Origin: a virus
Direction: 5' to 3' (one strand)
DNA length: 33,874 nucleotides
IMG/VR virus record: IMGVR_UViG_3300028794_000017
Span: 1-33,874 of that record
Shown here: positions 1 to 33,874 of the stretch, piece after piece
How the letters are laid out: each line of letters opens with the position of its first letter
Numbering within the stretch: the first letter of the stretch is position 1
Program-made: the position numbers and the translations under genes
The notes under the pieces: model-generated
Told to the model about the DNA's origin: nothing
Database searches by the model: none
The model's input: only the letters and a program-made list of their open reading frames with translations

Positions 1-168
1 CCATCGACTGCTGGGGCTGGTCAGCCAACAGCGCCAAGCCACCGTGGAACCAGGCGAACAATCTTGCGGAAGCAATCCGTATGGCGTCCTTCGACTACGA
101 CAACGCTGGACGCCTGCTTTCACTGCCTGGAAGTTATCCAGACGCACGAGTGAAGTCGGTGTACCTGA
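1..168. repeat. Terminal overlap, left copy
   Basis: These 168 bases are repeated at 33707-33874 in the same orientation, with one difference (C at 42, G at 33748). The gene interrupted by the left edge continues in frame from the gene interrupted by the right edge, so the repeat is best read as the overlap of a circular or circularly permuted genome of about 33,706 bp. A true direct terminal repeat is less likely because the repeat lies inside one gene, but sequence alone cannot exclude it. Confidence 0.9.
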
Positions 169-260
169 CGCAGGAACCACGACGTGTGCCGGACGATGCC
201 GGATCGTTCGCGCATTACCAGTTCGACATGTATTGCGGATGGATCGAGATCCCGGCATGA
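1..260 (+). CDS. Tail terminator-like / tail completion protein, C-terminal part
   Basis: This is the 3' part of the gene whose ATG is at 33520. The frame enters at base 3 and ends at TGA 258-260; across the circular junction the whole protein is 148 residues. It lies directly before the major tail protein and after an HK97 gp10-like protein, the place where siphoviruses encode the tail terminator that caps the tail tube at the neck. The function is inferred from position and size, as I see no diagnostic motif. The stop overlaps the next start as ATGA, suggesting translational coupling. Codon 42-44 here is CCG (Pro), where the right-hand copy has GCG (Ala). Confidence 0.6.
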   Translation, partial: IDCWGWSANSAKPPWNQANNLAEAIRMASFDYDNAGRLLSLPGSYPDARVKSVYLTQEPRRVPDDAGSFAHYQFDMYCGWIEIPA

Positions 261-505
261 CACAGCGCTGGATACTCGTCGGCCTGGTGTCGAACGAAGC
301 CATCAGCCGCAACGGCCTGGTCCTGGTGCACGACAACCCGGATGAGCTGGAGTGGCTGTTCTACGGAGTGAAAGTCAAACCGATCGGCGACAACTTCGGT
401 TTGCCAACACTCCCGATTAGAGAACTTCCAGAGTTTGAGGGGGTGCACTGGCCCATCCGCCGTAGTGAGTTCCGCGACTACACAACAAGAACGCGAGAAA
501 GGTAA
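257..505 (+). CDS. Small hypothetical protein between tail terminator and major tail protein
   Basis: An 82-residue protein starting at the ATG that overlaps the previous stop (ATGA). The frame stays open further upstream, but that part lies over the tail terminator gene in another frame, so the overlapping ATG is preferred. It is rich in charged and aromatic residues, with a basic C-terminus, and has no signal peptide or membrane segment. The major tail protein starts 4 bases after its stop. I do not recognise a family. By position it could be a minor neck or tail assembly factor, but that is a guess. Confidence 0.6.
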   Translation: MTQRWILVGLVSNEAISRNGLVLVHDNPDELEWLFYGVKVKPIGDNFGLPTLPIRELPEFEGVHWPIRRSEFRDYTTRTRER

Positions 506-508
506 ACC

Positions 509-1084
509 ATGAGCCTGACCGTAACCAACCTGATCCAGGGTCCGGCGCGGATGTACTACGGCGATGTCGGCGCGTCCGAGCCGCTGGCTTCCGCAGCCAT
601 GAACACCACGCCGCCCACGTCCTCGTGGAACGAGTTCGGCTTCACCACGGACGGCATCGCTGTCGCAGTCGAGATGGACTGGGAAGAGATGACCGCCGAC
701 CAGGTGCCGGATGTGCTCGGCTACCGCATGTCGAAGCGTGCGGCCAAGGTGACGACGACGGTTTCCGAACCGACGTTGGACAACCTGAAAATCATCATGA
801 ACGGCGGCACCATCACGTCGGGTTCCGGCGTCCGGCAGTACACGCCGGACAACAGCGACACGGCGTACCGGCCCACACCCAAGGCAATCCTCGTGGACGG
901 CGACGCGCCGGACAGTGCTGCGGGTGCACGCAAGCGTCGGCGGGTCATCATCCGCAAGGCGGTCAACATCGGCAACATCGAGGAAGCCCGCAAGAAGGAC
1001 GAGAAGGCGGGCTACGAAGTAGAACTCGCCGGGCTGTACGTGTCCGACACGATCGAGCCCTTCATCTACAACGACCAGACCTGA
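509..1084 (+). CDS. Major tail protein (tail tube subunit)
   Basis: 191 residues preceded by a purine-rich ribosome site (GAAAGG, 497-502). The sequence is beta-rich with a long central Ser/Thr/Gly region. It has the usual size for siphovirus tube subunits and sits between the tail completion genes and the tail assembly chaperones. This protein would polymerise around the tape measure to form the tail tube. A hairpin terminator-like structure follows directly, as is common after highly expressed tube genes, where it sets the level of readthrough. The call rests mainly on position plus general character. Confidence 0.8.
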   Translation: MSLTVTNLIQGPARMYYGDVGASEPLASAAMNTTPPTSSWNEFGFTTDGIAVAVEMDWEEMTADQVPDVLGYRMSKRAAKVTTTVSEPTLDNLKIIMNGGTITSGSGVRQYTPDNSDTAYRPTPKAILVDGDAPDSAAGARKRRRVIIRKAVNIGNIEEARKKDEKAGYEVELAGLYVSDTIEPFIYNDQT

Positions 1085-1108
1085 TCCGACTTCATCCAGT
1101 GAAATCAT

Positions 1109-1143
1109 GGGCCGTGGTTGCAGCAAGGACGTAGCCACGGCCC
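1109..1143 (+). terminator. Hairpin after the major tail protein gene
   Basis: A 9-bp perfect inverted repeat, GGGCCGTGG (1109-1117) and CCACGGCCC (1135-1143), with a 17-base loop, followed by GTTGTAAAAAG with no U-run. It is probably a partial terminator or mRNA 3'-end stabiliser separating the abundant tube mRNA from downstream tail genes. Confidence 0.55.
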
Positions 1144-1178
1144 CGTTGTAAAAAGTTCAATACCAAGGAGACAGCAAG

Positions 1179-1559
1179 ATGAGCGACATCAACGACATCA
1201 ACAGCGCGACCACTGACGAGCCCGGCGTGAAGGATCTGCTGCGGGTCAAGAAAGCCAAGAAGAACAAGAAGATCGAGATGGAGCCGTTCGCCATCGTGGA
1301 AGGCGACGATGGTGAAGAGACCACCCTGTCGATCCCGAAGAAGGTCACGTCGCAGGTTGCGGTGAAGTACCTGCGCGACATCCGCAACGTCGGTGCGGAG
1401 GTTGCCATGTCCAACGCGATGTACTCGCTGCTGGGTGCGGAAACTCTGGAATTCATCGCCACCACCGAGCTGGAAGACGATGACGTGGTGGAGCGACTGA
1501 TGGGGGAGGTTCGCACCCGGCTGATGGGGGCCATGGAGAAGATTCAGGGAAATGGCTGA
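1179..1559 (+). CDS. Tail assembly chaperone, short form (gpG-like)
   Basis: 126 residues with a strong AAGGAGA ribosome site. The N-terminal part is charged and very lysine-rich (residues about 20-37). Siphoviruses encode a pair of tail assembly chaperones between the major tail protein and the tape measure; the short protein is made by normal termination, here at TGA 1557-1559. A slippery heptamer lies six bases before the end (1547-1553), and the overlapping -1 frame is open, so a minority of ribosomes should make the longer fusion. The chaperones coat the tape measure before tube polymerisation and are normally absent from the virion. Confidence 0.85.
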   Translation: MSDINDINSATTDEPGVKDLLRVKKAKKNKKIEMEPFAIVEGDDGEETTLSIPKKVTSQVAVKYLRDIRNVGAEVAMSNAMYSLLGAETLEFIATTELEDDDVVERLMGEVRTRLMGAMEKIQGNG

Positions 1560-1870
1560 GCCGAGCGGCGCAGATCCTTTGGGTCATCGATCATCTGGAT
1601 GACTTGGAGTCCGACTTCCTCGCCATCTACCGCATCAAGGACTGGCGAAAGTTGGACGCCCCAAAGTTCTTCCGCTTGGCGTACCGGTGCAGTGCATACC
1701 CCGGAGTCATGTCCACCCTGATCCAGGCACAGCAGAACGAGAAGAACGGCGGCGGCAAGTACGCACCGATCGGGAACGGGCAACCGGCCAAGCACGTCGA
1801 GGCAACACAGGGCAACCTGAAGCACCATCCAGCGTTCGCCGGGGTGATTTCAAAGTATCAAGGAGACTGA
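1179..1870 (+). CDS. Tail assembly chaperone, -1 frameshift fusion (gpGT-like)
   Basis: Reading to 1553, slipping back one base, and continuing from 1553 in the -1 frame gives about 230 residues ending at TGA 1868-1870. The downstream frame has no stop between the slippery site and 1870, and the next gene follows within one base. It has no ribosome site of its own at a suitable start near 1554; an internal ATG at 1604 lacks a clear Shine-Dalgarno. The T domain (about 105 residues) contains an Asp-rich start and a basic, Gly/Asn-rich tail. In lambda-like phages the GT form bridges the tape measure and the tube protein. Order, lengths and slippery site all agree with the family. Confidence 0.85.
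1547..1553 (+). promoter_or_regulatory. Slippery heptamer for programmed -1 frameshift
   Basis: The heptamer G GGA AAT matches the X XXY YYZ rule in the zero frame (GGA 1548-1550, AAT 1551-1553). After slippage the codons read GGG AAA, then TGG opens the -1 frame. It is 3 bases from the zero-frame stop codon. This is the arrangement long known for tail chaperone genes of siphoviruses. Confidence 0.85.
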
Positions 1871-1871
1871 C

Positions 1872-4457
1872 GTGGCAGGCTTCGGCTTCCAGGTAGCTAA
1901 GGGCTTCGTCGATGTGGTGACGAAGGTCGACAAGAAGAACGTACGCAGGGAAGCCGATGGCATCGTCCGGGACATCAACGGGCGGCTGCACGATTCGGAG
2001 GGAAGGTTCCTCGCGTCGGGTTTCCTAGCGGGTAAGGGATTCAGTAGTGGCTTCGGCAAGGGGGCCACTACTGATGACCATCGCAGTCTGTTCAGCCGCG
2101 TACTGGGCAAGTCGATGCGGTTCGCGGGCAAAGCTGCGGGCAAGGTGTTCGGACTCGGCTTCAAAGTCGCAGCGATGGCAGCGTTGGCGAACACGGCGTC
2201 AAGCATCATCGCGCCGTTGCTACCGGCCATCGCACAGGTTGCCGGTGGGCTGGGCGCTCTATTGCCCGCTGCGGCGTTCACGGGTGCTCTGGCCATGGTC
2301 ACCTTCAAGATGGCGTTGTCGGGCGTTGGTGACGCTCTCAGTGCCGGTTTGAAGGGTGACACCGAGGGACTGGCCAAGGCGATGGAGTCCATGTCGCCTG
2401 CGGGTCAGAAGGCGGTCAAGGCGATCCTCACGCTGAAGCCGCAACTGGACAAGTTGAAGCAGACGGTTCAGCAGAACTTCTTCGCACCGTTCGTCAACGG
2501 GTTGAAGCCGCTGTTGTCCACGTACTTCCCGCAACTGTCGGCACAGTTGACCGTCACGTCGTCGGACTTCGGCAACATGGTCGCGGGCATCATGAAGGTT
2601 CTCCAGACGCCTGCTGTCGTGGACAGCCTGTCTTTCAGTTTGATGAACGCAGGCGATGCCATCCACAACGTAGCGGCCGGTGTTCCTGGTCTGGTGGCTG
2701 GCTTCGTTCCACTGATTGAAGTCGGTTCGTCGTTCCTGCCTCAACTGACCGCTGGCTTCAGTGGGCTGACTTCCAAGTTCGCGGCCTTCATGACACAGGC
2801 AGCGGCATCGGGTCAGTTGAAGACCTTCATCCAGGGCGCGTTGGACATGATGAAGCAGTTGTTCACGTTCCTCGGACAGGTCGGCTCGATCTTCAGTTCC
2901 ATCTTCGGTGCGATGCAGGCGAGTGGCGGCAACCTGCTCGGCACCATCGGAACGTTGGTGGGCCAGTTCGCTGCGTTCCTGAAGACAGCGCAGGGCGCGC
3001 AGATGTTGCAGTCCATCTTCGGTGTCCTAGCGCAGGCGGGTCAGTTGTTCGGGCAGGCGTTCGCTTTGATCCTGCCCATCGTCGCGCAACTGGTGACGGT
3101 GCTTGCAGGTCCATTCTCGGCAGTGTTGGCCATCGCTTCGAACTTGTTGTCCGCACTGGCTCCCACGATTGAAATGGTTGGAAACGTACTGACGAGCGCG
3201 CTTGCGGTGGTGCTGCCGGTCATCACCGACTTGCTTGCTGTACTCATGCCAGTCGTCGCACAGCTCGCCAGTGTGCTGGTGTCTGCGCTTGCCCCGGTAA
3301 TCGGTGTCGTCGCGCAGGTGTTCGCCACACTGGTGCCGATCCTGACGCCGATCATCATGATGTTGGTGAACGCGTTGATGCCCATCATCACAGCGTTGTC
3401 GCCAGTAATCACCGTGCTCGCTGCGGTCATCGGGCAGATCCTCGGTACCGCACTTCAAGCCATCATGCCGCTGTTCCAAACGCTGCTGCCGGTTATCGCG
3501 CAACTGGTGACCACGCTGCTTCCCGCACTGATCCCCATCATCCAGTTGATCGGGTCTCTCTTCCAGGCGTTGATGCCAGCCATCATGCCGGTCATCTCGT
3601 TGCTGGCGGACAACGCGGCGAAGACGTTGCAGATGATCACTCCACTGTTGACGTTCGTCGCACAGGCCATCGCGTTCCTCATCACGAAGTTGATTGCGCT
3701 GATCGGTCCCATCGTCAGTGCGATCGGTTGGGTTGCCAACTTCTTCAACAAGATGAACGAGATGGGTGCCATCAAGGCGATGTTCGTTGGAGCACTCAAC
3801 GCGATCCGCAGTGGTGTGTCCACGGCGATTGGATGGGTGAAGAGCTACATCGTGGCGAACATCAACGCGGTGAAGTCCACGTTCCTCGGCATCGTGTCCA
3901 TCGTGTCCACGGTCATCGGGTTCTTCGCAAAGATCCAAGCGGGCATCGCGGCGAAGATCGCATCCATGATTGCGGCAGTGAAAGCCATCCCAGGCAAAAT
4001 CAAGTCCGCACTCGGCAACCTCGGCAACCTGTTGCTGAACGCCGGTAAGCAGATCATCCAAGGTTTGATCTCCGGTGTGACCGGGATGATCGGCAAGTTG
4101 AAGGACAAGTTCAGCAGCATCACGAACATGATCCCGGACTGGAAGGGTCCGATGACCGTCGACATGCGCCTCCTGGAGCCTTCAGGCAAGGCGTTGATGG
4201 GCGGCCTGATGACAGGTGTGGCCAAGCAGGTTCCGGCCCTTCAGGGACAGCTACAGGGCATCACAGCAGGTATCCCCAACATGGTCGGCGGCACGACACC
4301 GCAGCCGGGTATGGCGGCATCGATGGGCGCGGTGACGATCCAACAGTTGGTGGTCCAGATCAACACGCCGCTGAACCTTAAGACGAAGGACGAGAAGCGC
4401 AAGTTTGCGGGCGAGATTTTCGACGCAGTTGAGTCGTACAAGAAGGAGTACCGCTGA
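1872..4457 (+). CDS. Tape measure protein
   Basis: 861 residues starting at GTG, with AAGGAGA just upstream and a 1-base gap after the chaperone stop. The protein has a short basic N-terminal region, then a long stretch (roughly residues 95-620) of hydrophobic, Ala/Leu/Ile/Val/Pro-rich helices with repeated patterns, then a Lys-rich C-terminus. These are hallmarks of tape measure proteins, which set tail length and help DNA enter the cell. At the usual ~0.15 nm per residue it predicts a tail of about 130 nm. No lytic transglycosylase or peptidase motif is visible, which matters because no separate endolysin is evident. The stop overlaps the next start (TGATG). Confidence 0.93.
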   Translation: MAGFGFQVAKGFVDVVTKVDKKNVRREADGIVRDINGRLHDSEGRFLASGFLAGKGFSSGFGKGATTDDHRSLFSRVLGKSMRFAGKAAGKVFGLGFKVAAMAALANTASSIIAPLLPAIAQVAGGLGALLPAAAFTGALAMVTFKMALSGVGDALSAGLKGDTEGLAKAMESMSPAGQKAVKAILTLKPQLDKLKQTVQQNFFAPFVNGLKPLLSTYFPQLSAQLTVTSSDFGNMVAGIMKVLQTPAVVDSLSFSLMNAGDAIHNVAAGVPGLVAGFVPLIEVGSSFLPQLTAGFSGLTSKFAAFMTQAAASGQLKTFIQGALDMMKQLFTFLGQVGSIFSSIFGAMQASGGNLLGTIGTLVGQFAAFLKTAQGAQMLQSIFGVLAQAGQLFGQAFALILPIVAQLVTVLAGPFSAVLAIASNLLSALAPTIEMVGNVLTSALAVVLPVITDLLAVLMPVVAQLASVLVSALAPVIGVVAQVFATLVPILTPIIMMLVNALMPIITALSPVITVLAAVIGQILGTALQAIMPLFQTLLPVIAQLVTTLLPALIPIIQLIGSLFQALMPAIMPVISLLADNAAKTLQMITPLLTFVAQAIAFLITKLIALIGPIVSAIGWVANFFNKMNEMGAIKAMFVGALNAIRSGVSTAIGWVKSYIVANINAVKSTFLGIVSIVSTVIGFFAKIQAGIAAKIASMIAAVKAIPGKIKSALGNLGNLLLNAGKQIIQGLISGVTGMIGKLKDKFSSITNMIPDWKGPMTVDMRLLEPSGKALMGGLMTGVAKQVPALQGQLQGITAGIPNMVGGTTPQPGMAASMGAVTIQQLVVQINTPLNLKTKDEKRKFAGEIFDAVESYKKEYR

Positions 4458-5677
4458 TGGCTTACGGGACAGTGACCATCGGTCGTCTTGTAGTCCGTGA
4501 AAATTTCGTGCTGCAAGACGCTGTCGATGCGAGCAACGGTGAACGGTCCATCTCGTTGTCCGGCGAGGAAGCGAGCCCACCACTCACGCTGGCCATACTG
4601 AAGCAGCGGGCCGAAGACATGATGGGTATGCGCGGGATGTTCCTGCCCGTGGTGTTCACGAACAAGACGGATCACAACGGGTACTACATGGTTGCCGACG
4701 TCAGTGCGGACATCACCAACTGGAACAACGACATCGCCAAGTTCGCGTGGACCATCAAGTTGCAACAGGTCGGCGCGGACAACAACGTCGATGTCGAATC
4801 CAGGTTGGGGAACATCGCGCGGCAGAACGACTTCAGCAACGTCGGTGAACGCTGGCACGCACCGAGCATCGGTCACTACGGCTACTACACGGGTGCCACA
4901 CAGCCATCGCGTTTCAACCGGATCAGTTCAGACGGCACGGTCATCGTGTATCGCGGTGTGCCTGCTGTTAACCCACGATGGGGTTCAGCGGTCGGAAACT
5001 ACATGGCTGGACGTTCGCGCATCGTGGTGACCGGTGTGGAGCGCAGTGGAACGAACCTGCCCATCGGTGCGCTGGATTGGGAAATCAACAACGGCCTGGT
5101 TCGCGTCACGCCGAACAACAACAGCACGGGCTACCTCAACGTGTCGTCGTGGTCTAGTGGCAGCAGCACATGGCAGACGAAGCTGTTCCGTGTCGGTGTC
5201 ACGTCCGGCAACTTCATCCAGACAGTCGACGGCGCAACGGTTCTACGTAACGACGCGGAGATGGTGACGCTGCGGTTGACGAAAAACTTCGCCATCTTCG
5301 GCGAGGTGGGCCGGGCAACACTGGATCTCACCCTGCGGCGTGGAAGTCGTGTCGTGGAGGGATACCTGCAACGTGGCGACCAGGCGAACGAACTGAAGGT
5401 CACGCTGTTCACCGGAGAGAACTACACCAACTCAAGTTCGGGCTACGTGTACGCGACTTCCAACGATGTGAACGGGAACAAGTTCGTGATGGGTTCGGCA
5501 CGCAACTTCACGCCGCACGCGTCTGGTGGTGTCGTTCGCAGCAACACGCGAGTTCTGGACTTCTTCATTGCAACTTCAGTTGGTGGAAGCGCGGCAGTGG
5601 ACGGCGACCAGCCGGACGACCTGTATGCGCAGTACGTGTCTTCCTCTTCTGAATACACGATGGGGGTCCGTCGATGA
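4457..5677 (+). CDS. Distal tail protein-like (minor tail protein)
   Basis: 406 residues directly after the tape measure, coupled through a TGATG overlap. The first gene after the tape measure in siphoviruses normally encodes the distal tail (Dit) protein, which forms the hub joining tube and tip. The sequence is beta-rich, with many Asn/Ser/Gly turns and no membrane segment. It is longer than minimal Dit proteins (about 250 residues), so it probably carries an extra domain in its C-terminal half. The call rests on gene order. The stop overlaps the next gene by four bases (ATGA). Confidence 0.7.
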   Translation: MAYGTVTIGRLVVRENFVLQDAVDASNGERSISLSGEEASPPLTLAILKQRAEDMMGMRGMFLPVVFTNKTDHNGYYMVADVSADITNWNNDIAKFAWTIKLQQVGADNNVDVESRLGNIARQNDFSNVGERWHAPSIGHYGYYTGATQPSRFNRISSDGTVIVYRGVPAVNPRWGSAVGNYMAGRSRIVVTGVERSGTNLPIGALDWEINNGLVRVTPNNNSTGYLNVSSWSSGSSTWQTKLFRVGVTSGNFIQTVDGATVLRNDAEMVTLRLTKNFAIFGEVGRATLDLTLRRGSRVVEGYLQRGDQANELKVTLFTGENYTNSSSGYVYATSNDVNGNKFVMGSARNFTPHASGGVVRSNTRVLDFFIATSVGGSAAVDGDQPDDLYAQYVSSSSEYTMGVRR

Positions 5678-8466
5678 CGATCAGCGAAGTGAAGCAGGCG
5701 TTGGGATCGTGGTCCGTGCGCCTGCGTTCCGACACCCCCAGAGAGGCGCTGGACGCCCTAACGTACTTCGGGCACATCGCTGTACTACCTGGACGCCAAA
5801 GCATCGCCACGTTGGGCGACAACATGCTTGCTGCGGCACGGTACGTCGGAGTGCTGACCGGGCGAAGCGATGACGACGACATCGAGCTGACCGGCTCGGG
5901 TATGCCGTACTGGCTTGGAGATGGTGAAGACAAGGGTTACGTCATCGAGACGGCCATCAACTTCGCGGCCGAAACGTTCGCCAACACAGTGCGGGATCTG
6001 CTCCCGCCAAGTGTGGTCGAAGGGACTCTTCACGCAGTCGCCGGAACGTACACCGGACAGCATCAGTGGCAGACACCACGAACCGCGATTTCCTATGTCA
6101 CGTCTAGCTTTGACGCTGAATGGAGGGTCAACGGTGACGGCACGCTGGACGCTGGCGAAGTCGAAGACCTGTATGTAACCGACCCTGTAACCATTCTTGT
6201 AAAGAAGAATGTAGGTCGAGACCTAACACTGAACGGCATCCAGGGCGACATGGCGCTTGCCACGGACGTCCAGGACTACACCACGCGCGTCGTGTTGCTG
6301 GCCGAAGGTGAAGGTGCGTCGATCGCAACCGGTGACGCTGATGCAGTGCTGGTGCCGTACAAGGATCTGTTCGGCAACGATGTCGTAATCACGCGCATGG
6401 TTTCCGAAAGTGAAACGAGCAACGGCAATGCCCATGCTCGTGCGCAGTTGGCTCTCAATAGGTTCAGCGGCAAGCGGCAGGCGGTAACCCTCAACGCCGA
6501 CGAGTACGACATCAAGGGTGACTTCGTTGTCGGGGACTACGTGTACGTGTATGACCCGGATACTGGCTTTGTAGAACCTACAAACGAAGTCCAGTTCCGG
6601 GGAACCGTGCTGAACCCGATGGCGCTGCGGGTCATCGAGATGTCCTACCCCGTCGAAGCCGGTTGGACAGTGGCGTTCCGCGACATCGACGGCAACTGGT
6701 TCGACTTGTCGGACTACTACATCACTGAGTCCGGACAGTCCCAGATCGTCGTAGGCGACTTCAACCAGTCGTTGAGCGGTATCGGTAGCCAGCCGGTAGG
6801 TTCGCGTCCCAACGGGGATTCCAGCGTGCCTGACGCACCATCGCTGAACACACCCTTCACCACGACGAGCTACCAGAGCAGCAACGGCGAGACGAAGGCA
6901 CGCATCCTGGTGTCGTGGGATCTGCCGCTGAACACCGACGGCAGCACGATCCTGGACGGTGACTACTACGAAATTCGTTACCGCGTAACAGGAACGACCG
7001 ACTACCAGTACCAAAGTGTCGCGTTCGACCAGACGAATTACCTGTTGCAAGAACTCACATGCGGTGTCAGCTACGACATCAGTGTGCGCGCGGTTGACCT
7101 CAACGGGAACAAGGGTGCCTTCAGTACGACGGCGGCAACGGTGGCATCCAGCGACAGTGTCGCGCCGTCAACGCCCGCACCCCCAACGGTCGCCGGTTCC
7201 ACGTTGCAGATCCAGGTTGCGCACTCGCTGGGTAAGTCAACAGGCGGCACGTTCAACCTGGAGTCCGATCTCCATCATCTGAATGTGCATGTAGGAACTT
7301 CAAGCGGGTTCACACCAAGCGCGGCGAACTACGTCGGTGCCATCGCAGCCAACGCGGGGAACCTGCTCCAGTCGGTAGCTGTGTTCGGGAACTTCCCCAT
7401 TGCGGACGCGACAACGCGATGGGTGAAGGTCATCGCAGTTGATGCCAGTGGCAACGCGTCTGCTGCATCATCGGCGGCTTCGGTTACCGCAGTGCTGATC
7501 GACACGGCGAACATCGCAGACCTGGCTGTCACCAACGCGAAAATCAACGACCTGACGGTGTCGAAGATTACGGCGGGAACAATCTCGTCCAACTGGATTC
7601 TCGGCGCGAACATCAGCACGGCAACGTCGGGTGCGCGCGTCCAGTTGAAGCCGAGCGGTATGGAGGCGTACGACACCGGCGGCAACAAGACCGTCGACAT
7701 CAAGTCTTCAGACGGTTCTGTGAACATCATCGGCGCGTTCCAAACCGGTGTCGCGGGACATCAGCGCATGGTGATGAACCCGGAAGAGCCGTGGTCGACG
7801 CTGTACTTCTACCCGTCCAGTGGTGGTGACTTCGCGTTCGTCAACTTCGTGGACCCTGGTAGTGGTGCGGCAGAAATCTTCGGATTCAACTCCGCACAGT
7901 TCACCAACTCCGTCACGGGCCATACCAACCGATCCAACATGCGGCTCGGTGCCCACATCAGCCTGTACCAGTACCGCTCGTCCACACAGGCCATCGAGGG
8001 TAACTACCTATATATGGACGAGAACCTTTGCTACCTGTCGCACCTGACGTCGGCTTCACCAGGTGTGTCGGATGCAACGCTTCGACTATCCGCAAACTCC
8101 GCAAGTCTTGTGGTGGACGGTGAGTCGTCGTTGCTGCTGTCGTCAACCGGCGCGCACCTGAGTGTCGATGGTGGCGGGCAACTTCGGATCGACAACAGCG
8201 TGGTGATGATCGCCGGTACGTGGCCGGGCTTCGTGTCGGCCGATCCGGATGATGCGTTGTTCGTGTGTGAGTTGCTGTTCTCCAGTGGCTCAAGTGGTGG
8301 CAGCGCAACGTACGGCGCAACGATGTCGTCAACGATGTCCCCTACGGTCACCATCCAGGACTCCAACAGTTGGAGTTTGGACAGCAGCACGTTCACCGGG
8401 TTCGCGTTCAGTTGGGCCGGTACGGGCAGCCACGAAGTTCACATCGCAAGTTGGAGGATTCCGTGA
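5674..8466 (+). CDS. Tail tip / tail-associated minor protein with fibronectin III-like domain
   Basis: 930 residues, ATGA-coupled to the previous gene. The N-terminal ~380 residues resemble the hub region of tail-tip proteins. Residues about 400-495 look like a fibronectin type III domain (WDLP near 435, Tyr-rich strands, and a YDISVRAVD strand). The next segment has the NAKINDLTVSKITAGTIS style motif (about 625-643) often seen where tail-tip hub proteins pass into fibre-like domains. The C-terminal third is Ser/Gly/Thr-rich beta structure and probably contacts the cell surface. It likely acts as the central tip protein and receptor-contact module. No peptidase active site was recognised. 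Confidence 0.75.
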   Translation: MTISEVKQALGSWSVRLRSDTPREALDALTYFGHIAVLPGRQSIATLGDNMLAAARYVGVLTGRSDDDDIELTGSGMPYWLGDGEDKGYVIETAINFAAETFANTVRDLLPPSVVEGTLHAVAGTYTGQHQWQTPRTAISYVTSSFDAEWRVNGDGTLDAGEVEDLYVTDPVTILVKKNVGRDLTLNGIQGDMALATDVQDYTTRVVLLAEGEGASIATGDADAVLVPYKDLFGNDVVITRMVSESETSNGNAHARAQLALNRFSGKRQAVTLNADEYDIKGDFVVGDYVYVYDPDTGFVEPTNEVQFRGTVLNPMALRVIEMSYPVEAGWTVAFRDIDGNWFDLSDYYITESGQSQIVVGDFNQSLSGIGSQPVGSRPNGDSSVPDAPSLNTPFTTTSYQSSNGETKARILVSWDLPLNTDGSTILDGDYYEIRYRVTGTTDYQYQSVAFDQTNYLLQELTCGVSYDISVRAVDLNGNKGAFSTTAATVASSDSVAPSTPAPPTVAGSTLQIQVAHSLGKSTGGTFNLESDLHHLNVHVGTSSGFTPSAANYVGAIAANAGNLLQSVAVFGNFPIADATTRWVKVIAVDASGNASAASSAASVTAVLIDTANIADLAVTNAKINDLTVSKITAGTISSNWILGANISTATSGARVQLKPSGMEAYDTGGNKTVDIKSSDGSVNIIGAFQTGVAGHQRMVMNPEEPWSTLYFYPSSGGDFAFVNFVDPGSGAAEIFGFNSAQFTNSVTGHTNRSNMRLGAHISLYQYRSSTQAIEGNYLYMDENLCYLSHLTSASPGVSDATLRLSANSASLVVDGESSLLLSSTGAHLSVDGGGQLRIDNSVVMIAGTWPGFVSADPDDALFVCELLFSSGSSGGSATYGATMSSTMSPTVTIQDSNSWSLDSSTFTGFAFSWAGTGSHEVHIASWRIP

Positions 8467-9035
8467 GCGACTACCAAATCTTCAATGTCGAATACCGCGA
8501 TGACGTCGCGTCGGTGCCGGTCTACTGCATCGACTACACGAAGCCGGACGGCACACACCATCGGCACATCACCCCACCTGAAGCGCTGGCGTGGCGAGCT
8601 GCGGAGTACGACATCGACCCTGCGGACGTCGACACGCTGATCGACATCATCGTGCACGAGGTATTCATCCCCGATCCGACGAAGCCGTGGAACCGCAAGA
8701 CCGATGCTGCTGTGAAGAAGGGGATGCTGCGCAAGGGTGGTGCTCCGGTAACCCTCGCCAACAGCACGTCGGCAGTGGAAGCACGTGAAGCACACATGGC
8801 CCGTATTGAGGAAGTGAAGAAGACACGGAACATCACGAAGGCTTCGGCTACCAAGTTGCAGGCGATGAAGAAGCCAGCCGACGCGGACGTGTTCGCTGTG
8901 ATCCGCAAACGTGGAGTCGATCCCACAGTGGTCCAGTCGATGCGGGTTGAAGTTCAGAAGATGAAGTCCGCGTTGCTGAACGCGCCGCCTCCTGGTGCTG
9001 CACCCCAACCCAAGGGCGCAACTGGTCCTAGATAA
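8463..9035 (+). CDS. Minor tail-associated hypothetical protein, last gene of the tail operon
   Basis: 190 residues using a GTG start inside the previous stop (GTGA overlap); the frame is open upstream, but coupling favours this start. The N-terminal ~60 residues are acidic, the middle is Lys/Ala-rich and probably helical, and the last ~18 residues are Pro/Gly/Ala-rich and disordered. There is no signal peptide or membrane helix. It is followed by the strong terminator at 9048-9087 and so closes the virion operon. I do not recognise the family; a small structural or chaperone role for the tip is plausible from position only. Confidence 0.65.
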   Translation: MSDYQIFNVEYRDDVASVPVYCIDYTKPDGTHHRHITPPEALAWRAAEYDIDPADVDTLIDIIVHEVFIPDPTKPWNRKTDAAVKKGMLRKGGAPVTLANSTSAVEAREAHMARIEEVKKTRNITKASATKLQAMKKPADADVFAVIRKRGVDPTVVQSMRVEVQKMKSALLNAPPPGAAPQPKGATGPR

Positions 9036-9047
9036 CCTCAGACACAG

Positions 9048-9087
9048 AACGCCCCACGGACTAAGGGAGAGTCATCCGTGGGGCGTT
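9048..9087. terminator. Strong terminator between convergent operons
   Basis: A perfect 13-bp inverted repeat, AACGCCCCACGGA (9048-9060) and TCCGTGGGGCGTT (9075-9087), with a 14-base loop. It separates the plus-strand tail operon from the minus-strand glycan operon and would work in both directions. No clear U-run follows on either side, which is common in GC-rich actinobacterial terminators. Confidence 0.85.
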
Positions 9088-9121
9088 CGCTATGGGGCCT
9101 GATTCAGCCGTACAAAGTCGA

Positions 9122-9463
9122 TCAGGCGTTGGCGGCACTCGTGGGTGGGGGACCGGGCTTCGGATCCTTAGCGGCCTTCTCGTCGGTTGCGGTGTCGATC
9201 AGGCTGGAATCGGGGCGGGGCTCGTCAACCTGAAGTCCAACGGGTTCGTCATCTTCGGGCGTCAGTGCGGTCACCTTCGCGTTGAGTTCCGCGATCTGCC
9301 CCACTGCGTTTTCCAGTGCGGTATCGAGCGCCAGGTTCTCTTCCTGGAGCCGCGACACCAGTTGCTTGTAGCGCTTGATGACACCAGCCGGATCGACATC
9401 GACGGTGATGTCCTGGCCGGTACGTGGTGCGGGTGCGTGCGAGTGACCGTGGTCGCCGGACAT
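9122..9463 (-). CDS. Small coiled-coil protein, last gene of the glycan operon
   Basis: 113 residues, start overlapping the previous gene's stop (TGATG). The N-terminus is His-rich (HGHSH). Residues about 24-70 form a heptad-like coiled coil with Leu/Val/Ile spacing, and the C-terminus is acidic and Pro-rich. The neighbouring 74-residue protein has the same plan, so the two may be paralogous or form a heteromer. The function is unknown. Their place downstream of glycosyltransferases suggests a structural or assembly partner, but nothing in the sequence proves it. Confidence 0.65.
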   Translation of the reverse strand: MSGDHGHSHAPAPRTGQDITVDVDPAGVIKRYKQLVSRLQEENLALDTALENAVGQIAELNAKVTALTPEDDEPVGLQVDEPRPDSSLIDTATDEKAAKDPKPGPPPTSAANA

Positions 9464-9687
9464 CAGTTGTTATCTCCACTCGTGCCGATGGAAACGTTCA
9501 GGTCTTCGCCGGTCAGTGCCGACAGCTTGGCGCGCAGCTCTGCAACCTCGTCCTGCAAGGTGTCGGCGGCGGCCTGAAGGTGCGCGTTCTCGTTGACGAC
9601 GCGGCGGACGATGTTCATCCACTTCTCGTCGGCGTTGGCCATGATGGTGCGAAGGTCAATCTTGACTTCGCCATCGGGGTTCGGCAT
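9463..9687 (-). CDS. Small coiled-coil protein
   Basis: 74 residues with a strong ribosome site (AAGGAGA, 7 bases before ATG). Residues about 22-58 form a continuous amphipathic coiled coil (NENAHLQ...DEVAELRAKL), flanked by a short acidic N-terminus and a polar C-terminus. It is coupled by TGATG overlap to the 113-residue coiled-coil protein. It has no membrane segment and I recognise no family. It is probably a small oligomeric accessory protein; function unassigned. Confidence 0.65.
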   Translation of the reverse strand: MPNPDGEVKIDLRTIMANADEKWMNIVRRVVNENAHLQAAADTLQDEVAELRAKLSALTGEDLNVSIGTSGDNN

Positions 9688-9704
9688 CGGTGTGTCTCCT
9701 TGTT

Positions 9705-10565
9705 TCAGTTGGTTAGTTTGGTTGCGATGGCACGGTATCGGTCCAGCACGTCGCTGGCGAAGACCTGTCGTTGCTGCGGGCCGAACGTGTAGTGCGACAC
9801 CAGCGAGTTGCCGATGATGATGTTCGGGTGGTCGATCTGCTTCGGCTGGTGCACGCTGTGCCAGTTCTCTTCCTCGTCGGGACGAAGAACGCCGGGCTCG
9901 GGAAGCTTCGCGTACATGTCGCCACGTGATGCGAAGTACGACACCGAGAACTGCTGCCCTACGCGCAACGGCATGTCCTGGTACAGGTACACGTCCTGCG
10001 GCTTGCCGGATTCAATCTTGTCCAGAAGCAGGTTGTGAATCTTCACCGCGAAGTCGCCGTTGGCCCACCCCATCGAGTCCATGCAGAACGGCTCACCCAC
10101 GACACCGAACTCCGTGGGGATGATGCCGCACTGCTGGAGGTACCACGACGTGATGGCGTTGTTCCAGCACAGGCCGAACAGCGCAACGGGATCGGGCATC
10201 TCGATGCGGGCGCGAACCAGGTTCTCGATGGCGTTGCTGTGGACGTACACCAAGTCGTCATCGAGCCGGACGTAGATGGTGTTCACGTCGGTCATGTACT
10301 GGTAGAAGTAGCCGGTGTTGCGCTGCTTCGGCGTACGGCGCGGCATGCCGTTGGGACGGTCCTTGGTCTTGATGAACTTGTGCGACTTGGCAAGGTTGTA
10401 GCCGTACCGCAGATCACCCACCTGATCCGGATCGGTGTTCAGGCACAGCCACCACTCATCGATGAGGCCGATCTCGTGATCCCGTCGCATGTATTCGGCC
10501 AGGATGCTGATCGTCTTCTCGCGTCCGTAGGGAGTCCAAGCGACCACCCTTTTGCCGTCGATCAT
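9705..10565 (-). CDS. Glycosyltransferase-like protein (GT-A-like, DDD motif)
   Basis: 286 residues. The frame is open far upstream over the preceding gene, but the ATG at 10565 has GGGGAG before it and overlaps the previous stop as ATGA, so it is the chosen start. A hydrophobic strand ending in RLDDDLVYV (residues about 99-107) looks like the metal-binding DXD element of GT-A transferases. The rest (Trp, Tyr and Asn-rich segments near GLCWNNAITSWYL) suits a carbohydrate-binding fold. It is the third transferase of the cassette and would act in the cytoplasm on sugars from host nucleotide-sugar pools. The exact family and acceptor are unknown. Confidence 0.65.
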   Translation of the reverse strand: MIDGKRVVAWTPYGREKTISILAEYMRRDHEIGLIDEWWLCLNTDPDQVGDLRYGYNLAKSHKFIKTKDRPNGMPRRTPKQRNTGYFYQYMTDVNTIYVRLDDDLVYVHSNAIENLVRARIEMPDPVALFGLCWNNAITSWYLQQCGIIPTEFGVVGEPFCMDSMGWANGDFAVKIHNLLLDKIESGKPQDVYLYQDMPLRVGQQFSVSYFASRGDMYAKLPEPGVLRPDEEENWHSVHQPKQIDHPNIIIGNSLVSHYTFGPQQRQVFASDVLDRYRAIATKLTN

Positions 10566-11278
10566 CGGTTGCTCCCCTTGATTGGATGTTTTGAAAGGAT
10601 GAGTTCGCGTGCCTTGTCGGTCAGGTCGAGACCGGCGTTGATGCTGTCCTGGTGCAACTGACCGGGGTGCATCACGTAGTAGTACGTCGGCTGGGTGACG
10701 ACGCCGTAGTTCGTGAAGCCGTGTTTGAAGACCTCGATCCAGAAGGCCCAGTCTTCCTTGTAGCCGAACGAGCCGGGCAACGACACGTCCAGTGGGTAAC
10801 CGCGAACCGTCGCCCACACATCGCGGGGAATCAGCGCGTAGTTCACCAACGGCGGGTAGACGAGGAAGTCCTCCAACACGACATCCGTGCGGGAAGCCTG
10901 AACCACGTTCTCGCCACCGACCTGTTGCGCGTAGGTGACAACCCAGTCCTTCCCCGTTTGAAGAAGTTGAACGCACCTGCTGATGCAGTCCAACCGGAGG
11001 AAGTCGTCGGCGTTCATCAGGAACACCGCATCGCAACCGTCGTTGAACGCCATACGCACAGCACGGTTCAGTGAGGCGGGCCAGCCGTAGCGAACCTTGT
11101 TACGGGCGAGCTGGTGATACCAGGAAGGCCGGTTCAGCAAGAACTCAAACGTGCCGTCGTCCGAAGCGTCATCGCAGATGTACGTCTTCACTGGATGAAG
11201 TTGCGCACCCAACGTCGTCAGGCAGTTCTCGATGTACGGCAGCACGTTGTACGCGGGGACAGCGACACCGATCTTCAT
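10562..11278 (-). CDS. Family 2 glycosyltransferase
   Basis: 238 residues, starting at the ATG that overlaps the previous stop (ATGA). The sequence opens with the classic GT2 strand VAVPAYN (residues 5-11), followed by CDDASDDGT (35-43) for nucleotide binding and LMNADD (87-92) as the DXD-type metal site. A C-terminal YKEDWAFWIE segment resembles the catalytic base region (ED) of GT2 enzymes. The reaction is inverting transfer of a sugar from an NDP-sugar to an unknown acceptor. It is a stand-alone soluble enzyme without membrane helices. Context points to modification of virion proteins, DNA or host glycans. Confidence 0.88.
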   Translation of the reverse strand: MKIGVAVPAYNVLPYIENCLTTLGAQLHPVKTYICDDASDDGTFEFLLNRPSWYHQLARNKVRYGWPASLNRAVRMAFNDGCDAVFLMNADDFLRLDCISRCVQLLQTGKDWVVTYAQQVGGENVVQASRTDVVLEDFLVYPPLVNYALIPRDVWATVRGYPLDVSLPGSFGYKEDWAFWIEVFKHGFTNYGVVTQPTYYYVMHPGQLHQDSINAGLDLTDKARELILSKHPIKGSNR

Positions 11279-12255
11279 CGCCCACCACCAAGCACACGTT
11301 CCCACTGCGGTGCGAGTGATTCGGCAACGAACTGTGTCGCCTGCACACGAGCACGTTCGCCCATCTCGCGCCGTGCGTCTTCATCTTCTACAAGCAGACG
11401 CATGTACTTGCCCCACTCGTGTTCCTGCTTGACAATGAAGCCCGTCTCGCCGTGACGAACGAAGTCGCGGTACGGACGGATGTCGCTGGCGATGATGGGG
11501 ATACCGAGGAACGCAGCCTCCAGGGCCTTCGTAGCGCCCTTGGCGTGGGTGTAGGGGGACCGGTGGTAGGGCGCAAGCCAAACGTCGAAGTCGATGTACT
11601 TCAGGTACTCCAACGTGCCTGTCACGAAATCGGTCGCCATGAAGTCCGTCTTCAGGATCGGCTTCAGCACTTCACCGGGAACGCCGACCGTGTGCAGTAC
11701 GACGTTCGCCTTGGTGCGATCGAGGAACCGTGCGATCTGTGGTGCCGCCATGCGCAGGCCGGGCATCGACCCCTTGGTGCACGCGTACCCCAACGTGATG
11801 TGCTCGTGCTGCGGACGCTGCCAGTTCAGAACTTCAGCAGGCAATCCGTTCGGGATCATCACCACGTTGGAGTTGTACGCGGACATCTGCTCGGCAAGAA
11901 CATCGCTGCACGCCGTGACGACATCAGCGATCTGGATGTTCTCCATGATGTGTGCCTGTGTGTCGGTGCGATTGTAGAAGGTGAAAGACTCTTCAAACTC
12001 CGCGTCGATGTTGAAGTAGTCGTCATCCACGTCGTACACCAGCCGGTTGTTGCGCTTGGCAAGTTCGGCCCACATCTGCGAAGGGCCGTCCTTGGACACA
12101 CGCTGACCCACGACCGTCGCGTCACGCACCCATGACGGCACGACCATCAGGCTGACTTCGCTGGTGTGATTCAGTTTGGACAACGCCGCCGAAGGCGTGT
12201 GCATCCGATAGAACGCACACCCTCCCTCGTCGGCAGCCCACCAGAACAACTTCAT
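11275..12255 (-). CDS. Family 4-like (GT-B) glycosyltransferase
   Basis: 326 residues, ATGA-coupled to the epimerase gene. The N-terminal Rossmann domain starts MKLFWWAADEGGCAFYRMHTP; a region near LVYDVDDDYFNID (about 70-83) follows, then a typical hinge with VVMIPNGLP (about 127-135). The C-terminal domain has GYACTKGS, then GATKALEAAFLGIPIIAS (about 240-257), the retaining GT4 EX7E-type donor-binding region, and GETGFIV. It would transfer sugar from an NDP donor with retention of configuration. The first Met of the longer open frame lacks a ribosome site, so the coupled ATG is used. Confidence 0.88.
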   Translation of the reverse strand: MKLFWWAADEGGCAFYRMHTPSAALSKLNHTSEVSLMVVPSWVRDATVVGQRVSKDGPSQMWAELAKRNNRLVYDVDDDYFNIDAEFEESFTFYNRTDTQAHIMENIQIADVVTACSDVLAEQMSAYNSNVVMIPNGLPAEVLNWQRPQHEHITLGYACTKGSMPGLRMAAPQIARFLDRTKANVVLHTVGVPGEVLKPILKTDFMATDFVTGTLEYLKYIDFDVWLAPYHRSPYTHAKGATKALEAAFLGIPIIASDIRPYRDFVRHGETGFIVKQEHEWGKYMRLLVEDEDARREMGERARVQATQFVAESLAPQWERVLGGGR

Positions 12256-13247
12256 GCGTCGACACCACGAATGACACGCGGGCGGAAGTCCTTGTGCTGC
12301 CAATCGACAAGCCAGTTCTCGGCGTACCAACGAACCGTCTTGTAGATACCGGCGTCGAGCTGCGTCAGGTCACCGACCGACATGCCGATGTTCTCCAACG
12401 TGCTGGTGTCGGCGGTTACCTGCGCACCGGGGATCTCACCGGGACGCATCGGCAGATGAATCAGGCCGACTTCGTTGCCGCCGTTGAACTCCATCGCGTG
12501 CTTGATGACGAGCTGCGCGACCTCGTTGACGGTGTGGTGTTCAGCCGGACCACACTCGACCGGATCGTCAAGCACGGTGCCGTTCGCTGCGTACTCAAGC
12601 GCCTTCACCAACGCTTGCGCACCATCGCGTACGTGCACCATGTCGGACACCTGGTTGCCGTCGCCGTAGACCTCGATGTCCTGACCGGTCAGCGCACGGC
12701 ACACGAACGCAGGCGTGATCTTCCGGACCTTGGCGGGACCGAACGGCGGGGCGACGGACTGACGTGGGCCGTACGCGTTCACCAGACGGACGACGTTGGC
12801 CTTCGTGCCGCGTTCCTTGTTGAACATCTTCACGAAGCGCTCGATGGTCGTCTTGCTGATCGAGTAACTGTTGTTCATCCAGTGGTTGCCGACACCGATG
12901 TAGACGCCGGGGATGTCGTACTGCGTGATGGACTCCAGGAAGTTAAGTCCACCCTCGATGTTCGTCTTCGTCGCGGGACGTGGGTTCTGGATGGTCTCCT
13001 GCGTACCGAGGCACGCGGCCAGATGGATGATGCCGTCTGTATGCGCGGCCAACTCAGCCATCGCAACTTCATCCCGCACATCACCGAGCATCACAGTCAC
13101 GTGGTCGTATTCGGCGTACTTCGCGCTGATCTCGCGGGGAAGACGCCCCATGTGGTCGAACACCATGACGGAGTGACCACGTTCTACTGCTGTCTCGATG
13201 ACGTGTCCGCCGATGAAACCAGCGCCGCCAGTGAGTCCGATCTTCAT
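12252..13247 (-). CDS. NAD-dependent epimerase/dehydratase-like enzyme (extended SDR)
   Basis: 331 residues, ATG with GGGAGA upstream. The Rossmann fingerprint TGGAGFIGG is at residues 6-14, DVRD at 56-59, and the YxxxK pair is Y128/K132. NAYGPRQ (about 158-164) and the YGDGNQVSDMVHVRDGA segment (about 194-210) are typical of GalE/RmlB-type enzymes. It would convert a host nucleotide-sugar into the donor used by the three transferases encoded downstream. Oddly, the catalytic Ser/Thr normally found before the Tyr cannot be placed: the segment is VYIGVGNHWMNNSY, shortened and Gly-containing. Either chemistry differs or another residue substitutes. It is the first enzyme of the operon. Confidence 0.88.
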   Translation of the reverse strand: MKIGLTGGAGFIGGHVIETAVERGHSVMVFDHMGRLPREISAKYAEYDHVTVMLGDVRDEVAMAELAAHTDGIIHLAACLGTQETIQNPRPATKTNIEGGLNFLESITQYDIPGVYIGVGNHWMNNSYSISKTTIERFVKMFNKERGTKANVVRLVNAYGPRQSVAPPFGPAKVRKITPAFVCRALTGQDIEVYGDGNQVSDMVHVRDGAQALVKALEYAANGTVLDDPVECGPAEHHTVNEVAQLVIKHAMEFNGGNEVGLIHLPMRPGEIPGAQVTADTSTLENIGMSVGDLTQLDAGIYKTVRWYAENWLVDWQHKDFRPRVIRGVDA

Positions 13248-13277
13248 GTACGAATCTCCCGTTCGTATGGATTAACT

Positions 13278-13481
13278 TCAGAAGTTGAAACTGTGCACGA
13301 CGGTCGCGTAGATGCCCTCCACTCCGGTGACGAGAGCGATGCCCCACAACATCCCCGTGAACATCGGCTTACGGATGCCAGCGATGAAGTGTGCCGTAAA
13401 GCCCTTCACCGGCGTCGCGCGATGACGAGCAAGACGCGGTACTTCAACGGTCTTCTCGTGGAGGATGGCTGCTGTGGTCAT
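13278..13481 (-). CDS. Small membrane protein, first gene of the glycan operon
   Basis: 67 residues with AAGGGA before the ATG. The N-terminal half is basic and soluble. Residues about 39-63 form one hydrophobic helix rich in Gly/Val/Ile (FTGMLWGIALVTGVEGIYATVV). The gene lies 30 bp upstream of the epimerase gene in the same direction, so it is probably co-transcribed. A single-helix protein here could anchor the glycosylation enzymes or act at the host membrane during superinfection exclusion. Neither role is shown by sequence. Confidence 0.65.
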   Translation of the reverse strand: MTTAAILHEKTVEVPRLARHRATPVKGFTAHFIAGIRKPMFTGMLWGIALVTGVEGIYATVVHSFNF

Positions 13482-13514
13482 GGGGCTGTCCCTTCGTTGC
13501 GGACATCTAGGATG

Positions 13515-13530
13515 GGGCGTACGTACACCC
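13515..13530. promoter_or_regulatory. Putative operator palindrome, site 1 (divergent promoter)
   Basis: GGGCGTACGTACACCC is a 16-bp palindrome with one mismatched pair, in the 77-bp divergent gap between the minus-strand membrane protein/glycan operon and the plus-strand ribbon-helix-helix gene (ATG at 13559). On the minus strand it reads TAGGGTGTACGTACG, nearly identical to site 3. TAGGAT (13508-13513, plus) and TAGGGT (minus) are possible -10 elements touching the palindrome. It is a good candidate autoregulatory site for the adjacent DNA-binding protein. Confidence 0.55.
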
Positions 13531-13558
13531 TACTACGGAGTATGACTGAGGTGGCTCG

Positions 13559-13732
13559 ATGACAGGCAGTGGCACGAAAGCCAGAGCAGTACGCGGTGTT
13601 ACCGATGACAAGTGGAAGCGCTTCGGTCAAGCCGCTGAAGCAGCAGGTATCGACAGGTCGAAAGCGTTGCGGGACTTCATCGACTACTTCATCGGTGACG
13701 TCAGTGAACCACTGGAGCGACCGGGCACATGA
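13559..13732 (+). CDS. Ribbon-helix-helix (CopG/Arc-like) DNA-binding protein
   Basis: 57 residues, ATG preceded by GAGG and by an in-frame TGA immediately upstream, so the start is firm. The layout fits a ribbon-helix-helix fold: a short strand (KARAVRGVT, 7-15), helix A (DDKWKRFGQAAEAAG, 16-30), a turn, and helix B beginning RSKALRDFIDYFIG (33-46). Such proteins dimerise, insert the strand pair into the major groove and often repress their own promoter at palindromes. The palindrome at 13515-13530 ends 28 bp upstream of its start, and related motifs lie upstream of two other phage units. It is monocistronic, with a terminator directly after it. Confidence 0.75.
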   Translation: MTGSGTKARAVRGVTDDKWKRFGQAAEAAGIDRSKALRDFIDYFIGDVSEPLERPGT

Positions 13733-13733
13733 A

Positions 13734-13762
13734 GAAGGGCACACCGGGGAGATGTGCCCTTC
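13734..13762. terminator. Terminator between convergent genes
   Basis: A perfect 10-bp inverted repeat, GAAGGGCACA (13734-13743) and TGTGCCCTTC (13753-13762), with a 9-base loop. It starts two bases after the ribbon-helix-helix stop codon and lies 26 bp from the end of the minus-strand HNH gene, so it can serve both. Confidence 0.8.
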
Positions 13763-13788
13763 ACCTTCAAACGCCGTCCGCGAACAGA

Positions 13789-14349
13789 TTACGCGACGAC
13801 CTTCCTTCGCTTCGACTTCAGGACACCCTTGGACGCACGAGCCTTCTTGCGGGCAAGTCGTTCCTTCATGCACGTACCGCAGTAGCGACGCGACTTGCCT
13901 TCGTCTGGATCAAATACATAGCGGGTGTTGGAGAAGGTGAACAGGTGCCCCTCGTCGCAGTGCGTACCGGTCTGCTCATCGCCGGACGGCAGCTTCATAC
14001 GGCGGCGAAGTTCTGCGTACGTCATCAGGTCCAGGTGCGACGGACGAACACAGTTGACGTACATGCAGCCGTCCCCGAACAGGTGCCCCACCACGTGACG
14101 CCGACGAAGCCGTCTGTGGTTGATCTGCTCCCACAACCAGCGGGATGCACACCGGGACATGCCCTCCCACCAAATCTGCCCGTAGCCGTTCGTTGAGGCG
14201 GCACCGAGCCACAACCAGCAGCCGGACTCTTCGTCCTTTACGACGTTCGCGTTGACTTTCAGCAGCACGTACCGTCCAGCGGCGTTGTCGGAATTGAAGT
14301 TCTTGAAACGCGGGATCACGAACCCCTCGTTGCGGATACGACCACTCAT
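13789..14349 (-). CDS. HNH endonuclease with C-terminal zinc-ribbon
   Basis: 186 residues. A start four codons further upstream exists, but the ATG at 14349 overlaps the previous stop (TGATG) and is preferred. The segment GCWLWLGAASTNGYGQ (about 44-59) followed by GHLFGDGCMYVNCVRPSHLDL (about 88-108) matches the HNH_3-type pattern of phage HNH nucleases. After this, C..GH (about 133-137) and CGTC (about 155-158) form a likely second zinc site, and the tail is very basic (KKARASK...KSKRRK). Such proteins are usually homing endonucleases or nicking enzymes. It ends the replication operon rather than sitting beside terminase. Confidence 0.85.
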   Translation of the reverse strand: MSGRIRNEGFVIPRFKNFNSDNAAGRYVLLKVNANVVKDEESGCWLWLGAASTNGYGQIWWEGMSRCASRWLWEQINHRRLRRRHVVGHLFGDGCMYVNCVRPSHLDLMTYAELRRRMKLPSGDEQTGTHCDEGHLFTFSNTRYVFDPDEGKSRRYCGTCMKERLARKKARASKGVLKSKRRKVVA

Positions 14350-14585
14350 CACCACACCCACTTTTCAGCGATGTAAGACAGCAGCATCAACGTTGCGATG
14401 GTGAAACCGATTGTCCGCTGGAGCCGAAGCTTGCGTGTTGCCGACATGCCGGGCTTGCGGATGGATTGCGTACGGGGCAACGGGAAGTCACCCTGCGGGG
14501 TACTGACCCACGTGCGTCCGTACATGTCGGTGCCGATGACGACACCCTGGGGTCCTTGGGGTTCTGAGCTAGCCTGTGCGTGCAC
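14349..14585 (-). CDS. Small membrane protein
   Basis: 78 residues from a GTG that has AAGGAGA about 6 bases upstream; an earlier alternative start in the same frame lacks such a site. The N-terminal half is polar. Residues about 54-73 (TIGFTIATLMLLSYIAEKW) form one membrane helix near the C-terminus, preceded by basic residues, which suggests the N-terminus stays in the cytoplasm. It is coupled to the HNH gene by TGATG. The family and role are unknown. Confidence 0.65.
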   Translation of the reverse strand: MHAQASSEPQGPQGVVIGTDMYGRTWVSTPQGDFPLPRTQSIRKPGMSATRKLRLQRTIGFTIATLMLLSYIAEKWVW

Positions 14586-14606
14586 CTTGTGTCTCCTTGG
14601 TGTGTA

Positions 14607-14651
14607 GGGGCGGGCGGACAAGCCGGTGTCGAATCGTTTGCCGCCCGTCCC
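14607..14651 (-). terminator. Hairpin between minus-strand genes
   Basis: GGGGCGGGCGG (14607-14617) and CCGCCCGTCCC (14641-14651) pair over 11 positions with one mismatch in the minus-strand RNA. It lies between the 133-residue protein gene and the GTG start at 14585, so it may end or attenuate the upstream transcript before the membrane/HNH pair. Confidence 0.5.
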
Positions 14652-14653
14652 GT

Positions 14654-15055
14654 TTACTCGGACGAACCGTCTTCAGTTGGTGAAGTTGCCCAGCCGACGT
14701 GGTTACGTCCGCCGGTCACAGGACTCTGGAGCTGAACTTCAACCTGTCCATTCGGATGTGCCTTCGCGTACAGGCCACCGAGGTAGGACTGACCGGGCTC
14801 AAGTTCAACTTCTTCAAACTCAGTCATGACGGTGGACTTCCACGTCACCAGACGCTCGACCTGTGCGGCGAACATCCGCAACGTGACTTCGTCCACCTGC
14901 TTCGTCGTGGCAAGCCAACCGGCATACCAACCGATCTGCCGGTCGTCCCACACATCCAGCTTGGACAACTCGACCAGTAGCTTGCGTTCGACGTCTTCCT
15001 TCGAACCCTGCTTCCACGGATCGGGTCCACGGAACTCGGGATCAGGTTTGGTCAT
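14654..15055 (-). CDS. Hypothetical protein in the replication operon
   Basis: 133 residues, starting in a TGATGA overlap with the previous gene. Residues 18-75 appear alpha-helical with conserved-looking Trp (WDDRQIGWYAGWL). The C-terminal third is polar and beta-prone, ending in an acidic tail. It has no membrane segment or metal-binding pattern. Co-transcription with the ATPase suggests a replication or early function, but no family was recognised. Confidence 0.6.
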   Translation of the reverse strand: MTKPDPEFRGPDPWKQGSKEDVERKLLVELSKLDVWDDRQIGWYAGWLATTKQVDEVTLRMFAAQVERLVTWKSTVMTEFEEVELEPGQSYLGGLYAKAHPNGQVEVQLQSPVTGGRNHVGWATSPTEDGSSE

Positions 15056-15450
15056 CAGAAGCCCATCCGTGTTGCCTCGTCGTCGTTGAATCCAAGTGCC
15101 ATGACGCGCGCTCGCCTTGCTACGTTGCGGCCGGTTGACTCATCGACCATCTGGTCGATGCCGGAACGTGGCGGCGGGAACTCTTCGCGGATGGCGGACA
15201 TCTGTCCTTCAAGCAGGAAGCGCACATGACCGATCGCTGCTGAGTAGGCAACGAAGCGCTCAAGGTCCCAACCCTCTTCGTCCACTGCTTTCAAACGCTC
15301 GCTGTAAAACCGGATCTGCTCCACCAACGGCATGTCTTCCGGCGCTTCACAGAACGCTGCTTCAAAGATGCTGCCCTGAACTTCACCTTCGACAACCTGT
15401 ACCGGGCTGGTTGCTTCGACCTCACGACGCTTCAACTTGCGGACTGCCAT
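15055..15450 (-). CDS. Hypothetical helical protein in the replication operon
   Basis: 131 residues from the ATG that overlaps the previous stop (TGATG); a GTG one codon earlier is less likely. A short basic N-terminus (KLKRREVE) is followed by an acidic, mostly helical body (EQIRFYSERLKAVDEEGWDLERF), then an Arg-rich C-terminal part. It sits between two other small unknown genes downstream of the replication ATPase. Its function is unknown; a helicase-loading or clamp-type accessory role would fit the location but is speculation. Confidence 0.6.
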   Translation of the reverse strand: MAVRKLKRREVEATSPVQVVEGEVQGSIFEAAFCEAPEDMPLVEQIRFYSERLKAVDEEGWDLERFVAYSAAIGHVRFLLEGQMSAIREEFPPPRSGIDQMVDESTGRNVARRARVMALGFNDDEATRMGF

Positions 15451-15647
15451 CACGCTCTCGCCTTCTCTCGTTGTTCTTCAATCCAGAACGATGCTTCGCC
15501 AAGTTCGTCTTCAGTGATGCCACGGTCGCGGAACCAGTTCAGATTGAAACCACCGGGGAACGTCTTCCAGTCGTGCAACCGTTGCTCGATGCTGCCCTTG
15601 CGTGGTTCGACCACGGGACGGACCGACATGTGTGTGCCGTTGCGCAT
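15450..15647 (-). CDS. Small hypothetical protein
   Basis: 65 residues, beginning 5 bases after the ATPase stop codon, with only a weak ribosome site, so translation is probably coupled. An alternative Met is at residue 7. It carries several aromatic residues (WKTFPGGFNLNWF, about 27-39), then an acidic helix ending EEQREKARA. I recognise no family. Confidence 0.55.
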   Translation of the reverse strand: MRNGTHMSVRPVVEPRKGSIEQRLHDWKTFPGGFNLNWFRDRGITEDELGEASFWIEEQREKARA

Positions 15648-15652
15648 CTCGG

Positions 15653-17164
15653 CTAGACGGGTTTTGAGCGCTTCAGCTTTCTCGGCTTCGTAAGCGGCAC
15701 GGTCGAAGTAGTCGTCGTCTCTAAGTGGTCCTCCTGGGTGGTGACCTCACGCGCCCGCTGTGCGCCACGTACAGCCTTCTTGGGTACACCACCCTTGGAC
15801 AGGGCAGGCTTGGCCACCTTGCGGGCGGGAGAGACCTTCTGAACGGGCGACGCTTCGGGGAAGCCAGCCTTCGCACGGGCCTGGTTGATGCGACCCATCT
15901 GCGCATCGGTGATCTCGCCCATCTTCACCAAGTTGAAAACCTGCTGTGCGGTCATGTTGACGAACCACGACATCGGCTTGGACTGCTTCGACACGCGGAG
16001 GTAGATGACGCCCTTGGTCTTGTCCACAACCTCAACGTCCGCAGGGGGACGGGGAATCTTCCTCACTCCCCTTCTGTGTGGTCGGGGAGTTGAAGGAGTT
16101 GCCTCGTTTACGGTGGTTGCGGAGTTAGGTTCGGTGGGAGTTGAGCCGGGGAGGGACAGAACGAAGTGACCGTCACGTCCACCGATACGGCGAGAGGAAA
16201 CACGGAGGGTCTTACGTGCTGCTTCCAAGGTTCTCTTGCTCATACCTCGTTCGGTGGCAAGCTGCTCGATCTCCTTGGTGGGACGTTCACCGGAAGACAA
16301 CTCTTCGACCAGAAGACGGATACCTTCATCGACCTTGCTGGACCGGCCTTCGTTGACGGCTGACTTCGGGGAACCGATGTCGAAAGCCAGTACGTGATCC
16401 TTCTTGATGTCCTCGTTCTCCTGTCCCCACTCGATGACACCGATGCGTTCGTTCCCTTCCGCTCCAACAGTGCGGTAGGTGAACGAAGCAGGCTTGGTTC
16501 CGATGTTGTACTTGTACGTAGTGACAACGAACGACGTCTCTTCGTCGGGCTCTTCCGGGTTACGGCCCAACAGGAACGCGATACGGGCGAAGGCGTCGAT
16601 GCCAACGGAACCAACACCACGGAACATGGCGGACAAGTCAGTCTTCTGGTTCAGGTGACGCATCATCAGCATCGTGGCACCGATGTCCTGGATGAGTGTG
16701 AAGAAGGGTTGCAACACCTTCCGAACCTTGAACGTCGAAGCCAACTCGTCGGCAGCGTTGAAGATGTTCTCGATCGGGTCAACGACGATGTACCGAACCT
16801 TCTTCTTCCGGCAGTAGTCCGCCAGCTTGTCGAAGTCCGTCTTCCCGCTGAAGTCACGGATGATAGTCAGTCGGCTGTTGTCCCCTCCCGCACACTCAAA
16901 CCGCTTGCGGATGGACTGCTCGGATTCTTCGGAGGTAATCCAAAGAACGTTCCGGCAAGCAAGCCTCTTCTTCTGTACTCCCTTCGCTCCCGGCATACGC
17001 CGTCCCGTGGTGGCCCTAGCCAACAAGTCACGGGCAACGGTGCTCTTACCGACATCAGGCATGCCCTGGACGATGACCATCTCCCCCTTGGGAAGACGAT
17101 GGCCCCATGGTCCTGTGGGCTCGACGTAGTCCACGTCCCCACCCTTCGCTTCTAGGATTTCCAC
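15653..17164 (-). CDS. RecA/RepA-like AAA ATPase with winged helix (replication helicase-like)
   Basis: 503 residues. Walker A is GMPDVGKST (34-42), Walker B is RYIVVD (124-129), and a sensor-like MRH is at 168-170. The fold matches AAA_25/RepA-type ATPases that act as helicases or helicase loaders in phage replication. Residues about 293-337 form a winged helix (PTKEIEQLATERGMSKRTLEAARK) ending in a VLSLP strand, as in many actinophage members. A Pro/Thr linker (340-370) then leads to a basic extension of about 130 residues. The linker codons contain one copy of an inverted 42-bp repeat whose partner lies upstream of the gene. It heads the minus-strand operon and is the only recognisable replication enzyme here. 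Confidence 0.88.
   Translation of the reverse strand: MEILEAKGGDVDYVEPTGPWGHRLPKGEMVIVQGMPDVGKSTVARDLLARATTGRRMPGAKGVQKKRLACRNVLWITSEESEQSIRKRFECAGGDNSRLTIIRDFSGKTDFDKLADYCRKKKVRYIVVDPIENIFNAADELASTFKVRKVLQPFFTLIQDIGATMLMMRHLNQKTDLSAMFRGVGSVGIDAFARIAFLLGRNPEEPDEETSFVVTTYKYNIGTKPASFTYRTVGAEGNERIGVIEWGQENEDIKKDHVLAFDIGSPKSAVNEGRSSKVDEGIRLLVEELSSGERPTKEIEQLATERGMSKRTLEAARKTLRVSSRRIGGRDGHFVLSLPGSTPTEPNSATTVNEATPSTPRPHRRGVRKIPRPPADVEVVDKTKGVIYLRVSKQSKPMSWFVNMTAQQVFNLVKMGEITDAQMGRINQARAKAGFPEASPVQKVSPARKVAKPALSKGGVPKKAVRGAQRAREVTTQEDHLETTTTSTVPLTKPRKLKRSKPV
16085..16126 (+). repeat. 42-bp element, copy B (inside the ATPase gene)
   Basis: It begins GGGAGTTGAAGGAGTTGCC (16085-16103) and ends GGTTGCGGAGTT (16115-16126). 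Copy A (17228-17269) has the same 19-mer and the same spacing on the opposite strand, with about 37 of 42 positions identical. It falls in the codons for the low-complexity linker (residues about 347-360). A fourth GGAGTT hexamer follows at 16137. Candidate binding site array for a replication or regulatory protein. Confidence 0.7.
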
Positions 17165-17227
17165 TGACGGCTCCCTTACAAGGTGCCTTGCTAGCTGTGA
17201 CGAAGGTCAACTTACCCCAAGTCTGCA

Positions 17228-17269
17228 AACTCCGCAACAACCGTCAAGTTGGCAACTCCTTCAACTCCC
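17228..17269 (-). repeat. 42-bp element, copy A (upstream of the ATPase gene)
   Basis: Read on the minus strand it starts GGGAGTTGAAGGAGTTGCC and ends TTGTTGCGGAGTT. It is inverted relative to copy B, about 1.1 kb away, and lies 64-105 bp upstream of the ATPase start codon. Three AACTCC hexamers (17228, 17254, 17263) and one GGAGTT (17289) cluster here, as iteron-like or operator-like sites would. Confidence 0.7.
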
Positions 17270-17311
17270 TGGCTACACACGAACTGCGGGAGTTAGAAGC
17301 TGCGGACATGA

Positions 17312-17370
17312 AGAAGCCCCGTGGTTGTCACAGCTAGGCGGCTTGGCACCTTCGCATCCACGGGGCTTCT
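17312..17370 (+). other. Long hairpin with embedded mini-ORF in the divergent region
   Basis: A perfect 13-bp stem, AGAAGCCCCGTGG (17312-17324) and CCACGGGGCTTCT (17358-17370), encloses a 33-base loop. The 256-bp gap 17165-17421 otherwise holds copy A of the 42-bp element and presumably promoters for both directions. On the plus strand an ATG at 17308 opens a 9-codon frame (MKKPRGCHS) that runs through the left arm and stops in the loop. It may be a terminator, an attenuator or a small RNA; no strong ribosome site supports the mini-ORF. Confidence 0.5.
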
Positions 17371-17421
17371 ACGCTGGAGGGTAGAGGTAGGTCTCCAAGG
17401 TCACAAGTTGGGAGGTCAGTC

Positions 17422-17607
17422 GTGGTCAGCACACGCGGTGGGAAGTTTGGCTATGTTGCACGGTCGCGTCATGATGCGTACAGGGAACTTCGGGCCAAGG
17501 GCAACAGCAAGTCCAAGTCCGCAGCCATCGCCAACGAGGGGAGAACGTTCGCGGGACGTAGCTCGATGGCACGCAAGGCAGCTCGCACCCGCAGGCACCG
17601 CCGGTAG
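17422..17607 (+). CDS. Small basic protein (Ku/DUF7218-like small protein)
   Basis: 61 residues from GTG with GGAGG 8 bases upstream. It is extremely Arg/Lys-rich, with a central motif Y.EL..KG.SKSKSAAIANEG (about 19-40) like a common small protein of actinobacteria and their phages. It is probably nucleic-acid binding, judging from charge and size. It is the first gene of the plus-strand block that diverges from the replication ATPase. The family assignment is by resemblance from memory and needs a profile search. Confidence 0.6.
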   Translation: MVSTRGGKFGYVARSRHDAYRELRAKGNSKSKSAAIANEGRTFAGRSSMARKAARTRRHRR

Positions 17608-17643
17608 TTTCAGTCTGTAGAACATCCAAACCAAGGAGACACG

Positions 17644-17796
17644 ATGCAGAAGTCCAAACAGCGGAAGAAGACGAACCACACGTTCCACCTGATCGCCTCG
17701 CTGTGCACCTGCGGGGTATGGGCCTTCACCGTCTGGCCGGTCGCGTGGGCATGGAACCGCTTCGGCCCGACGAGGGACGTCGTCCGCCACTACTGA
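17644..17796 (+). CDS. Small membrane protein (50 residues)
   Basis: The strong AAGGAGA is 6 bases before the ATG, and the frame ends at TGA 17794-17796. A basic N-terminus (KSKQRKK) precedes HLIASLCTCGVWAFTVWPVAWAWN (about 15-38), a Trp/Cys-rich hydrophobic segment, then a basic tail. The pattern resembles a small protein widespread in actinobacteria and actinophages with a TCGLW-type core. It is followed at once by a terminator, so it ends this transcript. The function is unknown; it may affect the host membrane early in infection. Confidence 0.65.
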   Translation: MQKSKQRKKTNHTFHLIASLCTCGVWAFTVWPVAWAWNRFGPTRDVVRHY

Positions 17797-17811
17797 ACCG
17801 ACGAACGATGC

Positions 17812-17841
17812 AAGGGGTGTCCACGAACACGGACACCCCTT
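17812..17841 (+). terminator. Terminator after the 50-residue membrane protein gene
   Basis: A perfect 11-bp inverted repeat, AAGGGGTGTCC (17812-17822) and GGACACCCCTT (17831-17841), with an 8-base loop, lies 15 bp after the stop codon. There is no extended U-run. Confidence 0.8.
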
Positions 17842-18149
17842 CGTCATGTCTGGACTTCCTACATTCCATGTATCCATGTGTTCTCGTTACGTACGTGATG
17901 AACGTGTTGCTTCGTTGTTCTCATGACTTCGTCGACTTCTTCGACTTACATACTGTTGGACTGTTTGACTTACCTGGCGTTTTAGCGTCCGTAGATGCAT
18001 GCGATTTGGCAACGGTAGGGACGCACGTACGTCACGAGACCGTTCGTGGGAACATCTCGTCACGGGCTCTCGTGAGCCGATGATGTAGCGTGTGCATACG
18101 CCGGGGCAAGAATGACTTCGGCACCCCTAAGAAACAGGGAGCTAGGCAC
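17842..18149. promoter_or_regulatory. 308-bp AT-richer intergenic region with short repeats
   Basis: I find no convincing gene here. It contains a 9-bp tandem array of GACTT units (starting 17925, 17934, 17943) with another at 17967. ACGTACGT occurs twice (17889 and 18025). An inverted repeat TCACGAGA/TCTCGTGA (18032-18039 and 18068-18075) has an additional TCTCGT at 18055. A TTGACT at 17965 could be a -35, but no good -10 sits at the right distance. The region probably holds the promoter and operator sites of the 415-residue protein gene. Confidence 0.45.
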
Positions 18150-19397
18150 ATGCGATTCATCCAGGCAGTTGCAAGCGCGGATCAGGTGGACCAGGACGAC
18201 GCTTCCGTCTTCCACCTGAACTTGGACCATGTACTCCGATTCAGCATCGACCACTTCGACATCAGGGCCGATGTCGCGGACGAGGACCAGCGGTACGTCA
18301 TCGAGATGCAGACGGCGGAAGAAGCTCCCACCGAAGCGATGACGATGGACGAGCTGAAGATCGAGATGAACCGCTACAAGTATTTCGCCCCGATCACCTT
18401 CGACAACCCGTCAGTAGCGCTCGCCTGGCTGCTGAAGTCGAAGGACGCGCACGGTCCGGTCACGTGGTTCGGTGAGCACTACGAAGCGTTGCCATCCCAC
18501 CGTCACTACTCCATCGAGGTACCGCTGTGGAAGGCGGGCGACTACCTCTTCACGGTGCAACTGAAGTACGGCGTCGTGGACAGTGACAACAACTGGCACG
18601 AGCGTGGCGCGGACGAGCAGGAGCACGAGCCGCTGACGGACGTGAAGTTCCACACCCGCAGCATCTTCATCCGTGGCAACGCTGATGAACTTGGTGAAGT
18701 CCAGAAGCGGGCAATGCGTGAACTGAAGGTGCTGGCGCAGCAGTGGGCGGATGAGGTTCAGGAACCGGTCAACGGCGGGTTGGTGTCCTTCACGTACACG
18801 GAGGACGAGAAGCAGCTTGGCGGTATGAGGTTCGGCGACATGCCGATGGTGCAAGTCAAGCCGTATCTGAAGTCGCGGCTTGAAATCAGCAACGGCACCA
18901 CACAGGACAGCACCGTGTATCGCGGTGCTGCGAGCGTGATGGACGTCCGCGTCACCGGCGATTCCGTTCCGCACATCAGAGAGGATCACCCGTTGAAGTT
19001 GGAAGTTGCATGGAAAGACGGTCAACTGGTCGACGCGATGTCGGTCGTCAACGATCCGGCGCTGAAGGATGTGCTGCTGCAACTCACACCCGAACAACTG
19101 GCAGACACCATCGTCGGAATGTTGAAGGCAGAGCAGGATGCGCAGGGGCCAAGCAACGACCTGGAGCGCGCGATGCAGGTGCCGGTGAGCGAAGACGAGA
19201 TCGGCCAGGACGAGTACGACCACGTTCAGAAGATCCTTGGCCGCAACGGGGTCACCAAGAACATCGTGCTGTCGAAGGCCGACGCGTTGACGTTCCTGAA
19301 AGTCATGCAGCGCGATGGACTGCCGGATGCCCTGGAGTTCGCACAGGACACCGTCAAGCCGGACGAGGATGAAGACGGCGTGACCGCGAAGGTCTAA
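18150..19397 (+). CDS. Hypothetical protein of 415 residues
   Basis: The ATG at 18150 has GGGAGC upstream; the frame is open 20 codons further up without a ribosome site. The protein is strongly acidic throughout, with alternating strand-like and helical stretches. It has no membrane segment, Walker motif or metal cluster. Residues about 125-210 contain several His/Trp (WFGEHYEALPSHRHYS). It is flanked by regulatory-looking DNA and a terminator, so it is a separate, possibly early transcript. The long acidic composition would suit a DNA-mimic or a protein binding basic partners, but I do not recognise a family. Confidence 0.7.
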   Translation: MRFIQAVASADQVDQDDASVFHLNLDHVLRFSIDHFDIRADVADEDQRYVIEMQTAEEAPTEAMTMDELKIEMNRYKYFAPITFDNPSVALAWLLKSKDAHGPVTWFGEHYEALPSHRHYSIEVPLWKAGDYLFTVQLKYGVVDSDNNWHERGADEQEHEPLTDVKFHTRSIFIRGNADELGEVQKRAMRELKVLAQQWADEVQEPVNGGLVSFTYTEDEKQLGGMRFGDMPMVQVKPYLKSRLEISNGTTQDSTVYRGAASVMDVRVTGDSVPHIREDHPLKLEVAWKDGQLVDAMSVVNDPALKDVLLQLTPEQLADTIVGMLKAEQDAQGPSNDLERAMQVPVSEDEIGQDEYDHVQKILGRNGVTKNIVLSKADALTFLKVMQRDGLPDALEFAQDTVKPDEDEDGVTAKV

Positions 19398-19411
19398 CGC
19401 CAACAGGTACT

Positions 19412-19445
19412 GGGTGGCTCGGTTACTGGGGAGTCCGAGCCACCC
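19412..19445 (+). terminator. Terminator after the 415-residue protein gene
   Basis: A perfect 11-bp inverted repeat, GGGTGGCTCGG (19412-19422) and CCGAGCCACCC (19435-19445), with a 12-base loop, 14 bp after the stop codon. Confidence 0.8.
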
Positions 19446-19510
19446 CACCCATTGAGATGTTCCATACGGCCGTTGGCGCGGCCGGTGATGCAAGGGATGA
19501 GGTTACCAAG

Positions 19511-19981
19511 GTGACTACGACGACGAGCTTTAACAGCGGGTTGGTAACCGCTGCCATCCAGCAGGCCGCTGCGAGTGGCATGACGATCCAGATCAGCGAG
19601 ACGCAGGACGGCAAAACCGCCCTGACCCTTACCCCTGTCGGAGTGGAGGCTTCTAAGCCGTCTACGGGCCGTACAGCGGTCCGCAAGGTGACACGGCGGG
19701 GACTGGTCAAGGACAAGAACCGGGTAACGCGGGATCGGCGGCCGAACGAACTCACCGGACGGCAGTTGGAGATCAACGACTACATCAAGGCGAACCCCGG
19801 CGAGGATATCGACCAGATCACTGAAGGCAGCGGTGTCCCACGCGGAACCGTGCAGACGTACCTGCCGGTGTTGCTGCGGGCGATGCTCGTGCGGATGGAT
19901 GAGAACTTCCGCTACCACCCGGTCATCAAGCCGGTGAAGCAGCGAGGCATGGCCAAGCGAGTGAAGAAGCGGAGTATGTAG
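19511..19981 (+). CDS. Winged-helix DNA-binding protein
   Basis: 156 residues from the GTG at 19511, chosen because AAGGGATGAGG lies 8 bases upstream; the ATG at 19457 of the longer frame has no ribosome site. The N-terminal half is Thr/Ser-rich and then very basic (about 50-80). Residues about 80-135 form a winged helix: ELTGRQLEINDYIKANPGE is the first helix, then DIDQITEGSGVPRGTVQTYL is the recognition unit, followed by a wing. The C-terminus is basic (KQRGMAKRVKKRS). It is probably a transcription or replication regulator acting on phage DNA; the target is unknown. Confidence 0.75.
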   Translation: MTTTTSFNSGLVTAAIQQAAASGMTIQISETQDGKTALTLTPVGVEASKPSTGRTAVRKVTRRGLVKDKNRVTRDRRPNELTGRQLEINDYIKANPGEDIDQITEGSGVPRGTVQTYLPVLLRAMLVRMDENFRYHPVIKPVKQRGMAKRVKKRSM

Positions 19982-19995
19982 AAACTGAAGACGCG

Positions 19996-20035
19996 AAGAA
20001 GCCCGGTCATCCCAAACGAGGGAGCCGGGCTTCTT
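19996..20035. terminator. Terminator between convergent transcripts
   Basis: AAGAAGCCCGG (19996-20006) and CCGGGCTTCTT (20025-20035) form a perfect 11-bp stem with an 18-base loop. It lies between the plus-strand winged-helix gene and the minus-strand acidic protein gene and can stop both. Confidence 0.85.
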
Positions 20036-20061
20036 GCTTTCAGAAGTTGAAAGACGGCGGG

Positions 20062-20277
20062 TCAGTCTTCCTTGTCGAGTTCGGCGCGAACCTTGTCATC
20101 GATGGACTTGTCACGGGGCGGAACCGGAACGCCACCCTCGTTGGTCGGCTGGTCGTCCAGGCCGGTGTGCATGCCGTCAGCCTCTTCGCGCAGACCCTCG
20201 TTGTGGCGTTTCTCGGCTTCGGTGGTGTGCTCGGGGTTCAGGTCGATGTCGGGGTTCTGCGGGTCGTTGCTACCCAT
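20062..20277 (-). CDS. Small acidic hypothetical protein
   Basis: 71 residues with AAGGAG 5 bases before the ATG. It is very hydrophilic and acidic, with many Asp/Glu/Asn/Pro, and probably largely disordered apart from a short helix (EAEKRHNEGLREEAD, 21-35). It is the last gene of a short minus-strand unit with two membrane proteins. No family was recognised. Confidence 0.65.
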   Translation of the reverse strand: MGSNDPQNPDIDLNPEHTTEAEKRHNEGLREEADGMHTGLDDQPTNEGGVPVPPRDKSIDDKVRAELDKED

Positions 20278-20340
20278 GCCTGCTCCTTAGTCGTACGAAC
20301 GGTTGGACATGCACGTTACCCAATCGCGGGACAACCAAAC

Positions 20341-20772
20341 CTATCGACAGTCGGCGGGTAGTTGCGGGTACGGGTTCTGTTCGCGCTTCAGCTTGAAAGC
20401 GTTGGCGGCGTCGAGGAAACCTTGCATCGCAACCTGTGTGTCCCCACGGGACTTGGACGTCATGATGGCCGCGACCATCTCGGTCATCTTCTGCTGCTGT
20501 TCGCTACTGGCGTCGTTACGTGCGTTGAGTGCGTCGATCAGCGCGGTGTTGACGCGGTACTGGCAGTTCGTCTGCGCGCGTTGTTCGGATTGAAAGTAGA
20601 AGAGTTCGGCACCGAAGCTGATGGCGAGCACCAGCAGGCACACGCCCACCACGCGGGAGAACGGCACAGGATCGCCGTTGGAGCCCGGACGACGGCGGGA
20701 CCAGAGGAACCCGACAACAACCCCCACGACGACGCAGACGGTGCCTACGGCGATCAGGATGTACCAACCCAT
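20341..20772 (-). CDS. Two-helix membrane protein with coiled-coil tail
   Basis: 143 residues from the third Met of the open frame, because GGGAGA lies 7 bases upstream of it. Two membrane helices are clear: residues about 3-23 (VGTVCVVVGVVVGFLW core) and about 40-58 (VVGVCLLVLAISFGAELF). A soluble tail with helical Gln/Glu/Ala-rich stretches and two Cys follows. Its neighbour upstream is a 61-residue protein that also looks like a holin. It could be part of a lysis module (antiholin or spanin-like) or a superinfection exclusion protein. The family is not recognised. Confidence 0.65.
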   Translation of the reverse strand: MGWYILIAVGTVCVVVGVVVGFLWSRRRPGSNGDPVPFSRVVGVCLLVLAISFGAELFYFQSEQRAQTNCQYRVNTALIDALNARNDASSEQQQKMTEMVAAIMTSKSRGDTQVAMQGFLDAANAFKLKREQNPYPQLPADCR

Positions 20773-20837
20773 CGTGTGTTCTCCCATCACTGTTGGATCG
20801 GCGGGAAAGTCATATCCATCATTGTCCCCGAACCAAG

Positions 20838-21023
20838 TTACTTCTTGGTGCTGTTCTCGTCGTCCTTCTTGTACGAAGCGGTGAGCGCACCGACGATCGC
20901 CATGAACGCGACGTTCAACTCAGGGGCAGGCTTGTAGTCGGTCACGGCGATAGGGGCGAGCATGTTGATGCCCCACACGATCGTGACCACGGCGATGAGG
21001 ATGGTCCGGACCCGGTTGCTCAC
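20838..21023 (-). CDS. Small membrane protein, holin-like
   Basis: 61 residues from the GTG that has GGAGGG upstream; the open frame continues further but without a ribosome site. A short basic N-terminus (SNRVR) is followed by a helix at about 7-26 (ILIAVVTIVWGINMLAPIAV), a short loop, a second helix at about 36-48 (LNVAFMAIVGALTA), and a charged tail (KKDDENSTKK). Size, two helices and charged tail fit class II-type holins, which make membrane lesions that release endolysin. No endolysin gene is adjacent or recognisable in the genome, so this is only a suggestion. It diverges from the JAMM protease gene across a possible operator. Confidence 0.55.
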   Translation of the reverse strand: MSNRVRTILIAVVTIVWGINMLAPIAVTDYKPAPELNVAFMAIVGALTASYKKDDENSTKK

Positions 21024-21096
21024 GTGCCCTCCAATACCGAGAGCCAAACTTGGTGTAATCGTTGCACGTGGGTACGACATTCTGATCTTCAACGCA

Positions 21097-21112
21097 GGGC
21101 GTACGTACACTT
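21097..21112. promoter_or_regulatory. Putative operator/promoter, site 2
   Basis: GGGCGTACGTACACTT shares 14 bases exactly with site 1 (13515-13528). It lies 21 bp before the ATG of the JAMM protease gene and 74 bp upstream of the divergent holin-like gene. TACACT (21106-21111) would be an acceptable plus-strand -10 overlapping the motif; no good -35 is visible, so control by a bound protein is plausible. Confidence 0.5.
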
Positions 21113-21133
21113 GGCGCAACGAAGGAGGACGGC

Positions 21134-21574
21134 ATGTTGGTTCTGGCACGGCGTGTGGTCGACGAGGTCATCAGGCACGCGAGGGAAGAACACCCCTTGG
21201 AGGCGTGCGGCATCATCGCGGGCAAAATCCAGCCGGTACGTGTTGTGCGGATGGAGAACGACGAAGAGTCCGACACGCGGTTCACCTTCAACGGGCCGGA
21301 GCAGCTACGGGTGTGGAAGGACGTGGAGATTCGCGGGGAAAGAATCCACGTCGTCTATCACTCGCACACAGGGCGGGACGCATACCCCAGTGACATGGAC
21401 CGGCGTTACCTGTGGATGGCGGGAATGGAAGTCATCCACCTGATCGCGGGAACAAACGATCCCCTGACAACAGAGTTCCGCGCATACAGGTTCCTCCCCG
21501 ACATGGATACACAAGGACGATGCACGGTGGAAGAGGTTGAACTTCGCATCGATCAGGAAGCACTAGCGGCGTAG
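21134..21574 (+). CDS. JAMM/MPN-type zinc metalloprotease
   Basis: 146 residues with a strong GGAGG ribosome site. All JAMM residues are present: Glu23 in HPLEACG, then His76-x-His78, Ser86 and Asp89 in YHSHTGRDAYPSDMD, the exact HxHx7SxxD pattern. Such enzymes cleave isopeptide or peptide bonds; in lambda-type tail protein K a JAMM domain is fused to NlpC/P60, whereas here it stands alone. It begins the large virion operon just before terminase, under its own putative operator. Possible roles are processing of a virion protein, cleavage of host or defence conjugates, or murein peptide cleavage. The substrate cannot be told from sequence. Confidence 0.85.
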   Translation: MLVLARRVVDEVIRHAREEHPLEACGIIAGKIQPVRVVRMENDEESDTRFTFNGPEQLRVWKDVEIRGERIHVVYHSHTGRDAYPSDMDRRYLWMAGMEVIHLIAGTNDPLTTEFRAYRFLPDMDTQGRCTVEEVELRIDQEALAA

Positions 21575-21667
21575 ATCAAACAGTGTAAACTCCGCAACGT
21601 ATGCAAACTGACACATCAAGGCTTGACTCATTACCGCTGACGCAAGACCACACCAAGGAGACATGGC

Positions 21668-22222
21668 ATGGCAGTTGTGAAGAAGGCGGCGGTGAAGAAG
21701 CCTGTTCCGGGTACACGTACGTTTAAGCGTAAGGCGGGTACTGCGGGTAAGGGACACCAACTGACGAAGAGTCCCATCGTCGCGGAACAGGCCATCGACT
21801 GCTACGACCTGAAGTTGAAGGGTCTTTCAAACCGTGCAATCGGAGCGCAGTTGGGCATCAGTGAAGGCACGGTGCGCAGGCGTGTGGCGAAGCGGCTGGA
21901 GGAACGTGTCGCACCGAAGGTCGAGGAATACCGCACCATCATGTTCGACAGGTGCGAGCGGCTTCTGAACAAGTTGGATGACGCCATCGAGTGCGGCGAC
22001 GAGAAGGCCGTTGGCGCATACGTGCGGGTGATGGAACGACAGGCGAAGTTGCTGGGCCTGGATGCAGCGCTTCAGGTGGAAGCCACTGTTGCGGATGTTG
22101 AAGCCGATCCGGAAGTCGTGGACCGCATCACGCAGGCGCGGAACAAGTCCACTGCAACACGTGCCGCGATGATTGCTGCCGCTGAAGTCAACGCTGCTGC
22201 GTCTGGACAAGATGAAGAGTGA
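21668..22222 (+). CDS. Terminase small subunit
   Basis: 184 residues with AAGGAGA upstream (an ATG five bases earlier is in another frame). The basic, Lys-rich N-terminus is followed by a helix-turn-helix at about 52-73 (LSNRAIGAQLGISEGTVRRRVA), then a helical oligomerisation region (about 75-135) and an Ala-rich tail. This is the usual build of small terminases, which recognise the packaging site and load the large subunit. Its stop overlaps the large subunit start (GTGA). The 93-bp gap upstream contains a GTTGCGGAGTT motif on the minus strand like that in the 42-bp elements. Confidence 0.85.
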   Translation: MAVVKKAAVKKPVPGTRTFKRKAGTAGKGHQLTKSPIVAEQAIDCYDLKLKGLSNRAIGAQLGISEGTVRRRVAKRLEERVAPKVEEYRTIMFDRCERLLNKLDDAIECGDEKAVGAYVRVMERQAKLLGLDAALQVEATVADVEADPEVVDRITQARNKSTATRAAMIAAAEVNAAASGQDEE

Positions 22223-23721
22223 ACGCGGAAGAGTTCGACTTCGACAAGTATCTGGCGCAGTACGACCCTGTGCTGATCCGTAGGTCGTCGTCGTACCGGC
22301 GTGCGGTGACGTTTGACGAGCCACTGCTGTTCGCGTACATCTACCGCAAGAAAGCACTGTCGCAGGGGATTGGAGAAGTTACATTCGCTGACTTCCACCT
22401 GGATCTTGCGGAGTATGGCAAGACATGGATGGTGCCTAAGCAGTACAACGCGACGAAGGGCAACCGTGACATCTTCGTCGCACCACGGAACATGGGGAAG
22501 TCGACGTGGCTGCACAACATCCTGCCGTTGTGGGCAGCAGCACACGGACACATCCGCATCATCGCTGGATTCGCCAACGCAAGCGACCGCGCGAAGGAAC
22601 GTTTCGGGAACTTCAAATCCCAACTCGACACCAACGAGCTACTTCGCAAGGACTACCCCGAACTAGTGACGCCGTTGATGCGCCGACGTGGCTTCAGCGT
22701 GGACGACACGCAACTGTCGTACCGCGCAGTCAGTGGCTTCGCCTTCAAAGCGTTTGGAGTTGATGGAGACGCGCTCGGTATGAACATCGACGACGAGCGG
22801 CCTGACCTCATCATCCTGGACGACATTGAAGAGGAGTACAGCGAAGAAGAGCGCAACAAGCGACTGGCGCGGATCAGAACTTCAATCCTTCCAATGGAGG
22901 ACCGCGCACACGTCGTCATGGTTGGTACAACGTTGATGCCGAACAACCTCATCCACCAAGCAGTTAAGTCAGTGAAGTTCGGCGAGCACGTTGCATGGAT
23001 TGAAGAAGAGCGGTTCCGTGTCCACCACTACAAGCCGATCCTGTTGCGGGACGACGCGAGCGAACGTAGCTGCTGGCCCGCCAGGTGGTCACTGGACACG
23101 TTGAAGGACATGCGGGGTACACGGGACTACCGGATGACGTGGGAGAACGATCCCATGGCGTTTGAAGGCCGCTACTGGCAGGACAGCGATTTCAAATACG
23201 GGTACCCCACGCCCATCGTCGGCAAGCTGATGTCGATCGACCCTGCTGTCACGACAACGAAGAAGTCGAACTTCACGGGCATTGCGGTGATTGGACTCAA
23301 CCGGCTTACGAAACAGTGCATCGTCACGGACGCGGAGGAAGTCAAACTCGCGGGCGAACGACTGCGGGCACACGTACTGAAGAAGCTTGCTGCGGACCCG
23401 GAGATCAAAGCTGTCCTGATTGAAACTAATCAAGGCGGGGAGAACTGGGCCGCCATCCTGCATCACCTCCCCGTCAAACTTCAGTACAAACACCAGGGCG
23501 GGACAGGTAGCAACAAGCAGGTACGTGCGACACGCCTGCTGACGTACTACCAACGCGGTGCGGTACTTCATGCCGCTAAGTTGCACACGCTGGAAGAGCG
23601 CATGGTGGCGTACGACGGGCGCAAGAACGATGACCTCATCGACGCGGTAGGCACGGGCGTGGAGTGGCTGCTGTTCCCGTCGAGCAAGACGAAGAAGAAC
23701 GAAACCGTCTACCAGGCATAG
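22219..23721 (+). CDS. Terminase large subunit
   Basis: 500 residues from a GTG overlapping the small subunit stop. The ATPase domain has a Walker A-like VAPRNMGKST (87-96) and Walker B LIILDDIEEE (197-206) with the catalytic Glu, then a GTTL coupling motif (236-239). The nuclease domain (about 330-480) has the RNase H-like acidic set: Asp341 (SIDPAVTT), Glu402 (IETNQGG) and the DDLID cluster (471-475). It pumps DNA into the prohead through the portal and cuts it. The length is normal for the family and no truncation is seen. Confidence 0.95.
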   Translation: MNAEEFDFDKYLAQYDPVLIRRSSSYRRAVTFDEPLLFAYIYRKKALSQGIGEVTFADFHLDLAEYGKTWMVPKQYNATKGNRDIFVAPRNMGKSTWLHNILPLWAAAHGHIRIIAGFANASDRAKERFGNFKSQLDTNELLRKDYPELVTPLMRRRGFSVDDTQLSYRAVSGFAFKAFGVDGDALGMNIDDERPDLIILDDIEEEYSEEERNKRLARIRTSILPMEDRAHVVMVGTTLMPNNLIHQAVKSVKFGEHVAWIEEERFRVHHYKPILLRDDASERSCWPARWSLDTLKDMRGTRDYRMTWENDPMAFEGRYWQDSDFKYGYPTPIVGKLMSIDPAVTTTKKSNFTGIAVIGLNRLTKQCIVTDAEEVKLAGERLRAHVLKKLAADPEIKAVLIETNQGGENWAAILHHLPVKLQYKHQGGTGSNKQVRATRLLTYYQRGAVLHAAKLHTLEERMVAYDGRKNDDLIDAVGTGVEWLLFPSSKTKKNETVYQA

Positions 23722-23729
23722 GAGTGACC

Positions 23730-25250
23730 GTGGCGATAACCAACTCAGACGTCGTGGCTTCGTACATGAAGTTCGACGCCGCTCAACCGAAGTACCGGAC
23801 TGCGGAGTTGTTCTACGAAGGTGAGATCGGGCGCACGTTCGGAAGCGAGCGTGTGCAACTACTGATGGACCGCATGAACATCGGCAAAGTTGAGGACTTC
23901 AACTTCGCGTCCATCCCTGTCGACGCGGTGTGCAACAAGCTTCAGGTGACGACGGTCAGTTGTGCGACGTACGACGGCAAGCCGCACGAGCAGGCGCAGC
24001 AGATCATCAGCGAGGGGTGGAAGCGCAACAAGCTGAAGTTGGAGTCGTTCGCGTTGCACCAGGGCGCGTGCGAGTACGGCGACTACTTCGTTCTCGTGTG
24101 GCCGGTGTTCGACGCCGACAGCAAGAAGCCCATCGGGTTCGACTTCGTGCGTGAGTCCCCGCGCAACATGCGGCTGTTCTACGACGAGGATTCCAACTTC
24201 ACCAAATCACACGCGATGAAGTGGTGGTGTGAGGGTGAAGGCGGGGACAAGTCCAAGCTCGTTCACTACATGACGCTGTACTACCGGGACCGCATCGAGT
24301 TCTGGTGCACCGAGGCGGGACAAGACCCGAAGTTGCCGCAGTCGTGGGTAAGTCGGCGGGAGGACGAACCCAATCCCTACGGACAGGTTCCCGTCTTCCA
24401 CTTCCGCACATCCATGAGTGACAAGTACGGCCGCCCGGAACACATCAAGGCGTACGGACCACAGCGGTTCATCAACCACGTCATCTCCAACTTCAGCGTG
24501 ACCATCGACTTCATGTCGTACCCGCAGCGGTATGCGCTGATGGACCCGAAGGGCGATGACCCGAATGTAAACAAGCAAGACCCGTTCGACCTGAACGACG
24601 CCGACGACGATCCCGAAGGCGAGGGACACGCACCCTTCAACGCCGACCCTGCTGCCATCTGGAAGTTGTTCGGCATGACGGGGGTGGGCCAGTTCAACCC
24701 TGCGGACCCGAGCAACTTCATCGAGCCGCTGGACCGTGCGGTCAAGTCCATGGCACAACTGACCGAGACGCCCTTCCACTACTTCGACCCGTCCGGTGAC
24801 ACTCCATCCGGTGAAAGCCTGCGTACCGCGAACGAACCGCTGTACGTGCGAGCCGAGCGACTGGAGATGTTGTTCGAAAGTGAATACCAGGACTCGCTGT
24901 CGTTCGCGCTGTCGTTCTTCGGGATTGAAGATGTTGCAATCGACGTGAAGTGGAAGGCCGTACGCATGGTGTCCGACGCCGAGGGGTGGACGGTCATCGC
25001 GCAGAAGGTGGCGCTCGGCGTGCCCCTGCGGCAATGCCTCCAGGAAGCCGGGTACGAAGACGAACTGGTCAACTCGTGGCTCAACCAGGGTAGCGACGTA
25101 CAGCAGCGTCTAGGCGTGCTGAAGGGCATTGCCGATGTCATCGAGTCGCTGGGTGCATCCATGGCACTGGGCATCGTCGACACGGTGCAGGTGAAGAAGA
25201 TCGTCGCGGATCTGATTGGTGAAGCTGTAGACGACGAGCCCAAGGACTGA
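23730..25250 (+). CDS. Portal protein
   Basis: 506 residues starting at GTG with GGAG 5 bases upstream; the frame is open into the terminase gene but that part has no ribosome site. It is of the SPP1 gp6-type size, with a mixed alpha/beta wing, an acidic internal segment (about 290-312) and a helical C-terminal part. The segment LTETPFHYFDPSGDTPSGESLR (about 345-366) is typical of actinophage portals. The dodecameric ring sits at one capsid vertex, docks terminase and later the neck proteins. It lies between terminase and the MuF-like gene as expected. Confidence 0.92.
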   Translation: MAITNSDVVASYMKFDAAQPKYRTAELFYEGEIGRTFGSERVQLLMDRMNIGKVEDFNFASIPVDAVCNKLQVTTVSCATYDGKPHEQAQQIISEGWKRNKLKLESFALHQGACEYGDYFVLVWPVFDADSKKPIGFDFVRESPRNMRLFYDEDSNFTKSHAMKWWCEGEGGDKSKLVHYMTLYYRDRIEFWCTEAGQDPKLPQSWVSRREDEPNPYGQVPVFHFRTSMSDKYGRPEHIKAYGPQRFINHVISNFSVTIDFMSYPQRYALMDPKGDDPNVNKQDPFDLNDADDDPEGEGHAPFNADPAAIWKLFGMTGVGQFNPADPSNFIEPLDRAVKSMAQLTETPFHYFDPSGDTPSGESLRTANEPLYVRAERLEMLFESEYQDSLSFALSFFGIEDVAIDVKWKAVRMVSDAEGWTVIAQKVALGVPLRQCLQEAGYEDELVNSWLNQGSDVQQRLGVLKGIADVIESLGASMALGIVDTVQVKKIVADLIGEAVDDEPKD

Positions 25251-25252
25251 TC

Positions 25253-26215
25253 GTGGCCAAGACACTGCGCGAGAAGCACGACGAGCAAGCGCTGAACCAC
25301 GAGCTTGCATCGGAGGCGTTTGTATCCGCTGAACTTCGCAAGGCAATCAGCAGTGTCGCGCGCCAGGCAACGAAGGCGTACGTGCAGGCGGCGGGAAGGA
25401 TCACCCAGCCTCTCCCGCTGTCCGGCCGTATTCAGTTCGTCAACACCGTCATCGCTCTGCTTCGTGCGCTGAACCCCAACGTGAAGTCGCGGCTCATGAA
25501 GAGAGTTAAAGACGCGATGCGGATCGGTGCACAACAGGCGCAGGAGAGCATCGGCCGCAAGGTGACGGTCAACCCTCGTCCCAACCGTGCGCTGACGAAG
25601 GAGATCAACGCGGTTGACAAGAAAGCGAAGGAGGACATCGACGCGGCTATCAAGTTCCTCAAGTTGAAAGGCAAGCGGGTCACGTACCGCGACTTGACGA
25701 AGGCAATAGCCATGGCGACTTCATCCGCTGAAAGAGTGGACCGTGCAACAAGGTGGGCGACCAACAAGGGCGTCAACGATGGGGTCGCCGTTGTAGCCAC
25801 TGCAATCGGTGCAAGCAGGTTGTGGGTTGCGGAAGTTGACGCGTGTCTGCACTGCCTCGCGTATGCCGGTGAAGTGGCCAAGCCGGGCAAGCCCTTCAAA
25901 GGCGGGCTCACGTTCGCGGACAAGCCACTGTCGTTGGAACCTGTAGACGGACCACCGTTGCACCCGAACTGTCGTTGCCGTACTCAGCCGTGGTTGGGTA
26001 CCAAGACCGGCGGTGGACCGGGCGACCAGCCGGACTCGTTGAAGCGCGAGGCGCAGCGAATCGTGTTGAAGGGGTGGAGTGCCCACTCGTCCGAAAAAGC
26101 CCGCCTACGTGCTGCTGACAGGCTTATCCGCCATGCACCCAACTTGCCCAAGTCCGTCATCAAACGAGCACGTCAGGATGTGTCGCTGGGCAAGTTCTCA
26201 AGTCGCATCCCCTAG
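25253..26215 (+). CDS. MuF-like minor head protein
   Basis: 320 residues from GTG, two bases after the portal stop. The N-terminal two thirds are helical and basic. The C-terminal signature is a CLHCLAYAG motif (about 199-207) followed by PPLHPNCRCR (about 235-244), the Cys/His pattern of the Mu F-type head morphogenesis family. These proteins bind portal and are packed in small numbers in the capsid; some carry toxin domains, but no additional domain is seen here. The TAG stop is also part of a possible -10 (TAGGGT) that overlaps operator site 3. Confidence 0.88.
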   Translation: MAKTLREKHDEQALNHELASEAFVSAELRKAISSVARQATKAYVQAAGRITQPLPLSGRIQFVNTVIALLRALNPNVKSRLMKRVKDAMRIGAQQAQESIGRKVTVNPRPNRALTKEINAVDKKAKEDIDAAIKFLKLKGKRVTYRDLTKAIAMATSSAERVDRATRWATNKGVNDGVAVVATAIGASRLWVAEVDACLHCLAYAGEVAKPGKPFKGGLTFADKPLSLEPVDGPPLHPNCRCRTQPWLGTKTGGGPGDQPDSLKREAQRIVLKGWSAHSSEKARLRAADRLIRHAPNLPKSVIKRARQDVSLGKFSSRIP

Positions 26216-26230
26216 GGTGTACGTACAATG
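26215..26230. promoter_or_regulatory. Putative operator/promoter, site 3 (upstream of scaffold)
   Basis: GGGTGTACGTACAATG matches sites 1 and 2 through GGGYGTACGTACA. It lies in the gap after the MuF-like gene, about 50 bp before the scaffold start. TACAAT (26224-26229) or TAGGGT (26213-26218) could act as the -10. It would give scaffold and capsid their own regulated promoter inside the virion operon. Confidence 0.5.
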
Positions 26231-26280
26231 ACCGCAAAGGACGCAAGCCCATGTGGGCACAGCAACAGGAGAGGGTCGAG

Positions 26281-27057
26281 ATGACCAGCACACTTGCCGC
26301 CGTATTCCCGCAACACCCCATCACCGGAGTAACCGCCATCGGGTTCAGTTCCGAAGACGAGCCGATCTGGCCTGTGTTCGGTGGTGCCGAAGACGACGAC
26401 ACGGACGACGATGCCGATGATGACGCGGACGAAGAGGAAGAGGACGACGAAGACGACGCGGATACCGACTGGAAGAAGCGGGCCAAGGACGCGGAAGAGC
26501 GCGCACGCAAGGCCAACTACGAAGCGGGCGCACGACGCAAGCTGCTGAAGAAGCACGGCATCGATCCCCGCACCGGTGAGAAGCGCACGTCTGTAGAAGA
26601 TGAAGACGACACGGACGACGACGAGATCGACACCACGAAGAAGAAGACCGGCGAGGGCATCAGCGAGAAAGACGTGAAGGTGCGCGTCAAGAAGGCGGTC
26701 AACGCCGCCGTCGCGGATACCAAGCTGGAGTTGCAGCCGGTACTGCACGCACTGGCCCGTCGTGTCGCGCTGGACGACAGCGGTGTTCTCCCGGAGTGGC
26801 GTGAACTGCTGTCGGAAAAGCTCGATGTCGAAGAACTGGACGTGGACGACGAGGGCAACATCACCGGCCTGGACGAGCAGTTGACCGACCTGAAGCGCCG
26901 GTTCCCCAAGTGCTTCGCCAAGAAGGGCCAGCGGGTCGGTTCCGGACGGGAGACCGGCGGTGCACGGGACCTGGACGGCGGCAAGAAGGGCACCGGCACC
27001 AACAACAAGAAGACGTGGGATCAGCAGATGGACGACATGATGACCGGCGCGTCCTGA
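26281..27057 (+). CDS. Scaffolding protein
   Basis: 258 residues; the ATG at 26281 has AGGAG 8 bases upstream. An in-frame ATG at 26251 is a weaker alternative. The N-terminal motif G-F-x5-EPIW-x-V-x-GGA (21-36) is followed by a very acidic run (37-66), a Lys/Arg/Ala-rich helix, and long charged helical stretches with a basic, Gly-rich C-terminus. Position directly before the capsid gene and this charge pattern are typical of actinophage scaffolds, which shape the prohead and then leave. Its first residues (MTSTLA) and the GGA motif resemble the start of the capsid protein, which also supports this start codon. Confidence 0.85.
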   Translation: MTSTLAAVFPQHPITGVTAIGFSSEDEPIWPVFGGAEDDDTDDDADDDADEEEEDDEDDADTDWKKRAKDAEERARKANYEAGARRKLLKKHGIDPRTGEKRTSVEDEDDTDDDEIDTTKKKTGEGISEKDVKVRVKKAVNAAVADTKLELQPVLHALARRVALDDSGVLPEWRELLSEKLDVEELDVDDEGNITGLDEQLTDLKRRFPKCFAKKGQRVGSGRETGGARDLDGGKKGTGTNNKKTWDQQMDDMMTGAS

Positions 27058-27198
27058 CGCATGGGCGTGGGTACAATCTGCTAGCTTTCGCAGTACGGCA
27101 ATAGTGCGGGTCCGTGTGGACACCTCTCGCAAGAAGCACGCTCATGGAGCAGACAGCGTTTCAAGCCATGAAGTTTCGTGCGGGCGGAAGGGGTTCAC
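27058..27198 (+). promoter_or_regulatory. Scaffold-capsid gap with possible promoter
   Basis: This 141-bp non-coding stretch contains GGGTACAAT (27069-27077), where TACAAT resembles a -10 and matches the TACAAT at site 3. No well-placed -35 is visible. It may add extra transcription for the major capsid gene; otherwise I see only the ribosome site before 27199. Confidence 0.3.
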
Positions 27199-28323
27199 AT
27201 GACTCGCACTCTTGCTTTCCTGGAGACCCGTACATCGGGTGACTACCCGGAGGGTTCCAACGGCCACGTGCCGACCACTGCTCTTCTCGGCTACGGGAAG
27301 AACCACGAGCCGATCTACCAGGTCGCGGGTGGTGCCGTCTCCGACGCCAACATCACTGCCTGGATTCCGATGGAGTACGAAAGCGAAGCGGTTGTCCGCG
27401 TTCGCTCGGAGTCCGCCATCGAGGCCATCGGCTACAAGTACGTGATGACTTCCAAGACGAAGTCGATCCCGCGTTCCGGTGCAACCAAGTCCCACGTCGG
27501 CACGACCTACGTGGACGACGACAGCACCAACGACGAAGTGGTCATCACAGCGCGCCGGTTCAACGGCCGCATCTCGTTCGACCAGGACGACCTGTCGGAC
27601 GCCAACTCGCGCATGAACGTCCGCCAGACCAAGGCGAACGACTGGGCGTCTTCGTACGCCGACCTGTTCGACAACTCATGCTTGGGTGTGTCGGCCGATC
27701 AGAACCTCACGATCGACGGCACCACGCACAACTACATCGCGCCCTTCAAGTCCGTCTACTACATCCTGCGGAACACCACGGACGTCGGTTTGGGCTACAC
27801 GGCGGACGACAACTACCTCACGTGGGACGACGACCTCACCACCACGACTTCGGCGGGCAACCTCTACGACAAGCTGTCGCAGGCGATCGGCAAGCTGGAG
27901 CAGGGCAAGTTCTGGTCCAAGAACGACACCGTCATCATCGCGGCTCCCGGATGGCGCGAGCAGCTTCGTCTGCTCAAGGACGCGCAGGGTCAGCCGGTCT
28001 TCATCAACAACCGCGACGCCAGTGGTGGCACGCAGAACGACTACCTGATGGGCTACCCGGTCTACTGGTCGCGTGGTGCCAAGGTGGCCGGTAAGGCGAC
28101 CGACGACCCGACCGGTGCCGACCTCATCTTCATCGCCAACAAGCGCTTCCTGGCGCGTGGTGACCGGGTGGGCGACAGCGGTTCGGCGGCTCCGGAGTCC
28201 AGCTTCGCGCTGGCCCGCCCGCAGGACGACACCGACGACGCGTCCATGAAGTTCCGTGTCCGGCGTGCGTTCGCTCTGACCCACCCGCGTGCGGCCGTGG
28301 TCATCCAGCGCGTCACCGACTGA
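27199..28323 (+). CDS. Major capsid protein (HK97 fold)
   Basis: 374 residues from the ATG with GGAAGGGG upstream; the frame is open seven codons earlier without a better site. The size, the beta-rich body and the C-terminal strand RRAFALTHPRAAVVIQ (about 353-368) are typical of HK97-type capsid proteins that rely on a separate scaffold. The segment around GYPVYWS (about 280-286) matches the usual A-domain region. The N-terminal arm has G-Y-x5-EPIY-x-V-x-GGA (31-46), shared with the scaffold. It is followed by a strong hairpin that probably limits readthrough, as usual after capsid genes. Confidence 0.92.
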   Translation: MTRTLAFLETRTSGDYPEGSNGHVPTTALLGYGKNHEPIYQVAGGAVSDANITAWIPMEYESEAVVRVRSESAIEAIGYKYVMTSKTKSIPRSGATKSHVGTTYVDDDSTNDEVVITARRFNGRISFDQDDLSDANSRMNVRQTKANDWASSYADLFDNSCLGVSADQNLTIDGTTHNYIAPFKSVYYILRNTTDVGLGYTADDNYLTWDDDLTTTTSAGNLYDKLSQAIGKLEQGKFWSKNDTVIIAAPGWREQLRLLKDAQGQPVFINNRDASGGTQNDYLMGYPVYWSRGAKVAGKATDDPTGADLIFIANKRFLARGDRVGDSGSAAPESSFALARPQDDTDDASMKFRVRRAFALTHPRAAVVIQRVTD

Positions 28324-28351
28324 TCGAGGCAGCAACTACTGCAAGGCACAT

Positions 28352-28386
28352 GAGGCCGGGCTCGGGAATCCCCCGGGTCCGGTCTC
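28352..28386 (+). terminator. Strong hairpin after the major capsid gene
   Basis: GAGGCCGGGCTCGGG (28352-28366) and CCCGGGTCCGGTCTC (28372-28386) pair over 15 positions in the plus-strand RNA, three of them G-U wobbles, with a 5-base loop. In the minus-strand RNA the same three positions would be A-C mismatches, so the structure is selected for plus transcription. It is likely a partial terminator or 3'-end stabiliser that boosts capsid over downstream proteins. Confidence 0.75.
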
Positions 28387-28407
28387 GTAGTTTAAGGAGA
28401 TGAAGTC

Positions 28408-28863
28408 GTGGTTGCACGCAAGCCGGTCAAGAAGACTGCCGCAGCGAAGAAGACTATCCGGCCCTTCCAGAAGCCCGTAGCGGCTCCGGAAGACCTGGAC
28501 CTAGACACGGATACCGAAGAGGAGTTTGAAGACGGTACGGACGACCTGGAGGGCACTGGCGACCCCTTCGCAGATGACGACGATGAGACGCTGGACCCTG
28601 ACGAGGGTGATGAAGACCCGGACGCCGACGATGCGGTGCACAACTACGCGATGCGGGACTTCGTTCACAACGGCGTCTTCACCACGGAGTACGACGTGCC
28701 GACCGGAGGGTTCACCACGGAAGCACATCTCGGCTTCCTGAAGCGCGTGATTGCCGATGCGCAGTCGCTCGATCTGCATGCCCGCACCGCATCCGCCAAT
28801 CGCATCAAGTTCAACCGGGACAAGACCAAGGTGACCTACGGCGTTTCCGTGCGGGAGAGCTGA
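28408..28863 (+). CDS. Head-associated hypothetical protein with basic/acidic N-terminal half
   Basis: 151 residues from GTG with AAGGAGA upstream. The first ~25 residues are Lys/Ala-rich, and residues about 30-77 are almost all Asp/Glu/Pro/Gly. The C-terminal half is a small folded domain with HNGVFTTEYDVPTGGFTTEAHLG (split around 87-109) and helical and strand parts. The gene lies between capsid and fibre genes in the slot often used for head decoration or connector proteins. The charged arm could bind DNA or another capsid subunit. The family is not recognised. Confidence 0.65.
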   Translation: MVARKPVKKTAAAKKTIRPFQKPVAAPEDLDLDTDTEEEFEDGTDDLEGTGDPFADDDDETLDPDEGDEDPDADDAVHNYAMRDFVHNGVFTTEYDVPTGGFTTEAHLGFLKRVIADAQSLDLHARTASANRIKFNRDKTKVTYGVSVRES

Positions 28864-31800
28864 TGGTGCAACTGAACATCGTCGGGTACACGACCGGCGA
28901 TCCACAGAAGGTGGACGTCACCGGCGACATCATGACCGGCAACCTGACCATCGAGGGGTCGGGCGGTAACAGCCGTGTCATCGCAATGGAGTCGTCGTTT
29001 TCAGGCGGTGAAAACACCACTGACAGCACGTCGCGTCTGATCCTGGAGTCGTACCAGCGGGCGCAGTTGACGGCCACCACGGGGCAACCAGGCCACTTCG
29101 GTGAAGTCATCCGTATCTACTCGCGGCGCTGGGACTCCAAGCAGATGATTGCTTGGTATGGACCGACTTCATACGACCCCACGACCCACCTCCCCGTTGG
29201 TAACGACACCGCGTGGTTCTGGATGGGTGCGCACTATGAGGCGAACGACCACGGTTCGGTACACGGTCACTGGTCTGTAGAAGTTCCAGACTCCAACGCG
29301 GAGTTGCAGACACGCTTCGACATGCGGATCTGGAATCCGGATACCGGCGAGTTCGGCATGGACGTCGGAGAGGCGACGTTCTACCAAACGCATCTCGACA
29401 TCAACAACAACGGCGGCGTGCACTTCGACTACAACACCGGCGACATGGTGATGGGTCAAGGAACCAACCCCACGCCGACCAGCGTTGCGCGTCTTGATGT
29501 TCGCAATAACGGTGCCAAGGCGGCCATCTACGCCAGCACGACGGCTGACGGCACGGCGTCGACTGCTGTTGTCCGCGTTGAAACGTCGTCTGCTGCCAAG
29601 CGCGGTATCGACATGCGGGTTGTGGGCGACAACGTTTCGCGTGCACGACTGGATTCCAGTGGCACCAGTGGTTCGGGTGCGCTGACATTCGGAGACGGCA
29701 CGGTTGCCGACGTACGGCTGTACCGCAGCGCTGTGGACGTGCTCTCCACGGATGACAGTTACGTCGTCGCTGTGCGGCAGACAGTGGGTTCCGCAACGCT
29801 GAACAGCCGCAAGTTCTACGTCGAAGATTCAGCCGGTACAACGCAGACGGCGCTCTTCAAAGTCACGGCAGCGGGTACGGCGTCGCAAGCTGTTGTCGCG
29901 GCTGAAGTCTTCGACACCACCAAGCGGGGCTTCGACTATCGCGTGACTGCGGACGGAACCTCGCGTTGGCGCGTGGGCATCAACGCCAACGGTTCTGGAG
30001 AACTTACATTCGGCAATGGCACACTGGCGGACACGAACCTGTACCGCGAGCAAGCCAACATGTTGAAGACCGACGACGTGTTCGTCATCAACAGCACCAC
30101 GGGCGCATCGGCGTTGTCGTCGTTGGTGGGCGGATACGGCAACAGCGTCGCCTTCAAAGGTCTCGTGTTGCAGTCGTCTTACCCATCGGATGATATCGGT
30201 GGCGGGACAGACGGAACCGGGCGTCTGTATACCTTCCATTACCAGCGGGGTAACGCCTACAGCTTCGGTGAGTGGCACCGGGCCATGCTCATGCGCAGTG
30301 ACGCGAAGGCCATGGACTCGATGTACCTGCCGATCCTCAATGGCAAAGTCGCGTTCAACGATGACCGCACACCAGCGTCGGGTGCTTCGTTCTCTCCCGC
30401 CTACTGGACCGGCGCGCACTTCGAAGCCAACGACCACGGCAGCATCCACGGTCACTGGGAACTGGAGATCCCGGACGAGAGTGGTGCGTTGCAAGGGCGT
30501 CTGGAAGTTCCCTACGTTGACCAGACGTTGACGGACGGGCTAGGTAACACCGTCTTCGGTATCGCGTACACGAACATCCGCACCAACCTTGCGGACTTCA
30601 GTGTTCGTGCGCAGTTGATGACGGCCGGTACGTACAGCGGGCAGGTAACCGCCTTGCGCATCGGTGGCAACAACACCGTCAACAAGGACATCAAGATGTC
30701 CATCAGCAGCGACATGAGCGACACCGGACGGCGCTGGGCCATTCGCGTCAACACCGACAGCGAAGTCGGTGGCGGCAACGTCGGTAGCAACTGGCAGCTC
30801 ATCGCGTACGACAACAACGGCTCGCAGCTCGGGTCTTCAATCTCCGTAGACCGTGCAACGCGGAACACGACGTTTGGTGCCGCTGGTTCGCTCGGTGCAC
30901 GCGTTGGTGTGTCGTGGGCTACGGGTCATGGCATCAGCGCGCAGCCGTCCATCTCGCCGGGCTCAAGCAGCGCGTACGACGCCACCATGACAGCAACGAC
31001 GGACCGGGCCTACCAGTCGCGTGTTTCAGGGGATACAAGCTCGCGGCACGTCATCTACACCGATGGCAAGTTGGAGTGGGGAGACGGTACTTCGCGGGAC
31101 ACGAACCTGTACCGCATCGGTGCGAACCGTCTTGCCACGGACGACAGCTTCACCATCACTGCCGGGGAACTCTCGATCGGTGCCGGACTATCGGGCAACA
31201 GCGTCTTCAGTTACACCAACGCAAGTGCGACGAACAACGGGCTCAACCTCACCAACACCGCAAGTGCGGGAAACAGTGGTTCGCCACACGTCCGTATGGA
31301 ATCCATCAACGTCGGGTCGCTGGCGTTCACATCCCGCATCACCGGGGACACGTCGTCACGCTTCCTGCAAACCGTCGCGGGCTCGATGCAGTGGGGGCCA
31401 GGTGGAAGCGCAAGCCGTGATGTGACTCTGTACCGCAACGCCGTGGGCCAACTGAAGACGGACACCGGTTTCACTGCGGCAAACGTCAGCATCGGTGCCG
31501 CACTGGATACCTCGCTGTTGTACGTCAGCGGTGACGGCACGACTTCGAACGTGAAGTTGGTGACTTCAGCGGAGACAAGCCCGAGCACTGCTGTTCTACG
31601 GATTGAAATCCCCACACCTGCAACGGCTTCGGTTTCGAAGCGTGGTTTCGACTACCGGGTTGCGAGCGACAGTGTGTCGCGGATCAGGTTCGACATGAAC
31701 GGTGGACTTGACGCGGACGGCACAACGGTGTCGGCTTCAGGTTCGGGAACGCTGTGGTTCGGTGACGGTGCACTTGCGGACGTTAACTTGTACCGCAAGG

Positions 31801-31970
31801 GCGCGAACATCATGCGGACCGACGACAAGTTCGTCACGCTCGCTGGCCTTGGTATCGGCAACAGCACGGTGGCAACGTCGGCAGTCGGTGCACTGGCGCG
31901 CAAGATGCAGGTCTTCGACGCGGCGGGTAACTCGCTCGGTTTCGTTCCGATCTACACGAGCATCAGTTAG
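28863..31970 (+). CDS. Large repeat-built fibre or head-decoration protein
   Basis: 1035 residues, TGATG-coupled to the previous gene. The N-terminus has VDVTGDIMTGNLTI (17-30), a motif frequent at the base of phage fibres. A module of about 50-65 residues ending in GDGT..D.NLYR..AN...TDD.F is repeated five times (about 247-303, 355-410, 716-766, 822-872, 927-992). A second module with GAHYEANDHGSVHGHW (122-137) recurs at 517-532. Ser/Thr/Gly/Ala-rich beta structure suits a trimeric fibre. Its place between capsid and neck genes, not with the tail-tip genes, suggests head fibres or decoration, though a tail or side fibre is possible. Confidence 0.8.
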   Translation: MVQLNIVGYTTGDPQKVDVTGDIMTGNLTIEGSGGNSRVIAMESSFSGGENTTDSTSRLILESYQRAQLTATTGQPGHFGEVIRIYSRRWDSKQMIAWYGPTSYDPTTHLPVGNDTAWFWMGAHYEANDHGSVHGHWSVEVPDSNAELQTRFDMRIWNPDTGEFGMDVGEATFYQTHLDINNNGGVHFDYNTGDMVMGQGTNPTPTSVARLDVRNNGAKAAIYASTTADGTASTAVVRVETSSAAKRGIDMRVVGDNVSRARLDSSGTSGSGALTFGDGTVADVRLYRSAVDVLSTDDSYVVAVRQTVGSATLNSRKFYVEDSAGTTQTALFKVTAAGTASQAVVAAEVFDTTKRGFDYRVTADGTSRWRVGINANGSGELTFGNGTLADTNLYREQANMLKTDDVFVINSTTGASALSSLVGGYGNSVAFKGLVLQSSYPSDDIGGGTDGTGRLYTFHYQRGNAYSFGEWHRAMLMRSDAKAMDSMYLPILNGKVAFNDDRTPASGASFSPAYWTGAHFEANDHGSIHGHWELEIPDESGALQGRLEVPYVDQTLTDGLGNTVFGIAYTNIRTNLADFSVRAQLMTAGTYSGQVTALRIGGNNTVNKDIKMSISSDMSDTGRRWAIRVNTDSEVGGGNVGSNWQLIAYDNNGSQLGSSISVDRATRNTTFGAAGSLGARVGVSWATGHGISAQPSISPGSSSAYDATMTATTDRAYQSRVSGDTSSRHVIYTDGKLEWGDGTSRDTNLYRIGANRLATDDSFTITAGELSIGAGLSGNSVFSYTNASATNNGLNLTNTASAGNSGSPHVRMESINVGSLAFTSRITGDTSSRFLQTVAGSMQWGPGGSASRDVTLYRNAVGQLKTDTGFTAANVSIGAALDTSLLYVSGDGTTSNVKLVTSAETSPSTAVLRIEIPTPATASVSKRGFDYRVASDSVSRIRFDMNGGLDADGTTVSASGSGTLWFGDGALADVNLYRKGANIMRTDDKFVTLAGLGIGNSTVATSAVGALARKMQVFDAAGNSLGFVPIYTSIS
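29601..31838 (+). repeat. Five fibre modules with GDGT..D.NLYR signature
   Basis: Degenerate protein repeats encoded at 29601-29771, 29925-30092, 31008-31160, 31326-31478 and 31641-31838. Each ends in a conserved strand-turn-strand segment (LTFGDGT or similar, then LYR, then TDD). The first, second and fifth copies also share KRGxDxRV at their start. Nucleotide identity between copies is only partial, so they are old duplications under protein-level selection. Confidence 0.75.
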
Positions 31971-31979
31971 GAGGTTGCC

Positions 31980-32729
31980 ATGTCTGAAGTTCTGCAAGGA
32001 CAGGACATCACCATCACGGGCACGTTCCTGGAGTACGCGGGTGGCCCGCCTGCTCCGGTGTCCGCTGTGACCGTCACCATCACGTCATCGCTCACTGGTC
32101 TGGCGGTAGTGGGTCCGACCGCAACGGGCGTCCTGAACCTCGCTACGGGCGTCTACAGCTACACGTGGTCGGTACCCGAAGACCAGGCTGCCGGTGATTA
32201 CGCCATCTCGTTCGACGCGACCGACGCGCAGGACGACGACGTTTCAACTTCTGGAACGTTTACAGTCCGGCTCTTCACGGACGAGACGTGGGCAACCATC
32301 CTGGATGTTTCGCGGTACACGGGCGTTGCTGTCGAAGAAACGGATCTCTTCCAAGCGCAAGCCATCATCGAGTTGTTCAGTGGTACGACGATCCTGGCTT
32401 CGCACGGCGAGATGATCACGACGCGGAACCTTCGGCTGCTTCGCATGGCGGTGTCGTACGAAGCGGTGTTCCTGAAGGACCACCCTGGCTTGTTCACGGA
32501 CGCCGACGTCGAGAACTATTCGCAAGACGGCTCCAGTGCCACGTACAGCCACGTGAACGCCGCCCTGCTAGCTCCACTGGCAAAGCGTTGTCTCGACCGC
32601 TTGTCGTGGAAGCTGGAGCCCCTACGTGCCCTGCCTCGCAACCGGCGTGCCGGGATCGACATGGGCATCACGTCCAGCATCATGGACACCGAGGCGGGCG
32701 ACAAATACTTGGTGTGGGAGACGATGTGA
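31980..32729 (+). CDS. Head-tail adaptor (gp6-like) with N-terminal Ig-like domain
   Basis: 249 residues with a strong ribosome site (AGGAGG). Residues 1-97 are beta-rich with the alternating pattern of an Ig-like domain (TVTITSSLTG, ATGVYSYTWSVPE, AGDYAISFDATD). Residues about 98-249 are helical, with YTGVAVEETDLFQAQAIIELFSG (split across 112-134), the typical opening of gp6-type head-tail adaptors that dock below the portal. The stop overlaps the next start (GTGA). The fused surface domain is unusual for this family and may decorate the neck. Confidence 0.75.
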   Translation: MSEVLQGQDITITGTFLEYAGGPPAPVSAVTVTITSSLTGLAVVGPTATGVLNLATGVYSYTWSVPEDQAAGDYAISFDATDAQDDDVSTSGTFTVRLFTDETWATILDVSRYTGVAVEETDLFQAQAIIELFSGTTILASHGEMITTRNLRLLRMAVSYEAVFLKDHPGLFTDADVENYSQDGSSATYSHVNAALLAPLAKRCLDRLSWKLEPLRALPRNRRAGIDMGITSSIMDTEAGDKYLVWETM

Positions 32730-33070
32730 GGACCACGACGACGATCAGCGTTTATCGCGGGACAACGACCAACGACTACGAAGACGTGGTTGCGTTGAAC
32801 GATGAGACAACGCTGGTCGCGTCCGGTGTGCTCGCCAGCATCATCGAGCAATCGCGCCGGGTCTTCACTCCCGTCAGTGACCCCGCGATGGACACCCGTG
32901 TCGTCAGGTATTGCACCGGCCGTATCCGAACCGGTGTCGACCTGCGCAACGACGACCGCGTGAAAGACGAGCGCACCGGTACGATCTACATCGTGGAGGG
33001 GATGCGACAACCATCCTCACCAGTACGCACCAACGAAATCGTCTTCGACATGAAAGTCATAGCAAGTTAA
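32726..33070 (+). CDS. Head-tail stopper-like protein
   Basis: 114 residues from GTG overlapping the adaptor stop. It is a small beta-rich protein with several Arg/Asp turns and a C-terminal strand (TNEIVFDMKV). Its place directly after the adaptor and before the HK97 gp10-like gene is the usual slot for the stopper (head closure) protein that plugs the portal channel after packaging. The role is assigned by order and size; no diagnostic motif is visible. Confidence 0.65.
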   Translation: MRTTTTISVYRGTTTNDYEDVVALNDETTLVASGVLASIIEQSRRVFTPVSDPAMDTRVVRYCTGRIRTGVDLRNDDRVKDERTGTIYIVEGMRQPSSPVRTNEIVFDMKVIAS

Positions 33071-33149
33071 ACAACTGAAGATGCGGTCTTATGCGGGACA
33101 ACCGTTCGGCCGCACCCTCACTTCCACGCTGACGAAGCAGGAGGTAACC

Positions 33150-33518
33150 GTGGCGTACGCCGTAATCATGGCGGGCGGCTGGTCGGAGAAGATCGACCTT
33201 GCTGTCGAGAAGAACATGCTGCGTCCAGTGGCGGAAGCAATCCTGGACGACATGAAGCGCGGTTGCCCCAAGGACACGTGGGAGCTGCACAACTCGCTGG
33301 GTATGGCTATCCGGGGAAACGTCGCACGGATCGGTTCGACTCTCGACCGGTCCGTCTTCACCGAGATGGGTACCAAGCCGCACATCATCCGCAGTCATGG
33401 GAACTATCCCCTGCGGAACAAGGCAACCGGCGAGGTCTTCGGCCGCGTGGTCCACCACCCTGGTACTCCTGCGGAACCGTTCATGCGTCGTGCCCTCTAC
33501 CGCAGAAGGAGTGGCTGA
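33150..33518 (+). CDS. HK97 gp10-like neck / tail completion protein
   Basis: 122 residues from a GTG with GGAGG 7 bases upstream; the longer frame from 33081 has a poor ribosome site. An N-terminal amphipathic helix (AVEKNMLRPVAEAILDDMKR, about 19-38) and a segment with T.EL..SLGM...G, then H......PRN-like residues, end in PAEPFMRRALYRRR. This last part matches the PFLRPAL-type ending of HK97 gp10-like proteins. It lies just before the tail terminator-like gene. The 79-bp gap before it shows no other feature. Confidence 0.75.
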   Translation: MAYAVIMAGGWSEKIDLAVEKNMLRPVAEAILDDMKRGCPKDTWELHNSLGMAIRGNVARIGSTLDRSVFTEMGTKPHIIRSHGNYPLRNKATGEVFGRVVHHPGTPAEPFMRRALYRRRSG

Positions 33519-33519
33519 C

Positions 33520-33874
33520 ATGACGCTTGCATTGCACCCCAACAACGAGATGGTCGCCGTGGCGTGGATCAAAGCCATGCTGGACATCACTTCAGTAGCT
33601 ACAACGCTGCCGGACAAAGAGTCATGGGGCGAAGACGGCTTCGTCCAGGTGTCCAACGTCGGCGGCGAGAGCAACATCTACGTCCCCATGCGGGAACCGA
33701 TCCTGTCCATCGACTGCTGGGGCTGGTCAGCCAACAGCGCCAAGCCAGCGTGGAACCAGGCGAACAATCTTGCGGAAGCAATCCGTATGGCGTCCTTCGA
33801 CTACGACAACGCTGGACGCCTGCTTTCACTGCCTGGAAGTTATCCAGACGCACGAGTGAAGTCGGTGTACCTGA
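33520..33874 (+). CDS. Tail terminator-like / tail completion protein, N-terminal part
   Basis: The ATG at 33520 is one base after the previous stop, with AGGAG upstream at 33507-33511. The reading frame runs off the right edge and continues at base 1 of the window, ending at 260, giving 148 residues once the duplicated 168 bases are collapsed. The product begins with a helix (EMVAVAWIKAMLD) and then mixed strands, as in tail terminator proteins of the lambda gpU type. Assignment is mainly positional: after the gp10-like protein and before the major tail protein. Confidence 0.6.
   Translation, partial: MTLALHPNNEMVAVAWIKAMLDITSVATTLPDKESWGEDGFVQVSNVGGESNIYVPMREPILSIDCWGWSANSAKPAWNQANNLAEAIRMASFDYDNAGRLLSLPGSYPDARVKSVYL
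33707..33874. repeat. Terminal overlap, right copy
   Basis: Direct copy of bases 1-168 with a single mismatch at 33748. It lies within the tail terminator-like gene that begins at 33520. Joining 33706 to base 1 restores an uninterrupted reading frame ending at 260. Confidence 0.9.

Follow-up and report, generated by a model that had tools for sequence, protein, structure and literature searches.

Why does a phage carry two inverted copies of one short element at its replication ATPase gene, one within the coding sequence and the other upstream of it? The window, meaning the whole stretch of 33,874 nucleotides analysed, has the appearance of a complete genome, circular or permuted, of approximately 33.7 kb, its ends being joined by a 168-bp direct repeat found by self-BLAST (1-168 and 33707-33874, 99% identical). 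It is the genome of an actinobacterial phage whose structural genes (terminase, portal, scaffold, capsid and tape measure) form a siphovirus-type block and whose terminase shares approximately 40% identity with its counterparts in Streptomyces and Microbacterium phages. To our knowledge, the origins of most actinobacterial phages are unmapped. No DNA-level relative turned up in the phage DNA collections searched, viral and genome contigs scanned with single proteins (the ATPase, the portal and p415) yielded no relative, and a search of the window for tRNA and Rfam families found none. The lack of any match to the ATPase in 50 TerL-related phage records, some of them fragments, suggests that replication modules may be exchanged between TerL-related phages.

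Several other genes caught our attention. A JAB-domain protein (21134-21574, Pfam Prok-JAB E = 1e-22), weakly desampylase-like, adjoins the terminase genes, and a leftward gene block at 9705-13247 includes an NAD-dependent sugar epimerase/dehydratase (12252-13247) whose neighbours, judged by eye, appear to be sugar-transfer genes. A small basic DUF7218 protein (17422-17607) shares 61% identity over 49 aa with Pas64 of Actinoplanes phage phiAsp2, and many related phages encode it close to their terminase (23 loci).

The inverted repeat and the ATPase gene

The gene at 15653..17164 (minus strand) encodes a hexameric-helicase-type replication ATPase of 503 aa (Pfam AAA_25 E = 4e-19). Residues 1-340 comprise a RecA-like core, for which the AlphaFold model matches RadA, DnaB and RSF1010 RepA (1nlf), with a winged helix after it; a disordered linker (341-395) and a C-terminal extension to residue 503 follow. 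A total of 163 residues thus lie beyond position 340, and the C-terminal extension is not present in the homologs compared.

The earlier note had described a 42-bp inverted element with an identical 19-mer at 16085-16126 (plus) and 17228-17269 (minus). The element is present, and the 19-mer GGCAACTCCTTCAACTCCC is indeed identical in both copies, although its true extent is greater: positions 16075-16126 (plus) and 17228-17279 (minus) form an inverted repeat of 52 nt, ungapped and 85% identical, which at E = 2e-9 is the top internal self-BLAST match except for the 168-bp terminal repeat. Gapped alignment extends it to about 90 nt, giving copy A (plus strand, about 16058-16144) and copy B (minus strand, about 17207-17300). 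Conservation between the copies peaks at a tandem AACTCC-TTC-AACTCC core, and the eight substitutions that separate them spare all three aligned AACTCC hexamers.

GGAGTT (AACTCC on the other strand) occurs four times in each region, as had been noted: at 16086, 16095, 16121 and 16137 in copy A, all on the plus strand, and at 17228, 17254 and 17263 (minus) and 17289 (plus, inverted) in copy B. Such clustering, with four hexamers inside 70 nt, is by itself only mildly unusual, three hexamers in the genome reaching this density (AACTCC and two that represent a GAC triplet run) and shuffled genomes yielding 0.2-0.3 such hexamers each. It is the 52-nt repeat, rather than the hexamer clustering, that goes beyond chance. 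When viral contigs were searched for the pattern AACTCC-N20-AACTCC-N3-AACTCC, all matches were attributable to chance or low complexity.

The start of copy A coincides with the end of the conserved helicase/winged-helix core (residue 341), and the first AACTCC of the copy falls 2-3 nt past codon 340. The core of copy A overlaps linker codons 347-364 and its extended form codons 341-369, a segment largely disordered according to the structure model; the core of copy B lies 64-115 nt upstream of the start of the same gene, an arrangement that the earlier note had read correctly. The synonymous codons of about 341-369 are the most atypical of 8,885 29-codon windows in the phage, and they also stand out against other windows rich in S/T/P/A/N/E, which disfavours an ordinary Thr-Pro coding repeat as an account of the linker. 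The C-terminal extension behind copy A has a normal coding character. Taken together, the atypical linker codons and the normal extension therefore indicate, as far as the sequence can tell, that the DNA of copy A is either under a constraint besides coding or a recent capture from non-coding DNA.

The 5' control region of the ATPase gene (17165..17421), which includes copy B, is divergent since the leftward block begins at 17164 with the ATPase and the rightward genes lie past 17421. This region also contains an inverted repeat around copy B (17180-17202 and 17327-17352, AAGGTGCC..CTAGCTGTGAC) and a hairpin with a 13-bp stem (17312-17370, z = -3.05 for the minus strand as DNA). The right arm of the repeat is situated in the loop of the hairpin and the left arm beside the ATPase ribosome-binding site, and together they could possibly form an RNA leader switch or pseudoknot.

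Repeat arrays behind homologous helicase genes

A comparison with 58 homologous helicase loci, of approximately 10 kb each and 20-30% identical in protein, provided the decisive context for copy A. These homologs come from phage, plasmid and bacterial DNA and are mostly primase-polymerase/helicase fusions, the majority ending within a few dozen residues of position 340 and the Streptomyces types within about 20. A locus was scored as array-bearing if a 9-bp repeat had more copies in the first ~250 nt past the stop codon than in any other locus segment. By this test 18 of the 58 carry an array that starts at the helicase stop codon or shortly beyond it, including many from Streptomyces together with Phaeobacter, a Firmicute and a Planctomycete; the remaining 40, mainly from other lineages, fail the strict test. 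Because some of the 18 are near-duplicates (for example L111 and L156), independent lineages are fewer, and the nine distinct units (GACGAGATT, GACGGGATT, CACACATGG, TTGGCAATG, GAAGGTGAG, TGAGACGAA, TTATCAATA, TGGCATTCT and GTCTAAGTG) provide a better measure. The arrays hold 5-10 copies of a ~9-bp unit, commonly at 9-bp spacing, the first copy lying -2 to +31 nt from the stop codon in the tabulated loci, and in most a direct block is followed by an inverted block, with few or no copies elsewhere.

Streptomyces-type loci with an array after the helicase gene are L111, L118, L123, L127, L129, L132, L133, L137, L156, L159-L164 and L166. Iteron-like arrays of lineage-specific 9-bp units also lie right after the AAA_25 primase/helicase genes of L142, L143 and L153. 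Judged by their layout, the arrays at all of these loci are probably replication origins, and we know of no published description of replicons built in this way. The 3' layout is that expected of an iteron origin whose sequence would co-evolve with its initiator. In some homologs (L139, L141, L144 and L152, with L147 borderline) such repeats lie inside a translated C-terminal tail, and one of these, L139 from Micromonospora sp. HK10, is the best-scoring homolog of all. The tail of the Chloroflexi homolog L141 (4954-5290) is a translated tandem repeat (PASPGQSTGPNRSSAGI).

Copy A occupies the place equivalent to these arrays, with homologous helicase and winged-helix domains before it, repeats no more than about 30 nt from the core end in both cases, and 9-bp phased units common to both. 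There are also clear differences. The repeat sequences are unrelated; both blocks lie past the stop codon in the homologs, whereas the inverted partner of copy A is found across the core gene, upstream and 1.1 kb away; and the homologs have 5-10 clean copies where A and B have four degenerate ones each. None of the homologs has an array at the site of copy B, and among the 14 array-bearing homologs tabulated none has one upstream of the helicase gene. Counted in the same way as the homologs, the phage is not repeat-rich over the 280 nt next to the core end (p 0.2-0.7), and an iteron profile of the Streptomyces type scanned on the phage picked out neither A nor B. Aligned to copy B, the blocks of L118 ranked 3 and 5 of 563, which is only suggestive. 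In the absence of a clear match from either the profile scan or this alignment, we rejected sequence homology between the phage repeats and the iterons of the Streptomyces-type loci. Repeat sequence differs among the homologs as well, and a shared sequence is no strict requirement.

Phasing and the low-GC neighbourhood

The earlier note had treated the GGAGTT hexamer as the repeat unit, which it is not: the hexamer belongs to a degenerate ~9-bp unit resembling GTTGAAGGA/GTTGCCAAC. On the minus strand of copy B, TTG recurs at roughly 0, 9, 17, 27, 36, 44 and 54, and when all 64 trinucleotides are considered this is the genome's longest chain spaced at 8-10 bp (TTG x7 on the minus strand, CAA on the plus, 17208-17264). 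Copy A holds one of the two five-member chains. Chains of seven were reached in none of 120 shuffles (two null models, 60 trials each). However, control phage DNA (1.2 Mb) contains about one chain of at least six members per 58 kb, mostly of GC-rich trinucleotides, and for this reason the chains are supporting rather than decisive evidence.

The second-longest chain, ACT x6 (plus strand, 17926-17970), marks a third array, C (17925..17971, minus strand), made up of AGTCGAAGA-like units. Array C lies within 17835-17984, the 150 nt with the lowest GC content in the genome, and 17.8-18.0 kb is the genome minimum for all windows of 100-250 nt; the array is possibly an unwinding region, or a promoter or operator. 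The lowest-GC segment, taken as 17797-18149, shows GACTT units spaced by 9 bp, together with an inverted repeat of 16 nt (TCTCGTTACGTACGTG/CACGTACGTCACGAGA). Copies A and B themselves have GC contents of 59% and 51-52%, neither is directly flanked by an AT-rich stretch, and the GC minimum is approximately 560 nt away from copy B. Strand asymmetry, which the earlier note had named as a check, yields minima close by, at 17992 for purine skew and at 18515 for detrended GC skew, although divergent transcription alone could produce the skew. With the lowest GC, a third phased array and the skew minima falling together, the 17.8-18.0 kb neighbourhood is a plausible replication start point.

Proposed iteron arrays of the phage initiator, and other readings

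The earlier suggestion of a candidate origin or control array is strengthened by the homolog arrays at the equivalent place, the ~9-bp phasing and the codon atypia. On balance, we consider it somewhat probable that A and B serve as iteron arrays for a replication initiator encoded by the phage itself, with A at the origin site of the family and B either the split second half of the origin or an autoregulatory operator. What we observe is the repeat with its phasing and its placement at the core, the unusual codons and the arrays of the homologs, and from these we infer binding to the arrays, origin activity and autoregulation. For the initiator, the AAA_25/winged-helix ATPase is the most likely candidate, or else a partner of it. 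In this model, copy A would be the origin array typical of the family, adjoining the helicase core on its 3' side and crossed by the reading frame in such a way that it would also serve as a flexible linker to the C-terminal extension. Initiator molecules would use their winged helix to bind the phased repeats and would assemble the helicase on the DNA, and an AT-rich stretch nearby, for which 17835-17984 with array C is a candidate, would then be opened. Initiator bound at copy B, in the promoter/5' region, could pair with copy A by looping and limit expression of its own gene. Classical iteron-plasmid initiators often repress their own promoters through iteron-related sites.

A more specific form of this proposal, offered tentatively and rather unlikely as it stands, is a split origin in which inverted half-arrays enclose the gene for the initiator core, one half being both binding site and linker, and the loop between them would couple origin assembly to the shut-off of initiator synthesis. 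More broadly, the homologs from Streptomyces, Phaeobacter, a Firmicute and a Planctomycete point to a simple rule whereby the primase/AAA_25 helicase genes of one clade carry, at the 3' end, a rapidly evolving ~9-bp iteron array of their own. Such a rule would make origins locatable from sequence alone and initiator-iteron pairs testable.

Alternatively, A and B may be an operator pair with no replication role, a phage transcription regulator binding B at the ATPase promoter and A within the gene and looping the DNA as in the lac and gal operons. Weak HTH and RHH matches among the phage proteins offer possible regulators, either an Arc/VapB-like protein of 57 aa (13559-13732) or an HTH-like protein of 156 aa (19511-19981). 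Copy B is well placed for this within the divergent control region, where it overlaps a promoter-like pair read by eye (17221..17248, minus strand; TTGACG at 17248-17243, N16, CAGACT), but a consensus promoter scan did not recover this pair and found nothing else. Operator function also leaves unexplained why A starts exactly at the core end, the site of the homolog arrays, and we regard it as unlikely. Less likely again is a recent inverted duplication without function, in which a piece of linker DNA was copied to the intergenic region, or intergenic DNA to the linker, and drift is now under way. Two-copy duplications do occur, 85% identity with some indels would suit one, and recently captured non-coding DNA would also give strongly atypical codons; against this, the eight substitutions all fall outside the three intact hexamers, the genome is compact, and the position coincides with that of the homolog iteron arrays.

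Control at the RNA level is very improbable. The ATPase mRNA leader (the complement of B) would pair with the coding part in A over 1.1 kb, limiting translation or guiding RNase III, and the predicted duplex of -99 kcal/mol does exceed the -49 +/- 8 of random segment pairs at equal spacing; however, any inverted repeat would be expected to form such a duplex, and the arrays of the homologs are downstream only. Equally doubtful are single-strand initiation signals for a phage primase, one per strand, resembling ssiA/ssiB of RSF1010 (PMC4434180), the RepA of which AAA_25 helicases resemble: each copy can fold a CTTC.ACTCCC/GGGAGT.GAAG hairpin, but, where a system of the RSF1010 type would call for a stable hairpin on each strand, these are no more stable than shuffles (z -0.56 and -1.33), leading us to reject the hairpin reading, and no primase was identified among the phage proteins, p415 having no family match and a structure model with pLDDT 35.

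The proposed iteron arrays also find partial counterparts in known replicons. The primase/helicase/winged-helix replicon pRN1 has an origin stem-loop (~100 bp) 3' of its rep gene orf904, and outside it (PMC4234260), and the same paper covers a phage case of an origin 3' of the rep gene. In pRN1, as in the phage analysed here, a cis inverted-repeat element comes right after the core of a helicase with a winged helix, but the helicase of pRN1 is of the SF3 type, whereas the phage analysed has a RecA-fold AAA_25 helicase, short phased repeats and a translated array. The theta plasmid pWTY27 of Streptomyces uses repAB and an iteron, the gene pair including a predicted primase-polymerase, and its RepA footprints an inverted repeat (PMC3583192); its short 7-8-bp repeats, direct and inverted, occupy a non-coding region of their own, with no half inside the rep gene. 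In RepA mycobacteriophages the presumed location of the origin is in repA or next to it (PMC7157519).

Bacillus phage SPP1 comes closer in layout, with oriL inside gene 38 and oriR intergenic (PMC6316719), so that in both phages one of two like arrays is within the initiator gene. The SPP1 origins, however, are approximately 13 kb apart, each has an AT-rich unwinding element that A and B lack, and the partner of gp38 is gp40, a separate helicase of the DnaB family. Lambda carries its iterons inside gene O (PMC6022878), whose product has domains joined by a flexible linker; it has four 18-bp iterons and an adjacent AT-rich region, and no upstream inverted copy is described. Copy A would thus be an array read as protein, comparable to those of lambda O and SPP1 gene 38 but belonging to an unrelated initiator. 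Both phage copies, although degenerate, consist of phased short repeats next to the putative initiator gene, as in iteron-type origins.
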